NCBI RefSeq assembly: GCF_030378205.1
Contig: NZ_CP127385.1
Location: 2,148,001-2,212,000 of the forward strand
Length of the DNA: 64,000 nucleotides
Reading direction: 5' to 3'
From: Bradyrhizobium sp. NP1
Lineage (GTDB): Bacteria; Pseudomonadota; Alphaproteobacteria; Rhizobiales; Xanthobacteraceae
The translations under genes and the position numbers were made by a program. This document shows positions 1 to 64,000 of the stretch, piece after piece. The notes under the pieces are model-generated. The model saw nothing but the letters and a program-made list of their open reading frames with translations, searched no databases and was not told where the DNA came from. Numbering within the stretch: the first letter of the stretch is position 1; every line of letters begins with the position of its first letter.

Positions 1-73
1 AGGGCACGGCGCTCGCGATCGCCGGCACCAGCGCGCGGCTGGTCGAGACGGCGAAAGCGCTCGATGGCGGATA

Positions 74-1348
74 TCAGCGCGCCGCGCCGCCACGCGGCAC
101 GATCGGCGGCTTGGCGTTGAGGGCATCGACCTGGAAACCCGCCACCCGCTTGTAGTTGGCGGCGACCTCCTCCAGCTCCTGCTGCGACAGCACGTCGGTC
201 ACGACCGCAAAGCCGTCGGGCGCGCGCTCCTCGACGATCTGCATCACCTGCTCGGGGCCGTTGCGGCGGTTGAGCATCACGAGCTCGGACGTGGCCGGCC
301 GCCGCTCGGCCTCATAGGCGGCAAGCGCAGCCTGCGTCGTGCCGTGGGCGAGGATCTCGCGGCTCAGGACGCGCGCGTCCAGAATGGCCTGCGAGGCGCC
401 GTTGGAGCCGATCGGATACATCGGATGGGCGGCATCGCCCAGCAGCGTGACGCGCCCAAAACTCCATTGCGGGATCGGATCGCGGTCGACCAGCGGATAC
501 TCATAGGCGTGCGGGCAGTTCCTGATCAGGCCGGGCACGTCCAGCCAGTCGAACGTCCAGTTCTCGAACCAGGGCAGGAACTCCTCGAGTTTGGCGGTGC
601 GGTTATAGTCCTCGCGCCGCCACTGATAGGTCGGCGGCATGTGCCGCTCGGCGATCCAGTTGATGCGGTATTTGCCGTTCGCGTCGGGCGCTCTCGAGAT
701 CGGATAGCAGACGAATTTCAGCGTCTCGTGGCCGGCCATGATCATGGTGCGGCCGGTCAGGAACGCGCCCGCCAGCGTGATGCCGCGCCATAGGATGCGG
801 CCGTTCCAGATCGGCGGGCCCTCGTCGGGATAGAGCTTGTCGCGCACGGTGGAATGGATGCCGTCGGCGGCGATCAGCAGCGCGCCCTCAAAAGTACCCG
901 CGGGCCGGCCGGTCGCCTTGTCGATGAAGTCGGCGCGGATGCCGTCCCCGGTTTCGGCCCACGCGGACAGATGATGGCTGGTCAGGACGTTGTCGCGGCC
1001 GAGCCGCTCGATCGCGGTCTCCAGCAGGATCTGCTGCAGCATGCCGCGGTGGATCGAGAACTGCGGCCATTTGTAGCCGGCCTCGATGCCGCGCGGCTCG
1101 CTCCAGATCGGCTGGCCGCGCTTGGAGAAATAGGCGAGCTCGCGGGTGCGCACGCCTTCGGCATCGAGCCGGTCCGCAAGGTCGAGCTCGGTCAGCTCGC
1201 GCACCGCATGCGGCAGCACGTTGATGCCGACCCCGAGCGGCCTCAATTCCGGCACGCTCTCGAACACGCGTGCGGGGATGCCGACCTGGTGCAGGCTGAG
1301 CGCCAGCGTCAGGCCGCCGATGCCGCCGCCGGCAATGAGAACCGTCAT
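74..1348 (-). CDS. FAD-dependent monooxygenase (salicylate hydroxylase-like)
   Basis: Flavoprotein hydroxylase of the aromatic-ring monooxygenase type, about 424 residues, expected to use NAD(P)H and O2. The N-terminus carries the Rossmann dinucleotide motif GGGIGG right after the start, and the second FAD motif GDAAHPMYPIGSNGASQA lies in the C-terminal third, as in salicylate and 3-hydroxybenzoate hydroxylases. I chose the ATG at 1348 because the Rossmann strand begins there and AAGGGA precedes it; an in-frame start at 1378 would add ten unlikely residues. A GST is transcribed divergently next door. The substrate cannot be told from sequence; aromatic acids are the family norm. Confidence 0.9.
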   Translation of the reverse strand: MTVLIAGGGIGGLTLALSLHQVGIPARVFESVPELRPLGVGINVLPHAVRELTELDLADRLDAEGVRTRELAYFSKRGQPIWSEPRGIEAGYKWPQFSIHRGMLQQILLETAIERLGRDNVLTSHHLSAWAETGDGIRADFIDKATGRPAGTFEGALLIAADGIHSTVRDKLYPDEGPPIWNGRILWRGITLAGAFLTGRTMIMAGHETLKFVCYPISRAPDANGKYRINWIAERHMPPTYQWRREDYNRTAKLEEFLPWFENWTFDWLDVPGLIRNCPHAYEYPLVDRDPIPQWSFGRVTLLGDAAHPMYPIGSNGASQAILDARVLSREILAHGTTQAALAAYEAERRPATSELVMLNRRNGPEQVMQIVEERAPDGFAVVTDVLSQQELEEVAANYKRVAGFQVDALNAKPPIVPRGGAAR

Positions 1349-1482
1349 GCTGGATCCCTTTCTCTCGCACCGCGTCATGGCATGGGGTTGTGCCCAAAGG
1401 CAACGCCGGAAGTGATCGATCCGGCCGTAGACGGCGGAACCGCGCGCCAGTAACCTCCGCGCGCTTTCACATGAGGACGGCC

Positions 1483-2103
1483 ATGCTCAAGCTCTATTAC
1501 ACCCCCGGCACCTGCGCGCTCGCATCCCACATCGCTCTGGAGGAGGCCGGCGCCAGCTACTCGACCGAACGGGTCGACTTCAAGACCAACCAGCAGAACA
1601 GCTCGCAATACCTTGAAATCAATCCGAAAGGCCGCGTGCCCTCGCTGGTGACCGACAAGGGCGTGCTGACCGAGACGCCGGCGATGCTCGCCTACATCGC
1701 GCAGACGTTTCCCAAGGCGAAGCTCGCGCCATCGGACGACGCCTTCGCGTTCGCACAGATACAGTCCTTCAACAGCTATCTCTGCTCCACGGTGCATGTG
1801 AATCACGCCCACAAGGGGCGCGGCTACCGCTGGGCGAGCGAGGAAAGCTCGTTTGCCGACATGAAGCGCATGATCCCGAAGACGGTCGGCGCGAGCTTCG
1901 CGCTGATCGAGAGCAAGATGCTGAAGGGGCCGTGGGTGATGGGCGACACCTATACGATCTGCGACCCCTATCTGTTCACGCTCACGCTGTGGCTGGACGG
2001 CGACGGCGTCGACGTGTCGACGCTGCCCCGGGTGATGGACCACTGCAAGCGGATGGAAGGGCGGCCGGCGGTGAAGAAGGTGCTGGCGGAGCAGCGAGCC
2101 TGA
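1483..2103 (+). CDS. Glutathione S-transferase family protein
   Basis: Cytosolic GST of about 206 residues. It begins MLKLYYTPGTCALASHIALE, the thioredoxin-fold N-terminal domain typical of beta-class bacterial GSTs, with the glutathione-site stretch KGRVPSLV and a helical C-terminal domain. AGGACGG six bases upstream selects the ATG at 1483 over an upstream in-frame ATG at 1390. It is divergent from the FAD monooxygenase and converges on the LysR gene, with only 18 bases between stops. Likely conjugates or reduces electrophiles; substrate unknown. Confidence 0.92.
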   Translation: MLKLYYTPGTCALASHIALEEAGASYSTERVDFKTNQQNSSQYLEINPKGRVPSLVTDKGVLTETPAMLAYIAQTFPKAKLAPSDDAFAFAQIQSFNSYLCSTVHVNHAHKGRGYRWASEESSFADMKRMIPKTVGASFALIESKMLKGPWVMGDTYTICDPYLFTLTLWLDGDGVDVSTLPRVMDHCKRMEGRPAVKKVLAEQRA

Positions 2104-2121
2104 AGCCGGCGCGGCCGGGCG

Positions 2122-3045
2122 CTACGCCGGCTTGCGCCGCGGCTGGTCCAGCCCGCGCCCGGTTTCGAGCATCAGCCGGCGCAGCCAGATCGAGCCCGGG
2201 TCCATCTGGGCCCGGGTGGGATAGAACATGTACTGCTCGTCGGTTCCGGGATCGAACGGCGGGGTGACCGGGACCAGCGACAATTGCTTCGCCAACGCGC
2301 GGATCAGCCGCTGCGGCACGAACGCGACGAGGTCGGTTCGCGCGGCGACATGCAGCGCCTCGATATAGCCGGGCACGACCAGCGCAATGCGCCGTTCGAC
2401 GCCCCTGGTGCGCAGCCACTGGTCGATCAGATCCTCGCTCTGGCCGCGGATGATCACCGCCACATGGCGCGCGGCGAGAAACGCCTCGCGCTGCTTCAGC
2501 TTCGCTGCCATCGGATGGCCGCTGCGCACCGCGAGCGCATCGCTGTCGACATAGAGAAGCTGGCGATGGAAGCCGCCGAACGCGTTGCCGATCGAGATCA
2601 CGAGGTCGATGGTGCGGGCGAATTCGGCGGTGAAGATCGCCGGCCCCCGCCACGGCACCACGTCGATGCGCACATTTGGCGCAGCACGCGTGATCTTTTC
2701 CATCAGCGGCGGCATCAACAGCTCGACCGCGAGGTCCGGCATCATCAGGCGGAACTGGCGCTCGCTGCTGATGGCGTCGAACGCGTCAGGCAGGAACAGC
2801 GCGCGCACATGGTCGAGCGCCTGCGCCAGCGGCGCGCGCAGGCCTTGCGCGCGCGGCGTCAGCTCCATGCGGCTGCCGACGCGCACCAGCAGCGGATCGC
2901 CGATCAATTCGCGCAGCCGCCGCAGCGCGTGGCTCGCCGCCGGTTGCGACAGGCCGATCCGCATCGCGGCACGGCTGACATTGGCCTCCTTCAGCAGCGC
3001 GTCGAGCGCCACCAGCAGGTTGAGGTCAAGCGAACTCAAATTCAT
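2122..3045 (-). CDS. LysR-family transcriptional regulator
   Basis: DNA-binding regulator of 307 residues. The N-terminal winged helix-turn-helix (about residues 1-60, including SRAAMRIGLSQPAASHALRR) is followed by a periplasmic-binding-protein-like effector domain. The overall pattern resembles the NodD/NahR branch (LNLLVALDALL...). I chose the ATG at 3045 because the family N-terminus starts there; the open frame runs 50 codons further upstream without similarity. It is divergent from the SnoaL-like gene across a 93-bp AT-rich spacer, the classical arrangement for LysR control of the neighbour. Target and effector are unknown. Confidence 0.92.
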   Translation of the reverse strand: MNLSSLDLNLLVALDALLKEANVSRAAMRIGLSQPAASHALRRLRELIGDPLLVRVGSRMELTPRAQGLRAPLAQALDHVRALFLPDAFDAISSERQFRLMMPDLAVELLMPPLMEKITRAAPNVRIDVVPWRGPAIFTAEFARTIDLVISIGNAFGGFHRQLLYVDSDALAVRSGHPMAAKLKQREAFLAARHVAVIIRGQSEDLIDQWLRTRGVERRIALVVPGYIEALHVAARTDLVAFVPQRLIRALAKQLSLVPVTPPFDPGTDEQYMFYPTRAQMDPGSIWLRRLMLETGRGLDQPRRKPA

Positions 3046-3138
3046 GAAGAGAATATATATCATATCCCCTATCGATTGGACGAATTTCATTCCGCGCGCG
3101 ATGGTCGGCCAGGCCCCTTCGAGAATGGAGAATCCGCC

Positions 3139-3582
3139 ATGAGCGCCGCCGCAAACAAGAAGCTTCTGGAAGACATTTTCGCCATTGCCAGCCATCCGGA
3201 TCCGGCTGTCCGCGATCGCTCGCTGCTGATGGCGAGCCTTGCCGACGACGCGACATGGATGGTGACCGGGCAGTATTCCTGGTCACGCACCTTCCATGGC
3301 AAGCAGTCGATCATCAGCAATCTGCACGGCTATGTGCGCTCGCTGCTGGTCGAGCGCGGCCGCACCGTCGCCCGCCGCATCATCGCCGACGGCGATATCG
3401 TCGTCGTCGAGGCCAAGGGCGACAACCTCACCAGGAAGGGCGAGCGCTACGACAACGATTATTGCCTGGTGTTCCGGCTCGAGAACGGGAAGATCAAGGA
3501 GATCAGGGAATATTGCGACTCGGTGCTGACGGAAAGGGCGCTGGGGAAATTTCCGGAAATGACCGGCCGTGCTGCGGGCTGA
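3139..3582 (+). CDS. SnoaL/NTF2-like small protein (nuclear transport factor 2 fold)
   Basis: About 147 residues with the NTF2-like layout: an N-terminal helix (KKLLEDIFAIA), a central DDATWMVTG segment and a terminal LENGKIKEIREYCDS strand pair, typical of ketosteroid-isomerase-like or SnoaL proteins. ATG at 3139 follows GAATGGAG. It heads a tight operon with the DUF1127 gene (14-bp overlap) and the RidA gene, and faces the LysR regulator. Catalytic function cannot be inferred from the fold. Confidence 0.85.
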   Translation: MSAAANKKLLEDIFAIASHPDPAVRDRSLLMASLADDATWMVTGQYSWSRTFHGKQSIISNLHGYVRSLLVERGRTVARRIIADGDIVVVEAKGDNLTRKGERYDNDYCLVFRLENGKIKEIREYCDSVLTERALGKFPEMTGRAAG

Positions 3583-3817
3583 GAGCTTGGCCGGCGCCGG
3601 CGATCGGCGCCGCGCGACGGTCTCGCCGCGCCGCTCGATCCGCGCCATCACAGGGCGGCTCGTTGCGCTGGTTCGGCGCTGGCGCGAACACGATCGCGTG
3701 CGACGTCATGTGGCTGTGATGACGGAGCGGGAGTTGATGGATATGGGTAGCTGCTGGTCGGAGATATCGGACCACGTCAACAAGCCATTCTGGAAGGCGC
3801 AAGGGAGAAGACGATGA
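3569..3817 (+). CDS. DUF1127 small basic protein
   Basis: 82 residues starting with GTG and overlapping the preceding gene by 14 bases. The C-terminal half (LVRRWREHDRVRRHVAVMTE, then LMDMG and a terminal helix) matches the arginine-rich DUF1127 (YjiS-like) pattern widespread in alphaproteobacteria. Small DUF1127 proteins have been tied to phosphate, carbon and RNA metabolism in some alphaproteobacteria; the role of this one is unknown. The stop overlaps the RidA start in an ATGA arrangement, so translation is probably coupled. The N-terminal 25 residues are weakly supported. Confidence 0.75.
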   Translation: MLRAESLAGAGDRRRATVSPRRSIRAITGRLVALVRRWREHDRVRRHVAVMTERELMDMGSCWSEISDHVNKPFWKAQGRRR

Positions 3818-4215
3818 CGAAGCCGTCGAAGGAATTCATCAATCGCGCGCCGGTCGGCTATTCGCATATCGCGAAGGTCAACCGCGGCACGCTGATCTAT
3901 CTGGCAGGGCAGGTGTCGACCGATCCGTCCGGCAAGCTGGTCGGCGAGGGGAATTTCGAGGCCCAGGTCGATCGCGTGTTCGCCAACGTCAAGGCGGCGC
4001 TGGAAACGGCTGGCGCCACCATGGCCGACATCGTCAAGCTCAACACCTATGTCGTCGCCTCGGTGCCGCCCGACGACATACCCAAGATGCGCGCGATTCG
4101 CGACCGCTACGTCAATGTGGAGAAGCCGCCGGCCAGCACGCTCGTCGTGGTCAGCCGCCTGGCGCGGCCGGAATGGCTGATCGAGATCGAGGCGGTCGCT
4201 GCGGTCGACGAGTAG
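3814..4215 (+). CDS. RidA family (YjgF/YER057c/UK114) protein
   Basis: 133 residues of the trimeric RidA fold, which removes reactive enamine/imine intermediates. Visible family features are NRGTLIYLAGQVSTDPSG near the N-terminus and the C-terminal PASTLVVVSRLARPEWLIEI block; the usual R(V/A)...IE(V/I)EA ending is present. It overlaps the DUF1127 gene by 4 bases (ATGA). It is followed by a repeat element and a convergent GST gene. Confidence 0.92.
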   Translation: MTKPSKEFINRAPVGYSHIAKVNRGTLIYLAGQVSTDPSGKLVGEGNFEAQVDRVFANVKAALETAGATMADIVKLNTYVVASVPPDDIPKMRAIRDRYVNVEKPPASTLVVVSRLARPEWLIEIEAVAAVDE

Positions 4216-4280
4216 GCGTGCCGAGTTCGGGTTCGAATACCGACTCGGTCGTCATTGCGAGGAACGACGGCGACGAAGTT

Positions 4281-4413
4281 CGTGGGGTGGGCAAAGCCAA
4301 CGGGTCCGCGCGAAGCGCGGCCCGATGACAGGCTTTGCCCACCATTCAACTCTTCAACTGTCGTCAAAAAGAAAGGTGGGCATGGCGCGAGATGCGCCTT
4401 TGCCCACCCCACG
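4281..4413. repeat. 133-bp palindromic repeat with 16-bp perfect terminal inverted repeats
   Basis: The ends CGTGGGGTGGGCAAAG (4281-4296) and CTTTGCCCACCCCACG (4398-4413) are exact reverse complements. A second inner inverted pair (TGCCCACC / GGTGGGCA) is nested inside. It lies between the convergent RidA and GST genes. A hairpin CCACGA-TTTT-TCGTGG at 4408-4423 may help terminate transcription. A shorter relative occurs at 11836-11924. No reading frame is seen inside. Confidence 0.8.
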
Positions 4414-4435
4414 ATTTTTCGTGGTGCCGCGACGG

Positions 4436-5122
4436 TCAAGCCACCTTGGCCTTGAGGTGGCCGAACATGAAGTTCTTCGCCTCCTCGTCCATTTCGGTCT
4501 TGAAGACGAACTTGTCCTTCAGCGCCAGCGCGCGGGCGGCGGCCGGCCGCGCCCCGACTTCGTCGACTAGGCGCTTGACGTTCGGGTACTTGGTGTAGGC
4601 GTCCTCGCCGAGCGCGAACGGCGCCATCCGCGCCCAGCCCCAGAACGCCATGTCGACGATCGTGTACGTATCGTCGACCATGTAGCGCTGCTTCGCCAGA
4701 TGATCGTCGAGGATCTTGTAATGGCGGTTGCCTTCATACTGGTAGCGGTTGTGCGCGTATTCGAGATCCTTCGGCGCGAAATGCTTGAAGTGCACCGCCT
4801 GGCCCGAATAGGGGCCGATGCCGGTCGCGATGAACATCAGCCAGGACAGGAGCTGCGCGCGGTTGTTCGGCGTGTCGGGCGGCAGGAACTTGCCGGTCTT
4901 CTCACCGAGATAGAGCAGGATCGCGTTGCTGTCGAACACAGGGACGCCGTCGTCGTCGATCGCCGGCACCTTGCCGTTCGGGTTGATCTTGAGGAATTCC
5001 GGCTTGAACTGCTCGCCCTTGCGGGTGTCGACCGCCACCAGCTCGTAGGGCAGGCCGGATTCTTCCAGAAACAGCGCGACCTTGGTCGGGTTGGGTGCGC
5101 CGTTGAAATAGAATTTCAGCAT
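4436..5122 (-). CDS. Glutathione S-transferase family protein
   Basis: 228 residues. The N-terminal thioredoxin-like domain begins MLKFYFNGAPNPTKVALFLE and includes NPNGKVPAIDDDG, as in the YfcG/Ure2-like branch of bacterial GSTs (disulfide-bond or peroxide-linked activities). The C-terminal helical domain contains MVDDTYTIVDMAFWGWARM. ATG at 5122 is preceded by AAGGGAGA; the open frame extends a further 61 codons upstream without family similarity. It converges on the ridA operon. It is unrelated in detail to the GST at 1483. Confidence 0.92.
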   Translation of the reverse strand: MLKFYFNGAPNPTKVALFLEESGLPYELVAVDTRKGEQFKPEFLKINPNGKVPAIDDDGVPVFDSNAILLYLGEKTGKFLPPDTPNNRAQLLSWLMFIATGIGPYSGQAVHFKHFAPKDLEYAHNRYQYEGNRHYKILDDHLAKQRYMVDDTYTIVDMAFWGWARMAPFALGEDAYTKYPNVKRLVDEVGARPAAARALALKDKFVFKTEMDEEAKNFMFGHLKAKVA

Positions 5123-5264
5123 CGGAAATCTCCCTTGAAACCTTGTTGGCCCCATGAACGTGAGGCGCGGCGGCCCCGCCGCCGGCAAGGCGTTTTCCAT
5201 GCGCAAATTTTCAAGCCAAGCGCAAGCGACGAGTTTGTGAGGAGTGGCCCCCGACGGATGCTGC

Positions 5265-5591
5265 TCAGCCGAAAAAGACGAGGCCGACAACGCCAGCGAC
5301 CGCAAAGCCGCTACCTGTCGCGAGCATCAGCATCGCGAGGCGCACTGTCGCATGTCGCCGCGAGACGTGAACAGCGCGCTCGGACCTCGGCGCATAGCCG
5401 TGCACGACGATCTCCTGGTTGAAATCGCTGCTTGCCAGCAGCACGTCGGATAAGCCGGCGGACATCAGGAGTGCGCCGAGCAGGGCAAGGCCGGCAAAAC
5501 CCAACAGACCGATCATCAATATCGGGAACATGCCGACCACGAAGATCGGTAACAGCGCGATCAGAAGCGATGTCTCGGATTGTCGTCGCAT
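5265..5591 (-). CDS. Small inner-membrane protein of unknown function
   Basis: 108 residues with three hydrophobic stretches: about residues 8-28 (LLIALLPIFVVGMFPILMIG), 29-50, and 83-107 (LAMLMLATGSGFAVAGVVGL). A short soluble segment lies between the second and third. No conserved motif is recognised. It stands between ccrM and the GST gene on the same strand, with spacings that do not force co-transcription. The function is unknown; the hydrophobic pattern and clean frame make it likely a real gene. Confidence 0.6.
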   Translation of the reverse strand: MRRQSETSLLIALLPIFVVGMFPILMIGLLGFAGLALLGALLMSAGLSDVLLASSDFNQEIVVHGYAPRSERAVHVSRRHATVRLAMLMLATGSGFAVAGVVGLVFFG

Positions 5592-5679
5592 CGGATGACC
5601 AATCGGGAGACGGGGTGGCAGCTTCGCGGGATTCTAGTCACCGCTAAAGCGGGTAATCAAGGGCCGCGTCGAAGGAACT

Positions 5680-6835
<1,156 letters not shown>

Positions 6836-7197
6836 AGGCGACGCTGTCGGCGACGCGGGACCAAACAACCGACTGGCGCTACATTGACCCGGCAAAGTAA
6901 AAATCGACTTAAGGAACGAGCGAAGCTAACGGCATCCGTGATCTCGTCGCGCGTCGCGGCCGCGACATTCGCGCGCGTCTCGCAAACGCGCGTTCTGGAT
7001 CGTCGCGCGATGGCCGCTGCGCAAAGCGGTCGCAACGCCGCCGTTTCAGCCTCGTTTCCGCCGGAAAGTCTCGCGATGGATCGGCCGTCGGCATGAAGAG
7101 ACCCGCACTAGGCAATTTTTGCCGGGCAGGATATTGATTAGGGCAAGAGAATTTTTACGTCTGTGGCACGCGGCCGCCTTTGACCTGCGTGGCTGCG
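6836..7197. other. Intergenic segment upstream of ccrM, no gene seen
   Basis: GC-rich spacer of 362 bases that should hold the ccrM promoter and perhaps that of the divergent peptidase gene. I see no convincing CtrA box (TTAA-N7-TTAA), no open frame with protein-like character and no strong hairpin before the palindromic pair at 7198. Confidence 0.5.
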
Positions 7198-7363
7198 CTA
7201 GTGTCCCGAATCCGAAGTTCGCAACATTGCACCGCATCCTCTTTCGCGAATTTCGGATTCGTAAGGACACTAGAAACCCATGATTCTAGTGTGGTTTTGG
7301 TTCAGAAGTTCTCTTGACGGGCTCGCTGCAACAATGAAGAGAACTTCTGAACCACCACACTGG
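7198..7363. repeat. Tandem pair of palindromic units (CTAGTG family, pair A)
   Basis: Unit A1 (7198-7273, 76 bp) runs from CTAGTGTCC to GGACACTAG, with an inner stem CGAATCCGAAgTTCGC / GCGAAtTTCGGATTCG. Unit A2 (7286-7363, 78 bp) runs from CTAGTGTGG to CCACACTGG, with the inner stem GGTTCAGAAGTTCTCTT and its complement. Twelve bases separate the units. The right edge is 24 bp before the start of the zinc peptidase. The same architecture recurs at 42214 and 54178. Confidence 0.85.
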
Positions 7364-7387
7364 CGACTGCAATGAGAGGAAACCGCC

Positions 7388-8320
7388 ATGCGCTACGATG
7401 ATTTCCGCCGCAGCGACGACATCGAGGACCGTCGTGACGATGGTGGAATGGGCGGCGGTGGCGGCGGCTTCGGCCTGCCGATGGGTGGCGGCGGGCTCGG
7501 CATCGGCACCATCATCGTGCTCGGCCTGATTGGCTATGCCTTCGGCATCGATCCGCGCCTGTTGATCGGTGGCGCCGAGATTCTCACCGGCGGCAGCCAG
7601 GCGCCGACCTATCAGACCGACCGCCGCTCCGGCCAGACCAAAACCGGCGCGCCGACCGACGAGATGGGCAGCATGATCGCGGGCATCCTCGGCGAGATCG
7701 ACGATCGCTGGAGCGAAATCTTCCAGGCCTCGGGCCAGAGCTATACCGGACCGAAGATCGTGCTGTTCCGCAACGCCACCAATGGCGGGCGCTGCGGCAT
7801 GGCGCAGTCCGCGATGGGGCCGTTCTATTGCCCGCCCGACCGCACCATCTTCCTCGACACCAATTTCTTCCGTGAGGTCGAGACGCGCTTCCGCGGCTGC
7901 TCGGGCAGCGCCTGCAAGTTCACCACGGCCTACATCATCGCCCATGAAGCCGGCCATCACATCCAGAACCTGCTCGGCATCCTGCCGCGCGTGACGCGGC
8001 TGCAGCAGCAGGCCGGCAGCAAGGCCGAAGCCAACGCGCTGCAGGTCAAGGTCGAGCTGCAGGCGGACTGCCTGTCCGGCGTCTGGGTCAACCGCGAGGC
8101 GAAGAAGCGTCCGAACTTCCTCGAGGCCGGCGACATCGACGCCGCGCTGACCACGGCGTCCGCGATCGGCGACGACACGCTGCAGCGCCAGGCCACGGGC
8201 CGCGTGGTGCCGGATTCCTTCACCCATGGCTCGGCCGCGCAGCGCAAGCAATGGTTCATGACCGGCTATCAGCAGGGCACGCTGCAGGCCTGCAACACGT
8301 TCGGCAGCGCTTCGCTGTAG
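7388..8320 (+). CDS. Neutral zinc metallopeptidase (YpfJ family)
   Basis: 310 residues. A glycine-rich N-terminus and one transmembrane segment (about residues 38-56, IGTIIVLGLIGYAFGI) are followed by a cytoplasm- or periplasm-facing domain with the zinc motif HEAGHH (residues 186-191), the HExxH signature of the neutral zinc metallopeptidase family. Substrates are unknown. The start is fixed by MRYDDFRR, the conserved N-terminus of the family, with GAGAGGA before it. Confidence 0.92.
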   Translation: MRYDDFRRSDDIEDRRDDGGMGGGGGGFGLPMGGGGLGIGTIIVLGLIGYAFGIDPRLLIGGAEILTGGSQAPTYQTDRRSGQTKTGAPTDEMGSMIAGILGEIDDRWSEIFQASGQSYTGPKIVLFRNATNGGRCGMAQSAMGPFYCPPDRTIFLDTNFFREVETRFRGCSGSACKFTTAYIIAHEAGHHIQNLLGILPRVTRLQQQAGSKAEANALQVKVELQADCLSGVWVNREAKKRPNFLEAGDIDAALTTASAIGDDTLQRQATGRVVPDSFTHGSAAQRKQWFMTGYQQGTLQACNTFGSASL

Positions 8321-8328
8321 TGATGGTT

Positions 8329-8403
8329 GTCATTCCGGGGCGATGCGAAGCATCGAATCCCGAGATTCCGGATCAGCCCGCTTCGCGGTCTGCCCGGAAT
8401 GAC
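8329..8403. repeat. GTCATTCCGGG...CCCGGAATGAC palindromic repeat
   Basis: 75-bp element whose ends are exact 11-bp inverted repeats (8329-8339 and 8393-8403), with inner hairpins around GATGCGAAGCATC. It sits between the zinc peptidase and moaB. A relative lies at 34900-34978. I recall this type as a common dispersed intergenic repeat in Bradyrhizobium; it may act as a transcript terminator. Confidence 0.7.
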
Positions 8404-8417
8404 AGGTTGAGGTAGGC

Positions 8418-8981
8418 ATGTCCTCCATCGACGAAACAAAGCCGTTCATTCCGCTCAACATCGCGGTGTTGACGATATCGGACACGCGCACGCTCGCCGA
8501 CGACAAATCCGGCACGACGCTTTCGGATCGCATCACCGCCGCCGGTCATCATCTGGCCGCGCGCGAGATCGTCACCGACGACGTCGAGGCGATCCGTGCG
8601 GTGGTCAGGCGCTGGATCGCCGCCGCCGACGTCGATGTCGTCATCACCACTGGCGGCACCGGCTTCACCGGCCGCGACGTCACGCCGGAAGCGGTCGAGC
8701 CGCTGTTCGAGAAGCGGATGGACGGTTTTTCCATCGCCTTCCACATGCTGAGCCATGCCAAGATCGGCGCTTCCACGGTGCAGAGCCGGGCCACCGCGGG
8801 CGTTGCGGGCGCGACCTTCATCTTCTGCCTGCCGGGCTCGCCCGGCGCCTGCCGCGACGGCTGGGACGGCATTCTGGCCGCGCAGCTCGACTACCGGACG
8901 CGGCCATGCAATTTCGTCGAGATCATGCCGCGGCTCGACGAGCATCTGCGCCGCCCGAAGGCGAAGGGCGCTTCGGCCTGA
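8418..8981 (+). CDS. moaB: Molybdenum cofactor biosynthesis protein B (MoaB/MogA family)
   Basis: 187 residues of the MoaB/MogA fold, which binds molybdopterin and in MogA adenylylates it. The MPT-binding signature TTGGTGFTGRDVTPEA is complete, and the second family motif (GSPGACRDGWDGIL) is near the C-terminus. N-terminal INIAVLTISD-like text (LNIAVLTISDTRT) fixes the start. No other moa gene is adjacent. Confidence 0.92.
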   Translation: MSSIDETKPFIPLNIAVLTISDTRTLADDKSGTTLSDRITAAGHHLAAREIVTDDVEAIRAVVRRWIAAADVDVVITTGGTGFTGRDVTPEAVEPLFEKRMDGFSIAFHMLSHAKIGASTVQSRATAGVAGATFIFCLPGSPGACRDGWDGILAAQLDYRTRPCNFVEIMPRLDEHLRRPKAKGASA

Positions 8982-9016
8982 AGGCGCGGGGGCTCTGCTT
9001 CTCAGCTTGGCCTATC

Positions 9017-10864
9017 TTACAGCCTCGATAACTGAAGCAGGCTGCGGTCACCAGCCCACGTGTTCGAAAGATGCTCCTCCATTTGCTGCGCCTCGTCGGA
9101 GGCGCCGCGCGCCTTGTAAAGCTCGGCCAGCCCGAAATAGGACCATCCGTTATTCGGCGCGCGCCGCAGAGCGCGCTTGAACTGTTCTTCGGCGTCCCCA
9201 AGCCGGCCGGCCTGCAAGAGGGCGGCGGCCAAGGTCTGCCGGACTGGGTAGTACCAGTATGGGGGCTCCGTGTAGGGAAGGCCATCCTGCAAGGCAGCGG
9301 CTTCTTCAAATCGTGCAATGGCGGCGTCCTTGTCGCTTTGCGCCTGAGCCATGCGACCCAGTATCAAAGCCTGCGCAAGCCTGAACACGTCCTGCGCAGG
9401 GACGTGTGCCGCCTGATATGAACTGAAGTCAGTGGTCCGCTGCAGGTTGGCGATGGCGTCCGCCTCAGCGGTTGCCTCGGAAAAATTGCCTCTTGCGACC
9501 TCGGCGATGCCGCGGGCGTAATGCCACATCGCCTTGACATAAGGCATGCTGTCGCCGGGGTCCGCGAGCGCCACGATCGTGTCAGGCGCGCTGAACTGAG
9601 CGTGGGCAAAATAAGAGGCAGCCTTGACGGGATGCGTCATCGCGAAGCCGCGCGCGGCCTCATCGGGAATGATGGCCTGCAACTTCTCGGCAGATGCAAT
9701 CACCGTCGGACCGTCGCCAGCCATCTGCGCTGCGGCCAAAACGAAATGAACATTGTGAGGATAGTAGCCTAGCCGATAGACGCCCATCGGCGCCCGGGTG
9801 GTGGTCAGATAGGCTTCGTCAACCGCCGCGGCTACCTTGTTGTCCTTCAGCGCATCGAGATAGCGCCCCACCCGGTAGTAGATATGACTGGGCATGTGCA
9901 CGAGATGGCCGCCATTGGGAATGGCGCCGCGCAAACGATCGGCATAAGGCTCGGCGCGTTGCGGACGGTCGGACGCCTCCACGGCGTGAATGTAATAGTG
10001 AATGGCGCCAACATGATCGGGATATCGGGCCAGCACGCGCTCAAGCGTTGGGACGATCGGCCCGCTTTGCGGCTTGGGCGCGGCCCCGCCCGGTTGCCAA
10101 TAATCCCACGGGCTCAGGTCCATAACGGATTCGGCATATAGAACAGCGATTTCGTTGTCATCAGGGAATTGCGCTGTGACCTGGGCCATGGCAGCGGCAT
10201 AGGCCGCATCAAGCGCCGCGCGATCAGCCTTTGCGTCCGCTACATAGCGATTAGACAGCGCCGCGATCAGGGCCTGCTCGTGCGGACTCGCCTTGGCGGC
10301 GAGCGCCTTCGCCTTCTGCGTGGCGGCAAACGCCAGTGGGACTGCTTCCTCCTGCATTGGGAGATTGATGTTCGGCCCGAGCACGAGCGCCTCACCCCAG
10401 AAGCACATTGCGCAATCAGGATCGAGCCGCTGAGCCTTGCGGAATGCTCGCCGCGCCTCGTCGTGGTTGAAGGCATAGGCGAGCCGAAGTCCCTGGTCGA
10501 AGTACTTTTGCGCGTCCGAGCTCGCCGTCGTGATATTGTAGGTGATCGATCCCAGCCCGTCCCACAGCGGGGGATCGCTGTCGGCGAATTCCGGCGCGGA
10601 TTGCATCGCCTGCAAAGCCCCAGGCCGGACCTCGACCTGGGCCAACCGGACCGTGCCGCCGGTTGCGCGGGCAACGCCAAGCGAATGGCAGATCGCAATC
10701 TCACCCCAATTGCCGTCCGGCAAAGATGCCGCAGTGCCACGATCGGCAACGCTTCGAAGCTCGAAATGTTCTGTCAGACCTCCCTTGGCGAGAGCGAGCA
10801 CACTGGCTCCGGCAACCGCGCTTGCGCAGGTTGAAAGCAGTAACAGCTGGCCGATCTGCTTCAT
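9017..10864 (-). CDS. Secreted tetratricopeptide-repeat protein
   Basis: 615 residues. A hydrophobic signal peptide (about residues 1-26, LLLLSTCASAVAGASVLALA) targets it across the inner membrane. Several TPR units follow, for example around YDQGLRLAYAFNHDEARRAF and, near the C-terminus, GRLGDAEEQFKRALRRAPNN. MCFWGEALVLGPNINLPM and HYYIHAVEAS are landmarks of a TPR family of unknown function found in many proteobacteria. No catalytic motif is seen; probably a scaffold. Confidence 0.85.
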   Translation of the reverse strand: MKQIGQLLLLSTCASAVAGASVLALAKGGLTEHFELRSVADRGTAASLPDGNWGEIAICHSLGVARATGGTVRLAQVEVRPGALQAMQSAPEFADSDPPLWDGLGSITYNITTASSDAQKYFDQGLRLAYAFNHDEARRAFRKAQRLDPDCAMCFWGEALVLGPNINLPMQEEAVPLAFAATQKAKALAAKASPHEQALIAALSNRYVADAKADRAALDAAYAAAMAQVTAQFPDDNEIAVLYAESVMDLSPWDYWQPGGAAPKPQSGPIVPTLERVLARYPDHVGAIHYYIHAVEASDRPQRAEPYADRLRGAIPNGGHLVHMPSHIYYRVGRYLDALKDNKVAAAVDEAYLTTTRAPMGVYRLGYYPHNVHFVLAAAQMAGDGPTVIASAEKLQAIIPDEAARGFAMTHPVKAASYFAHAQFSAPDTIVALADPGDSMPYVKAMWHYARGIAEVARGNFSEATAEADAIANLQRTTDFSSYQAAHVPAQDVFRLAQALILGRMAQAQSDKDAAIARFEEAAALQDGLPYTEPPYWYYPVRQTLAAALLQAGRLGDAEEQFKRALRRAPNNGWSYFGLAELYKARGASDEAQQMEEHLSNTWAGDRSLLQLSRL

Positions 10865-11239
10865 GTCATCCCTCCTCTGCTGAGCGTTTGATCAGACTTG
10901 GAACGGTGACGAGCGCCGCGGCAGTAGTCCTACTGAATCACTGGGGTTCTCTGCGACTTCGAGCGACATCGTTGCCGCTACCCAAGCCCATCTTCGCAAT
11001 CGCTGAAGTGCCGCAGGCAGCATAGCACTTCGGGATATGGACCCGCATTACAACTGCGCCTCGGCGTCGCCGCGTTCGCGATGTGGCTGGAGGCGATATC
11101 GTGTGCGCCGTCCGGCGAATTTATCCAGCAATTTCAGGCTGATTTGGGTCGTCCAGTCCTGATCCAAAAAATATTCCGCTTGTCGCGTCGGGCAAATCAG
11201 TGGCTCCAATCGGTGCGTCCTGCGCCGGTGAGAGGGGCG
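10865..11239. other. Gene-free spacer upstream of the TPR gene
   Basis: 375 bases likely holding the promoter of the leftward TPR gene. Its right part (about 11080-11220, with the stretch TCGCGTCGGGCAAATCAGTG) has the character of degenerate dispersed repeat rather than coding DNA. No reading frame looks real. Confidence 0.4.
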
Positions 11240-11615
11240 TTACGCGTCGTCACGAACGTTGGAGCGGGATGCGATGGACGTGATGGCGTCGCCAGACGAG
11301 CGGCGACTATTGCGGGCGGCGAAGTCGTGTGGTCCTGGCATCCCGACGCTGATGCCAAGTTTGCGGATGATGATCTGCAGGCGACGGTGGCAAGAAAGCC
11401 CGGTCACCGGGGAGAGCACGAAGGAACCCGTTAAAACCAATCGCGCGGGGAAGGCCGGATTGTTTCGGTCAAACCTGTGGTGACTAACTCGTGTGCTTTT
11501 TTGTTGCACGCGAGGCCGCGGGTGCGATCGGCACCCGGCTTTCCCTGCGCCCTCTGCTGTCAGAGGGATCGTTATTCGCAAAACTCGGGCGCAAGCGCGC
11601 CGCGGGAAGGCGACC
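11240..11615. repeat. Large dispersed Bradyrhizobium-type repeat, non-coding
   Basis: Contains GAAGTCGTGTGGTCCTGGCA, CCCGGTCACCGGGGAGAGCA and ACCTGTGGTGACTAACTCGT, which I recall recurring in many Bradyrhizobium and Afipia intergenic regions. The leftward frame across it (11240-11635) gives a protein often annotated as hypothetical in those genomes. The composition looks like translated repeat rather than a folded protein. Recognition is from memory, not from a search. Confidence 0.55.
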
Positions 11616-11630
11616 TTGTACGTCTCCGTC

Positions 11631-11732
11631 GTCATGCTCAGCGCAAGCGGGGCATCCAGTATCCCAGAGGCGTCTCAAGTGAGCACGGCCGTCTCTGGAA
11701 TACTGGATCGCCCGGTCGAGCCGGGCGATGAC
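11631..11732. repeat. GTCATG...GATGAC imperfect palindromic repeat
   Basis: Begins GTCATGCTC and ends GGGCGATGAC. Inside it has the inverted pair GCATCCAGTATcCCAGAG / CTCTGGaATACTGGATCGC. It resembles the elements at 36781 and 52702 in having GTCAT/ATGAC ends. Confidence 0.6.
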
Positions 11733-11835
11733 AGCCCAATAGCTCTTTGACATTTGAATCCGGAAATCGGAGGCGATGCCGTCCCGGCGAACGCCAGGAC
11801 CCATGATCATGGCTGTTTCGTCCCATGCGGGGATC

Positions 11836-11924
11836 GTAGGGTGGGCAAAGCGAAGCGTGCCCACCATCAAATGTTTCACTTCGATAAGGGTGGGCACGTC
11901 GCTACGCTCCTTTGCCCACCCTAC
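11836..11924. repeat. 89-bp palindromic repeat with 15-bp terminal inverted repeats
   Basis: GTAGGGTGGGCAAAG (11836-11850) and CTTTGCCCACCCTAC (11910-11924) are perfect complements, and GTGCCCACC / GGTGGGCAC are nested inside. Shorter relative of the element at 4281-4413. It is 20 bp from the stop of the MarR-GNAT gene and could form a strong terminator-like hairpin. Confidence 0.8.
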
Positions 11925-11944
11925 AGCTCCTCGTAATGACGGTT

Positions 11945-12877
11945 CTAAAGCTTCATCTCCCAGGTCTCGCCGACCAGGTCGACGCCGAAGCTGTGATGCT
12001 TTTTCTGATCGGTGCGGAGGAAGCCGGCGCGCTGATAGATGTCGCGCGCGGCGACGAGGCTGCTCTGAGTCCACAGCGTGATCGCCGAATAGCCGGCCTC
12101 GCGCGCGAAGCGGATGCATTGCTCGACCAGCGCGCGCCCGATGCCGAGACCGCGCGCCTTTTTTTCCACCAGCAGCAGCCTGAGCTTGGCGACATCGCCG
12201 CTTCCCCGGACCAGGAAGATCGAACCCGCCGGCTCGCCGTCGACCTCCGCGATCCAGCAATGCTCGCGCGCGGGATCGAAGTTCCTCAAAAACTCCGCCG
12301 CGATCTCGGCGACCAGCGCCTCGAAGGAAATGTCCCAGCCATATTCCTGGGCATAGACCGCGCCGTGGCGCGAAATCACCCAGCCGATGTCGCCGGGCCG
12401 ATGGCTGCGCAGCAGGAAGCCTGCGCCTTTTCGCGCCGGCGGCTCCAGCGCCTGCTCGATCCGCGTCATTGCGCCGACCACGGCGGCACGCTCGTTCTCG
12501 TCGAGGCTTCCGAGCAGGTGGCCGACGTCGCTGCGCGAGCGCGCATCGAGCGCGGCGAAGGCCTTGCGGCCCGCGGCGGTCAACTCGATCTCGCTGGTGC
12601 GTCGATCATCGCTGGACGGTGTGCGCGCCACGATCCCGCGCCGCTGCAGCGCCTTCAGCGTGCGGCTGAGGAAGCCGGCGTCGAGGCCGAGCGTTCGGGT
12701 CAGCTCGGTGGCGCTGCAGCGCGGATGATGCGCGATCTCGTAGATGATCCGCGCCTCCTGCAGCGTCCAGGGGCTGTCGAGCAGCTTCGGCTCGATGATG
12801 CCGAGCTTCTGCGTGTAGAAGCGGCTGAAGCCGCGCACGGCGGCAATCTGGTTGTCCAGGGCAGTATTTGATTTCAT
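11945..12877 (-). CDS. MarR-type regulator fused to a GNAT acetyltransferase
   Basis: 310 residues in two parts: an N-terminal MarR winged helix (about 1-145, with CSATELTRTLGLDAGFLSRT and the wing SSDDRRTSEIELT) and a C-terminal GNAT domain (about 150-310, with the acetyl-CoA loop KARGLGIGRALVEQCIRFA). Such fusions are a known bifunctional family; the acetyltransferase may modify a small ligand or protein. ATG at 12877 was chosen because MKSNTALDNQIAAVRGFSR is the family start. Two TTGA-N5-TCAA palindromes overlap and precede the start, suggesting autorepression. Confidence 0.92.
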   Translation of the reverse strand: MKSNTALDNQIAAVRGFSRFYTQKLGIIEPKLLDSPWTLQEARIIYEIAHHPRCSATELTRTLGLDAGFLSRTLKALQRRGIVARTPSSDDRRTSEIELTAAGRKAFAALDARSRSDVGHLLGSLDENERAAVVGAMTRIEQALEPPARKGAGFLLRSHRPGDIGWVISRHGAVYAQEYGWDISFEALVAEIAAEFLRNFDPAREHCWIAEVDGEPAGSIFLVRGSGDVAKLRLLLVEKKARGLGIGRALVEQCIRFAREAGYSAITLWTQSSLVAARDIYQRAGFLRTDQKKHHSFGVDLVGETWEMKL

Positions 12878-12901
12878 CAAGCGATTATTTGACAAAATCA
12901 A
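12868..12901. promoter_or_regulatory. Twin 13-bp palindromes, candidate MarR operators
   Basis: TTGATTTCATCAA (12868-12880) overlaps the MarR-GNAT start codon and TTGACAAAATCAA (12889-12901) follows. Their starts are 21 bp apart, two helical turns, placing both on one face. The sequence is direct observation; binding by the adjacent regulator is inferred. Confidence 0.45.
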
Positions 12902-12936
12902 CCATAATGCAAGACCTGTTGCGACCTGCGGCCGGT

Positions 12937-13506
12937 TCACGCCACCACGATGCGGCTGCGCAGAAGGATGCGGGAGGAGCGGCCGAGCCTGCGGATCAGG
13001 CGGGCCTCGGCGCGGCCATTGTCGCCGGCGTGGCCGCCGAGCCGCTCATAATGGTCGCGGGCGATCAGGAGGCCCTGTTCGGCGGAGGGGCCCAAGAACA
13101 GGCGGGTCAAGGTCTTGAAGCGGTCGCGCAAAGCCACCTCGGCATAGGGCGAGCGGGCGTAGCGGAACATACCGGCGCGCGGCCGCCCGCCCGCCGCCAC
13201 GCTCTGGATGAATTGGCTGGTTTCCTCGATCCAGCCGGCATCGAGCACGGCGCCGGCGTGCAGGAACATCAGCCAGGGCGAGCGCGCCTGCCGCGCGCCG
13301 GCGGCAAGCGCGGCAGCCCGCGATCCCGCAAAGCGCAGGAACCGGCAGCCGGCGACATCGGCGACCCGCTCGATCACATTATTGTCGGCGCGGTCGACCA
13401 GCAGCACCTCGCGCACCAGGCCTGCGGCGGCGCCCGGCACCAGCGCGGCCAGGGTGGCGACCGCCGGTGCCTCGGCGCCTTCGGTCGCGATGATGACGCT
13501 CAGCAT
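12937..13506 (-). CDS. Small GT2-like glycosyltransferase
   Basis: 189 residues starting MLSVIIATEGAEAP, the first strand of a GT-A glycosyltransferase. VREVLLVDRADNN resembles the nucleotide-sugar-binding region, and ARSPWLMFLHAGAVLDAGWI corresponds to the DxD-like region, here HAG rather than a clear DxD. It is shorter than typical GT2 enzymes (about 230-300 residues), so the acceptor part is minimal. Acceptor and donor unknown. Divergent from the radical SAM gene. Confidence 0.75.
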   Translation of the reverse strand: MLSVIIATEGAEAPAVATLAALVPGAAAGLVREVLLVDRADNNVIERVADVAGCRFLRFAGSRAAALAAGARQARSPWLMFLHAGAVLDAGWIEETSQFIQSVAAGGRPRAGMFRYARSPYAEVALRDRFKTLTRLFLGPSAEQGLLIARDHYERLGGHAGDNGRAEARLIRRLGRSSRILLRSRIVVA

Positions 13507-13628
13507 GATCGAGGCTTCGGGGTCCAGGAAGCGTGAAAAACGCTGCACTGTTATCATCTTGTCACAAGCTGCGCAGCCTCCCGCCGTGCAGCTATTTGCG
13601 GCAGCCCGGCCGCTCCTCACCCGAATGT

Positions 13629-13643
13629 GTTCTTGCTTTGTTC
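13629..13643. promoter_or_regulatory. SOS box (GTTC-N7-GTTC), candidate LexA site
   Basis: GTTCTTGCTTTGTTC fits the alphaproteobacterial LexA consensus GTTC-N7-GTTC exactly. It ends 24 bases before the radical SAM start codon and lies in the divergent region with the glycosyltransferase, so LexA could repress either gene. Match seen directly; binding inferred. Confidence 0.65.
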
Positions 13644-13667
13644 TTGTGGCCTGCTAATGATGGAGCC

Positions 13668-14861
13668 ATGAGTCGAGCATCCTCTCATGCCCTCAAGCAC
13701 CCGCCGGTCAAGGCGCCCTCCGAGCCGGCGGGTGCGCCCAAGGATATTGTCGAGAAGGATCTTGTCGAGAAGGATTTTCCCGAGCTTGACGTTGCGATCG
13801 AAGCGCCGCGGCGGCGCGGGCGCGGCGCGCAATCCAACGCCAGCGGCCGCTATGAGGCCGAGGCGCGCACGGCCTTCGACGACGGCTGGCAAAGCCTCGA
13901 CGAGCTGCCGCCGTTCAAGACCACGGTCGCGCTCGACAGCTCGCGCAAGGTGATTGCCCGCAACGACTCCCCGGATATCGGCTTCGACCGCTCCATCAAT
14001 CCGTATCGCGGCTGCGAGCATGGCTGTGTCTACTGCTTCGCGCGGCCGACCCATGCCTATCTCGGCCTCTCGCCGGGGCTCGATTTCGAATCGAAGCTGC
14101 TGGCGAAGCCCGATGCGCCCGCGCTGCTCGAGAAGGAGCTTGCGGCGCCCGGCTACGAACCGCGCATGATCGCGATCGGCACCAACACCGATCCCTATCA
14201 GCCGATCGAGCGCGAATGGAAGATCATGCGCGGCATTCTCGAAGTGCTGGAACGTGCCGGCCACCCCGTCGGCATCGTCACCAAATCGGCGCTCGTCGTG
14301 CGCGACATCGATATCCTGCAGCGGATGGCGAAACGCAGCCTGGTCAAGGTCGCGCTCTCGGTGACGACGCTCGACCCGAAGCTCGCGCGCACCATGGAGC
14401 CGCGCGCCTCGACGCCGCCGAAGCGGCTGGAGGCCTTGCAGCAGCTTGCCGCGGCCGGCATTCCAACGACCGTGATGGTCGCGCCGGTGATACCGGCGCT
14501 CAACGACGCCGAGATCGAGCGCATCCTCGATGCCGCCGCTCACGCCGGCGTCAAGGAGGCAAGCTATGTGCTGCTGCGGCTGCCGCTCGAGGTGCGCGAC
14601 CTGTTCCGCGAATGGCTGCTTGCGAACTATCCGGACCGCTATCGCCATGTCTTCACGCTGATCCGCGACATGCGCGGCGGCCGCGACTATGACTCGCAGT
14701 GGGGAACGCGGATGAAGGGCACTGGACCGATGGCCTGGATGATCGGGCGCCGCTTCGAGATCGCCTGCGAGAAGCTCGGGCTCAACAAGCGCCGCTCCAG
14801 GCTTACGACCGATCATTTCGTGAAGCCGAAAGGCGGCGGCCAGCAGCTCAACCTGTTCTAG
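13668..14861 (+). CDS. PA0069-family radical SAM protein (SplB-like)
   Basis: 397 residues. RGCEHGCVYC supplies the CxxxCxxC cysteines for the SAM-binding [4Fe-4S] cluster, preceded by INPYR as in the PA0069/Rv2578c family related to spore photoproduct lyase. A TIM-barrel core with TNTDPYQPIER and VTKSALVVRD follows. ATG at 13668 has TGGAG before it. The first 60 residues are variable and charged. An SOS box precedes the gene, consistent with a DNA-damage role, but the reaction of this family is not established. Confidence 0.9.
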   Translation: MSRASSHALKHPPVKAPSEPAGAPKDIVEKDLVEKDFPELDVAIEAPRRRGRGAQSNASGRYEAEARTAFDDGWQSLDELPPFKTTVALDSSRKVIARNDSPDIGFDRSINPYRGCEHGCVYCFARPTHAYLGLSPGLDFESKLLAKPDAPALLEKELAAPGYEPRMIAIGTNTDPYQPIEREWKIMRGILEVLERAGHPVGIVTKSALVVRDIDILQRMAKRSLVKVALSVTTLDPKLARTMEPRASTPPKRLEALQQLAAAGIPTTVMVAPVIPALNDAEIERILDAAAHAGVKEASYVLLRLPLEVRDLFREWLLANYPDRYRHVFTLIRDMRGGRDYDSQWGTRMKGTGPMAWMIGRRFEIACEKLGLNKRRSRLTTDHFVKPKGGGQQLNLF

Positions 14862-14914
14862 CGTCGGTCCGAAGACAACGAGTAAGAAGACAACGAGCAA
14901 GTGGAGAGTAAGAA

Positions 14915-15364
14915 ATGAGCGAGCCCGTGCCTGTCCCGCGCTTCACCGTCATCACGCTCGGCGTCGTCGACATGCGGCGGGCGATCTCGTTCTACGAGGC
15001 GCTCGGCTTCGCGCGGAAGATGCGTGCGACCGGCGAGGCCGTGGCATTCTTTGAAACTGGCGCCACCGTGATCGGGCTGTTCCCATGGGACGAGCTCGCC
15101 GGGGAGGCGGAAGTTGCCGTTGCGCCGCGGCCGCAGGCGTTCCGTGGGGTGACGCTGGCCTGGAACTGCCGTTCGGTGGAGGAGGTAGATACCGTGCTCG
15201 CGTTCGCGGTCGCGAAGGGCGCTTCGCTGATCAAGAAAGCAGGTCGGACCAGTTATGGCGGCTATTGCGGCCATTTCGCCGATCCCGATGGCCATTTGTG
15301 GGAGGTCGTGGTCGCGCCGGGCGTCGAGGTCGGCGAGGACCGCCGCGTTCATCTGAAAGACTAG
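14915..15364 (+). CDS. VOC superfamily (glyoxalase/bleomycin-resistance-like) protein
   Basis: 149 residues with two beta-alpha-beta-beta-beta modules of the vicinal oxygen chelate fold: RFTVITLGVVDMRRAISFYE at the start and GHFADPDGHLWEVVVAPG at the end, the latter being the classical C-terminal VOC motif. Substrate unknown. Its leader carries a 15-bp direct duplication (GAAGACAACGAGTAA / GAAGACAACGAGCAA, 14871-14900). It follows the radical SAM gene by 53 bp and could share its transcript. Confidence 0.88.
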   Translation: MSEPVPVPRFTVITLGVVDMRRAISFYEALGFARKMRATGEAVAFFETGATVIGLFPWDELAGEAEVAVAPRPQAFRGVTLAWNCRSVEEVDTVLAFAVAKGASLIKKAGRTSYGGYCGHFADPDGHLWEVVVAPGVEVGEDRRVHLKD

Positions 15365-15453
15365 CCGCCGTCATCGCATGGCAGCTTGAATAATGGGAAT
15401 TGCGCCGAGTTCCCGGTTGCGCGGGCGCGTCCGCCGGCGCAACGATCCCGTCC

Positions 15454-16278
15454 ATGATTCGGGACGAGAGCGCGAAGAAATCCCGCCAGGGGACGGCGAA
15501 GGCCGGCAGGGAAAAAGCCGGCAAGGAAAAAGCCGGCAGGGAAAAAGCCGGAAAGGAAGACGCGAAGCCGCCGAAGGGCGTGATCGCGGTGGCCCCGCCG
15601 AGCTTCCGGCGCGAGCGCGCGCTGATCAAGCGCGGCATCTGGCCGATCGCGGGCTGCGACGAGGCGGGCCGCGGCCCGCTCGCTGGTCCCGTGGTGGCGG
15701 CGGCCGTGGTGCTCGATCCCAAGCGAATCCCGAAGGGGATCGACGATTCCAAGCGGCTTTCTGCGGAGCGGCGCGAGGAACTGTTCGAGGAAATCTGCGC
15801 GACGTCCGCCTTCGCCGTGGCCTTTGCTTCGCCGGCGCGGATCGACCGCGACAATATCCTGCGCGCATCGCTGTGGGCGCTGTCGCGCGCGGTCCATGCG
15901 CTGCCGGAAACGCCAAGGCATGTGTTTGTCGACGGCAGAGACCGCATCGATGTTCCTTGCGACTGCGACGCGGTGATCGGCGGCGACGGAATCGTGGTGT
16001 CGATCGCGGCGGCCTCGATCATCGCCAAGGTGACCCGCGACCGGCTGATGCGGGCGCTCGCCGAATCCTGCCCCGGCTACGGCTTCGAATCCCACAAGGG
16101 CTACAGCGTGCCGGAACATCTGGAGGCGCTGGATCGGCTGGGGCCGTCGGCGCATCATCGCAGCTTCTTTGCCCCGGTGGTCGCCGCGCGGGAGAAGCAC
16201 TTCCCTTCGCCGGCCGAGCGGGACCTGTTCACGGTCGTCGACACTTCGCTCGACGACGGTGCTGCGGCTGTCGCCTAA
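15454..16278 (+). CDS. rnhB: Ribonuclease HII with basic N-terminal tail
   Basis: Cleaves the RNA strand of RNA-DNA hybrids and single ribonucleotides in DNA. 274 residues. The catalytic core starts at [20 protein letters not shown] (first acidic pair DE), continues with DDSKRLS and ends with HHRSFF-type text (HHRSFFAPV). The enzyme is usually about 200-210 residues; here about 55 extra N-terminal residues are Lys/Ala/Gly/Glu-rich and built from a 5-residue repeat ([10 protein letters not shown]). ATG at 15454 is the likely start. Confidence 0.92.
15505..15549 (+). repeat. 15-bp tandem repeat inside rnhB
   Basis: Three near-identical copies of GGCAGGGAAAAAGCC at 15505-15519, 15520-15534 and 15535-15549, then a partial fourth. 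They keep the reading frame and encode [10 protein letters not shown] units, so copy number changes would lengthen or shorten the tail without frameshift. Confidence 0.9.
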
Positions 16279-16389
16279 CGGCTTGTTGCGTCACGCGCCC
16301 GCGCGCTTTATCAAAACATCCAGTGGAGCGCCTCCCAAAGTGGGGAGCGAAGGAGACCGCCGGCGGCGGTCTCGCAATTCGGACACTGC

Positions 16390-17898
16390 ATGCGGTTCAC
16401 TTCCCTGGTTATCGAGCTGATCCGGGCCCGGCCGCGGCTGGTGGTCTGGATCGTGGTGCTGCTGCAGGCTCTGGTATGGCTGCTGGTGGTGCTCGCGTTC
16501 TACCGCAGCCCGCCCGGCGATCTCGCCACCGCGCTCGCCTTTGGCCGCGAATACCAGGTCGGCACCGACCTCGGGCCGCCGCTGTCGTTCTGGATCGCCG
16601 ACATCGCCTACCGCGCGGTGGGCAACCACATGTTCGGCGTCTATCTTTTGGCGCAGCTCTGCCAGATCGCGACCTTCTGGACCCTCTATCTCCTGGCACG
16701 CACCATCGTCGGCAGCCAGCAGGCGGTGCTTGCGGTGCTTTTGACGATGACGATCACCGCGTTCGGCTCGTCGGTCCTCGCGTTCGGCCCGACGGTGGCG
16801 GCGCGGCCGCTCTGGATGCTGCTGCTGCTGCATACTTGGCAGTTGATCGGCCAGAACCGGCGCAATGTCTGGTTCGCCTGGTCGATCGAGGCGGGCCTGT
16901 TGCTGCTGACGACGCCGGCGGCGATCGGCCTGTTGCTCTTGATCGGCGGCTTCGCGCTCGCGACCGAGCGCGGCCGGCGCACGCTCTGGTCGCTCGATCC
17001 CCTGTTCGCGCTGCTGGTCATCGCCGTGCTGGTGCTGCCTTACCTGATCTGGCTGATCCGTGCCGACGCGCTGGCGCTGCCGGCTTTCCCCGCGCTCTCG
17101 GAATTGAGCGGGCGCGGGCTGCACTGGATCGCTCTGGTCGCCGGGCTTGCCTTGGCGATGGCGGGCATGCTGCTCCTGGTCGTGCTCAATTCCGGCTGGT
17201 TCGGCCGCAAGGCGGAGGAGGCGCCGATCATCTTTCGTCCGCCGGTGGAGCCCTTGGCGCGCGATTTCGTTTATTTCTTTGCGATCGCGCCGGCGCTGTT
17301 CGGCAGCCTGATTTCCGGCCTGTTCGGCTTCGATCGTGTCGTCGGCGGCGCCGGGCTTGCCCTCCTGATGTCGGGGCTGGCGATCATCGTCGCGGCTGGC
17401 GATCTGATCGCGCTGCGCCGCCAGCGCCTGCTGCGTTCGGTGTGGGCGGCCGCGGTGGTGCTGCCGGCGCTTTCCGTGGTCGCCGCGACGCTGTTCGTGC
17501 CCTGGACCGGCAGCGGCGAGGTCGCGACCTCGCTGCCGGCGCGCGCGATCGGGCGCTTCTTTGCCGAAAGCTTCGAGCGGCGCACCAATCAGCCGTTGCG
17601 GGCGGTCGCCGGCGATGCCCAGCTCGCAAGCCTGGTCGCGCTCGACCGCGACCGGCCGCATCTGTTCCTGCAGGAAACCCCCGAGCGCACGCGCTGGATC
17701 AGCTTTCCGCGCTTCAACGAAACCGGCGGCGTCGTGGTCTGGCGCGCCTCCGACACCGCGGGCACCCCGCCGCCCGAGATCGCGCAGCGCTTTCCGGGTC
17801 TCGTGCCCGAGGTGCCGCGCGCCTTCGAGTGGCTGGTCAACGGACGCCAGCCGCTGTTGCGGATCGGCTGGGCGATCGTGCGGCCGAAGGGGCAGTAG
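16390..17898 (+). CDS. Polytopic membrane glycosyltransferase-like protein (GT39/ArnT type)
   Basis: 502 residues with about ten to twelve hydrophobic helices, for example VVWIVVLLQALVWLLVVLAF near the N-terminus, and a C-terminal soluble region (from about residue 400). The first loop FGREYQVGTDLGPPLSFWIA corresponds to the catalytic acidic loop region of dolichyl-phosphate-mannose-type GT39 transferases. It would transfer a lipid-linked sugar outside the membrane. Donor and acceptor are unknown. Lies 111 bp after rnhB. Confidence 0.75.
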   Translation: MRFTSLVIELIRARPRLVVWIVVLLQALVWLLVVLAFYRSPPGDLATALAFGREYQVGTDLGPPLSFWIADIAYRAVGNHMFGVYLLAQLCQIATFWTLYLLARTIVGSQQAVLAVLLTMTITAFGSSVLAFGPTVAARPLWMLLLLHTWQLIGQNRRNVWFAWSIEAGLLLLTTPAAIGLLLLIGGFALATERGRRTLWSLDPLFALLVIAVLVLPYLIWLIRADALALPAFPALSELSGRGLHWIALVAGLALAMAGMLLLVVLNSGWFGRKAEEAPIIFRPPVEPLARDFVYFFAIAPALFGSLISGLFGFDRVVGGAGLALLMSGLAIIVAAGDLIALRRQRLLRSVWAAAVVLPALSVVAATLFVPWTGSGEVATSLPARAIGRFFAESFERRTNQPLRAVAGDAQLASLVALDRDRPHLFLQETPERTRWISFPRFNETGGVVVWRASDTAGTPPPEIAQRFPGLVPEVPRAFEWLVNGRQPLLRIGWAIVRPKGQ

Positions 17899-17906
17899 TC
17901 GCGACT

Positions 17907-18728
17907 TCACGCTGCGCTTGCCGCAAGCGCCTTTGCGATGGCGCAAAGATCCTGCCACGACATCCGCTTGTAGGAGGGCGAGCGCAGGAGATAGGCCGGA
18001 TGGAACGTGGGCAGCGCGCGGATGACGCGGCTTCCGGTGTCGTAGTCGAACCAGCGGCCGCGGCTGCGCATGATGCCCTCGCGGGTCTGCAGCAGGGCTT
18101 GTGTCGAGGGATTGCCCAGCGTCACCAGCACGTCCGGATTCACCAGCTCGATCTGGCGCTGGATGAACGGCAGGCAGATCTGCGTCTCCTGCGGTGTCGG
18201 GGTTCGGTTGCCGGGCGGGCGCCATGGAATGACGTTGGCGATGTAGGCCTTGCTGCGGTCGAGCCCGATCGCGGCGATCATCCGGTCCAGAAGCTTGCCG
18301 GAGCGGCCGACGAAGGGCAGCCCTTCCAGGTCTTCGTCGCGGCCGGGCGCTTCGCCCACGAACATCACCCGCGCCTGCGGGTTGCCGTCGGCGAAAACCA
18401 GCCGGGTGGCGGTGTGCTTCAGCGCGCAGCCGTCGAATTTGTCGAGCAGCTCCCGCAGCGCCTCCAGCGTCGGGGCGGTACGTGCCGCCTCCCGTGCCGA
18501 CGCGATCGCGGCTTCCGGGGCGGGCGCGACCTCGCCGCGCAAGAGCGGCATGGGGGATGCTGCCGGCCGGGCCGGCGCGGCCGGCGGCGTCTCGGCGCGC
18601 GGAGCGGGGACATCGGCGTCGAGCAGGCGATCGAGCGGTTCCTCCGCAAGCGCGCAGTCGACCCCGGCCTCGAGGTAAAAGGCCAGCAATTGCCTCAACG
18701 TAGGGGTGGGCTCGGGCGTCGGGGTCAT
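17907..18728 (-). CDS. Uracil-DNA glycosylase, family 4-like
   Basis: 273 residues. Removes uracil from DNA. Core motifs are GEAPGRDEDLEGLPFVGRSG (active site, GEAPG-x-xED), NVIPWRPPGNRTP and TFHPAYLLR. A proline/alanine-rich N-terminal arm of about 90 residues precedes it. Family 4 enzymes usually have four cysteines for a [4Fe-4S] cluster; here cysteines are at VDCALAE, DGCALKH, TQICLPF and DLCAIAK, so the usual C-x2-C pair is not seen. No SOS box found upstream. Confidence 0.88.
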   Translation of the reverse strand: MTPTPEPTPTLRQLLAFYLEAGVDCALAEEPLDRLLDADVPAPRAETPPAAPARPAASPMPLLRGEVAPAPEAAIASAREAARTAPTLEALRELLDKFDGCALKHTATRLVFADGNPQARVMFVGEAPGRDEDLEGLPFVGRSGKLLDRMIAAIGLDRSKAYIANVIPWRPPGNRTPTPQETQICLPFIQRQIELVNPDVLVTLGNPSTQALLQTREGIMRSRGRWFDYDTGSRVIRALPTFHPAYLLRSPSYKRMSWQDLCAIAKALAASAA

Positions 18729-18855
18729 GGCCTCTAGTTTAGGATGGATCGACGGCTGGCGAAACGCCTCGGCTGGGCATTTCCATGGTTGTCCTTGCCG
18801 GAAAAATCGGAAAGAACAAGTTTAGAGCCGTTCTCAACCGGGCCGGGACCAGATC

Positions 18856-20514
18856 ATGAGCAGCGAAGAATTACCTCCACGCGAGTCCATGGAATTCGAC
18901 GTCGTGATCGTCGGCGCTGGCCCCTCCGGTCTTGCGGCCGCGATCCGGCTGAAGCAGCTCAATCCCGACCTCTCCGTCGTCGTGGTGGAGAAGGGCTCCG
19001 AAGTCGGCGCGCATATCCTCTCGGGCGCGGTGATCGACCCGGTTGCCCTCGACAAGCTCATCCCGGACTGGCGTCAGGACCCTGATTGCCCGCTCAAGAC
19101 CCAGGTCAACGACGACCGCTTCTACTGGATGACGTCCAGCGCGGCGATCCGGCTGCCCAACTTCGCAATGCCGCCGCTGATGAACAATCATCACTGCTTC
19201 ATCGGCTCGCTCGGCAATGTCTGCCGCTGGCTGGCGCCGAAGGCGGAAGCGCTCGGGGTCGAGATCTATCCGGGCTTCGCCGCGGCCGAAGTGCTGTACG
19301 ACGACAAGGGCGGGGTGCGCGGCATCGCCACCGGCGACATGGGCATCGCGCGCGACGGCTCGCACAAGGATTCCTATACCCGCGGCATGGAGCTGCTGGG
19401 CAAGTACACGCTGTTCGCCGAAGGCGCCCGCGGCAGCCTGACGAAGCAGTTGATCGCGAAATACGCGCTCGACGCCAAGAGCGAGCCGCCGAAATTCGGC
19501 ATCGGCCTGAAGGAAGTCTGGCAGATCGATCCTGCCAAGCACAAGAAGGGCCTGATCCAGCACTCGTTCGGCTGGCCGCTCAACAATTCGACCGGCGGCG
19601 GCTCGTTCCTTTATCACTACGACGACAACCGCGTCGCGGTCGGCTTCGTCGTCCATCTCAACTACGACGATCCCTATTTGTCGCCGTTCGAGGAATTCCA
19701 GCGCTTCAAGACCCATCCCGCGATCCGCGATGTGTTCGAAGGCGGCAAGCGGCTCGCCTATGGCGCGCGCGCGATCACCGAAGGCGGCTACCAGTCGGTG
19801 CCGCGCCTGAGCTTCCCCGGCGGTGCCCTGATCGGCTGTGCGGCGGGCTTCGTCAACGTGCCGCGCATCAAGGGCGTGCACAACGCGATGGGCTCGGGCA
19901 TGCTTGCCGCTGAGCATGTGGCGGCGGCGCTCGCGGCGGGCCGCGCCAACGACGAGCTGGCCGAGTATGAAAATTCCTGGCGTTCGTCGGCGGTCGGCCA
20001 GGACCTGCACAGGGTCCGCAACGTCAAGCCGTTGTGGTCGAAATTCGGCACCGTGGTCGGCGTCGTGCTCGGCGGCTTCGACATGTGGTGCAACACGCTC
20101 GGCTTCTCGCTGTTCGGCACCCAGTCGCACGCCAAGCCAGACCGTGCGACGCTCGACCCGGCGAAACCGCACCAGCCGATTGCCTATCCGAAGCCGGACG
20201 GCAAGCTGACCTTCGACAAATTGTCCTCGGTGTTCCTCTCCAACACCAATCACGAGGAGGACCAGCCGATCCATCTGAAGGTCGCCGACATGAACCTGCA
20301 GAAGACGTCCGAGCACGACGTCTATGCCGGCCCCTCCAACCGCTACTGCCCCGCGGGCGTCTATGAATGGATCGAGGAACAGTCCGGCCCGCGCTTCCAG
20401 ATCAACGCGCAGAATTGCGTCCACTGCAAAACCTGCGACATCAAGGACCCCAACGGCAACATCACGTGGGTTCCCCCGGAGGGCGGTGGCGGGCCCAATT
20501 ACGAGGCCATGTGA
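18856..20514 (+). CDS. Electron transfer flavoprotein-ubiquinone oxidoreductase
   Basis: Membrane-associated enzyme passing electrons from ETF to ubiquinone. 552 residues, full length. FAD-binding GAGPSGLAAAIRLKQLNPDL lies near the N-terminus (about residues 17-36), and the C-terminal [4Fe-4S] ligands are visible in NRYCPAGVYEW and NCVHCKTCDIKDP. The etfAB genes are not in the window. Links fatty-acid and amino-acid oxidation to the respiratory chain. Confidence 0.96.
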   Translation: MSSEELPPRESMEFDVVIVGAGPSGLAAAIRLKQLNPDLSVVVVEKGSEVGAHILSGAVIDPVALDKLIPDWRQDPDCPLKTQVNDDRFYWMTSSAAIRLPNFAMPPLMNNHHCFIGSLGNVCRWLAPKAEALGVEIYPGFAAAEVLYDDKGGVRGIATGDMGIARDGSHKDSYTRGMELLGKYTLFAEGARGSLTKQLIAKYALDAKSEPPKFGIGLKEVWQIDPAKHKKGLIQHSFGWPLNNSTGGGSFLYHYDDNRVAVGFVVHLNYDDPYLSPFEEFQRFKTHPAIRDVFEGGKRLAYGARAITEGGYQSVPRLSFPGGALIGCAAGFVNVPRIKGVHNAMGSGMLAAEHVAAALAAGRANDELAEYENSWRSSAVGQDLHRVRNVKPLWSKFGTVVGVVLGGFDMWCNTLGFSLFGTQSHAKPDRATLDPAKPHQPIAYPKPDGKLTFDKLSSVFLSNTNHEEDQPIHLKVADMNLQKTSEHDVYAGPSNRYCPAGVYEWIEEQSGPRFQINAQNCVHCKTCDIKDPNGNITWVPPEGGGGPNYEAM

Positions 20515-20762
20515 GGAAGCGCACGGTTGCGTGAGCGAACCCCGGCACCCGCGCGGGGCTTCCGGTCACGATGCCGCCATAGTAAAAGCGTTAGCGGTGA
20601 TGCAGTGGGCCCTTTCGGCGGTTTAGGGGCATTTCCGCCAGCCATGGCTGTTGCGTATCCTTGCGGCAGGGCACCAAACGCGGCATTGTCCCGCCTCTTG
20701 GTGCTGCCATTTGGGTTCGCATTCGGGAAGATCCGTCAAAATCTGGAGCTAGGCGAACCGTG

Positions 20763-22556
20763 ATGCTTTTCACCCGTTTCAACCGCTCGATTGCAGCCGG
20801 CCTTGCCGTTGCCGCCCTGGCCCTGCCTGGCGCTGGTCTTGCACAGACGCCCGAACATCCGACCGAGACGTCGCAGCAGTTTCCCAGCCGCAACGACCTC
20901 AAGTCGCTGACCACATCGGGCAGCTATCTCGCCGCTCGCCACGCCAGTGTCGAGCGCGACGCGACCTCTGCTTCCGCCTTTTATCTGTCGGCGCTGCGCA
21001 CCGATCCCAAGAACAACGAGCTCTTGGATCGCGCCTTTATCTCCTCCGTTGCCGACGGCAATATCGACGAGGCGGTGAAGCTTGCCGAGCGAATCCTCGC
21101 CGTCGACAAGTCCAATCGCGTCGCGCGCCTCGTGGTCGGCGTGCAGGACCTCAAGCAGAAGAAATACGCCGCCGCGCAAGTCAACATCAACCAGTCGATT
21201 CGCGGACCGATCACCGATCTCGTCGCGACGCTGCTGTCGGGCTGGGCGATCTACGGCTCGGGCGACGTCAAGGGTGCGGTCGCCAGCGTCGACAAGCTGA
21301 CCGGGCCGGAATGGTATCCGATCTTCAAGGATCTCCACACCGGCCTGATGCTCGACCTCGCGTCCCGCAAGGACGCCGGCATGCGGTTCGAGCGCGCCTA
21401 CAAGCTCGACGACTCGATGCTGCGCGTGGCCGATTCCTACGCACGCTGGCTGTCGCGCAACAAGGACACCGCCGCGGCTTCCGCGATCTACGAGGCGTTC
21501 GACAAGAAGCTGGCGCGCCATCCGCTGGTGCAGGAAGGCCTGCGCGACCTCAAGGCCGGCAAGAAGCTGCCGCCGCTGGTCGATTCCGCGCAGACCGGCG
21601 CGGCGGAAGCACTCTATGGCATCGGAGCCTCGCTGACGCGCCGCGGCGGCGAGGACCTCGCGCTGGTCTATCTGCAGCTTGCGCTTCACCTTGCGCCCAA
21701 CCATTCGCTGGCGCTGTTGTCGCTCGCCGACCTCTATGATTCGGTCAAAAAGCCGCAGATGGCGATCAAGGTCTATGAGCGCGTGCCGGCGAACTCGCCC
21801 TTGAAGCGCAACGCGCAAATCCAGCTCGCCACTGATCTCGATTCCGTCGACCGCAGCGACGATGCGATCAAGATCCTCAAGACCGTGATCACCGACGATC
21901 CGAAGGATATCGAGGCGATCATGGCGCTCGGCAATATCGAACGTGGCCGCAAGAAGTTCGCAGACTGCGCCCAGACCTATTCCCTCGCCATCGATGCGCT
22001 GCCGACGAACAACGACAAGACCAACAGCGGCTACTACTATTATCGCGGCATCTGCGAGGAGCGCTCCAAGCAGTGGAACAAGGCGGAAGCCGACATGCGC
22101 AAGGCGCTCGAGCTGCAGCCCGACCAGCCGCATGTGCTCAACTATCTCGGCTATTCCTGGATCGATCAGGGCATCAATCTCGACGAGGGCATGAAGATGA
22201 TCAAGCGCGCCGTCGAGCAGCGGCCCGACGACGGCTACATCGTCGACTCGCTCGGCTGGGCGTATTACCGCATCGGCAACTACGAGGAAGCGGTGAAGAA
22301 TCTCGAGCGCGCCATCGACCTCAAGCCGGAAGATCCGACCATCAATGACCATCTCGGCGATGCCTATTGGCGCGTTGGCCGCACGCTGGAAGCGAAATTC
22401 CAGTGGGCGCATGCGCGCGACCTGAAGCCGGAGCCTGACGACCTGCCAAAAATCCTCGCTAAGATCGATAACGGACTGCCGGACGACACGCCGTCGGCCG
22501 CGGCTTCCGCCGACAAGAAGAAGGATGAGGGCAAGGAAGACGGCAAGGGCGGTTGA
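20763..22556 (+). CDS. Secreted TPR protein
   Basis: 597 residues with a cleavable signal peptide (about 1-26, RSIAAGLAVAALALPGAGLA followed by QTP). About ten TPR units follow; the most regular are in the last third (LDEGMKMIKRAVEQRPDDGY, NYEEAVKNLERAIDLKPEDP). The C-terminus is Lys/Glu-rich. A long tetratricopeptide protein upstream of ispE is a usual neighbour in Rhizobiales. ATG at 20763 begins the signal peptide; a GTG at 20760 is an equally possible start. Possible role in envelope assembly, inferred only. Confidence 0.85.
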   Translation: MLFTRFNRSIAAGLAVAALALPGAGLAQTPEHPTETSQQFPSRNDLKSLTTSGSYLAARHASVERDATSASAFYLSALRTDPKNNELLDRAFISSVADGNIDEAVKLAERILAVDKSNRVARLVVGVQDLKQKKYAAAQVNINQSIRGPITDLVATLLSGWAIYGSGDVKGAVASVDKLTGPEWYPIFKDLHTGLMLDLASRKDAGMRFERAYKLDDSMLRVADSYARWLSRNKDTAAASAIYEAFDKKLARHPLVQEGLRDLKAGKKLPPLVDSAQTGAAEALYGIGASLTRRGGEDLALVYLQLALHLAPNHSLALLSLADLYDSVKKPQMAIKVYERVPANSPLKRNAQIQLATDLDSVDRSDDAIKILKTVITDDPKDIEAIMALGNIERGRKKFADCAQTYSLAIDALPTNNDKTNSGYYYYRGICEERSKQWNKAEADMRKALELQPDQPHVLNYLGYSWIDQGINLDEGMKMIKRAVEQRPDDGYIVDSLGWAYYRIGNYEEAVKNLERAIDLKPEDPTINDHLGDAYWRVGRTLEAKFQWAHARDLKPEPDDLPKILAKIDNGLPDDTPSAAASADKKKDEGKEDGKGG

Positions 22557-22588
22557 TCGCCTGATCTCCTGAGGGGCTGTTGAAGACA

Positions 22589-23467
22589 ATGCTGGTTGAG
22601 GAAGGGCGCGCCAAGGTCAACCTGACCCTGCGTGTGGTTGGCCGCCGCGTCGACGGCTATCACGATCTCGAAAGCGTGGTGGCGTTCGCCGATTGCGCCG
22701 ATCGCCTCAGCCTGCTCCCTGGAGACGAGTTGAAGCTTGCGACATCGGGGCCGCTGGCCAATGACTGCGGCGAGATCGCCGATAATCTCGTGCTCAAGGC
22801 GGCTCGGCTGCTCGGCGAGACCATTCCCGATCTGAAGCTCGGCGCCTTCACGCTGCACAAGGTGCTGCCGGTCGCGGCCGGCATCGGCGGCGGCTCGGCC
22901 GATGCCGCCGCTGCACTTCGGCTGCTCGCGGGGCTCAACGGCCTTTCGCTCGACGACGAGCGCCTGCGCGACGTCGCGCTTGCGACCGGCGCCGACGTGC
23001 CGGTGTGCCTGCTCTCGCGCGCCGCCGACATGACCGGCGTCGGCGAAGGCCTGTTGCCGCTTGATCTGCCGACAATGCCCTGCGTGCTGGTCAATCCGCG
23101 CGTCCATGTCGCCACCCGCGACGTGTTCGCGGCGCTCGGCCTGCGCAGCGGCGAGCTCCTGGTCGGCATCACCGATGTGATCGAGGCGGTGGCCTGGCCG
23201 GAAAAGGGCGCTTCGCTCGAAGACTGGATCGCGCAGCTCGAGCAGACCGGCAACGACCTCGAGGCGCCCGCGATGCGCATCCAGCCCGTGATCGGCGAGG
23301 TGCTGTCGGCGCTCAGGACGGCCTCCGGCGCGCTGCTGGCGCGGATGTCGGGATCAGGCGCGACCTGCTTTGCGATCTTTGCCGACGCCACCGCGGCCGC
23401 GCGCGCCGCGGAAAAGATCCGGCAGGAGCACCCGGGCTGGTGGGTGCATGCGGGCTCGCTGAGTTAG
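22589..23467 (+). CDS. ispE: 4-diphosphocytidyl-2-C-methyl-D-erythritol kinase
   Basis: GHMP kinase of the MEP isoprenoid pathway, phosphorylating CDP-ME at the 2-hydroxyl. About 292 residues. Substrate motif AKVNLTLRVVGRRVDGYHDL is at the N-terminus, the ATP loop PVAAGIGGGSADAAAALRLL in the middle, and ARMSGSGATCFAIF at the C-terminus. I give the ATG at 22589; a TTG at 22580, closer to the GAGGGG Shine-Dalgarno, is an alternative. It lies 32 bp after the TPR gene and converges on the polyprenyl synthase that uses the pathway's products. Confidence 0.95.
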   Translation: MLVEEGRAKVNLTLRVVGRRVDGYHDLESVVAFADCADRLSLLPGDELKLATSGPLANDCGEIADNLVLKAARLLGETIPDLKLGAFTLHKVLPVAAGIGGGSADAAAALRLLAGLNGLSLDDERLRDVALATGADVPVCLLSRAADMTGVGEGLLPLDLPTMPCVLVNPRVHVATRDVFAALGLRSGELLVGITDVIEAVAWPEKGASLEDWIAQLEQTGNDLEAPAMRIQPVIGEVLSALRTASGALLARMSGSGATCFAIFADATAAARAAEKIRQEHPGWWVHAGSLS

Positions 23468-23485
23468 TCAAGCCTGCGCCCTGTC

Positions 23486-23507
23486 GTCACCCGCGCATGC
23501 GGGTGAC
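23486..23507. terminator. Perfect hairpin between convergent ispE and polyprenyl synthase
   Basis: GTCACCCGC and GCGGGTGAC form a 9-bp perfect stem with loop GCAT. No T-run follows. Its place between two convergent stops fits a bidirectional transcription block; it also looks like a remnant of the GTCA...TGAC repeat family. Confidence 0.45.
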
Positions 23508-23517
23508 TCGCGTCTGC

Positions 23518-24528
23518 CTAGTGCGACCGCGCGAGGCAGAACGCCACCGTCTCCTCGAGCGCCGACTTCATTGGCGAGGAGGGAAACAGCGCCAGCGCAT
23601 CGACCGCCATCGCCCCGTAGTGATGGGCGCGGGTCAGCGTGTCTTCCAGCGCGCGGTGCTTGTTCATCAGGTCCAGCGCGTGATCGAGATCGCCATCGCC
23701 GATCTCGCCGCGCTCCAGCGCCTTCACCCAGAACGCGCGCTCGGCGTCGTTGCCGCGCCGGAATGCCAGCACCACCGGCAGCGTGATCTTGCCCTCGCGG
23801 AAATCGTCGCCGACATTCTTGCCGAGCTTGGCGGACTTGCCGCCATAGTCGAGCACGTCGTCGACGAGCTGGAACGCGATGCCGAGATTCATGCCGACCG
23901 AGCGGCAGGCGGTCTGCTCGGCCTTCGGGCGGTTGGCGATCACGGGCCCGACCTCGCAGGCAGCCGCGAACAGTTCGGCGGTCTTGCCGCGGATCACGGC
24001 GAGATATTCGTCCTCGGTGGTCGCGGTGTTCTTGGCGGCCGCAAGCTGCATCACCTCGCCCTCGGCGATGACGGCGGCGGCGGAGGAGAGGATGTCGAGC
24101 GCGCGCAGCGAGCCGACCTCGACCATCATGCGAAACGCCTGTCCGAGCAGGAAATCGCCGACCAGCACGCTTGCCTCGTTGCCCCACAGCATCCGGGCCG
24201 ACAGCTTGCCGCGCCGCAGCTCGCTCTCGTCGACCACGTCGTCATGCAGCAGCGTCGCGGTATGCATGAATTCGACGGAAGCGGCGAGCTTGATATGGCC
24301 GTCGCCGGAATAGCCGGCGAGATTGGCCATCGCCAGCGTCAGCATCGGCCGCAGCCTTTTCCCCCCGGAGGAGATCAGGTGATTGGCGACCTCCGGGATC
24401 ATCGTCACTTCGGAGCCGGTCCGGGACAGGATGGTCGCATTGACGCGTTCCATGTCGGCGGCAACGAGGCCCACCAACCGGTCGATCGAGGCGTTCGATG
24501 GGCTTTCGAAGGGTACAATAACCGCCAC
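23518..24528 (-). CDS. ispB: Octaprenyl/polyprenyl diphosphate synthase
   Basis: Trans-prenyl chain elongation enzyme making the side chain of ubiquinone. 336 residues from a GTG start at 24528, preceded by GGAGAC, chosen because VAVIVPFESPSNASIDRLVG is the conserved N-terminus. First aspartate-rich motif LLHDDVVDES and second LVDDVLDYGG are both intact, as is the GGKRLRP isopentenyl-diphosphate motif. Divergent from the DUF2007 gene. Confidence 0.94.
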   Translation of the reverse strand: MAVIVPFESPSNASIDRLVGLVAADMERVNATILSRTGSEVTMIPEVANHLISSGGKRLRPMLTLAMANLAGYSGDGHIKLAASVEFMHTATLLHDDVVDESELRRGKLSARMLWGNEASVLVGDFLLGQAFRMMVEVGSLRALDILSSAAAVIAEGEVMQLAAAKNTATTEDEYLAVIRGKTAELFAAACEVGPVIANRPKAEQTACRSVGMNLGIAFQLVDDVLDYGGKSAKLGKNVGDDFREGKITLPVVLAFRRGNDAERAFWVKALERGEIGDGDLDHALDLMNKHRALEDTLTRAHHYGAMAVDALALFPSSPMKSALEETVAFCLARSH

Positions 24529-24584
24529 GCGGGTCTCCGGGTTGGTCCGATTAGGACGACGGGGCACAGGATGGTAGAATAGAA

Positions 24585-24690
24585 AGTGCGGCGCAACACG
24601 GCAAGCGGTTGACATTCGCCACCTGGCGTCCCGGTTCTGACATTCGTATCACGTTGCGAGCTCAGCTACGAATGTCAAACCCACCGCACT
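24585..24690. repeat. Degenerate single unit of the CTAGTG palindrome family (D)
   Basis: Outer arms AGTGCGG (24585-24591) and CCGCACT (24684-24690) enclose GGTTcTGACATTCGTA and its complement TACGAATGTCAAACC. A second left-type arm, GGTTGACATTCG, lies further out, as if one arm were duplicated. Located between ispB and the divergent DUF2007 gene. Confidence 0.6.
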
Positions 24691-24709
24691 GATGCGAAGG
24701 AGAACACGA

Positions 24710-24943
24710 TTGCGGGAATTGGTACGGACCAACGATCTCGTTTTGGTCTCTGCGATCGGCGCGCTGCTCGACGGCGCCAACATCCATCATCTGGTGCTGG
24801 ACCAGAACATGAGCGTCATCGAGGGCTCGCTCGGCGTGCTGCCGCGCCGGATCCTGGTCCATGAGGAGGACAACCGCGAGGCGCGGCAACTGCTCACCGA
24901 CGCCGGCCTTGCCCACGAATTGCGGCCCGATGACCGAGCCTGA
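24710..24943 (+). CDS. DUF2007 small protein
   Basis: 77 residues from a TTG start at 24710, preceded at 7 bases by AGGAG; the alternative ATG at 24692 lies before that site. The sequence LRELVRTNDLVLVSAIGALL, then DGANIHHLVLDQNMSVIEGS, matches the DUF2007 (putative signal-transducing) pattern. It overlaps the methyltransferase by 14 bases, so the two are co-translated. Function unknown. Confidence 0.85.
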   Translation: MRELVRTNDLVLVSAIGALLDGANIHHLVLDQNMSVIEGSLGVLPRRILVHEEDNREARQLLTDAGLAHELRPDDRA

Positions 24944-25700
24944 TGCCGCGACCACGGACGATGCCTTCCTCGGCGGGCAGTTGCGCCTGCGGCAACCGAA
25001 ATCGGGACACCGCGCCGGCCATGACGCGATCCTGCTTGCCGCCGCGACTCCGGCCAGGCCCGGCGATCGCGCGGTCGATTTCGGCGCCGGCGTCGGTGCG
25101 GCGGGCCTGGCGCTGGCGCGGCGGGTGGCGGGAATAGAATTGGCCCTGGTCGAGATCGATCCCGTGCTCGCAGAGCTTGCGCGCACCAATGCCAGGTCGA
25201 ACGCGATCCCTGCCAGCGTCCATGTGCTCGACGTCACCGCGGCTGCGGAGGCGTTCGCGGCGGAAGGACTTTCTCCCGACAGCGTCGACGTGGTGCTGAT
25301 GAATCCGCCCTTCAACGATGCCACGCGCCATCGCGCCTCGCCTGACCGGGCGCGTGCCGGCGCACATATGGCGCACGCCTCGACGATCGAGGACTGGACC
25401 CGTGCGGCGCGCCGCGTGCTGCGCTCGAGCGGCATGCTGACCCTGATCTGGCGGGCTGACGGCGTTGCCGAAGTTTTGGCCGCGCTCGAACGCGGCTTCG
25501 GCAGCCTGGTCGTGCTTCCAGTTCACGGCGATGCGGCCTCGCCTGCGATCCGTGTGCTCGTTCGCGCCACCAAGGGCGGCAGGGCGCCGTTGCAGATTCT
25601 CAACGGACTCCTGCTCAAGGATGAGTCAGCGATGCCCAATAAAGAGGTAGCGGAAATCCTTGCGGGGAAGCGTGCCTTGCCCCTGGCAGAACACGGATGA
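24930..25700 (+). CDS. TrmN6-like SAM-dependent methyltransferase
   Basis: 256 residues. Begins after a DAFLGGQLRLRQPKSGHRAG block characteristic of tRNA1(Val) adenine37-N6-methyltransferases. The SAM loop is DFGAGVGAAGLALARRV and the catalytic motif is MNPPFND (an NPPF variant of NPPY used for exocyclic amines of adenine). ATG at 24930 is the start of MTEPDAATTD. Specificity for tRNA is inferred from the family (COG4123-type). Confidence 0.88.
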   Translation: MTEPDAATTDDAFLGGQLRLRQPKSGHRAGHDAILLAAATPARPGDRAVDFGAGVGAAGLALARRVAGIELALVEIDPVLAELARTNARSNAIPASVHVLDVTAAAEAFAAEGLSPDSVDVVLMNPPFNDATRHRASPDRARAGAHMAHASTIEDWTRAARRVLRSSGMLTLIWRADGVAEVLAALERGFGSLVVLPVHGDAASPAIRVLVRATKGGRAPLQILNGLLLKDESAMPNKEVAEILAGKRALPLAEHG

Positions 25701-25735
25701 GCGGCTGGTGGCCGGTGGCGGAACGCGAAAAAAGC

Positions 25736-25834
25736 CTATCTTGGCAGCGATTCCGGACGTTCTTCCGGCGCGGAAGTGAAACGAATTGCCGTCAGAAGGG
25801 TACCGATCAGCACCATCAGCAGATAGATCTTCAT
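25736..25834 (-). CDS. Very small single-span membrane protein, 32 residues
   Basis: MKIYLLMVLIGTLLTAIRFT followed by SAPEERPESLPR. A hydrophobic helix covers residues 3-18. GGGGAG lies seven bases before the ATG at 25834, which is good evidence for translation. Located between the methyltransferase and the S49 peptidase on the opposite strand. No function can be suggested. Confidence 0.5.
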   Translation of the reverse strand: MKIYLLMVLIGTLLTAIRFTSAPEERPESLPR

Positions 25835-25939
25835 GTGATGCTCCCCATTTGCAGCTCCATGAGCCGCAAAGCAAAAGGCGTTCCAACCCCCTGAATGACA
25901 CTGGCGTGATAAAAAATGGTTAATCTGAGGTAACGGTAC

Positions 25940-26851
25940 ATGGTGGAACAAAGAGTTGATCAGGCGAGCCTCTCAACCTTCCGCGACAGGGTGATGGCGC
26001 TGCTGCCGGCGATCCTGCGCCGGGGCACGCCGGTGGTTCCGGTGGTGCGGCTCTCCGGCGTGATCGGCGCGGTGACGCCGCTGCGCCCGGGGCTGACGCT
26101 TGCCGGCTTGGCGAAGACGCTGGAACGCGCTTTCTCGTTCCGGAATGCGAAGGCGGTCGCGGTCGTGATCAACTCGCCGGGCGGCTCGCCGGTGCAGTCC
26201 CGCCAGATCTATTTGCGCATCCGCCAGCTCGCGGTGGAAAAGCAGTTGCCGGTGCTCGTCTTCGTCGAGGACGTCGCGGCTTCCGGCGGCTACATGCTGG
26301 CCTGTGCCGGCGACGAGATCTTCTGCGACCCGTCATCGATCCTCGGCTCGATCGGCGTGGTCGGCGGCAGCTTCGGCTTCCAGGAATTGATCCGGCGGAT
26401 CGGCATCGAGCGCCGGCTTTATACGGCCGGCGACCACAAGGCGATGCTCGATCCCTTCCTTCCCGAGAACCCTGACGATGTCGACCGGCTGAAGGCGATC
26501 CAGCGCGAGATCCACGCGATCTTCATCGCGCTGGTAAAGCAGAGCCGCGGCGCACGTCTCAAGGGCCCCGACAAGGTGCTGTTCACGGGCGAATATTGGG
26601 CCGGCGATACCTCGATCGCGCTCGGGCTTGCCGACGCCATCGGCGACCTGCGCTCGACCTTGCGCAGCCGCTTCGGCGACAAGGTCTTGATGCCGCTGGT
26701 CACCCCGGGCCGGGGTCTGCTGTCGAGCCTGTTCGGCCGCCGCTCGGCGGGTGCCGATACGCTTGGTATGCTCGACGGTATCTCGGAACTGCCGGAAGGG
26801 CTGATTTCCGCGCTGGAAACGCGGGCGATCTGGGCCAGATTCGGCTTCTAA
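25940..26851 (+). CDS. S49 family (SppA-like) signal-peptide peptidase
   Basis: 303 residues, single-domain short form. Nucleophile Ser115 in DVAASGGYMLAC and general base Lys167 in AGDHKAMLDPF; the 52-residue distance matches the Ser-Lys dyad of short SppA enzymes. An N-terminal hydrophobic region is weak (MALLPAILRR), so it may be cytoplasmic or peripherally bound. Expected to degrade membrane-released peptides. Confidence 0.92.
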   Translation: MVEQRVDQASLSTFRDRVMALLPAILRRGTPVVPVVRLSGVIGAVTPLRPGLTLAGLAKTLERAFSFRNAKAVAVVINSPGGSPVQSRQIYLRIRQLAVEKQLPVLVFVEDVAASGGYMLACAGDEIFCDPSSILGSIGVVGGSFGFQELIRRIGIERRLYTAGDHKAMLDPFLPENPDDVDRLKAIQREIHAIFIALVKQSRGARLKGPDKVLFTGEYWAGDTSIALGLADAIGDLRSTLRSRFGDKVLMPLVTPGRGLLSSLFGRRSAGADTLGMLDGISELPEGLISALETRAIWARFGF

Positions 26852-26984
26852 GCAGGCCCTGTTCCGTGAGCCTGCCCGCGCCATTTGGTCCCGCATTCAT
26901 CTCCGAAGTGTGATTGCAGGTGAGGCGCGCTTCGGCGACAATGCGAGCGGGGGGCTGAGCCGTAAGATGATGAGGGATCGACCG

Positions 26985-27176
26985 ATGCCGCCGCTGATCG
27001 CATTTGCGGGTGTGTTGGGTGGGCTTGCCGTGGTTCGCTGGGCCTACCGGACGGCCGTCCGGATCAACCACGAGCTGGAGGAAGCCCGGCTGGCGCGCGT
27101 CGCGGAGGCGACCCGCGCCCAGGATATTCCGACGCTGCGACGGGATCCGGTGACCGGCGCCTATCGCCCGGGCTGA
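26985..27176 (+). CDS. Small membrane-anchored protein of unknown function
   Basis: 63 residues: MPPLIAFAGVLGGLAVVRWA forms a transmembrane anchor, followed by a charged helix (INHELEEARLARVAEATRAQ) and the ending RRDPVTGAYRPG. ATG at 26985 has GAGGGA before it; starts at 26967 or 26910 are possible. The DPVTGxYRP tail resembles a small conserved rhizobial protein found near glyQ. Function unknown. Confidence 0.7.
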   Translation: MPPLIAFAGVLGGLAVVRWAYRTAVRINHELEEARLARVAEATRAQDIPTLRRDPVTGAYRPG

Positions 27177-27286
27177 TTTGACTGCAATTTTGCGAGCTTT
27201 GGCTGCTTTTGACGGCGGCCTTTGCTTGATTCCCGCACCCGCCGCCGATACGGTCCCGCGCGTTTTCAGCCCGAGACCGAACCAAA

Positions 27287-28222
27287 ATGGACGCTCTGCC
27301 TGCCCATATGCGCCCGGAACGCTCGTTCCAGGGCCTGATCCTGACGCTGCAGCGCTATTGGGCCGATTATGGCTGCGTGATCCTGCAGCCCTACGACATG
27401 GAAGTGGGTGCCGGCACGTTTCATCCCGCGACGACGCTGCGCGCGCTCGGCCCGCGACCCTGGAACGCGGCCTATGTGCAGCCCTCGCGTCGGCCGAAGG
27501 ACGGGCGTTATGGCGAGAACCCGAACCGGCTGCAGCACTATTACCAATTCCAGGTGATCCTCAAGCCCTCGCCGCCGGACATCCAGGAGCTTTACCTGAA
27601 ATCGCTTGCCGCGATCGGCATCGATTCCGCCGTGCACGACATCCGCTTCGTCGAGGATGACTGGGAGAGCCCGACACTCGGCGCCTGGGGGCTGGGCTGG
27701 GAATGCTGGTGCGACGGCATGGAGGTCTCGCAGTTCACCTATTTCCAGCAGGTCGCCGGCGTCGAATGCGCGCCGGTGTCGGGTGAGCTCACTTACGGGC
27801 TGGAGCGGCTGGCGATGTATGTGCAGGGCGTCGACCGCGTCTACGATCTCAACTTCAACGGCCGCGACGGCGCCGAGCGCGTCACCTATGGCGACGTGTT
27901 CCTGCAGGCCGAGCAGGAATATTCGCGGCACAATTTCGAGGTCGCCGATACCGCGATGCTGTTCGAGCAGTTCCGGATGGCGGAGGAGGCCTGCAGGAAA
28001 TATCTCGCGGCCGGCTGGCGCAACGGCAGCAACCGGAGGGAGCATCTTCTGGCGCTGCCTGCCTATGACCAGTGCATCAAGGCGAGCCATGTCTTCAACC
28101 TGCTGGATGCGCGCGGGGTGATCTCGGTCACCGAGCGGCAGAGCTACATCCTGCGTGTGCGCGAGCTGGCAAAGGCCTGTGGCGAAGCCTGGGTGCACAC
28201 CGAGGCGGGCAGGGCGGCTTAG
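27287..28222 (+). CDS. glyQ: Glycyl-tRNA synthetase alpha subunit
   Basis: Class II synthetase catalytic subunit of the bacterial (alpha-beta)2 enzyme, 311 residues. [36 protein letters not shown] and [20 protein letters not shown] are hallmark stretches of GlyQ. It works with GlyS, whose gene follows but is separated here by an inserted DUF559 gene of about 0.5 kb; normally the two genes are directly adjacent. Confidence 0.98.
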
Positions 28223-28272
28223 CTGGCGGCACGTTCCCGAATTTCCAGCATCCCGATCGCGATGTCGCCCTG

Positions 28273-28720
28273 CTCCCCTCCCCCCTTGCGGGGAGGGGTC
28301 GGGGGTGGGGGTCCAAAGATGACGGCCAATATGATTGTATTGCGCGCGATGGATGATCGTCAGCGAGAATTTGCGCGCAAGATGCGCGCAGAGCCTACGG
28401 ACGCTGAGCGTGCCCTTTGGCGGCGGCTTCGCCACGACATCATGCTGGTCGGCTCGCACTTCCGCCGGCAAGCCGCGGTTGGTCCGTTCATTGTCGATTT
28501 CGCGAGCCGCCGCGCGAAACTCGTTATTGAACTCGACGGTGGGCAGCATGATCTGCAGCAGGCGCAAGACGAGGCGAGAACCCGCCTCATCGAAGCCGCT
28601 GGATATCGCGTCTTGCGTTTCTGGAATAATGATGTGCTGGCCAATCTCGAAGGGGTGCTAGATACCATTCAGCGCGCCTTGCCCCCCACCCCCGACCCCT
28701 CCCCGCGAGGGGGAGGGGAG
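28273..28720. mobile_element. Putative small mobile unit: DUF559 gene within ~38-bp inverted repeats
   Basis: The left arm (28273-28311) and right arm (28682-28720) are inverted copies differing at only two or three positions; each arm itself contains a C-rich/G-rich palindrome around GCGGGGAGGGG. Between them lies a single DUF559 gene. The unit separates glyQ from glyS. The arms are seen directly; mobility is inferred from structure and from the unusual location. No target-site duplication was established. Confidence 0.6.
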
Positions 28721-28765
28721 TCACACCGGCGAACACCTCCGCGTCTTCGCAAAGAGCGCAAATAA
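28319..28765 (+). CDS. DUF559 endonuclease-like protein (Vsr/REase fold)
   Basis: About 148 residues. The core [39 protein letters not shown] and [10 protein letters not shown] is the DUF559 pattern related to very-short-patch-repair and restriction-like nucleases, with the putative catalytic residues in the FIVDF and ELDGGQH stretches. ATG at 28319 gives [13 protein letters not shown]. The frame runs through the right inverted-repeat arm and its TAA overlaps the glyS ATG by one base. Biochemical function of the family is not established. Confidence 0.88.
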
Positions 28766-30879
28766 TGCCCGATCTTCTGCTCGAACTGTTTTCCGAAGAA
28801 ATCCCCGCCCGCATGCAGGCCAAGGCCGCGGACGACCTGCGCCGTCTGGTGACCGACAAGCTCGTCGCCGAGGGCCTTATCTACGAGGGCGCCAAGGCTT
28901 TCGCGACCCCGCGGCGCCTCGCGCTCACCGTGCACGGCATTCCGGCGCGCCAGCCCGACCTCAAGGAGGAGCGCCGCGGCCCGCGCGTCGGCGGAGCGGA
29001 GGCCGCGATCGCGGGCTTCCTCAAGGCGACCGGACTCTCGTCGATCGACCAGGCGAAGATCCAGAGCGACAAGAAGGGCGACTTCTACATCGCGCTGATC
29101 GAGAAGGAGGGCCGCGCGAGCCTCGACGTGCTCGCCGAGATCCTGCCCGTCATCGTCAGGACCTTCCCCTGGGCCAAATCGATGCGCTGGGGCGCGCGCT
29201 CGGCCAGATCAGGCGCGCTGACCTGGGTGCGGCCGCTGCATGCGATCACCGCGACCTTCGGGCTGGAAACCGAGACGCCCGACGTCGTGAAATTCTCCGT
29301 CGATGGCATCGAGGCCGGCGCCACCACCTTCGGCCACCGCTTCATGGCACCGCAGCCGATTGCTGTGCGCCGCTTCGAGGACTACGAGGCAAAGCTGCTC
29401 GAGGCCAAGGTCGTGCTCGATGCCGAGCGTCGCAAGGATGCGATCCTGACCGACGCGAAACAGCTCGCCTTCGCGCAGGGCTATGAGCTGATCGAGGACG
29501 CGGCCCTGCTCGACGAGGTTGCGGGCCTCGTCGAATGGCCGGTCGTGCTGATGGGATCGTTCGACAAGGATTTCCTGGCGATCCCCGGCGAGGTGGTGCG
29601 CGCCACCATCCGCAACAACCAGAAATGTTTTGTGGTGAGCGATCCCAGGACAGGCAAACTCACCAACCGCTTCATCCTGACAGCCAATATCGAGGCGAGC
29701 GATGACGGCAAGGCGATCGTCGCGGGCAATGAGCGCGTGATCCGCGCGCGACTCTCCGACGCAAAATTCTTCTACGAGACCGACCTCAAGACCAAGCTCG
29801 AGGACCGGCTGGCGAAATTCGATGCGATCGTGTTCCACGAGAAGCTCGGCACGCAGGCCGAACGGATTGCGCGCATCGAACGGCTCGCGGCCGAGATCGC
29901 GCCGCTGGTCAATGCCGACGTTGCGAAGGCGAAACGCGCCGCGCGGCTGGCGAAAGCCGACCTGCTCACCGACGTGGTCGGCGAGTTCCCCGAATTGCAG
30001 GGCCTGATGGGGAAATACTACGCGCTGGCGCAGGGCGAGGATGCTTCCGTCGCCGCGGCCAGCGAGGAGCACTACAAGCCGCAGGGGCCGAACGATCGCG
30101 TGCCCACCGATCCCGTCAGCGTGGCGGTGGCGCTCGCCGACAAGATCGATACGCTGACAGGCTTCTGGGCGATCGATGAGAAGCCGACGGGGAGCAAGGA
30201 CCCCTATGCACTGCGCCGCGCGGCGCTGGGGGTGATCCGGCTGATCATCGAGAACACGCTCCGGATCTCGATCCTCAAAGTGTCCCGATCCGCAATCGCA
30301 GGACTACCGGGGAAGGGCGCGAAATATCTGGCTGCCGACGCCGAGAAGCTTCCGGCTGATCTCCTCGCCTTCTTCGCCGATCGCCTGAAGGTTCAGCTTC
30401 GCGAGCAGGGCGCGCGCCACGATCTCGTCGATGCCGTGTTTGCGCTCGAAGGCCAGGACGATCTCTTGATGGTGGTCCGCCGCGTCGAGGCGCTCGGCAA
30501 ATTCCTCGAGACCGACGACGGCAAGAACCTGCTCGCCGGCACCAAGCGCGCGAGCAACATCCTCGCGATCGAGGAGAAGAAGGACAAGCGCACGTATGAC
30601 GGCGCGCCCAATCCCGCGCTTTACAGGCTCGATGCCGAAAAGGCGCTGGCCAAGGCGATCGACGAGGTGAAGCGCGAGGCCGGTGCGGCCATCGCGAAGG
30701 AAGACTTCGCTGGCGCCATGCGCGCGATGGCGAAGCTGCGCCCCGCGGTGGATGCGTTCTTCGATCAGGTCCGCGTCAATGACGAGGATGCAGCCGTGCG
30801 CGAAAACCGTCTCAAGCTGTTGAACGAAATCCGCGCCGCAACGCGGACGGTTGCGGATTTTTCGAAGATCCAGGATTAG
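28765..30879 (+). CDS. glyS: Glycyl-tRNA synthetase beta subunit
   Basis: 704 residues, the usual length. Begins [20 protein letters not shown], the invariant GlyS start, and contains [17 protein letters not shown] and the C-terminal anticodon-binding region. Binds tRNA-Gly and completes the enzyme with GlyQ. Its start codon overlaps the DUF559 stop (TAATG), so expression from the glyQ transcript has to pass the inserted unit. Confidence 0.98.
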
Positions 30880-30995
30880 GGCGCGATCCGGAAGGCGGGG
30901 TTGCGCCTGCGCGAGCGGTCCGAACCTGTTGCACATCGGCGCAAGCGATTGGCGCGAAATCGACGGCGCGCCACGACAGATCCACAAAATGAAGA

Positions 30996-31025
30996 GCCCC
31001 ACCCGGCGGGGGGACCGGGCGGGGC
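30996..31025 (+). terminator. GC-rich hairpin downstream of glyS
   Basis: GCCCCACCCGG (30996-31006) pairs with CCGGGCGGGGC (31015-31025) with one mismatch and an 8-base loop. There is no clear T-run, so a rho-independent role is only likely. The remaining spacer to 31143 shows nothing else. Confidence 0.4.
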
Positions 31026-31143
31026 CTTCAATGTCCGGTTGCTCGCCAGCTTGTGGGCTGCCGGCGTTGCTCCGGACATCAGGTGGGATCAAATCGTCTG
31101 ATCGGAAGCGCGATGGCGAAGCCGCCGGGCCTCCGATCGCGGG

Positions 31144-31488
31144 CTATTCGATGACCTGAACGATGCGGCGCGTGCGCGGCTCGACCAGGATGGTGCGGCC
31201 GTTCACGACCGTGTAGCGGTAGGGCGTGGCGCCAAAGCTTTGCGGCACGTCATAGAAGGTGACGCCGGTCTCCGGCAGCACGCCGCCGACCACCACGCGA
31301 TCCGGGATCGTGTAGCTCGGGGTGCGCTCGCGCACGACATATTCGCGGAAAGCCGGGCGCTGATCGGCTACGATGCCCATGCCTTCGTCGACCACGACGG
31401 TGCTGCCCGTCGTGATTTGCGCCTCTGCTGCGACCGGAGCGCCGATCGCTGCCGCCAGCGCCGCAATGGCAAGTATCCTGTTTCGCAT
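31144..31488 (-). CDS. DUF1236 periplasmic protein
   Basis: 114 residues with a signal peptide (about 1-23, RILAIAALAAAIGAPVAAEA). The mature part contains PSYTIPDRVVVGGVLPETGV and RYTVVNGRTILVEPRTRRIV, the DUF1236 pattern of small rhizobial periplasmic proteins. Function unknown. It is convergent with glyS. Confidence 0.88.
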   Translation of the reverse strand: MRNRILAIAALAAAIGAPVAAEAQITTGSTVVVDEGMGIVADQRPAFREYVVRERTPSYTIPDRVVVGGVLPETGVTFYDVPQSFGATPYRYTVVNGRTILVEPRTRRIVQVIE

Positions 31489-31751
31489 GGCTCACTCTCC
31501 TCGCAGGGAACATGCGCGCGGCCCTTCGGCCGGCACGCCTTTCGCCAATGCATCGCGCGCCGCATCGTTCCCGCATTGCTGCGATCTCGCCTGCGGAAAT
31601 TTCAGGTTGATTTGATGGCATTGAACGCTGGCGGGAACTCATTGCCGCCACGGGCGTCTCCTATTCCGGAACCCGCGACGCCAGCTAAGATGCCGCCTTC
31701 GAATCATCCTTTCCATCAATCCCCACACTTGCTGTCCTGCGGAGATTTCCC

Positions 31752-31907
31752 ATGACCCTTACTGTCGCGCATATCTCGCCGATCATATCCGTCATTGCGG
31801 GTGTCTTGATCCTGATCATGCCGCGCCTTCTCAACTTCATCGTCGCGCTGTTTCTGATCCTGAACGGGCTGATCGGCCTCGGGCTCCTGAGATGGCTCCA
31901 TATCTGA
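31752..31907 (+). CDS. DUF3096 small membrane protein
   Basis: 51 residues: MTLTVAHISPIISVIAGVLI, then LIMPRLLNFIVALFLILNGL and GLGLLRWLHI. Two hydrophobic helices joined by the MPRLLNFIVA turn match the DUF3096 family. GCGGAGA lies just upstream of the ATG. Function unknown. It lies 98 bp before ppdK on the same strand. Spacer 31489-31751 shows no other feature. Confidence 0.85.
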   Translation: MTLTVAHISPIISVIAGVLILIMPRLLNFIVALFLILNGLIGLGLLRWLHI

Positions 31908-32005
31908 TAAGACGTAAAAACAGGAACCCGGTGGCTTGCGCGGACCGGCCCAAAGTGGTGTAAGCGCGCAAAAATCCTCCCCTCACGCGGAATTGTCGGA
32001 AAGCC

Positions 32006-34867
32006 ATGGCCAAAGCCGTTGCGAAGTCGAAGAAAATTGCAGTGAAATCAAAGCCATCCGCGCCGGCTCGGGGGAAATCTGCGGTTTCTGCCCCAGCCCG
32101 CAAAGCCTTGACGAAGGTGCCGGCCAAGCCGGTTGCGAAGCCTGCGGCGAAACCGGCCGCGCGCAAGCCGGCCGTCTTGCCGGTGAAGGCCGGCAAATGG
32201 GTCTATACCTTCGGAGACGGCAAGGCCGAGGGCAAGGCGGAGATGCGCGACCTGCTCGGCGGCAAGGGCGCCAACCTCGCCGAGATGGCCAATCTCGGCC
32301 TTCCGGTGCCGCCCGGCTTCACCATTCCGGCGTCGGTCTGCACCTATTTCTACGCCCACGACAAGACCTATCCGAAAGAGCTGAAGGCCCAGGTCGAAAA
32401 GGCGCTCGACTATGTCGGCAAGCTGACCGGCAAGAAGTTCGGCGACAGCGCCAATCCGCTGCTCGTCTCGGTGCGCTCCGGCGCGCGCGCCTCGATGCCG
32501 GGCATGATGGATACCGTGCTCAATCTCGGCCTCAACGACCAGACGGTCGAGGCGCTCGCCGAATTGTCGGGCGACCGCCGCTTCGCCTATGACAGCTATC
32601 GCCGCTTCATCACCATGTATTCCGACGTGGTGCTTGGCTTCGAGCACCATCATTTCGAGGACATCCTCGACACCTTCAAGGACGGCCAGGGCTATTCGCT
32701 CGACACCGATCTTTCCGCCGACGACTGGGTCGAACTGGTCGGCCGCTACAAGGAGGCGGTGGCGCGCGAGACCGGCAAGGATTTTCCGCAGGATCCGCAC
32801 GATCAGCTCTGGGGCGCGATTGGCGCCGTGTTCTCATCCTGGATGAACGCGCGCGCGGTGACTTACCGCAGGCTGCACGACATCCCGGAATCCTGGGGCA
32901 CCGCGGTCAACGTGCAGGCCATGGTGTTCGGCAACATGGGCGAGACCTCGGCGACCGGCGTTGCCTTCACGCGCAATCCGTCGACCGGCGAGAGCAGGCT
33001 CTATGGCGAATTCCTGATCAATGCGCAGGGCGAGGACGTGGTGGCGGGGATCCGCACGCCGCAGGACATCACCGATGAGGCGCGCAGTGAGTCCGGTTCC
33101 GACAAGCCGTCGATGGAAACCGCGATGCCGGAGGCGTTCAGGGAGCTGACGCGGATCTACACGCTGCTCGAGAAGCACTACCGCGACATGCAGGACATGG
33201 AGTTCACGGTCGAGCGAGGCAAGCTGTGGATGCTGCAGACCCGCGGCGGCAAGCGCACCGCGCGCGCCGCGCTGCGCATCGCGGTCGAGCTCGCCAATGA
33301 GGGCCTAATCTCGAAGAAGGATGCGGTCTCGCGCGTCGATCCCGCTTCCCTCGATCAGCTGCTGCATCCGACCATTGATCCCGCCGCCAAGCGCGACGTG
33401 ATCGCCACCGGCCTGCCGGCCTCGCCGGGCGCCGCCTCCGGCGAGATCGTGTTCTCGTCGGACGAGGCCGCAAAGCTCCAGGCCGACGGCCGCAAGGTGA
33501 TCCTGGTGCGCATCGAGACCAGCCCCGAGGACATTCACGGCATGCACGCCGCCGAGGGCATTCTCACCACCCGCGGCGGCATGACGTCGCACGCCGCCGT
33601 GGTTGCGCGCGGCATGGGCAAGCCCTGCGTCTCCGGCTGCGGCGCCATCCGCGTCGATTACGGCCGCGGCACCATGAGCATCGGCTCGCGCACCTTCAAG
33701 ACCGGCGACGTCATCACCATCGACGGCTCGGTCGGCCAGGTGCTGGCCGGCCGCATGCCGATGATCGAGCCGGAATTGTCCGGCGAGTTCGGCACGCTGA
33801 TGGGCTGGGCCGACGAGGTCCGCAAGATCGGCGTCCGCGTCAACGGCGACACGCCCGATGACGCGCGCACCGCGGTGAAGTTCGGTGCCGAGGGCATAGG
33901 GCTGTGCCGCACCGAGCACATGTTCTTCGAGGAAACCCGCATCCGCACGGTGCGCGAGATGATCCTCGCCGAGGACGAGCAGGCCCGACGCGCCGCGCTG
34001 TCGAAGCTGCTGCCGATGCAGCGCGCCGATTTCGTCGAGCTGTTCGAGATCATGAAGGGCCTGCCGGTCACGATCCGCCTGCTTGATCCGCCGCTGCACG
34101 AGTTCCTGCCGCACACGCAGGCCGAGATCGAGGAAGTCGCGCGCGCGATGAACACCGATCCGCGCCGGCTCGCCGACCGCGCCCGCGAGCTTGCCGAGTT
34201 CAACCCGATGCTCGGCTTCCGCGGCTGCCGTCTCGCGATCGCCTATCCCGAGATCGCCGAGATGCAGGCGCGCGCGATCTTCGAGGCCGCGGTCGAGGCG
34301 GGCAAGCGCACCGGCAAGGCGGTCGGGCTCGAGGTGATGGTGCCGCTGATCGCAACGCGCGCCGAATTCGACCTGACCAAGGCGCGGATCGACGCCACCG
34401 CGCAGGCCGTCATGAAGGAGACCGGCGCCAAGCTCAGCTATCAGGTCGGCACCATGATCGAATTGCCGCGCGCCTGTCTCCTGGCCGGCGACATCGCCAA
34501 GACGGCGGAGTTCTTCTCCTTCGGCACCAACGACCTGACGCAGACCACCTACGGCATCAGCCGCGACGACGCCGCGAGCTTCCTCGGCACCTATATCGCC
34601 AAGGGAATCTTCGAGATCGATCCGTTCGTCTCGGTCGACCGCGACGGCGTCGGCGAACTCGTCAGGATCGGCGTCGAGCGCGGCCGCAAGACGCGGCCTT
34701 CGCTCAAGGTCGGCATCTGCGGCGAGCATGGCGGCGATCCCGCCTCCGTGGCGTTCTGCCATCAGATCGGGCTCGACTACGTGTCGTGCTCGCCCTATCG
34801 CGTGCCGATCGCGCGTCTCGCCGCGGCGCAGGCCGCGCTCGGCAAGGCGGTCGCAAGCCAGGCGTAA
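32006..34867 (+). CDS. ppdK: Pyruvate, phosphate dikinase with basic N-terminal extension
   Basis: Interconverts pyruvate, ATP and Pi with PEP, AMP and PPi. 953 residues. The usual enzyme begins at WVYTFGDGKAEGKAEMRDLL (here about residue 69). The swivel domain has the catalytic-histidine motif GGMTSHAAVVARGMGKPCVS, and the PEP domain ends with GICGEHGGDPASVAF, including the catalytic cysteine. The preceding ~65 residues are Lys/Ala/Pro-rich (AKPVAKPAAKPAARKPA), unlike typical PPDKs. ATG at 32006 is the only good start; an internal start nearer residue 68 is not obvious. Confidence 0.96.
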   Translation: MAKAVAKSKKIAVKSKPSAPARGKSAVSAPARKALTKVPAKPVAKPAAKPAARKPAVLPVKAGKWVYTFGDGKAEGKAEMRDLLGGKGANLAEMANLGLPVPPGFTIPASVCTYFYAHDKTYPKELKAQVEKALDYVGKLTGKKFGDSANPLLVSVRSGARASMPGMMDTVLNLGLNDQTVEALAELSGDRRFAYDSYRRFITMYSDVVLGFEHHHFEDILDTFKDGQGYSLDTDLSADDWVELVGRYKEAVARETGKDFPQDPHDQLWGAIGAVFSSWMNARAVTYRRLHDIPESWGTAVNVQAMVFGNMGETSATGVAFTRNPSTGESRLYGEFLINAQGEDVVAGIRTPQDITDEARSESGSDKPSMETAMPEAFRELTRIYTLLEKHYRDMQDMEFTVERGKLWMLQTRGGKRTARAALRIAVELANEGLISKKDAVSRVDPASLDQLLHPTIDPAAKRDVIATGLPASPGAASGEIVFSSDEAAKLQADGRKVILVRIETSPEDIHGMHAAEGILTTRGGMTSHAAVVARGMGKPCVSGCGAIRVDYGRGTMSIGSRTFKTGDVITIDGSVGQVLAGRMPMIEPELSGEFGTLMGWADEVRKIGVRVNGDTPDDARTAVKFGAEGIGLCRTEHMFFEETRIRTVREMILAEDEQARRAALSKLLPMQRADFVELFEIMKGLPVTIRLLDPPLHEFLPHTQAEIEEVARAMNTDPRRLADRARELAEFNPMLGFRGCRLAIAYPEIAEMQARAIFEAAVEAGKRTGKAVGLEVMVPLIATRAEFDLTKARIDATAQAVMKETGAKLSYQVGTMIELPRACLLAGDIAKTAEFFSFGTNDLTQTTYGISRDDAASFLGTYIAKGIFEIDPFVSVDRDGVGELVRIGVERGRKTRPSLKVGICGEHGGDPASVAFCHQIGLDYVSCSPYRVPIARLAAAQAALGKAVASQA

Positions 34868-34899
34868 GGCGCGCTAGCGACCAGGCATTACAACACTCC

Positions 34900-34978
34900 G
34901 TCATTCCGGGATGCGCCGTCAGGCGCAGACCCGGAATCTCGAGGTTCCGGGTTGGCGCTTCGCGCGCCCCGGAATGAC
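34900..34978. repeat. GTCATTCCGGG...CCCGGAATGAC palindromic repeat, second copy
   Basis: 79-bp element with the same 11-bp perfect inverted ends as the copy at 8329, and inner complementary text around CCCGGAATCTCGAGGTTCCGGG. Located directly after ppdK, so it may shape the 3' end of that transcript. Confidence 0.7.
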
Positions 34979-35062
34979 TCGCTGGTGCTTGCACGTTTGC
35001 CGTCCCGTAATGAAGCGGGTTGGGCACGATCTCTTCATCATTTTTGTTGACCGGATATTTAC

Positions 35063-35200
35063 CGTTTCGATCGAGCGGCCATTTACCAAGGCCCGCGATC
35101 GAAACGCGAAAACGGCACGGATTCCTTGCCTGTGTCGCGCGCGCCACGCCGGTTAACCGAGCGGCAACCTAAATTCGATACCACCAAAAATGGTCGAATT
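35063..35200. other. Two inverted repeats upstream of the SleB-like gene
   Basis: CGTTTCGATCG (35063-35073) and CGATCGAAACG (35096-35106) are exact complements 22 bases apart. A second hairpin, AATTCGAtaCCA / TGGTCGAATT, covers 35172-35200. Together with the repeat at 34900 these fill the 374-bp spacer between ppdK and the cell-wall hydrolase. Role unknown; operator or attenuator are possible. Confidence 0.5.
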
Positions 35201-35241
35201 GCACGGATGTACTGCTCGACCGTGTAGCGAGTAAGCGTTGC

Positions 35242-36738
35242 GTGAGCGTATCGATGTCAGTGTTGCGTAACCACCCGAAGGGCGCGCGTTTGGCGTCCTT
35301 CGGCCTTGGCTTATGCATCTTCGCATTGATGCCGACGGAGATCGGGTATCAGGACATCGCTTCGCTGCTTGCGCGCCAGCCCGGCGTCGCCGAACGCTGG
35401 CAGAAGCGCGTGTTCTCCGCCGCAAGCTCGATCCAGCTTGCCACCTATTCGTTCGGCCGTCCGATCGGCACGTCCACGCCGCAGAGCGTCAGCTACCGGC
35501 TCGCCAGCCTCGACAACCAGGGTATCGACATCACCGGCTCGGTGACGCGCAATCCGATGCTGGTGCCGCCGCCGCGCTATCAGTCGTCAGACTTTCCGGT
35601 GGTGAACCGCACGCTGAAGGGCGACCGCCTCGTGGTCGCGCCGCTGCCGGCGTCGGTGACCCCGGAGACAATCGCGCCCGCGGGCGTCACGCCGGCGACC
35701 GATGATCCCGCCAATTCCAACGCCTCGGTCAGGGGCGCCAAGAGTGCCGCTGTCGCGCCGACCGATGATCGCGCTTCACCGATCGCACCCACCGAACGTG
35801 CCGCGCTCGATCCCGAGCTGCAGGAAGCGATGAACGCGCCGCCCCTGCCGCAATACGACATCTCGCTGTCGCTGGAACCCCAGCCGCTGGACGATCTGAA
35901 GGAAGCCGCGGCGATCGAGGCTGTGCCCTCTACCGAGGGCTTCAACGTCAAGACCGCGAGCCTCTATTTCGGCACCGCCTCGCTCGGTGGCTCGCTCGGC
36001 AGCATCGAGCGCTGGCAGCCCGGCGAGGAGCCGCTGATCGTCGTTCCCGCGCTGCCCGATCCCGACATGAAGGTGACGGCGTCGCTGCCGCTTGCCTCCG
36101 ACGAGGCGACGAAGGCGATCGAAGGCGGCGAGAGCCTCGCGCCGAAGGGCGAGGTGAACACCGACAACCAGCGCGCCAGAACGCCGGCCGAGCGGCTCGG
36201 CCTCATCGACCCGAAATTGCGCGCCAAGTCGGAAAAGTGTCTTGCGGAGGCGGTCTATTTCGAGGCGCGCGGCGAAGCCGTGCGCGGCCAGATCGCGGTC
36301 GCCCAGGTGGTGATGAACCGCGCCTTCTCCGGCTTCTATCCGACCACTGTGTGCGGCGTGGTCTACCAGAACAAGCACCGGCATTTCGCCTGCCAGTTCA
36401 CCTTCGCCTGCGACAACAATGCCGACGTGATCCGCGAGCCCGAGATGTGGGAGCGCGCCAGGAAGATCGCCAAAGCCATGCTCGACGGCCAGATCTGGCT
36501 CCCCGAGGTCGGCAAATCGACGCACTACCACGCCTATTACGTGCACCCGTCCTGGGTCAGCGAAATGAAGAAGATGTACAAGTTCGGCGTTCACACCTTC
36601 TACCGGCCGAAGGCGTGGGGCGACGGCAGCGACGCGCCGAGCTGGGGCACGCCGGCACAGACGGCCGCGCTCTCGGCGCAGCTCGCCGAGGAAGCCAAGA
36701 GCGAGGCCGAGCTCAATCCCAATTCGGTGCGGCGCTAA
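35242..36738 (+). CDS. SleB-type cell wall hydrolase
   Basis: 498 residues. The C-terminal ~140 residues are a Hydrolase_2 domain: CLAEAVYFEARGEAVRGQIA carries the catalytic glutamate, followed by VVMNRAFSGFYPTTVCGVVY and the STHYHAYYVHPSW block. The N-terminal half is Pro/Ala/Ser-rich with a hydrophobic segment (about 17-31), so the domain is probably periplasmic and tethered. Expected to cut peptidoglycan glycan strands. Start is GTG at 35242; ATG at 35254 is an alternative. Confidence 0.9.
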   Translation: MSVSMSVLRNHPKGARLASFGLGLCIFALMPTEIGYQDIASLLARQPGVAERWQKRVFSAASSIQLATYSFGRPIGTSTPQSVSYRLASLDNQGIDITGSVTRNPMLVPPPRYQSSDFPVVNRTLKGDRLVVAPLPASVTPETIAPAGVTPATDDPANSNASVRGAKSAAVAPTDDRASPIAPTERAALDPELQEAMNAPPLPQYDISLSLEPQPLDDLKEAAAIEAVPSTEGFNVKTASLYFGTASLGGSLGSIERWQPGEEPLIVVPALPDPDMKVTASLPLASDEATKAIEGGESLAPKGEVNTDNQRARTPAERLGLIDPKLRAKSEKCLAEAVYFEARGEAVRGQIAVAQVVMNRAFSGFYPTTVCGVVYQNKHRHFACQFTFACDNNADVIREPEMWERARKIAKAMLDGQIWLPEVGKSTHYHAYYVHPSWVSEMKKMYKFGVHTFYRPKAWGDGSDAPSWGTPAQTAALSAQLAEEAKSEAELNPNSVRR

Positions 36739-36780
36739 CTGTCGCTAAGTCGGTCGCGACGGTAGCGGTGATCTCGACTT

Positions 36781-36858
36781 GTCATGCGCGGGATGACCCG
36801 CGCATCCATCAAGACAGGTTCTTCAAGGATGGATTGCCGGATCAAGCCCGGCAATGAC
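36781..36858. repeat. GTCATGCGCGGG...GCCCGGCAATGAC repeat
   Basis: 78-bp element between the convergent SleB and nadC genes, with inner complementary words such as GCGGGATGACCCGC and GGATTGCCGGATCAAGCCCGGC. The GTCAT/ATGAC ends relate it to the elements at 11631 and 52702. Confidence 0.55.
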
Positions 36859-36868
36859 GACGATCGGC

Positions 36869-37756
36869 TCACACCTCGATATCGAGCGCAATATCGAAAT
36901 TGCCAGCCGAATGCGTCAGCGCGCCCGCGGAAACGTAGTCGACGCCGGTTGTCGCGATTTCCGCGATCGTGCCAAGCGTGATGCCGCCGGAGGCTTCCAG
37001 CACGACGCGCCCCTTCGCGAGCCTCGCTGCTTCGGCAAGCGTTGCCACGTTCATGTTGTCGAGAAGCACCACGTCGGCGAGGCCGGCGTCGAGCACGTCG
37101 CGGAGCTGGTCGAGCGTGTCGACCTCGATCTCGATCTTCACGAGATGGCCGACATGGGCGCGGGCGCGCTCCAGCACGGTGCGCACGCCGCCGGCAACCG
37201 CGATATGGTTGTCCTTGATCAGCACGGCGTCGTCGAGCCCGAAGCGATGGTTGAAGCCGCCGCCGCAGCGCACCGCATATTTCTCCAGCGCCCGCAGGCC
37301 GGGCGTGGTCTTGCGCGTGTCGCAGATGCGCAGGCTGCTGCCTTCGGTGCGCTGCACATGGTCCGCGGTGAGCGTCGCGATCCCGGACAGCCGGCCGACG
37401 AAATTCAGCGCGGTGCGTTCGCCCGACAGCATGGAGCGGGCGGGCCCCGCAAGTGTCAATACGCGTGTGCCGGCGGCGACGCGCGCGCCGTCACGGACAT
37501 GGGCCTCGATGCCGATATCGCCGGACAATTTGCGGAACGTCGCGACCGCGAGCGGCAGGCCGGCGATGATGCCGGTCTGGCGCGCGACCATCACCGCGCG
37601 GGCCTGTGTTGTCTCCGGAATGGTTGCGGTCGAGGTGATGTCGCCGGCGCGGCCGAGATCCTCGTCGAGCGCGCGTGCAACGGCCTGATCGATCGCGAGC
37701 GGCGAGAGGAAGGCGTCGGGGTGGAGCAGGGCGGTGGGTGTGATCATGGCTGTCAC
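36869..37756 (-). CDS. nadC: Nicotinate-nucleotide pyrophosphorylase (carboxylating)
   Basis: Converts quinolinate and PRPP to nicotinate mononucleotide, the last step of de novo NAD precursor synthesis. 295 residues. [20 protein letters not shown] and [13 protein letters not shown] are substrate-site hallmarks, and VLLDNM is the PRPP-region motif. The GTG at 37756 overlaps the nadB stop by four bases; an ATG at 37747 is a possible alternative. Last gene of nadABC. Confidence 0.95.
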
Positions 37757-39357
37757 GCGGTGATGGGGGCTGCGATTTCTTCGTGGGCTTGGTCTGAAAG
37801 ATGTCCGGCGATCTCCCTGGCAGCGGCGAGCGTCGTCAGGGTGCGACGTGCGCGCGGGCTTTCAAGCGGATGATCGATGCGGCAATGGGCGCCGCGGCTT
37901 TCGCGCCGTGTCAAAGCGGATGCTGCCACCAGCAGCGCCGTCGTTGCCATGTTGCGCAGCGCGATATTGCCGGTATCGCGCTCGAGCGCCGCAAAGCTTC
38001 GCACGGCTTCGGCGAGGCGCTCGCCGTCCCTGAGCACGCCGACATGCGAGGTCATCATCGTGCGCAGGTTTTTTGTGGCAAGCGCCGGCATTGCGCCATT
38101 GCGGGGAACGACCAGCATCGGCGGCGGCGCGGCGGGCGCCGCGATCGCGCTGCCGGCGATGTCCTCGGCGATTCGCGCGGCATAGACCACGGCCTCGAGC
38201 AGCGAGTTGGAGGCGAGGCGGTTGGCGCCGTGCGCGCCGGTCGACGAGACCTCGCCGCCCGCCCACAGCCCTTCAAGCGAGCTGCGGCCGCGTTCGTCGA
38301 CCGCGATGCCACCCATGTGGTAGTGCGCGGCGGGCGCCACCGGAATTGGCTGCGCCGCCGCATCGATGCCGGCGGCCATGCAGCTTGCGTGCACGGTCGG
38401 GAACCTCTCCGCAAAGCGGGCACCCAGCGCGTCCCGCGCATCGAGAAACGCGCCGCGGCCGGCTTGAACTTCCGCGAATACGCCGCGCGCCACGATGTCG
38501 CGCGGTGCCAGCTCGGCGAGCTTGTGATGCCCCAGCATGAAGCGCTCGCCCTTGCCGTTGATCAGGGTCGCGCCTTCGCCGCGCAGCGCTTCGGTCGCAA
38601 GCGGCGCCGGATCGCGGCCGACCATGATCGCGGTGGGGTGAAACTGCACGAATTCGGGATCGGCGATCGCGGCACCGGCGCGGGCGGCGATGGCAAGGCC
38701 GAGCCCGTTGGCTTGGGTCGGGTTCGTCGTCACGGCGTAGAGATGACCGATGCCGCCGGTTGCCAGCACCACGGCGCGCGAGGCGATGATCACGGGCCTT
38801 GCAGCGGGATCGGCGGCGCTGCGCAATTGCAGGCCGGTCACGCCTCGATCGTCGGTGAGAAGCGCCTCTGCAACAAGGCCTTCGATGATCCGGATCGAAG
38901 GCGTTCGTCGCACCGCTTCCGTGAGTGCCGCGATGATGGCTTTTCCCGCCATGTCGCCGCGCACATGCACGATGCGGCGCGCCGAATGCGCGGCTTCGCG
39001 GCCGAGCGCGAGCCTTCCTTCCAGGTCGCGGTCGAAGGGCACGCCATAACGCAGCAGATCCTCGATGCGCGCCGCCGCCTCGCGCGCGAGGTCGAGCGCG
39101 ATCTTTTCCTCGACGAGGCCGGCGCCCGCCGCAACCGTATCGGCGGCGTGGGACTCGGGGCTGTCTTCGTCGCCGATCGCAGCGGCGATGCCGCCCTGCG
39201 CCCATGCGGTGGACGCGCCCTCGCCGAGCGGGGCGGCCGAGATCACCGTGATCGGCCGTGGCGCGAGCTTGAGCGCGCAGAACAGGCCGGCCAGGCCGCC
39301 GCCGACGATCACGACGTCGTCGGTCTGGCGGGTGAGGTCATAAGCATTGTTGGGCAT
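37753..39357 (-). CDS. nadB: L-aspartate oxidase
   Basis: FAD enzyme oxidising aspartate to iminoaspartate, which NadA condenses. 534 residues. FAD motif [13 protein letters not shown] is at residues 19-31, and the succinate-dehydrogenase-like stretch [20 protein letters not shown] with the flavin-contact motif [20 protein letters not shown] is present. CAGGAG precedes the ATG. It lies 24 bp after nadA and overlaps nadC. Confidence 0.96.
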
Positions 39358-39381
39358 CGATCGCTCCTGCCGTCGCGGGGA

Positions 39382-40497
39382 TCAGTTCTTCAGGTTCACC
39401 ATGCGCTCGACCGAACGTCGTGCGCGCGTCGCGATGGCCGGATCGATGGTCACTTCCTCGCGCAGGAGCCGCAGGCTGTCGAGAATCTTCGGCAGCGTGA
39501 TCCGCTTCATGTGCGGGCACAGGTTGCAGGGCTGCACGATCTCGAGGTCGGGCAGCTCGGCCCGCACGTTGTCGGCCATCGAGCATTCGGTCACCATCAC
39601 CACGCGTTTGGGGCGGTTGCTGCGCAGCCAGCCGATCATGTGCGCGGTCGAGCCGGTGAAGTCGGCTTCCGCCAGGACGTCGGGCGGACATTCCGGATGC
39701 GCGATGATCTGCAGCGATGGATCGCTTTCGCGACAGGCGCGCAGCTCCTCGCCGGTGAAGCGCTCGTGCACCTCGCAGGCGCCCTTCCAGGCGATGACCT
39801 TCACGCTGGTTTTCGAGGCGACGTATTTCGCCAGGTACTGGTCGGGCAGGAAGATCACGGTCGGCGCGTTCAGGCTCTCGACCACCTGCACCGCATTCGA
39901 CGAGGTGCAGCAGATGTCGACCTCCGCCTTCACTTCGGCCGAGGTGTTGACATAGGCGACCACCGGCACGCCGGGAAAGCGCTCGCGCAGCAGCCGCACG
40001 TCGGCGCCGGTGATGCTGGCGGCGAGCGAACAGCCGGCGCGGGAATCCGGGATCAGCACGGTCTTGTCCGGGTTGAGGATCTTCGAGGTCTCGGCCATGA
40101 AATGCACGCCGCACTGGATGATGGTGCCGGCCTTCACCCTGGTCGCCTCGATCGCAAGCTGCAGCGAGTCGCCGGTGATGTCGGCGACGCAATGGAAGAT
40201 CTCCGGCGTCTGGTAGTTATGCGCCAGGATCACCGCGTCGCGCTCCCTCTTCAGGTCGTTGATCGCCTTGATGGTGGGCGCCATCAGCGGCCACTCGATC
40301 GGCGGGATCACGCGCTTGACCCGTTCATAGAGCGGCGCGGTGGCGCACTCGACCTCCTCATTCCATTCCAGCGCCGGCATCGGCAGTGCGCGGGTGTGCG
40401 CCGCCCCGGCAATGCCGCTGTCGCCCCGCGCCGGATGAGCTGCGCTGAGCGGGGTGCTGCCCACATCTTCGGGTCCGTAAATTCCAGCGATCGGCAT
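39382..40497 (-). CDS. nadA: Quinolinate synthase A
   Basis: [4Fe-4S] enzyme condensing iminoaspartate with dihydroxyacetone phosphate. 371 residues from the ATG at 40497, which has AAGGAGG at ideal distance. Cluster cysteines lie in [19 protein letters not shown] and [10 protein letters not shown]. An N-terminal extension of about 80 residues precedes [15 protein letters not shown], as in the long rhizobial NadA forms. First gene of nadABC and next to a palindromic candidate NadQ site. Confidence 0.96.
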
Positions 40498-40520
40498 GGC
40501 AGCCTCCTTCATCTTCATCA

Positions 40521-40545
40521 CATATACTCGTATTGAGCATATATG
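40521..40545. promoter_or_regulatory. Palindromic candidate NadQ operator upstream of nadA
   Basis: CATATACTCGTATTGAGCAT continues to ATATG, giving half-sites ATATaCTC and GAGcATAT around a 5-base centre. It lies 24 bases before the nadA start, within a promoter-proximal position suited to repression. A NadQ-type regulator gene is present at 47550. The palindrome is observed; the regulator assignment is inferred from known alphaproteobacterial NAD regulons. Confidence 0.6.
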
Positions 40546-40878
40546 AGACCCGAGAAATCCGGCCCACCAAGGCCGGCAATGTTCTCGTACGTTTTGCCTG
40601 GATGTCGCGAGCCGCTCCGCTCACCGGGGCAAGCTCGGTGCTCGCAAGGGATGACTCATTATCCTCATTACGAGCAAAAGCGAATATAGCACGGTCGCGG
40701 CGCGGCCGCCAGACCGCGCCATTGTCAAATCGGCGGGACTGCCAGCGCGGATTTGCAGGGCTGCCCCGCAGGCAAAAATTTCGCGTGCTTGCGATTGGAT
40801 TTTCATGCAGATGCATTAACTCGCTGTAATGAATCGCGCCCGCCGATGCCGGCGCGACAAACAAGACCGGGAAGAACA
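40546..40878. other. Spacer between nadA and the MFS gene
   Basis: 333 bases between divergent genes. Apart from the nadA palindrome at its left end and the purine-rich GGGAAGAA ribosome site at 40869-40876, I see no gene, repeat or strong hairpin. Confidence 0.4.
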
Positions 40879-42129
40879 ATGTCCAACGCGGCAAGCGACG
40901 TCAGGCCAGCCTCGACCTGGCGCACGCCTCTCGTGATCATCGTCTGCGGCTGCGCGGTCGCGCTGCTGGGCTTCGGGCCACGCGCGAGCGTCGGTTTCTT
41001 CATCCAGCCGATGAGCCGCGATCTGTCATGGGGCCGCGACGTGTTCGGCCTGGCGCTGGCGGTGCAGAACCTGTTGTGGGGCCTGGGCCAGCCGATCGCC
41101 GGCGCCATCGCCGACCGCTTCGGCACCTTCCGCGTGATGGTGGTCGGCGCGCTGATGTATGCGGCCGGCCTTGCCGTGATGCGCTACGCCACGACGCCGA
41201 TGTCGCTCGAGCTCGGTGCCGGCGTGCTGATGGGCTTCGGCCTGTCCGGTTGCTCGTTCAATCTCGTGCTGTCGGCTTTCAGCAAGCTGCTGCCGCCGGA
41301 GCGGCGCGGGATCGCGCTCGGCGCCGGCACCGCCGCGGGATCGTTCGGGCAGTTCCTGTTCGCGCCCTTCGGCGTGGCGCTGATCGACAATTTCGGCTGG
41401 CAGACCGCGCTCATGGTGTTTGCCGCGCTGATGCTCCTGATCGTGCCGCTCTCGCTCGCGCTCAACACCGGGCCGGCGACGGCGTCGAGCGACGTCGCCT
41501 CCGGCGGCGAGCAGTCGTTCCGCACCGCGCTCGCGGAGGCGTTCGGCCATCGCTCCTACGTGCTGCTGGTGCTCGGCTTCTTCACCTGCGGCTTCCAGCT
41601 CGCCTTCGTTACCGTGCATCTGCCGCCGTTCCTGGTCGACCGCGGCATCTCCGTCCAGATCGGCGGCTGGGTGGTCGCGGCGATCGGCCTGTTCAACATC
41701 GTGGGCTCGCTCAGCGTCGGCTGGCTGCAGAACTACCTGCCCAAGCGCTACATCCTGTCGGTGATCTATCTCGCGCGCGCGCTTGCCACCGTTGCCTTCA
41801 TCTCGTTCCCGATCACCCCGTTCTCGGCGATCGCGTTCGGCGCTGCGAGCGGCCTGCTATGGCTGTCGACGGTGCCGCCGACTTCGGCGCTGGTGTTCCT
41901 GATGTTCGGCACGCGCTGGTTCACCACGCTTTACGGCTTTGCCTTCGTCAGCCATCAGGTGGGTGGCTTCCTCGGCGTCTGGCTCGGCGGCATCGTGTTC
42001 GAGAAGTTCGGCTCCTACACGCCGATCTGGTGGCTTTCCGTGCTGTTCGGCGTGTTGTCGGCACTGATCAACCTGCCGATCGTCGAGAAGCCGGTCGCGC
42101 GCTTGGCGCGCCCGGTTCCGGCGACCTGA
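40879..42129 (+). CDS. MFS transporter
   Basis: 416 residues with about twelve transmembrane helices. The first loop GQPIAGAIADRFGTFRVMVV carries the MFS motif A (G-x3-D-R-x-G), and a large central loop (about residues 195-220) separates the two halves. It most resembles the oxalate/formate-antiporter-like or monocarboxylate branch (YxxxGFGLSGCSFNLVLSAF-type text). ATG at 40879 was chosen for MSNAASDVRPASTWRTPLVI. Substrate unknown. Confidence 0.88.
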   Translation: MSNAASDVRPASTWRTPLVIIVCGCAVALLGFGPRASVGFFIQPMSRDLSWGRDVFGLALAVQNLLWGLGQPIAGAIADRFGTFRVMVVGALMYAAGLAVMRYATTPMSLELGAGVLMGFGLSGCSFNLVLSAFSKLLPPERRGIALGAGTAAGSFGQFLFAPFGVALIDNFGWQTALMVFAALMLLIVPLSLALNTGPATASSDVASGGEQSFRTALAEAFGHRSYVLLVLGFFTCGFQLAFVTVHLPPFLVDRGISVQIGGWVVAAIGLFNIVGSLSVGWLQNYLPKRYILSVIYLARALATVAFISFPITPFSAIAFGAASGLLWLSTVPPTSALVFLMFGTRWFTTLYGFAFVSHQVGGFLGVWLGGIVFEKFGSYTPIWWLSVLFGVLSALINLPIVEKPVARLARPVPAT

Positions 42130-42213
42130 CATTTCCCGCCATTCGGAACAGTGCGGGCATCGTCGGCCGCCGCAGTTGCGCGGCCGGCTTGATGCGATAA
42201 AACCCCTTGAAAG

Positions 42214-42383
42214 CCAGTGGAGTGGATTTGACATTCGCCGCTCATCCAGCCGCGCATTCGGAAAGCGAATGTCAAATCCAAAACTCCACTGGAATCCAAT
42301 ATTTTGCTAGGCGTCCTTTGACGCCAACATTCGCAAACGAGCCCGCTACAAAAGGGATGCGAATGTTGGCGTCGGACCACTAG
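42214..42383. repeat. Tandem pair of palindromic units (CTAGTG family, pair B)
   Basis: Unit B1 (42214-42292, 79 bp): CCAGTGGAGTGGATTTGACA... to ...AATCCaaaACTCCACTGG, inner stem GGATTTGACATTCGC. Unit B2 (42307-42383, 77 bp): CTAGGCGTCC to GGACCACTAG, inner stem GACGCCAACATTCGCA and complement. A 14-base gap separates the units. The right edge is 17 bp before the acuI-like start codon and leaves only the ribosome-binding site between. Confidence 0.85.
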
Positions 42384-42400
42384 ATTGAGGGAGGTTTGCC

Positions 42401-43387
42401 GTGGCCACGTTCAAGGCGATCAGGATCGACAAGGCGGACAAGGGTACCACCGCCGCGCTCACGCAATTCGACGAGGCCGAGTTGATGGATGGCGACGTCA
42501 CCGTCGCCGTCGAATGGTCGACGCTGAACTACAAGGACGGGCTCGCGCTGACCGGCAAGGCGCCCGTGGTCCGGCGCTTTCCGATGATCGCGGGCATCGA
42601 CTTCGCGGGCACTGTCACGCAGTCCAGCCATCCGGCCTGGAAGGCCGGCGACAAGGTGATCTGCACCGGCTGGGGCATGGGCGAAACCCATCTCGGCGCC
42701 TACGCGCAGAAGGCGCGCGTCAAGGGCGACTGGCTGGTGCGGTTGCCCGACGGCATGTCGGCGCGCCAGGCGATGGCGATCGGCACCGCCGGCTTCACCG
42801 CCATGCTCGCGGTGCTCGCGCTGGAAAAGCAGGGGGTGTCGCCGAATAGCGGCCCGGTGGTGGTCACCGGTGCGGCCGGCGGCGTCGGCTCGGTCGCCAT
42901 CGCCGTGCTCGCCAGGCTCGGCTATCACGTCATCGCCTCGACCGGCCGGATGGCGGAGGCGGGCTATCTGAAAGGCCTCGGCGCCACCGAGGTGATCGAT
43001 CGCGCTGAACTGGCCGGCCAGCCGAAGCCGCTCGGCAAGGAACGCTGGGCCGGCGGCGTCGACAGCGTCGGCTCGACCACGCTCGCCAACCTGTTGTCGA
43101 TGACGAAGTATGGCGGCGCCATCGCGGCCTGTGGCCTTGCCGCCGGCATGGACCTGCCGTCCTCGGTCGCCCCGTTTATTTTGCGGGGGGTGTGCCTTCT
43201 CGGCATCGATTCCGTGATGTGTCCGATTGCAGCGCGCGAGATCGCCTGGCGGCGCCTTGCCAGCGACCTGGATCCCGCAAAACTATCTGAAATAACTCAT
43301 GAAATTGCGCTTGATCAGGTCCTCGCGGAGGCGCCGAAAATCCTCGCCGGCCAGGTCCGCGGCCGCGTCGTGGTAAAAATTCCCTAG
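42401..43387 (+). CDS. acuI: MDR-family NADPH-dependent acrylyl-CoA reductase-like oxidoreductase
   Basis: 328 residues of the YhdH/AcuI branch of zinc-independent medium-chain dehydrogenases. [20 protein letters not shown] and IDFAGTV in the catalytic domain, and the nucleotide loop [20 protein letters not shown], are distinctive; [13 protein letters not shown] is near the end. GTG start with GAGGGAGG upstream. Likely reduces acrylyl-CoA in 3-carbon metabolism; the exact substrate is inferred from family. Confidence 0.9.
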
Positions 43388-43400
43388 GCCACGTTCAGAC

Positions 43401-43457
43401 TTTACCAACCAAGCTGCTCCAATCTTGCCACGGTTGTTATGGTAAGCAGCGGGTAAA
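43401..43457. other. Nested inverted repeat after acuI
   Basis: TTTACC (43401) and GCTGCT (43413) on the left are mirrored by AGCAGC (43445) and GGTAAA (43452) on the right. The 57-bp structure lies between acuI and the start of the next gene and could be a terminator or leader structure. Confidence 0.4.
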
Positions 43458-43500
43458 GGCATCAGACTTGCCCGCGCTCGGGTTATGTTGGAGTTGGAAA

Positions 43501-44085
43501 ATGCTGGCGCGTTTTGTGTTGGGGACCGTCACCGCCGGCGCGTTGATCGCGCCCGCCCTGGCGGGGATGATGACCGCCGATGAGGCGCGCAAGTTCGTTG
43601 CCGGCAAGGTCTTCGCCTTCACCTGCTTCGACGGCACCCGTGGGGCAGGGCGCATCCTCGACGACATGGGCGCTGCCGGCGCCGTGCAATTCTCCGGCTC
43701 GGGTCCCGTGCGCCACATTCGCCTGCCCGGCAACACGCTGCAGATCCGCGACCAGATCGTCTGCGCGTCGATCAAGGGCATTCCGTTCGAGCCGTGCTTC
43801 AATCTCGACAAGAAGGATGAGCGCAGCTTCCGCGGCTCGGTCTCCGGCATGGGCTTCGCCTATTGCGATTTCCAGCATCAGGGCGCCTCGCAGATGCTGA
43901 TGGCCCGCGCAGTGGCGAGGCCGCGTTCGCATCGGGCCGAACGCAACGGCGCGGCTGATGCCGCGCGCGCTGAAATGGCAACGCGGGTCGAGACGCCGCG
44001 CGTGGAAAGCGCCAAGATCGAGCCGGTCCGCTCCGAGCCCGCGAAACCCGAAAGCGCGCCGGAGCTGCGTCGTTCGACGGAGTAG
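43501..44085 (+). CDS. Exported protein of unknown function
   Basis: 194 residues with a signal peptide (MLARFVLGTVTAGALIAPAL, then AGMMTADEAR). The middle holds three to four cysteines (FTCFDGTRG, QIVCASIKG, FEPCFNL, AYCDFQ) that could form disulfides in the periplasm. The C-terminal 50 residues are Arg/Glu/Pro-rich and probably disordered. ATG at 43501 has GGAG upstream. No family recognised with certainty. Confidence 0.8.
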   Translation: MLARFVLGTVTAGALIAPALAGMMTADEARKFVAGKVFAFTCFDGTRGAGRILDDMGAAGAVQFSGSGPVRHIRLPGNTLQIRDQIVCASIKGIPFEPCFNLDKKDERSFRGSVSGMGFAYCDFQHQGASQMLMARAVARPRSHRAERNGAADAARAEMATRVETPRVESAKIEPVRSEPAKPESAPELRRSTE

Positions 44086-44230
44086 TCGCCGTCTTCGGCC
44101 CGTCAGTCCGGCCGTCCGCCCGCCCGTAGTCTTACGGGGGATTCCTTTTGCTGGTTGGTAGGGACTAGTCACTCAGTTTGTGCGAGCTTCGGCCGCCCGC
44201 GGCGGCGAGCGAACCCACGGACTGAACCCA

Positions 44231-44464
44231 ATGGCGCTTTATTTCTTTCGGATCAGCCAGGGTCGCTACTCGGGCGCCTCCGACCAGCCCTTCGAGTTCG
44301 ACAGCCGCGAGGCCGCCTGGACCGAGATGACCGCGGTCTGCAGCAACCTGCTCAGCGGCATTTCCCGCGGGCTGAGACCGAACTCCGAATGGCGCATGGA
44401 AATGCTCGACGAGCGACGGAAGCCCGTTTTCTGCATCCGTCTGACCGCGGACACGCTCGACTGA
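44231..44464 (+). CDS. DUF6894 small protein
   Basis: 77 residues: MALYFFRISQGRYSGASDQP begins with the Y/F-rich strand of the DUF6894 family, and WRMEMLDERRKPVFCIRLTA is its closing strand pair. ATG at 44231 is the natural start. Function unknown. The stretch 44465-44698 after it shows no gene. Confidence 0.8.
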   Translation: MALYFFRISQGRYSGASDQPFEFDSREAAWTEMTAVCSNLLSGISRGLRPNSEWRMEMLDERRKPVFCIRLTADTLD

Positions 44465-44698
44465 CGGACGCGCCGTCCGTCCGACCTCATCGTTGAAAGC
44501 ATCGTTTCGATCGCGCGCGCCTCGCCGCGGGCGAAGCCATGCCCGCGCATCGGCTGCGCGTCGCTTGGGCATTTGCCCACCGAAACCGGATCGGCGTCCT
44601 CGCAGGTGTTCTCGGCGGCGCGCACGCTGTCGGGCGATTCGAGCCGCCTCAAGCTCGAAGTCGGCAAGTTCCTGGCGTCAGTGCGGGCGGCGTGAGCG

Positions 44699-47383
44699 TC
44701 ACTCGCCTTGCTGCGCGATCGGCTGCGGCGGCGCCTGCCTGCGAAACAGGACGCGCCGGTAGATCCAGCCGATCGCCACCAGCACCACGCCGAGGCACAT
44801 GAACGACAGCGCACGGTAAAACCCGGTCAGCGTCGACATGTCGATCAGGAAGGCTTTCGCGATCGTCAGCGCGATCACCGCGGCCGATGCCAGCCGCGCG
44901 CGCTGCGAATTAGCCAGCATGCCGATGCCAAGCAGCAGCACGCCGAACAGCAGCCACGCGATCGAGTAGCTGTATTGCTCGGCGCCGGTGGTCGGGCCGC
45001 GGCTGATGACCGGGCCGTGGTAGAGCCTGCGAATTTCGAACGAGACATAGGCAAGCGCGAGCACCAGCGCGAACGCGGCGACGGTGTTGGCGTAGGCGGC
45101 CGGGCGGTGACCGGCGACCGCATAGGACAGCAGCAGCGCAAGCAGCGCGGGCAGGGCATAGCCGAGCAGCAGAAGGTTGAGGACGGGTCCGCCGACATCG
45201 ATCGGCCAGAGGATCGGCGTCTCCAGCAGCATCAATCCGAAGATGGTGGCGAGCCCGGCAAAGACGGTCAGCAGCACTGCGCCGACATTGTGCACGATGC
45301 TTCCGCTGCGGAGCCTGAGGCGCTCGAGCCCTATCGCCATGGCCAGCGCCGTGCAGACCTGCAGCGCGATCTCGCCGAGGTGGGGCTCGATGCGATAGAT
45401 GTCGCCGCCATTGAGGACGTGACGGATCTCCAGGAAGGCGAGCAGCACCGTGAACAGGATCGCGGCCGCTTCCACCGCGCGCAGCGGCGCGTCGTCGCCG
45501 CGTCGCCGCAGCAAATGGCTGCCCACCCAGAACGATGCCGCCGGCACGCCATAGCCCCACAACAGCCAGTTGAAGATCGGCGTCGTGCCGACGGCGTCGC
45601 CTGCGATCCGCGGCTCGTAGCCGATCCGCAACGTGACGATGCCGGCCATGATCGCAGCCAGCGCGCGCAGGAACGGGATCGGCCGCCTGAGCGAAATCCA
45701 GGCCGCGCCGGCAGAGGTCAGCGCCAGCGCGATACTGAGCCAGCCCTTTTCCAGCGCGAAGGTCAGCGCCAGCGCCAGCGCGCCGAGCGTTGCGGTTGCA
45801 AACAGCGCGATGCCGACCGACTGGGCGGGGCGCTCCTCCCGCCGCGTCAGGAATTCGGTCGCTGCGCCGAATGCGGCCGCCAGCAGCACCGCGAGGATCG
45901 CAAACGGAATCGAGCGGTCGAGATGGGCGATGCGGGCATAAAGCGCGATCAGGAGCGCAAGCGGGGTGAAGGTTGCCACCGCGGCCCAGCGCGTCGTCAG
46001 GCGCGCGGCAGAAAAGCGGCGCTGCGCCAGAAAGCCTGTCACGCCGAAGCCGATCGCGAAGATCGCGGCGGTGACGAGGTGCAGCGACACCGATCCGTCC
46101 GTCGCGGCGGGACCGATGCCGGGTATCGGGCCGCCCGGCAGCACCAGGAGATCGGGATTGCTGCGCACCACCCACTCGGCGAACACGACGAAGACGAGGA
46201 TCGCGGCAGCACCCAGCGCGCCCGCCGCCGACGGCGCGCGCCAGGCGGTCGCGATTGTTGCGATCACCAGGAGCGCAAAGCCGGTCATGGCGGCATCGGC
46301 GTGATGGCTGGCGAGCACGATCGCGGTCGCGCCGAGCAGATAGGCGGCGAGCGCGCCTGACGGGATCAGTTCGACCTGCTCCGTGCCGGCCTCCGGGCCG
46401 AAGGCGAAGCCGGACACGACCAGCAGCGCCGCGAGGATGAAACCCGCGATCACATGGAACAGATGCGGCGCGATCATCGATGGTCCGCATGGCAGGCATG
46501 GCGCCGTCCAGAGCAGCGCAAACACGATGGTGGTCACGGCGAGCCAGCGCCAGAGGCGGATCCGCGCCAGGCCAAACGACGCCGCGGTGACGATCGCAAG
46601 GTAGATGTAGAGCGCCCAATAGTCGGGCGTGTCGGACGACACCAGCAGCGGTGTGACGAAACCAGCCGCGACGCCGAGGCCGGCGAGCGCCGGCCCGTGC
46701 AGCAGCGCGGCGGCAAGCGTGCCGAGCGCGACCAGGCCGAGCAGGATGAAGGCGCTCGCCGGCGCGAGGAAGCCATAGAGCGCGTAGGCCGCGTAGACCG
46801 TCGCAAACGCGACCGCGGTGCCGGCCGCGGTGAGGATCGCCGGGATGTTGGCGACCGGCAGCGACTCGATGCCGGAGCTGTGTTCGATGCGGCGCGTCCA
46901 CTCGCCGGCGCCAAGCAGCGCCAGCGCGAACAAGGCGCCAAGTGCGACCCGCACGCCGGGGCCGAGCAGCCCCGCCTCGATCGAATAGCGCACCATGAAG
47001 AAACCGCCGAGCGCAAGCGCCAGCCCGCCGATCCACACCACCCAGCGGGTGCCGAGGCGCTCCTCGAAGCCGGCGTCCTCCGGCGGGAGCGGCGGCGGCG
47101 CGGCGGTTTCGCCGCCGTTCTCGCGCGGCGCTTCGTCGGCAGGGAGAACCGCGGCTTCAGCCATCGGCTCCGCCGCGATGCTGGGCGAGGCGGTCGCGGG
47201 TGCCTGTTGGAATTCCGGCGTGGCGGCAAGCGGCGGCGGCGCAGGGCTCGCAGCGGTCGATGCCGCCTGGATCTGGTCGAGCCTTGCGCGCAGGCTTGCC
47301 GCCTGGTTGAGCGCCTTGCGCGCAATTGCCAGCGCGACGATCGCGATCAGCAGCGCGAGGAAGTCGAACGGTGAGTCAAACAT
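44699..47383 (-). CDS. DUF2339 large polytopic membrane protein
   Basis: 894 residues with roughly 25 hydrophobic helices. An N-terminal anchor (FLALLIAIVALAIARKAL) and a Pro/Ala-rich linker lead to RLGTRWVVWIGGLALALGGF, the start of the DUF2339 region. It is one of the longest membrane proteins in the window. Function unknown; no catalytic motif is visible. Confidence 0.9.
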   Translation of the reverse strand: MFDSPFDFLALLIAIVALAIARKALNQAASLRARLDQIQAASTAASPAPPPLAATPEFQQAPATASPSIAAEPMAEAAVLPADEAPRENGGETAAPPPLPPEDAGFEERLGTRWVVWIGGLALALGGFFMVRYSIEAGLLGPGVRVALGALFALALLGAGEWTRRIEHSSGIESLPVANIPAILTAAGTAVAFATVYAAYALYGFLAPASAFILLGLVALGTLAAALLHGPALAGLGVAAGFVTPLLVSSDTPDYWALYIYLAIVTAASFGLARIRLWRWLAVTTIVFALLWTAPCLPCGPSMIAPHLFHVIAGFILAALLVVSGFAFGPEAGTEQVELIPSGALAAYLLGATAIVLASHHADAAMTGFALLVIATIATAWRAPSAAGALGAAAILVFVVFAEWVVRSNPDLLVLPGGPIPGIGPAATDGSVSLHLVTAAIFAIGFGVTGFLAQRRFSAARLTTRWAAVATFTPLALLIALYARIAHLDRSIPFAILAVLLAAAFGAATEFLTRREERPAQSVGIALFATATLGALALALTFALEKGWLSIALALTSAGAAWISLRRPIPFLRALAAIMAGIVTLRIGYEPRIAGDAVGTTPIFNWLLWGYGVPAASFWVGSHLLRRRGDDAPLRAVEAAAILFTVLLAFLEIRHVLNGGDIYRIEPHLGEIALQVCTALAMAIGLERLRLRSGSIVHNVGAVLLTVFAGLATIFGLMLLETPILWPIDVGGPVLNLLLLGYALPALLALLLSYAVAGHRPAAYANTVAAFALVLALAYVSFEIRRLYHGPVISRGPTTGAEQYSYSIAWLLFGVLLLGIGMLANSQRARLASAAVIALTIAKAFLIDMSTLTGFYRALSFMCLGVVLVAIGWIYRRVLFRRQAPPQPIAQQGE

Positions 47384-47448
47384 CGCATTCTCCAGGCGTC
47401 AGCCCGAAGCTCAAGGGCTCACCGTGTCAGTTCGTCAAAGCGCGATCC

Positions 47449-47549
47449 TAAAGCGCGATGGGATCAAATTGAATCGCCATCGCGCTTCAGGTTTTTGATT
47501 GAGCATGATCCTTTCGGAAAAACCGCTGCACACTCTTCCGGATCATGCC
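47449..47549. repeat. AAAGCGCGATG...GCATGATCC dispersed palindromic repeat
   Basis: Two consecutive hairpins: AGCGCGATG / CATCGCGCT (47452-47487) and GCATGATCC / CCGGATCATGC (47502-47548). The wording (GGATCAAATTGAATCG, GATCCTTTCGGAAAAACCGC) is that of a dispersed repeat I recall from many Rhizobiales. It lies between the divergent starts/ends of DUF2339 and nadQ. Confidence 0.65.
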
Positions 47550-48542
47550 CTAGCGCCGGCCGCGCACGCGCAAGCCCGGTGCGGGACGCTCCTGCAGCAC
47601 CTCGCGGCGAAAGCGAAACAGCGCGGCCGGTCGTCCCCCTGTCTGTGTCGATACCACTCCGGTTGGTTCGACCAGCGCGCCTTGCTCCACCAGCCTGCGG
47701 AAGTTCTGCTTGTGCAGGTGACGTCCGGAGATCGCCTCGACGGTGTGCTGTAATTCGGTGAGTGTGAACTCGCCAGGCAAAAGTTCAAAGACAACCGGGC
47801 GATATTTCAGCTTGGCGCGCAGCCGGGCGATTGCGGTGGCGAGGACCCGCCGGTGGTCGAAACGCATCGAGACGCCGAGCGGAAGCCATGAGCGGCGCGC
47901 CAGTGCCGCAGGCCGGCCGTCGCGGCGCGCTTCCTCCACGAGGCCGGCTTCATAAAGCAGCTCGTAGCGGTCGAGCACGCGTTCCTCGTCCCATGGCGCG
48001 CCCTCGGTGCCGAAATAGAGCCGCACGCGGTCCTTGCGGCCGAGCGCGCGGTTCGCCTCCGGTGCCTCGTCCTGCGCGGCCCACCGGGTGAGTTCGGGGA
48101 CGATGTCGCGCTCGATGATGTCGGGCTTGGCGCTGCGCCAATCCTCCCAGGGGAAAAAGCGGTACCAGGGCTCGAAGGTGGCACCCGGCGCGCGCGCGCC
48201 CTCGGCCGGCCGGGTCAGCGCAAGATACCCGATGGAGACGATATGTGCGCCGGTGTCGCCCGGCTCGGTATGGCGGCCGCGATCGCCGAAGGTGTAGAGC
48301 TGCTCGACATAGCCGAGCCGCAAGCCCGCCTGGGCCTCGACCCAGGCGCGCAGGCCGATCTCGAAGGTGCGATGCGACACCGCGTCGAACGGGCCGAACG
48401 GCAGGCCGGTGAGGCCGTCGCCGCCGGCAGCGGTCAGGATCGCGGGTTCATTGTCCTCGATGGCGACGATCGCCGCGGTCAACCCGATCTCGATCGGCGT
48501 CAGGTGCGTGTCGCTCATTCGGGTGCGCGGATCTGCATCCAC
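47550..48542 (-). CDS. nadQ: NadQ-type Nudix-related transcriptional regulator of NAD synthesis
   Basis: 330 residues. A Nudix-like ligand domain fills the N-terminal half (GLTAAIVAIEDNEPAILTAA, LPFGPFDAVSHRTFEIGLRA, YVEQLYTFGDRGR) and a winged-helix DNA-binding domain the C-terminus (PGEFTLTELQHTVEAISGRH, LHKQNFRRLVEQG). This matches the NadQ/COG4111 class, known in alphaproteobacteria to control nadABC. Start at 48542 has GGAG nearby; ATG at 48518 is an alternative. Four bases separate it from the phosphatase stop, so it is probably the last gene of that run. Confidence 0.88.
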   Translation of the reverse strand: MDADPRTRMSDTHLTPIEIGLTAAIVAIEDNEPAILTAAGGDGLTGLPFGPFDAVSHRTFEIGLRAWVEAQAGLRLGYVEQLYTFGDRGRHTEPGDTGAHIVSIGYLALTRPAEGARAPGATFEPWYRFFPWEDWRSAKPDIIERDIVPELTRWAAQDEAPEANRALGRKDRVRLYFGTEGAPWDEERVLDRYELLYEAGLVEEARRDGRPAALARRSWLPLGVSMRFDHRRVLATAIARLRAKLKYRPVVFELLPGEFTLTELQHTVEAISGRHLHKQNFRRLVEQGALVEPTGVVSTQTGGRPAALFRFRREVLQERPAPGLRVRGRR

Positions 48543-48546
48543 TCCG

Positions 48547-49053
48547 CTATTCGAGTTCGACGCGGAACGGCTGGCCCTCGATCGTCATCGTGGCCGGCCC
48601 CATCTCGTCCAGCGCCCGCAGCATGCGCCCCTCGCGGCCGAGCGCCTTGTCGGCGAGGCTGACGATCAGGCGGTTCGGCTGCGCGATCGGGGAGGCGGCG
48701 CGGATCTGGCGCGCGATCGTGATCTCGTCGCGGCGCGGATTGAGTGCGCAGGCCGCGGCAAAGGCGCTCGCGGTCGAACGGCTGATGCCGGCATAGCAAT
48801 GCACGACCAGCGGCGCGCTGCGGTCCCAGCCGCGCACGAAGTTCAGCACCTTCTCGATATGGGCCGGGCTCGGCGCGACAAAGCCCTCCATCTCCTCGAT
48901 GATGTCGTCCATCGAGACCTTGAGGTGATTGGCAGGAAGCACCGACACCGGCCGCTGCACCTGGTCGACATTGGCCATCACGGTGAGGACGTGGCTGGCG
49001 CCGGTGGCGCGCACGGTTTCGGGCAGGGCGGCAAGCGAGCAGACGTGAATCAT
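48547..49053 (-). CDS. Dual-specificity/tyrosine phosphatase-like protein
   Basis: 168 residues. VVHCYAGISRSTASAF carries the CX5R P-loop (Cys86 to Arg92) of cysteine phosphatases, and MDDIIEEMEGF provides an upstream acidic stretch that could hold the general acid. Full-length small PTP domain. Substrate unknown. Starts 57 bp after the HD protein stop and is followed by nadQ. Confidence 0.9.
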   Translation of the reverse strand: MIHVCSLAALPETVRATGASHVLTVMANVDQVQRPVSVLPANHLKVSMDDIIEEMEGFVAPSPAHIEKVLNFVRGWDRSAPLVVHCYAGISRSTASAFAAACALNPRRDEITIARQIRAASPIAQPNRLIVSLADKALGREGRMLRALDEMGPATMTIEGQPFRVELE

Positions 49054-49110
49054 GACGGTCCTTTTGGCGCGGATTATAGGCCCGTGCGCCGGGGCGTGAA
49101 AGCCGCAGAC

Positions 49111-49722
49111 CTATGCGTGCAGCGTCTTGAAGCGCGCCAGGAAGCGTTTTTCGGCCTTTGCCGCGGTCCAGGGCGTCAGATAGTCGCGCTCCATGGCCTC
49201 GGGCAGGCCGGGATCGCGGCCGAACAGCCGCTTCGCCTCGGCCTCGCCAAATCCCGCGAGCCGTGTCGCCTCCAGATAGGCGGCGCCCTTGTCGGCTTCC
49301 TTGATCTGTCGCGTGATCGCCTCGGGCAGCGCCGCGGGCAGGCCAAAGCGGATATGGATCGCCGAGAGCAGCCGCTTCTCGACCGCCTTGTAGTCGCCGC
49401 CGAGCACCGCCTTGAACGGCGAGATCATGTCGCCGATGACATATTCGGGTGCGTCATGCAGCAGCGCCGCGAGGCGGACGCTGGCGTCGATCCGCGGCAT
49501 CTGCTCGCGCATCACAGCTTCCACCAGCAGCGTATGCTGCGCCACCGAGAAGATATGCGCGCCGCTGGTCTGGCCGTTCCAGCGCGCCACCCGCGCGAGC
49601 CCATGGGCGATGTCGGCGACCTCGATGTCGAGCGGGGAGGGATCGAGCAGGTCGAGCCGGCGGCCCGACAGCATCCGCTGCCAGGCGCGGGCATCGGCGA
49701 CGGATGGCTTCACCGCTCTCAT
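49111..49722 (-). CDS. HD-domain phosphohydrolase (YfbR-like)
   Basis: 203 residues. Motif HIFSVAQHTLLV supplies the first histidine and LLHDAPEYVIGDM the HD pair; a distal Asp (KEADKGAAYLEA) completes the metal site. Such proteins often are 5'-deoxynucleotidases. ATG at 49722 overlaps the tag stop (ATGA). The start codon, and not the long upstream frame, matches the family N-terminus. Confidence 0.85.
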   Translation of the reverse strand: MRAVKPSVADARAWQRMLSGRRLDLLDPSPLDIEVADIAHGLARVARWNGQTSGAHIFSVAQHTLLVEAVMREQMPRIDASVRLAALLHDAPEYVIGDMISPFKAVLGGDYKAVEKRLLSAIHIRFGLPAALPEAITRQIKEADKGAAYLEATRLAGFGEAEAKRLFGRDPGLPEAMERDYLTPWTAAKAEKRFLARFKTLHA

Positions 49723-50345
49723 TTTGCCTGCAGGCGGGGGGTGCGCCGCTTGGTGGCGCAGCTCTCGTGGCAGAAGCAGCTGACCAGATGGTCGTTGACC
49801 ATGCCGGTCGCCTGCATGAAGGCGTAGACGATGGTGGGGCCGACGAACTTGAAGCCGCGCGCGGACAGCTCCTTCGAGACCTTGACCGAGAGTGGGGTCG
49901 CGGCCGGCACGCTCGCGGTCGTCTTGAACTGGTTGACCTTCGGCTTGCCGTCGAGGAAGTCCCACAAGAACTTCGAGAAGCCCGGGCCTTGCTCCATGAT
50001 CTTCAGGTACGACTTCGCGCTTTCGATCGTGCCCTCGATCTTGGCGCGGTTGCGCACGATGCCGGCGTCGTTCATCAGCGCGTGGATCTTCTTCGCATTG
50101 TAGCGCGCGATCTTCGCAGGCTCGAAATCGTCGAAGGCGCGGCGGAAATTGTCGCGCTTGCGCAGGATCGTGATCCAGGACAGCCCGGCCTGGAAGCCGT
50201 CGAGGATCAGCTTCTCGTAGAGCGCGCGATCGTCATATTCGGGCACGCCCCATTCGGTGTCGTGGTAGGCGACATAGAGCGGATCTTCGCCCGGCCACGG
50301 GCAGCGTGTCTTGCCGTCGGCATGCAGTCGTGCGGAACGGCTCAT
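49719..50345 (-). CDS. tag: 3-methyladenine DNA glycosylase I
   Basis: 208 residues. Removes 3-methyladenine from alkylated DNA. RCPWPGEDPLYVAYHDTEWG is the invariant N-terminus with the first zinc ligand cysteine, and CFCHESC near the end gives the remaining Cys/His ligands; FQAGLSWITILRKRDNFRRA is the active-site helix. Overlaps both neighbours by four bases, so it is translated with ygfZ and the HD gene. Confidence 0.97.
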   Translation of the reverse strand: MSRSARLHADGKTRCPWPGEDPLYVAYHDTEWGVPEYDDRALYEKLILDGFQAGLSWITILRKRDNFRRAFDDFEPAKIARYNAKKIHALMNDAGIVRNRAKIEGTIESAKSYLKIMEQGPGFSKFLWDFLDGKPKVNQFKTTASVPAATPLSVKVSKELSARGFKFVGPTIVYAFMQATGMVNDHLVSCFCHESCATKRRTPRLQAK

Positions 50346-51223
50346 GCGACGGTCTTCTTCTCAGGCGCCCGGATCGAGCCGGGATCGGCAAGGCGAAGGC
50401 CGAGCCCGCCCGCGGTCAAGGGGATGCCGGCCTCGATCGCATCCGCCACCCGATCGGTCCGCACCAGCGCGAGGCCGTTGGGACCTGCGGTCGTGCCTGT
50501 TGTGCCGACCGGCTTGTCGCCGGCCATGATCGCAGTGCCCGGTTCCGGCGCGAAGTCGTCGAGGATGATCTTCACCGTGCGGGTGCGTGCGGTGCCGCGA
50601 TGCTGCATCCGCGAAACCACCTCCTGGCCGACATAGCAGCCCTTGTCGAAGTCGACGCCGTTAAGGCGGTCCATGTTGGTCTCGTGCGGAAAGGCGTCGC
50701 CATAGATGAAGTCGAGCCCGCCGCGCGGCGTGCCGCAGGCGATGCGGTGCGCCTCGTAGGCCTGGCTGTCCACGAGCTCGGCGCCGATCAGGTCGGCGAC
50801 CTTCTGCGCAAGCTCCTGCGGCACCAGCACGCGCCAGCCGAGCGCGGCGTCGCGGGGATCGGCGAAGGAGAGGTCGGGCCGCATCGCGAAGCTGCCGTCC
50901 CAGGCCGCCAGCAGCCCCATGCTGTCGGAGAGGTTTTCGACCGTGACCTTGGCGCGCAGCTTGTAGAAGCGGAGCTTGTCGGTGAGCCCCTGCGCGAGCG
51001 CGCGCGGGCAGTCGAGCAGGAAGCCGCCGCCATGGCCGGCGGGCGCTTCCGTGATCAGGAAGTCGATGATGATCTTGCCTTGCGGGGTGAGCAGCGCGCC
51101 GAAACGCGCCAGCCCCGGTGCGAGCCTGGTCACGTCGGTCGTGACGAGGCCGTTGAGGAAGTTGCGCGCATCCTCGCCTGCGACCTTGACCACCCCGCGG
51201 TCGGGAAGAAACGCTGCTTTCAT
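50342..51223 (-). CDS. ygfZ: Folate-binding YgfZ/GcvT-like protein
   Basis: 293 residues. The signature DKGCYVGQEVVSRMQHRG contains the KGCYxGQE motif with the conserved cysteine of the YgfZ family, which assists iron-sulfur enzyme maturation via folate. ATG at 51223 begins MKAAFLPDRGVVKVAGEDAR and has AAGAGAA upstream. First gene of the ygfZ-tag-HD run, divergent from the dihydroorotase gene. Confidence 0.92.
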   Translation of the reverse strand: MKAAFLPDRGVVKVAGEDARNFLNGLVTTDVTRLAPGLARFGALLTPQGKIIIDFLITEAPAGHGGGFLLDCPRALAQGLTDKLRFYKLRAKVTVENLSDSMGLLAAWDGSFAMRPDLSFADPRDAALGWRVLVPQELAQKVADLIGAELVDSQAYEAHRIACGTPRGGLDFIYGDAFPHETNMDRLNGVDFDKGCYVGQEVVSRMQHRGTARTRTVKIILDDFAPEPGTAIMAGDKPVGTTGTTAGPNGLALVRTDRVADAIEAGIPLTAGGLGLRLADPGSIRAPEKKTVA

Positions 51224-51347
51224 CAGTTTCTCTTGAAGTTCTTGTTGAAACGGAGGTAGCGCATATCGCACGTGAACGTAAGGCGCTAGGGTGCCTCCCA
51301 CAAGGCTTTCAGCGCGCACAGTTCCCTCAAACTGGCGTCGAGGAGTG

Positions 51348-52682
51348 ATGACTCAAACGTTTGATACCATTCTAAAATCCGGCACCGTGGTCAACCAGGA
51401 TGGCGAGGGGGTGCGCGACATCGGCATCAGCGGCGGCCGCATCGCCGAGATCGGCGGGCTGGCCCGCGCCGAAGCGCGCGAGATCATCGACTGCAAGGGC
51501 CTGCACATCCTGCCCGGGGTGATCGACACCCAGGTGCATTTCCGCGAGCCGGGCCTGACCCACAAGGAGGATCTGGAGACCGGTTCGCGCAGCGCCGTGA
51601 TGGGTGGGGTGACGGCGGTGTTCGAAATGCCGAACACCGATCCCCTGACGGTCAGCGAGCGCGCGTTCACGGAGAAGGTGAAGGCCGGCCGCCATCGCAT
51701 GCATTGCGACTTCGCTTTCTTCATCGGCGGCACCCGCGACAACGTCGCCGAGCTGCCGGAGCTGGAGCGGGCGCCGGGCTGCGCCGGGGTGAAGGTGTTC
51801 ATCGGCTCCTCCACCGGCGCGCTCCTGGTCGAGGACGACGAGAGTCTGAAGCGCATTTTCAAGGTGATCCGCCGCCGCGCAGCCTTTCATGCGGAGGATG
51901 AATACCGCCTCAACGAACGCAAGCCGCTGCGCGTCGAGGGCGATCCGCGCTCGCATCCGCTGTGGCGCGACGAGACCGCGGCGCTGATCGCGACCGAGCG
52001 GCTGGTCAAGCTCGCCCGTGAGAGCGGCAAGCGCATCCATGTGCTGCACATCTCGACCAAGCAGGAGATCGAGTTCCTGCGCGACCACAAGGACGTCGCT
52101 TCCTGCGAGGCGACGCCGCACCACCTGACGCTGGCCGCGCCCGACTGCTACGAGCGGCTGGGGACGCGCGCGCAGATGAACCCGCCGGTGCGCTCGGCCG
52201 ATCACCGGGAGGGGATCTGGCGCGGCATCGAGCAGGGCATCGTCGACGTGCTCGGCTCGGATCACGCGCCGCATACCGCGGATGAGAAATCGAAGACCTA
52301 TCCGGCGTCGCCCTCGGGCATGACCGGCGTGCAGACGCTGGTCCCGATCATGCTCGACCACGTCAATGCCGGCCGGCTGTCGCTGGCGCGTTTCGTCGAC
52401 CTGACCAGCGCCGGGCCGGCGCGGCTGTTCAACATCGCCTGCAAGGGCCGGATCGCCGCGGGCTACGACGCCGACTTCACGATCGTCGACCTCAAGCGCA
52501 GCGAGACCATCACCGACAATTGGGTCGCCTCGCGCGCCGGTTGGACGCCCTATGACGGTTTGCGCGTCACCGGCTGGCCGGTCGGCACCTTCGTGCGCGG
52601 CAGGCGCGTGATGTGGCAAGGTGAGGTGGTGACGCCGGCGACCGGTGAGCCGGTGCGGTTCCTGGAGACGCTGAAGCCGTAA
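51348..52682 (+). CDS. Dihydroorotase-like amidohydrolase with altered metal motif
   Basis: 444 residues of the class I dihydroorotase group (COG0044). Most metal residues are present: the carboxylated lysine in GVKVFIGSSTG, histidines in HVLHISTKQE and ATPHHLTLAA, and the catalytic Asp in LGSDHAPHT. The first site, normally HxH-REPG, reads TQVHFREPG (Gln62, His64). AGGAG precedes the ATG at 51348. No pyrB is adjacent. It may be a second dihydroorotase or a hydantoinase/allantoinase-like enzyme. Confidence 0.85.
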   Translation: MTQTFDTILKSGTVVNQDGEGVRDIGISGGRIAEIGGLARAEAREIIDCKGLHILPGVIDTQVHFREPGLTHKEDLETGSRSAVMGGVTAVFEMPNTDPLTVSERAFTEKVKAGRHRMHCDFAFFIGGTRDNVAELPELERAPGCAGVKVFIGSSTGALLVEDDESLKRIFKVIRRRAAFHAEDEYRLNERKPLRVEGDPRSHPLWRDETAALIATERLVKLARESGKRIHVLHISTKQEIEFLRDHKDVASCEATPHHLTLAAPDCYERLGTRAQMNPPVRSADHREGIWRGIEQGIVDVLGSDHAPHTADEKSKTYPASPSGMTGVQTLVPIMLDHVNAGRLSLARFVDLTSAGPARLFNIACKGRIAAGYDADFTIVDLKRSETITDNWVASRAGWTPYDGLRVTGWPVGTFVRGRRVMWQGEVVTPATGEPVRFLETLKP

Positions 52683-52701
52683 CCGTTTCAGCGCATTGTT
52701 G

Positions 52702-52800
52702 TCATCACCCGCGAAAGCGGGTGATCCGGTACGCCGCGGCGTCGGAATGAAAGTGAACCGTCGGTGGAATTCTGGATCGCCGGTCAGGCCGGACGATGAC
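52702..52800. repeat. GTCATCACCCGC...GGACGATGAC repeat
   Basis: 99-bp element opening with the hairpin ATCACCCGC-gaaa-GCGGGTGAT and closing with CGGTCAGGCCGGACGATGAC. Lies between convergent genes and may terminate both transcripts. Confidence 0.6.
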
Positions 52801-52810
52801 GGCGGCTGCG

Positions 52811-53074
52811 TTACTGCTTCGCCAGCGCGACGGAAAACTCGCCGTTGACGCGGGCCGGCACGCCTTCCACGAATTTCGCGACCGCATCCTCGCCATAGGT
52901 GGTGACGAGCTCGGCAAGCGCGGCGAACAGGCTTGCCTGCGCCAGGCAGTCGCCGTCGACCCCGTCGTGGCGCGCTTCCGCCCACGCCTCGTTGAGGTAG
53001 CTGAGCGCGGCCTGCTTCTGCTCGGCGTCGGCAAGCGGATTGTGGGCGAAGCGGAAGGAGGCGGGATGATTCAT
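52811..53074 (-). CDS. Conserved small protein of unknown function
   Basis: 87 residues starting MNHPASFRFAHNPLADAEQK. The pattern LAELVTTYGEDAVAKFVEGV is amphipathic, suggesting an alpha-helical soluble protein. No known domain recognised. Located between the dihydroorotase and TIGR02301 genes. Real because of the clean frame and alpha-helical composition; function cannot be given. Confidence 0.65.
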   Translation of the reverse strand: MNHPASFRFAHNPLADAEQKQAALSYLNEAWAEARHDGVDGDCLAQASLFAALAELVTTYGEDAVAKFVEGVPARVNGEFSVALAKQ

Positions 53075-53273
53075 GAATGCAAGCAGGCGAACTGTGCGCC
53101 CCGGGGCGGTGCGCAATTGACAGTCAACGTGTAGCACGCGCGAGCGAGCCGCCTAGAGCAGTTCTTTAGGAAAGGTTAACGGCACCGAACACAATCGACC
53201 GATACCGAAGCAGCCGGCTTCGACAGCACCTTGTCCGGCCGGGCGGACGCGTCCGGCCGACCGCGCTGGCACG

Positions 53274-53651
53274 CTAGTTGGCGTAGCGGGCGGTGAGATC
53301 GCGCGAGATCCGCGATCCCTCCTCGATATAGCGGCGGATCGCAACGGCCGCGGCCGGGGTGCAGGTCCGGTAGGTCTGCTGGAAGCCATTATAGCCGCGG
53401 TTGAAGCCCGCGATCATGCGGGCGCGGCGGTCGCCGGCGGGGGTTTCGGCGTCGATCAGCGCCTGCATCTCGTTGCGCCATTTGCCGCCCTCGTTGCTGC
53501 CGCAGATGCCGCGCAGGTAGTGCAGGGTGCCGAGGATTTCGGCGAGCCGCTGCAGGTCGCCGTCGAACGGCGCCGCCGCGTCCTCGGCCCGTGCGGGCCC
53601 AAGATTCACGGCAGACAGGACGATGAGGGCGGCCAGGAGGTATTTCGTCAT
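53274..53651 (-). CDS. TIGR02301-family exported protein
   Basis: 125 residues. Signal peptide MTKYLLAALIVLSAVNLGPA with cleavage near RAEDAAA. The mature part contains LAEILGTLHYLRGICGSNEG and FNRGYNGFQQTYRTCTPAAA, the TIGR02301 pattern of small rhizobial periplasmic proteins with two conserved cysteines (probable disulfide). Function unknown. Confidence 0.9.
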   Translation of the reverse strand: MTKYLLAALIVLSAVNLGPARAEDAAAPFDGDLQRLAEILGTLHYLRGICGSNEGGKWRNEMQALIDAETPAGDRRARMIAGFNRGYNGFQQTYRTCTPAAAVAIRRYIEEGSRISRDLTARYAN

Positions 53652-53708
53652 GGCGGTTCGCGTCTTAGCCCCTCAAATGCGCTGTAAGCAAGGCGGGAAA
53701 CCGGCCTT

Positions 53709-54134
53709 TCAGGCTTCCACCAGACGCCGTGCGACCCCAAGCACCTCGGCCAGGCCGCCGGTCACCTTGAGATCGCCAAGCGCATCGGGCGCCAGCCAGC
53801 GGAAATCGTCGTTCTCCTCGTTCAGCACCGGTTCCCCGCTGTGCCAGCGCGCGGCGAAGGACATGATCAGGTAATGGCCGCCGCCCGTTGGACCCGGCAG
53901 CACCTCGCGCCAGCCGGAAATGCCCACGATATCGATCTTCAGGCCGGTTTCCTCGTCCACCTCCCGGTGCAGCGCCGCATGCAGCGATTCGCCGAATTCC
54001 ACCCGGCCGCCCGGCAGCGAGTAAAAGCCTTTGGCCGGCGAGCGGGCGCGGCGCAGCAGCAGCACCTTGCCATCGCGAAAGATCGCGCTGCTGACGGCGA
54101 GCTGGGGATGGTGCGGTGGAATGGGCGTCGACAC
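53709..54134 (-). CDS. NUDIX hydrolase
   Basis: 141 residues. The full Nudix box GRVEFGESLHAALHREVDEE followed by TGL (G-x5-E-x7-REVDEETGL) is present. Likely a nucleotide or nucleotide-sugar diphosphatase; substrate unknown. Preceded by the palindromic pair C, whose nearest edge is 44 bp upstream of the start. Confidence 0.92.
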   Translation of the reverse strand: MSTPIPPHHPQLAVSSAIFRDGKVLLLRRARSPAKGFYSLPGGRVEFGESLHAALHREVDEETGLKIDIVGISGWREVLPGPTGGGHYLIMSFAARWHSGEPVLNEENDDFRWLAPDALGDLKVTGGLAEVLGVARRLVEA

Positions 54135-54177
54135 GGCGGCTCCGGCTTCGGATTTGAGAGCGCCAGTAGCACGATTG

Positions 54178-54345
54178 CTAGTGGTCCAATTCTAACATTC
54201 GCTCCCCACGTGGGGAGGCGCGTTTGCGAATGTTAGAATTTAAAGGACCACTAGCAGATTATTGATGCTAGTGGAGCTTTGGATTTGACGTTCGCATGAG
54301 GGAATCGCGGCAAATGGGCTGCGAACGTCAAATCCGCTCCACTAG
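54178..54345. repeat. Tandem pair of palindromic units (CTAGTG family, pair C)
   Basis: Unit C1 (54178-54254, 77 bp): CTAGTGGTCC to GGACCACTAG with inner stem AATTCTAACATTCGC and complement. Unit C2 (54268-54345, 78 bp): CTAGTGGAGC to GCTCCACTAG with inner stem GGATTTGACGTTCGCA. A 13-base gap separates them. Best-preserved ends of the family in this window. Confidence 0.9.
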
Positions 54346-54378
54346 AAGGTCGAAAGCTACGGGCGAAGCGCAGGGCGG

Positions 54379-54891
54379 CTAGCTCGCCATGATGGTCTCG
54401 ACATCGGCTTCGACGCCGCCATTGATGATGCCGCCGGCGAGCGCCACCAGCGGCTTGACCCAGCCGGTCGCCTGCTCGGCGAGCCTGGCGCGGCTCCTGT
54501 CCTGGCTCACCTCGCGCATCGCGGCGCCGACCGCGGTCAGGATCGAGGTCATGGTGGAGGTGATGTTGTCGAATTCGGTGCGGACGGTCTCATCGGCCGT
54601 CTCGTAGGCCTCGATCGCAAGCTCACGCGCCCTGAAATGGGAGGCCATGAAATGCTCGCAATAGGACAGCGGGCACCAGCTGAGAAAATCCTCGGCGCAT
54701 TCCGGCATGTCCGGGATCATCTCAAGCAGCATGATGGCTTCGTTGAAATGATTGAGGTAGTCGGTGGCGAGCCCGGTGCGGGGATTGATGTTGGCCGCGC
54801 GCAGCGCTGCGGCGCGTGCTTCCGCTTCGGGGCCTGTCGTTCGCGGTGGCCAGTGATCCGGTCGGGCGGCCTGGGAGGCTTTCGAGGTCAT
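54379..54891 (-). CDS. Protein of unknown function, alpha-helical
   Basis: 170 residues. LATDYLNHFNEAIMLLEMIP and the WCPLSYCEHFMASHFRAREL stretch (with two cysteines) are followed by a helical C-terminal half ending VEADVETIMAS. No signal peptide or transmembrane helix. I do not recognise the family. Frame and amphipathic composition support a real gene. Confidence 0.7.
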   Translation of the reverse strand: MTSKASQAARPDHWPPRTTGPEAEARAAALRAANINPRTGLATDYLNHFNEAIMLLEMIPDMPECAEDFLSWCPLSYCEHFMASHFRARELAIEAYETADETVRTEFDNITSTMTSILTAVGAAMREVSQDRSRARLAEQATGWVKPLVALAGGIINGGVEADVETIMAS

Positions 54892-54951
54892 CGGCCCAGT
54901 GTTAACAGGGGGGGTTAAAGGGACCTGAACGCGTGATTATTTTGGCTGGAA

Positions 54952-55713
54952 ATGTGCGGACGATTCGTCATCACCTCGCCCCCTGAGGCCCTGCGGCTCT
55001 TGTTCGGCTATCTCGAGCAGCCGAATTTCCCGCCCCGGCACAACATCGCGCCGACGCAGCCTGTGCCTGTGGTGATCCTGGAAAACGGCGGCCGGCATTT
55101 CCGGCTGATGCGCTGGGGGCTGATCCCGGCCTGGACCAAGGACCCGCGCAAGCTGTCGCTGATGTTCAACGCCCGTTCCGAGACGGTGCAGGACAAGCCC
55201 GCCTTCAAATATGCGATGCGGCGGCGGCGCTGCCTGATCCCGGCCGATGGCTATTACGAATGGCAGGATGCCGATGGCCGCAAAAGGCCCTTCTTCATCC
55301 ACCGCCGCGACGGCCGCCCGGTTGGCTTCGCTGCGCTCGCGGAGAGCTGGATGGGGCCGAACGGCGAAGAGACCGATAGCGTCGCGATCGTCACCGCGCC
55401 GGCAAGCGCCGACCTCGCAACGCTGCATCCGCGCGTTCCCGTGACGATCGCGCCGGATGCGTTCGAGCGCTGGCTCGATTGCCGCGGCAATGACGTCGAG
55501 GCCGTGATGGAGCTGCTCAGGGGATCGCACGAAGGCGAGTTCGCCTGGCATCAGGTCTCGACGCGGGTCAACCATGCCGACAATGACGACCCGCAGCTCG
55601 TGCTGCCGATCAGCGACGAGCAGCGGGCTGCAGAAGAGGCACCAAAACCTGCGAAGAAGGCTGCGCCGCGCAAGGTCACGGCGTCAGATGACGGGCAGGG
55701 CAGTTTGTTTTAA
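54952..55713 (+). CDS. SRAP domain protein (YedK/HMCES-like)
   Basis: 253 residues. Cys2 follows the initiator Met (MCGRFVI), the residue that crosslinks to abasic sites in single-stranded DNA. FPPRHNIAPTQPVPVVI, RWGLIPAWTKDP, FNARSETV and LHPRVPVTI are the other SRAP motifs; the usual HDRMP reads HPRVP. The C-terminal 40 residues are Lys/Ala-rich. No SOS box in the 60 bp upstream. Confidence 0.95.
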   Translation: MCGRFVITSPPEALRLLFGYLEQPNFPPRHNIAPTQPVPVVILENGGRHFRLMRWGLIPAWTKDPRKLSLMFNARSETVQDKPAFKYAMRRRRCLIPADGYYEWQDADGRKRPFFIHRRDGRPVGFAALAESWMGPNGEETDSVAIVTAPASADLATLHPRVPVTIAPDAFERWLDCRGNDVEAVMELLRGSHEGEFAWHQVSTRVNHADNDDPQLVLPISDEQRAAEEAPKPAKKAAPRKVTASDDGQGSLF

Positions 55714-55728
55714 TGGAAAAAGTGCGGG

Positions 55729-56310
55729 TCACGGAAAAAGGTTCAGCGCCGCATATTGCAGCAGCATGATGGTCTTGGCGTCGACGATGCGGCCGCCCTC
55801 GATCATCGCCATCGCCTCGTCGATCGCAAGCTCGAGCACCTCGATGTCTTCGCCTTCGTCCGGGTTGCCGCCGCCGCTGCCGATCTTCATCGAGGGATCA
55901 TATTCGGCGACGAAGAAGTGCAGCTTCTCGGTCACCGCGCCCGGGCTCATGAAGGCCTCGAACACTTTCCGCACCTCGCGCAGCCGGTAGCCGGTTTCCT
56001 CCTCGGCCTCGGCGCGAATGCGCGCCTCCGGCTCGGCATTGTCGAGCAGGCCGGCCGCGGCCTCGATCAGCAGGCCGTCATGGCCGTTGACATAGGCCGG
56101 ATAGCGGAACTGCTTGACCAGCACGACGGTGCGCTTTTCCAGGCTATACGCCAGCAGCGTCGCGCCGTTGCCGCGGTCATAGGTTTCACGGTGCTGGGTC
56201 TGCCATTCGCCGTTGGCGCGCCGCCATTCGAAGGTCGTGGTCTTCAGCGTGTAGTGATTGTCGGAGAGCAGGCGGACGTCCTTGACGCGGATGCGGTCGG
56301 AGACGGACAT
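55729..56310 (-). CDS. NUDIX hydrolase, NudK-like
   Basis: 193 residues from the ATG at 56310. The Nudix box spans about residues 90-115 (AAAGLLDNAEPEARIRAEAE, then EETGYRL), and EAFMSPGAVTEKLHFFVAEY matches the GDP-mannose/ADP-sugar diphosphatase (NudK) branch. Last gene of the tsaC-FAD oxidase-GNAT-NudK run, 17 bp after the acetyltransferase. Confidence 0.88.
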   Translation of the reverse strand: MSVSDRIRVKDVRLLSDNHYTLKTTTFEWRRANGEWQTQHRETYDRGNGATLLAYSLEKRTVVLVKQFRYPAYVNGHDGLLIEAAAGLLDNAEPEARIRAEAEEETGYRLREVRKVFEAFMSPGAVTEKLHFFVAEYDPSMKIGSGGGNPDEGEDIEVLELAIDEAMAMIEGGRIVDAKTIMLLQYAALNLFP

Positions 56311-56327
56311 GAAAGCCTCATTGCGGT

Positions 56328-56777
56328 CTACGGCGTCGGCTCGCGGCCGTCGAGCCATTTCGCGAAGGTGACGCGTTTCTGGTCGTAATAGCCGAGCGCC
56401 TCGTAGAAGGCATGGACCTGCGCATTGTCGCCGCGGACCATCAATTGCAGTTTTGCGATGCCGCGCGCCTGCAGCCAGTCCTCTGCCGCACGCATGATGG
56501 CGCGACCGAGGCCCTTGTGGCGGTGATCGGGATCGACGCTGACATAGTAGACCCAGCCGCGGTGTCCGTCATGGCCCACCAAAACGGAGGCGACAGCCGC
56601 GCCGTTTTCGCGGCCGAGCAGGACGGTTGCATTGGCCTCGCGCCGCGCCAGCGCGATGTCGCCGGCCGGATCGTTCCACTCGCGGATCAGGCCGCTTCGC
56701 CGCCACAGCGCGATGACGTCGGCGACGTCGCGGTCCTCGATCGCCGCAATGGTCAGCGCAGGCGCGGGGCTCTTCAC
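56328..56777 (-). CDS. GNAT family N-acetyltransferase
   Basis: 149 residues. Acetyl-CoA-binding loop VDPDHRHKGLGRAIMRAAED and the AFYEALGYYDQKRVTF ending are typical of YpeA-like acetyltransferases. It overlaps the stop of the FAD oxidase by four bases (ATGA). Substrate unknown. Confidence 0.9.
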   Translation of the reverse strand: MKSPAPALTIAAIEDRDVADVIALWRRSGLIREWNDPAGDIALARREANATVLLGRENGAAVASVLVGHDGHRGWVYYVSVDPDHRHKGLGRAIMRAAEDWLQARGIAKLQLMVRGDNAQVHAFYEALGYYDQKRVTFAKWLDGREPTP

Positions 56778-58219
56778 AGCACCTTGCCGGGGTTCATGAT
56801 GCCGAGTGGATCGAGCATCGCCTTGATCTGCCGCATCAGCGCGATCGCGACCTTGTCCTTGACCTCCGGCAGCTCGTCGCGCTTGAGCACGCCAATGCCG
56901 TGCTCGGCGGAGATCGAGCCGCCCATCCGGAGCACGATCTCGAACACGACCGCGTTGACCTCGTGCCAGCGGGCCAGGAAATCGGCAGCGTTGCCGCCGA
57001 CCGGCTGGCTGACATTGTAGTGGAGGTTGCCGTCGCCGAGATGGCCGAACGGCACCGGCCGCGCGCCGGGGATCAGCTTCACGACCGCGGCATCGGCCTC
57101 CGCGATGAAGTCGGGGACGGCCGCCACGGGGACCGAGATGTCGTGCTTGATCGAGCCGCCTTCCGGCTTCTGCGCCGCCGACATCTCGTCGCGCAGCTTC
57201 CAGAACGCCTGGCGCTGGCTCAAATTCGCCGCGATCGCGGCATCGTCGATGATGCCGTGATCCAGGCCCTTGCCCAGGATCGTTTCCAGCGTGTCGCGCG
57301 CGTCGTCGCGCGGCGACGACAATTCCATCAGCACGTACCAGCGATGCTTGGCTTCGAGCGGATCGCGGATGTCGATGCCGTGGCGGATCGAGAAATCGAC
57401 CGCGACCTCGGAAAGCAGCTCGAAGCTTGTCAGCGTGCCCGCGGCCTCGACTTGCGCGATCGACAGCAGCTTCAGCGCCTGCGCGGGCGAGGCAAGCCCG
57501 ACAAAGGCGGTCTCGATCGCGCGCGGCTTCGGAAACAGCTTTAGCGTCGCCGCGGTGATGATGCCGAGCGTGCCCTCGGCGCCGATGAAGAGGTTGCGCA
57601 GGTCGTAGCCGGTGTTGTCCTTCTTCAGCTTGGAGAGAAGGTTCAAGACGCGCCCGTCGGCGAGCACCACCTCCAGCCCCAGCGCCATCTCGCGCGCCAC
57701 GCCATAGGCGAGCGCCGCCGTGCCGCCGGCGTTGGTGGAAAGGTTGCCGCCGATGGTGCAGCTGCCTTCGGCGCCCAGCGACAGCGGGAACAGCCGGTCG
57801 GCGTCCGCGGCGCGCTGTTGCGCGACCTGCAGCACCACGCCGGCCTCGCAGGTCATGGTGTTGGAGGGGGCATCGACCTCGCGGATTTTGTCCATGCGGC
57901 GCAGCGAGACCACGACCTCGCCATTGTGCGGGGTCTGCCCGCCGACGAGGCCGGTGTTGCCGCCCTGCGGAACGAGCGCGATTCCATGCTCGCTTGCGAG
58001 CTTGCAGATCGCGGCGACTTCCGCGGTCGAGGCCGGCCGCAGCACCAGCGGCGAGCGGCCATGGAACAGGTCGCGCTCCTCGGTGACGTAAGGCTCGATG
58101 TCGGTCTGGTCGGTGACGGCGTATTTGGCGCCGACGATGGCGCGGAACTTCTCGATCAGCTGGGGGTCAAGCGGCGGCACAGCGGGCTTTGCGATATTCA
58201 TTGTTGTCTTCCCGGTCAT
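56774..58219 (-). CDS. FAD-binding oxidoreductase (D-2-hydroxyacid dehydrogenase type)
   Basis: 481 residues of the vanillyl-alcohol-oxidase/FAD-PCMH fold (GlcD/D2HGDH-like). LVPQGGNTGLVGGQTPHNGE is the FAD pyrophosphate loop, and AEGSCTIGGNLSTNAGGTAA and LFIGAEGTLGIITAATLKLF are further FAD segments; SAEHGIGVLKRDEL is the C-terminal active-site motif. Oxidises D-lactate or D-2-hydroxyglutarate-like acids. Start overlaps tsaC (ATGA); an internal ATG at 58201 is possible. Confidence 0.92.
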   Translation of the reverse strand: MTGKTTMNIAKPAVPPLDPQLIEKFRAIVGAKYAVTDQTDIEPYVTEERDLFHGRSPLVLRPASTAEVAAICKLASEHGIALVPQGGNTGLVGGQTPHNGEVVVSLRRMDKIREVDAPSNTMTCEAGVVLQVAQQRAADADRLFPLSLGAEGSCTIGGNLSTNAGGTAALAYGVAREMALGLEVVLADGRVLNLLSKLKKDNTGYDLRNLFIGAEGTLGIITAATLKLFPKPRAIETAFVGLASPAQALKLLSIAQVEAAGTLTSFELLSEVAVDFSIRHGIDIRDPLEAKHRWYVLMELSSPRDDARDTLETILGKGLDHGIIDDAAIAANLSQRQAFWKLRDEMSAAQKPEGGSIKHDISVPVAAVPDFIAEADAAVVKLIPGARPVPFGHLGDGNLHYNVSQPVGGNAADFLARWHEVNAVVFEIVLRMGGSISAEHGIGVLKRDELPEVKDKVAIALMRQIKAMLDPLGIMNPGKVL

Positions 58220-59208
58220 TCCCGTCCCACGGCCGCGCGGCGCAGCCGGTCATTGATGGCTTCGCCGAGCCCCTCATGGGGAATCGGCATCACCGCGATC
58301 GTGCGCGCAGCCTTCGCATCCAGCGCCCGAAGATAGCCGAAAAGATGGGTCGCGGCTTCGGTGACGTCGCCGCGTGGCGACAGGTTCATGACGGCGCTGG
58401 CGCGCTCGGCGCCCTCAGGTATCGCCGCGCCGAACGCCAGCAGCGCTTCGCCCGGCTCGATGCGCGCTGCGTCGAGCCGCACGCGGGTGCGCGGCGCGTA
58501 GTGCGAGCTCAGCATGCCCGGTGCCAAAGGCTTGCTGGTATCATGGTCCGCATCCGCCGGCGGCTGGGCGAGTTGGCAGCCCAGCACCCGCTCGATCGCT
58601 TCGCGCGGCAGGCCGCCCGGCCGCAGCAGCATCGGCGTCTCGAAGCAGCCTACGATGGTGGACTCGACGCCGACCGCGACCGCTCCCCCGTCGACGATCA
58701 GGTCGATCCGCCCGTCGAGATCGGCCTGCACATGGGCCGCCGTGGTGGGCGAGACATGACCGGAGAGGTTTGCTGAGGGGGCAACGACCGGCCGGCCGAG
58801 TGCGCGCAGGATGTCGCGGGCAAGCGGATGGGCCGGCACGCGGATGGCAACGGTGTCGAGGCCGGCGGTCGCGAGATCAGAAACCGCGGCGCCGGCCGCC
58901 TTGGGCAGCACCAGCGTGAGCGGGCCCGGCCAGAAGGCTTGCGCCAGCGCCCGCGCGGTCGCATCGAACCGGGCGATCCGCTCGGCGTCCGCCCGGTCGC
59001 CGACATGGGCGATCAGGGGGTTGAAGGCAGGGCGGCCCTTGGCCTCGTAGAGGCGGGCGACCGCATCGGCATTGCCGGCGTCGGCCCCGAGCCCGTAGAC
59101 CGTCTCGGTCGGGAACGCGACCAGGCCGCCTTGGGCCAGGATCCGCGCGGCAGCTGCCACAGCGGCCCCGCCCGAGGCCAGAATCTGCGTTTTCAGACCC
59201 ACATTCAC
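58216..59208 (-). CDS. tsaC: L-threonylcarbamoyladenylate synthase (Sua5 type)
   Basis: 330 residues, long Sua5 form with an extra C-terminal domain. Makes threonylcarbamoyl-AMP for the t6A37 tRNA modification. LVAFPTETVYGLGADAGNAD, the KGRP motif (YEAKGRPAFNPLIAHV) and VVAPSANLSG are the catalytic SUA5/YrdC motifs. First gene of a four-gene run, 68 bp from tRNA-Pro. Confidence 0.95.
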   Translation of the reverse strand: MNVGLKTQILASGGAAVAAAARILAQGGLVAFPTETVYGLGADAGNADAVARLYEAKGRPAFNPLIAHVGDRADAERIARFDATARALAQAFWPGPLTLVLPKAAGAAVSDLATAGLDTVAIRVPAHPLARDILRALGRPVVAPSANLSGHVSPTTAAHVQADLDGRIDLIVDGGAVAVGVESTIVGCFETPMLLRPGGLPREAIERVLGCQLAQPPADADHDTSKPLAPGMLSSHYAPRTRVRLDAARIEPGEALLAFGAAIPEGAERASAVMNLSPRGDVTEAATHLFGYLRALDAKAARTIAVMPIPHEGLGEAINDRLRRAAVGRE

Positions 59209-59276
59209 CGGAATAGACGTCCTTGCATCCGCTTCTTGCGGTGGCCGAAACCCGAGGCTATAAGCCGCCCGTCAGT

Positions 59277-59353
59277 CGGAGTGTGGCTCAGCCCGGTAGA
59301 GCACTGCGTTCGGGACGCAGGGGTCGCAGGTTCGAATCCTGCCACTCCGACCA
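59277..59353 (+). tRNA. tRNA-Pro, anticodon CGG
   Basis: 77 bases with encoded CCA. Acceptor stem CGGAGTG / CACTCCG, D-arm around GCTCAGCCCGGTAGAGC, anticodon stem CTGCG / CGCAG with loop TTCGGGA (CGG at 59311-59313), and T-arm GCAGGTTCGAATCCTGC. Reads CCG codons, frequent in this GC-rich genome. Confidence 0.98.
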
Positions 59354-59533
59354 TTATTTCAAGCACTTATAGTTTCGTTGGTCCGGCCGCGCAATGAAAT
59401 GCGCCATGACATTGGCGCTGGTCGGGATACCTGGAATCGATGGGCCGATTCTCCTGGGCCTCGCGCTTCGGCCTCGCCGATTCGCGCCAGGTCCCGACTT
59501 GGAACCCAGCCAGCAGAAGGTCCCCCAAAGCAC

Positions 59534-60469
59534 TCAGCTGTTTCGCGCCAGCGTGGTCGAGGCGGTCTCGCCGAACGTCATGCGGTAGGCGGTTGCGAAT
59601 TCGCCCATGTGCCAAAAGCCATTGGCGCGCGCCACGTCCGAAATTTTCGTGTTGGGCCGGCCGAGCGAGAGCGTCCGCCTCACCGACCACAGCCGTCGCA
59701 AGCGCAGATAACGGTGAACGCTCATGCCTCTTACTGCGCGCGTCGCGGTTTGCAGCGTCCGCAGCGGGACATCGCAGGCCCGGACCAGGTCCGCGCCGTA
59801 GATATTGCTCGATGGGTTTGCGGCGAGATAGTCCTCCATGCGCCGCACGATCGTCAGGTAGCGCTGAAAGTGCCCGGGCAATGCGGTCGGCGCGATCGGA
59901 GCCATGACCGCATCGAGCGCAGCGAGCAGCGTCTCCTCGACATGCCGCAACATCGTGGCGGTTGGGCTCTCGGTTGAGGAAGCGAAGGCGAGAATTTCCC
60001 TTGTGACGACGCGGAATGACTGCATCGCCGCGGGATTTTCACTGCGAAGGAGCTGGGTGCGGTCGTCGGCGGCAGGTCCCGCGCGGTCGGAAACGGCCGG
60101 GTCCAGGTCGATGATGGCGAAGAGGTTGGCGCGCGGCTCGAAGACCTGACAGACCGGTGTGCCGCAGATCGTCATGATCGACTGGGCGTCCACCTGCATG
60201 CCGTTCACGCGCGCATCGATTGAATCGGCGAGCGGCATGAAGAGCAGTTTTCCGCCCGTCCTGTAGTGCGCCTCCAGGATGCGGGGAAATGTGCGCTGGA
60301 CGATGAGGCGGCATGACGGCAAGGCAAGGTCAGCGCGCGCCGAGTCGCAGTGTCCGCTCAAGGGAATGTTATGGGCATTGCCGAGCTGCTTCGCCGACTG
60401 GAATTCGTCCACGCTCCGGAAGTGCACCAGATTGAGGGCCGACGTCGCTTTCAAACCCTGAAACGGCAT
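59534..60469 (-). CDS. AraC-family transcriptional regulator
   Basis: 311 residues. The C-terminal ~100 residues carry two helix-turn-helix units (CDVPLRTLQTATRAVRGMSV and ISDVARANGFWHMGEFATAY), the AraC DNA-binding domain. The N-terminal ~200 residues resemble the AraC-binding-like-2 domain of aromatic-regulator types (XylS/AlkS-like). ATG at 60469 chosen for MPFQGLKATSALNLV. Effector unknown. A 23-bp direct repeat lies upstream. Confidence 0.88.
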   Translation of the reverse strand: MPFQGLKATSALNLVHFRSVDEFQSAKQLGNAHNIPLSGHCDSARADLALPSCRLIVQRTFPRILEAHYRTGGKLLFMPLADSIDARVNGMQVDAQSIMTICGTPVCQVFEPRANLFAIIDLDPAVSDRAGPAADDRTQLLRSENPAAMQSFRVVTREILAFASSTESPTATMLRHVEETLLAALDAVMAPIAPTALPGHFQRYLTIVRRMEDYLAANPSSNIYGADLVRACDVPLRTLQTATRAVRGMSVHRYLRLRRLWSVRRTLSLGRPNTKISDVARANGFWHMGEFATAYRMTFGETASTTLARNS

Positions 60470-60547
60470 TGGCTTACGACGGGCATGGATCAATGACGAT
60501 TCGAATAACCGAACAATCCTAAGATCAGCCTCCCAGCGCCATCCCGT

Positions 60548-60593
60548 ATTAGCACGGTGGCGCAACCCGCATTAACACGGTGGCGCAGATCGC
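60548..60593. repeat. 23-bp direct repeat upstream of the AraC gene
   Basis: ATTAGCACGGTGGCGCAACC (continuing CGC) at 60548-60570 and ATTAACACGGTGGCGCAGAT (continuing CGC) at 60571-60593 are head-to-tail, identical at 20 of 23 positions. AraC regulators bind direct repeats, so this may be an operator 80-125 bp before the start. Confidence 0.5.
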
Positions 60594-61031
60594 ATGCTCC
60601 GGCATAATTCCGATAGCCGGCTTAACCGCGCTGCAAAGCATGATGAGGATAATATCATCTGGTTACCGCAAGGGAGTTGCCTCGCTCGCAGCGAGCAACG
60701 CCTGCCGGGCTGACGATCAACGGCCAATGCCTTGCCAGTGTCGTCGCGCAATCCGGGATCCAGGCGGGGTCCAGGGGCCGGCCGGCGCAGGTGAAACTGC
60801 CGGTCGCACCGGCAAAAGGATCGCTTTGGAGCCAGCGCGCTGGACCACCTCGGCGCCCGCTCACGTTGCTGTGTTTTCGTCTTTGTGAGGGATCGCACAG
60901 ACGCGGTGTTGATCTCGGACAAGGAATAGGGGGCGGCGGAAATCCGTCGTCCGTCGGCGGGGCCGATCGTGCAGGCCCGCAGGCATCGTCTCGCGCGGGG
61001 GAGGAGCGGATTGGAGGGCGCTGTCCGAGTT
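60594..61031. other. Gene-free spacer before the FixK-boxed gene
   Basis: 438 bases. Open frames on both strands across it give unconvincing proteins (Arg/Ala/Pro-rich, no domain). I see no strong hairpin. It may contain promoters for both flanking genes. Confidence 0.4.
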
Positions 61032-61045
61032 TTGAGCAAAATCAA
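61032..61045. promoter_or_regulatory. FixK/FNR-type box TTGAGCAAAATCAA
   Basis: Fits the rhizobial FixK/FNR pattern TTGA-N6-TCAA exactly. It ends 24 bp before the start of the 70-residue gene, closer than the usual -41.5 activator position with a leader would allow, so a leaderless transcript or repression is possible. Confidence 0.5.
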
Positions 61046-61069
61046 GGCGCGCGCGCGACCGTCCGACAA

Positions 61070-61282
61070 ATGACGCATATGCCTGACGACGACTTCAGAT
61101 GCCGGTGGCTGCCGATCGCGATCGCACCGGAAAATTGCGACCTGCAGGTCGGCGTCGCCGGGAAGGGCGGCGTGATGCCCTTCCACTTTCCCTGCCGCCG
61201 CATCTCGGGCAGCTGGCTCAACGTGTGGTCCAACGAGCCCGTGCTGATCTACCCGACGCATTGGCGGATCTGGCGGGCCTAG
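61070..61282 (+). CDS. Small protein, paralog of the 62201 protein
   Basis: 70 residues: MTHMPDDDFRCRWLPIAIAP followed by ENCDLQVGV, then FHFPCRRISGSWLNVW and a PTHWRIWRA ending. WLPI-x2-AP, CRR-x3-W and PTHWR-x-W are shared with the protein at 62201. It has no known domain. Two cysteines (RCRW and PCRR) are present. An ATG at 61079 is an alternative start. Terminator at 61313 follows. Confidence 0.75.
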   Translation: MTHMPDDDFRCRWLPIAIAPENCDLQVGVAGKGGVMPFHFPCRRISGSWLNVWSNEPVLIYPTHWRIWRA

Positions 61283-61312
61283 TCACCGGGCCTGATCCTT
61301 CATCAATTTCGC

Positions 61313-61336
61313 GACGGCAAGGCGCCCGTCTTTTTT
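61313..61336 (+). terminator. Rho-independent terminator
   Basis: GACGG (61313-61317) pairs with CCGTC (61326-61330), followed by TTTTTT (61331-61336). A second foldback CGCCCG / CGGGCG overlaps it. It closes the small gene at 61070. Confidence 0.7.
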
Positions 61337-61464
61337 CGGGCGTGGCGCAATTCCGATAGGTCTTTTAGTCGGCCATTTTCCGCAAGCCCGGCATATCGGA
61401 GCAGGACAAATCCGAAAGCACGCCTCTGCGCGGCTTGCAGTTGGCATTCACGCCTGGCCCAGAG

Positions 61465-62088
61465 ATGCATTTTGAGGCGCTATCGCCGCAGGCGATCAAG
61501 TCGATCACTCAGCGCAGCCTGTTGCTGGAATGGAACGAGCTCGCACGGGGCCGCCGTTTTCCGGCTCTTTCCGGTTTTCATCCCGATGCGGGGCTTCATG
61601 ATCCTGCGCAGTTGATCATCTGGAACGTCGAACATGACGGCGGCACACGCCGGTTCCGCGCTTGCTATCAGGGCCGCTATCTCGCGGAAGCATTCAATGC
61701 CAGCTGGGTCGGGAGAACGCTGGATACGGTGGTTCCCGACTGCCTCCGGCCGTTCGTGTTGGAGACAGCGAACGAGTGCGTAGACAGCCGATGTGCGGTC
61801 TTCAGCATTCTCTCCACCCTCGATATCGCCGGCCATCGGGTGGACTGCGAGCGGCTCCTGCTGCCGTTCGGGCGCGATGGCGAGATCGTCGAGCAGGTCG
61901 TCGCCTCGGTGCAGTTGATCAGCCTGAAGGGCAGTTTCGACCGCAAGACCGTGCTGCAGCGCTATCAGCAGGGGCTGGAGATCACCGTTGCGGGCAGGAT
62001 CAGCGCGGGCTTTGCCAGACCTCCGATCGCCACATCGGCAGGCGCAGGGGCCCTTGTGGAGCTTGGCCCGGCCGCCAAATTCCGCTGA
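61465..62088 (+). CDS. PAS_5-domain protein
   Basis: 207 residues. RGRRFPALSGFHPDAGLHDP with the following LIIWNVEHDGGTRRFRACYQ and WVGRTLDTVVPDCLRPFVLE is the PAS_5 (PF07310-type) sensor pattern. No output domain is attached. ATG at 61465 chosen; a TTG at 61435 is an upstream alternative. Likely a signal-sensing adaptor. It sits between two FixK-boxed paralogs, upstream of a FixL-like kinase. Ligand unknown. Confidence 0.85.
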   Translation: MHFEALSPQAIKSITQRSLLLEWNELARGRRFPALSGFHPDAGLHDPAQLIIWNVEHDGGTRRFRACYQGRYLAEAFNASWVGRTLDTVVPDCLRPFVLETANECVDSRCAVFSILSTLDIAGHRVDCERLLLPFGRDGEIVEQVVASVQLISLKGSFDRKTVLQRYQQGLEITVAGRISAGFARPPIATSAGAGALVELGPAAKFR

Positions 62089-62143
62089 CCCAAGTTCTCT
62101 TGACCCAAGTCTCTTGACCCAGGTTCTGTTTGACCTAGGTCAA
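62085..62143. promoter_or_regulatory. Four tandem TTGACC repeats ending in a palindromic FixK/FNR box
   Basis: TGACC(C) or TTGACC starts at 62085, 62100, 62114 and 62130, with periods 15, 14 and 16. The last forms the perfect palindrome TTGACCTAGGTCAA (62130-62143), an exact TTGA-N6-TCAA site. The first repeat overlaps the stop codon of the PAS gene. Expected centre-to-start distance (about 65 bp to 62201) fits activation. Confidence 0.6.
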
Positions 62144-62200
62144 CGCGCGCCAGTTGCCGGCCGCCTAGCCTGAATGTCTTTACGAACTGGCGAAAGCGGC

Positions 62201-62410
62201 ATGCGAGACGGCATGAATGATCAGGCGATATGGCAACCGATCTCGACGGCTCCGTTCGGGCCGGATCTCGAGGTCGCCGTGATCGAAGGGGATCTCATCC
62301 ATGCGCTGGTGTTTGCCTGCCGGCGCGCGCCGGACGGCTGGGTCAAGGTCGCGACCCGTGAACGGATTGTGGTCAGCCCGACGCATTGGCGCCCCTGGGC
62401 GTCCCAATAG
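62201..62410 (+). CDS. Small protein, paralog of the 61070 protein
   Basis: 69 residues: MRDGMNDQAIWQPISTAPFG, then PDLEVAVIEGD and a PTHWRPWASQ ending. Shares WxPI-xx-AP, CRRAPDGW and PTHWR-x-W with the 61070 protein. Start at 62201; 62213 has a better purine-rich site (GAGACGG). A frame at 62174 would begin before the expected transcript start. Function unknown. Preceded by the perfect FixK/FNR palindrome. Confidence 0.75.
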   Translation: MRDGMNDQAIWQPISTAPFGPDLEVAVIEGDLIHALVFACRRAPDGWVKVATRERIVVSPTHWRPWASQ

Positions 62411-62422
62411 CCAGCGATCAGA

Positions 62423-62584
62423 TTAGCGCTGCTTGTCCTGCGGAGGGGTCGCGCGCGGCTGCGCCAGCTTGGCTTCTTCCTCTGCAAGAAGTCGCTGGAT
62501 CGTCTCCCGCTTGGCCGCATCCGTCTCGGTTTCGAGCAGCTTCCTGAAGTGCGCGATATTCAGATCCGCCACAGTCTTGTCCAT
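62423..62584 (-). CDS. Small helical protein of unknown function
   Basis: 53 residues: [20 protein letters not shown] followed by [20 protein letters not shown] and a Pro/Lys-rich tail. I recall near-identical short proteins scattered in Bradyrhizobium. ATG at 62584 follows AAGG. Convergent with the 62201 gene. No function known. Confidence 0.75.
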
Positions 62585-62747
62585 GGCCACGCCTTCGCAT
62601 CTGAGACAACTGGTGCTATCTGGCACAATTCCAAAAGCGACAAAAGGGGACAACCGGCCGCGCCGCCGATTGGCCCAAACTATTGATTTCCGGCGCTTGA
62701 TCGGGTCGTCTGCGACAGAGTCCCATGATGCGCGGCGGATTAGGGAA

Positions 62748-64000
62748 ATGACGGAGCAGGGTCGCGTCTGGTTTCGCTACGGTTCGGCCGCGGGGGCGGC
62801 CGCGCTCGCTTTCCTGTTTCGCCTGATGCTGCAGCCCTATTTCGAAGGGCGGGCCTTCACGGTCATTTTCGTTCCGGTCGTCGCCTTTGCCGCGTTCGCG
62901 GGCGGCCGGGGTCCCGCGATTCTGGCGAGCGTGCTGTGCCTCGGCATTACGGCCTTCTTCCTGGGCGGCAGCCTCGGCGAGCCCGCCAACCTGATCGATG
63001 TCGCCTTCTTTGCCGTGCTCGGGCCGATCCTGGGCTTCATCGGCGACCGGCTTTTGCGGGAGACGGAGGAATCGCGTTACCGCCAGGTGCATCTGCAGTC
63101 GATCCTCGACACCGTGCCGGAAGCGGTCATCGTGATCGACGATCGCGGCATCATGCGCTCCTTCAGCGTCACCGCCGAACGGCTGTTCGGCTGGTCGGCG
63201 GAGGAGGTGATCGGAAAGAATGTGTCGATCCTGATGCCGACCCCCTACCGCGACGAGCATGACAGCTACCTCGATCGGTACCACAAGACCGGGGAACGGC
63301 GGATCATCGGCATCGGACGCATCGTCGTCGGCGAGCGCAAGGACGGCTCGACCTTCCCGATGGAATTGGCGGTCGGCGAGGCTCGCGTCGGCACCGAGCG
63401 GTTCTTCACGGGCTTCGTCCGCGACCTGACGGAGCGGCGGACGCAGGAGCGGCGCATGCAGGAGCTGCAGTCGGAGCTCGTCCATGTGTCCCGGCTGACC
63501 GCGATGGGGGAAATGGCCTCTTCCCTCGCGCATGAGCTGAACCAGCCGTTGTCGGCCATCACCAGCTATCTGCGCGGCGCCGCGACGCTGCTGAAGGCCG
63601 ATCAACCCGACAAGGCCCGCGTCCGCGAGGCGATCGAGCGAAGCGCCGATCAGGCGCTGCGTGCCGGCGACATCATCAAGCGGCTGCGCGAGTTCGTCGC
63701 CAAGGGCGAAACCCAGCACAGCCTGGAAGATCCCGCCGTGCTCGTCGAGGAGGCGGCGGCGCTCGCTCTGGTCGGCGCCAGGGAGCAGGGCGTGCGTGTG
63801 GTGTTGCGCTGCGACCACGATCTTCCCGAGGTCGTGGTCGACAAGATCCAGATCCAGCAGGTCGCGCTCAACCTGATCAGGAATGCGGTGGAGGCGATGG
63901 AAACCACGCGCCGCAGGGAGCTCACCGTGGTGGTGTCGCGCCAGGGCGCCTTCGCGTGCGTCTCGGTTGCCGACACGGGCACCGGAATCAGTCCCGAGAT
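62748..64000 (+). CDS. FixL-like oxygen-sensing histidine kinase, membrane form (partial)
   Basis: 417 codons to the window edge. Four hydrophobic helices (about 11-28, 36-50, 55-73, 82-98) precede a heme-PAS domain. By alignment with Bradyrhizobium FixL, His171 ([10 protein letters not shown]) is the heme ligand, Arg177 and Arg191 (IIGIGR) are retained, and the position of His214 is Arg185. The HisKA phospho-acceptor is His262 in AHELNQPL. ATPase domain is cut. ATG at 62748; TTG at 62697 is possible. Response regulator not visible. Confidence 0.9.

Follow-up and report, generated by a model that had tools for sequence, protein, structure and literature searches.

The paired palindromes of Bradyrhizobium sp. 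NP1 very probably belong to a family of nonautonomous, MITE-like mobile elements of about 165 bp that inserted at CTAG, each a doublet made up of a class 1 hairpin, a linker of about 13 bp, and a class 2 hairpin. The palindromes came to light in a 64,000-nucleotide stretch of the genome (the window). The earlier note on the window had suggested either a mobile miniature element with compensatory change or a structured RNA or DNA regulator. The first suggestion is supported by empty sites, near-identical scattered copies, a CTAG target, and covariation in the stems. The second was not supported for the family as a whole, although a single copy, located between two flagellar genes and preserved in several species, behaves like a conserved functional structure.

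Paired palindromes in the window

Each unit is an imperfect palindrome of 76 to 79 bp, and the mobile element consists of two such units placed head to head (Table 1).

Table 1. Units and linkers of the three doublets in the window
Feature	Positions	Strand	Remarks
Doublet 1, class 1 unit	7198..7273	+	Outer TCC; bulge TAA on the 3' side of the unit
Doublet 1, linker	7274..7285	.	12 bp
Doublet 1, class 2 unit	7286..7363	-	Outer TGGT; bulge AAA; opposite in orientation to its partner; end sequence CACTGG
Doublet 2, class 2 unit	42214..42292	+	GAGT; CTAG replaced by outer CCAG and inner CTGG, which pair with each other (compensated change)
Doublet 2, linker	42293..42306	.	14 bp
Doublet 2, class 1 unit	42307..42383	-	GTCC; plus-strand start CTAGGC (decayed)
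Doublet 3, class 1 unit	54178..54254	+	GTCC
Doublet 3, linker	54255..54267	.	13 bp
Doublet 3, class 2 unit	54268..54345	-	GAGC

The pairs that the earlier note had placed at 7198, 42214, and 54178, with spacers of 12, 14, and 13 bp, were borne out by the coordinates. Its description of the ends as CTAGTG...CACTAG or a one-base variant was accurate except at the decayed start of the unit at 42307 to 42383. The exact pattern CTAGTGN{50,80}CACTAG occurred three times in the window and never in 100 shuffles. A covariance model trained on 33 chosen units, which include three of the six in the window, recovered all six, with 64 to 84 bits on the best strand and 26 to 49 bits on the opposite strand. 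A weak seventh match at 24627 to 24694 (23 bits; E, 6e-4) is perhaps a decayed unit. The three pairs lie 25, 18, and 44 bp from a gene start, in agreement with the claim that each pair sits within 50 bp of one, but only 14 of 50 elements in a wider sample do so; these distances, like the gene contexts given below, rest on a crude in-house ORF caller.

Architecture of the unit and the doublet

Read in its own orientation, a unit is composed of an outer arm of about 10 bp that begins with CTAGTG, an inner stem of 15 bp, a loop (about 22 to 27 nt in most units), the complementary inner arm, a bulge, and the complementary outer arm. The loop-side half of the inner stem resembles GAAGTTCGC or GACRTTCGC. 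The bulge, mostly of 3 nt and often AAA, is on the inner side of each unit and is missing in a few. The bases that follow CTAGTG define two classes of unit: GTCC, TCCC, or CCC in class 1 and GAGC or GAGT, TGGC or TGGT, or CCGC in class 2.

An 864-kb sample of the NP1 genome, picked mostly around known units so that the unit densities in it are too high, contained 100 units, and a contiguous stretch of 340 kb contained 6. We defined a doublet as two neighboring convergent units, and 82 of the 100 sampled units formed 41 doublets. Among the 49 neighboring pairs separated by no more than 60 bp, the remaining arrangements were back to back with one common CTAG (6 pairs) and same-way (2 pairs, with a gap of 13). 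The spacing within the doublets, which by the earlier note had to be nonrandom, is nearly fixed: the gap is 13 bp in 29 of them, 12 bp in 7, 14 bp in 3, and 15 bp in 2. The resulting linker of 12 to 15 bp is A/T rich and resembles CAAATTTATGATT. A class 1 unit is partnered with a class 2 unit in 40 of the 41 doublets, the other being scored class 2/class 2 by a simple rule. In 39 of these 41 doublets the two outer arms have the same base after CTAGTG, compared with a mean of 19.4 and a maximum of 29 after shuffling.

Scans of genome and viral contigs provided 125 further loci, 16 of which contained no unit according to the scan. There were 90 convergent pairs with gaps of 11 to 18 bp (13 bp in 50 of them), 8 overlaps by 4, and 3 same-way pairs. 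In one convergent pair (L353:3832-4097) the gap is 114 bp instead of about 13 bp, at another locus (L192:4129-5065, in genome G343) two doublets lie 610 bp apart, and genome G178 has a subfamily with the arm CTAGTGTCCCGAGTCACAAGTTCGC in five copies at five places.

Abundance and distribution

The exact pattern matched 157 times in the NP1 genome (7,712,921 bp), including a few chimeric matches such as 925958 to 926043, so the family is far from being confined to the few copies known from the window. A reversed control pattern matched 62 times, a number probably explained by GATC being more frequent than CTAG. The covariance model (E ≤ 1e-4) matched 177 of the 265 genomes scanned in the genus, NP1 included, and 87 of 149 genomes drawn from the family, representing 33 of 47 genera; the genus scan scored no more than 18 candidates in each genome and the family scan no more than 32, and both strands of one unit can count among them. 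Copy numbers differ strongly between relatives. G343 had 146 matches at E ≤ 1e-9 among 150 scored candidates.

An exact-arm scan of public genome contigs yielded at least 118 stretches, with doublets also in Caulobacter ginsengisoli, in Hyphomicrobium, and in MAGs labeled Phenylobacterium, Magnetospira, and Parvularculaceae. Seven stretches of viral contigs matched, six of them with units. Two records of a plasmid collection were returned by one of three queries, and a single query sequence returned no record from a phage collection.

Mobility and probable insertion at CTAG

Genome G010 carries seven near-identical doublets (14 units) in unrelated sequence contexts, and their outer arms are alike over about 20 bp. 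The earlier note had proposed comparing orthologous intergenic regions, and this comparison revealed empty sites with CTAG for one of the G010 doublets (L063). Of the corresponding loci of 13 congeners, 5 align across the joint and 8 do not. Three of the five empty sites (G124, G178, and G260) read ACGTT[A/G]GCA-CTAG-TA. CTAG is present in G153 too, where the flank has changed, and G198 has CTAA. A single CTAG in four of the five alignable congeners thus corresponds to CTAG...CTAG with the doublet, a net gain of 161 bp. Because CTAG is a palindrome, three histories look alike: duplication of CTAG, duplication of the TA within it, and insertion on its 3' side with nothing duplicated. A weaker interrupted site was found at L039:4554, where a doublet interrupts a dispersed repeat. 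Ten uninterrupted copies of that repeat were compared. CTAG stands at the corresponding place in 2 and CTGG in 3, and the rest differ; both copies with CTAG (L058 and L136) are from other genomes, and no NP1 copy has it.

Of the 82 sampled units in doublets, 64 had CTAG as the outermost tetranucleotide of both sides, 5 had a different tetranucleotide that matched between the sides, and 13 were unmatched. The possibility that the inner tetranucleotide serves as a target guide was considered and rejected, with too few units (the 5 of 82 with matched non-CTAG tetranucleotides) in its support. CTAG is rare. The 864-kb sample has 225 occurrences outside elements, whereas its base composition would predict about 2,784. 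The stop codon of a neighboring gene lies within the outer tetranucleotide in 16 of 51 NP1 elements (15 CTAG and one CTAA), and about the same share of free nongenic CTAG sites, 56 of 190, serve as stop codons. None of 50 placed NP1 elements was inside a called gene. Their gene contexts were tandem in 28 cases, divergent in 12, and convergent in 10.

Covariation in the stems

Covariation, the compensatory change that the earlier note had suspected, was strong. In the alignment of 33 units, double changes were present in 20 of 25 base pairs, and 98.4% of 825 cells were paired. Shuffling lowered this share to 77.2%, and sliding left no more than 38.8%. The share of paired cells is flattered because the 33 units were hand-picked as well formed, and the cells are not independent events because the units are related copies. 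The covariation was almost wholly Watson-Crick, with GU in only 7 of 812 paired cells. Since GU pairs are nearly absent, both DNA strands seem to be constrained alike. In two orthologous doublets (L107 and L111), two pairs had changed on both sides and one change was uncompensated.

A conserved doublet between fliQ and fliR

A doublet located between fliQ and the start of fliR, genes that were named by reading ORFs, was found in at least 14 of the 265 genomes as a match over the whole query. G248 has a diverged doublet there, and G089 has another in matching context (L122). The ends are mostly GTCG/CGAC and CGAA/TTCG rather than CTAG, and the sequence at the insertion place varies among 16 empty sites.

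Across the 14 genomes, diversity was 0.014 and 0.019 in the inner stems, 0.060 and 0.093 in the outer stems, 0.345 and 0.146 in the loops, 0.158 in the linker, and 0.155 in the bulges. The corresponding values for the first, second, and third codon positions of fliR were 0.043, 0.015, and 0.206, and the inner stems are as conserved as the second positions. Of 700 cells, 99.4% were paired. Double changes occurred in 4 pairs, giving 10 compensatory cells, and 4 of 500 shuffles reached 4 pairs. GU accounted for 21 of 696 paired cells, above the level in the family at large. Genome G212 has only four model matches, which are two units on both strands, and copying from sister elements is therefore an unlikely cause there. 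The fliQ-fliR doublet has probably been co-opted by the host.

Alternative explanations

The conservation at fliQ-fliR raises the question of whether the palindromes are mainly functional structures, such as regulators or sites of mRNA processing or termination, for which mobility is secondary. The low diversity of the inner stems relative to the loops and third codon positions, the compensatory cells, and the GU pairs at this locus all favor such a function, as does an RNA fold z score of -10.5 for doublet 3. We nevertheless consider it improbable for the family as a whole, as GU pairs are nearly absent among the 33 units, gene context is varied, copy numbers are strongly different between relatives, and no Rfam family was found in the window. 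A purely RNA-level function was rejected. It is also unlikely that the stems are kept paired by quasi-palindrome correction through template switching rather than by selection. Correction would be expected to give double changes almost without GU intermediates, as observed, but it preserves pairing and not sequence, whereas the fliQ-fliR inner stems keep their sequence while the loops are at least 10-fold more diverged. Furthermore, the one-sided change that distinguishes L111 from L107 has gone uncorrected.

A different set of alternatives concerns the enzyme. REPINs occur as inverted hairpin pairs, in tandem arrays, and in lineage bursts, and the CTAG doublets share these traits. They might accordingly be REP/REPIN doublets moved by a RAYT (a Y1 HUH transposase) via single-stranded hairpins, and the NP1 genome does have two Y1_Tnp genes. 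However, both are beside a GTAG-tagged repeat (GTAGGGTGGGCAAAG...), and a scan of 20 kb around each found no CTAG unit near one gene and a single doublet, some 5 kb distant, near the other. In addition, no Y1_Tnp (E ≤ 1e-3) was found in 13 of 20 chosen element-bearing genomes, among them G010, G155, G343, and G398, which are in one or two contigs. RAYTs were rejected as the mobilizer on these grounds, and movement of the doublets by them is very improbable. The repeat that adjoins both Y1_Tnp genes is also present in the window as GTAG-tagged REP pairs at 4280 to 4414 and 11836 to 11924 (GTAGGGTGGGCAAAG/CTTTGCCCACCCTAC). We likewise give little credence to movement in trans by a DUF4096 transposase of the IS5 family (IS427-like), which also uses CTAG. 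Its appeal comes from locus L025 (6596-7861), where the inner CTAG of a doublet is the exact position of an IS5-like remnant with a DUF1993-looking ORF, both named by eye. The remnant has CTAG on both sides, and a left-end-like motif, CTAG-GGCGYGGACTC, is present at two of eight other distinct DUF4096 loci inspected. However, the ends of the remnant (GCCGT..ACTCATAA) are unlike those of the doublet. DUF4096 had no match in G343, which is very rich in elements, and one partial match in G398; as a general mobilizer it was rejected on the strength of G343.

Proposed mechanism and its implications

The search turned up no mobilizing gene. No gene-enclosing (autonomous) copy was found among 20 loci from 20 genomes, one of which (L120) has a single unit according to the model and a partner that looks truncated. 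None was found in G010, where 14 outer-arm matches all fell within the 7 doublets, and none was recognized among the 125 loci of the genome and viral contig scans. Genes separate two units in a single case (L025), which reads as a later IS5-like insertion. A nonautonomous doublet would be moved by a transposase acting in trans, for which the similar outer arms (CTAGTGN plus about 18 bp) would be the terminal inverted repeats. A bulge of 3 nt, confined to the inner arms, may mark those arms as not for cutting, and the complementary inner copy of each outer arm would let the ends fold as DNA hairpins, so that sequence would drift mainly by paired change. If this reading is correct, there is about an even chance that the enzyme is of the DDE type and duplicates its CTAG target, which is our first guess. 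We would also guess that two single-hairpin MITEs came to move as one composite and that the linker is what became of the space between them. Single copies would be open to co-option by the host, as at fliQ-fliR.

Some points stand against parts of this model. A plain MITE needs no palindrome inside each end, and the fliQ-fliR doublet has ends other than CTAG and variable empty sites. It is possible, although doubtful, that the doublets represent a separate non-RAYT system in which an enzyme recognizes paired DNA hairpins bulged on one side and inserts them at CTAG, perhaps by a logic common with RIME1/CIR, with one copy now a conserved structure in a flagellar operon. This possibility is weakened by the CIR-like repeat, which has clear CTAG ends in only some of eight copies, and by the enrichment of GANTC in the doublet units.

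With these results an abundant alphaproteobacterial repeat gains a defined unit, polarity, and target, and the expected mobilizer, RAYT, is argued against in most of the element-bearing genomes tested. The fliQ-fliR doublet stands out clearly as a co-option candidate. Transposition might be caught in the lineages of G010, with its near-identical copies, and G328, which has many equal-scoring copies. There is also a testable route to CIR mobility, as some CIR look-alike copies found here also end in CTAG.

Relation to known repeat families

The earlier note knew of no named family with this architecture. No description of the exact paired-hairpin CTAG arrangement was found in the open-licence literature, but the plan of two arms plus a linker is known from CIR (PMC2229807). 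The portions of PMC2245857, PMC2680597, and PMC2267715 that were available contain nothing on the CTAG doublet. REPIN/BIME elements resemble the doublets in their inverted hairpin pairs, arrays, and subfamilies with complementary stem changes. They differ in that REPs are 20 to 40 bp with GTAG or CGTC tags, as stated in excerpts of PMC3733652, whereas the doublet units have CTAG and 76 to 79 bp and showed no RAYT association in the 20 genomes or around the two NP1 Y1_Tnp genes. Br-REP1 and Br-REP2, like the doublets, are intergenic palindromes of Bradyrhizobium, but they have other, shorter consensus sequences, and the CTAG doublet is not described in the accessible text of PMC5082802. The inverted repeat at 34900 to 34978 of the window (GTCATTCCGGG.../...CCCCGGAATGAC) is like the end of the Br-REP2 consensus given there.

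Closer in kind are the MITEs RUP and NEMIS/Correia, which have about 100 to 200 bp, terminal inverted repeats, and a short duplicated target (PMC2229807, in part). The doublets similarly are short (about 165 bp) and putatively noncoding, with matching outer arms and with CTAG at both ends versus one CTAG in most alignable empty sites. They differ from these MITEs in that each end is a full palindrome, giving two hairpins, and in that no related autonomous element was identified in G010 or the loci examined.

The NP1 genome and its relatives also carry a two-armed repeat of about 105 to 110 bp that has GATTC in its loop and that we take to be RIME1/CIR from its fit to the description of CIR. 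Judged by eye, it appears to be a separate family with sequences unrelated to those of the CTAG doublets. Among eight full-length copies (L058:1664-1778, L046:2167-2272, and six others), the left end is CTAG in one and TTAG, ATAG, or a poorer variant in the rest, whereas three have a clear CTAG at the right end; an insertion logic in common with the doublets is possible. One CTAG doublet lies inside a repeat of this kind, and another is directly adjacent to one, with a CTAG in common. In the part of PMC2229807 available, CIR elements are intergenic repeats of alphaproteobacteria with two palindromic arms, a linker, and TA termini, a length of about 110 bp, and GANTC at or in the terminal loop; the two-arm plan with a linker also appears in the available text of PMC10969869. 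The CTAG doublets share the two arms, the linker, and the TA termini with CIR/RIME1 (Bru-RS), but at about 165 bp they are longer, and their GANTC is mostly in stems, with 55 occurrences in class 1 stems and 15 in class 2 loops. It is missing from 54 of the 100 units. GANTC is nevertheless 2.4-fold enriched in the units (72 versus 29.9 after letter shuffling), so that some kinship with CIR elements is conceivable.
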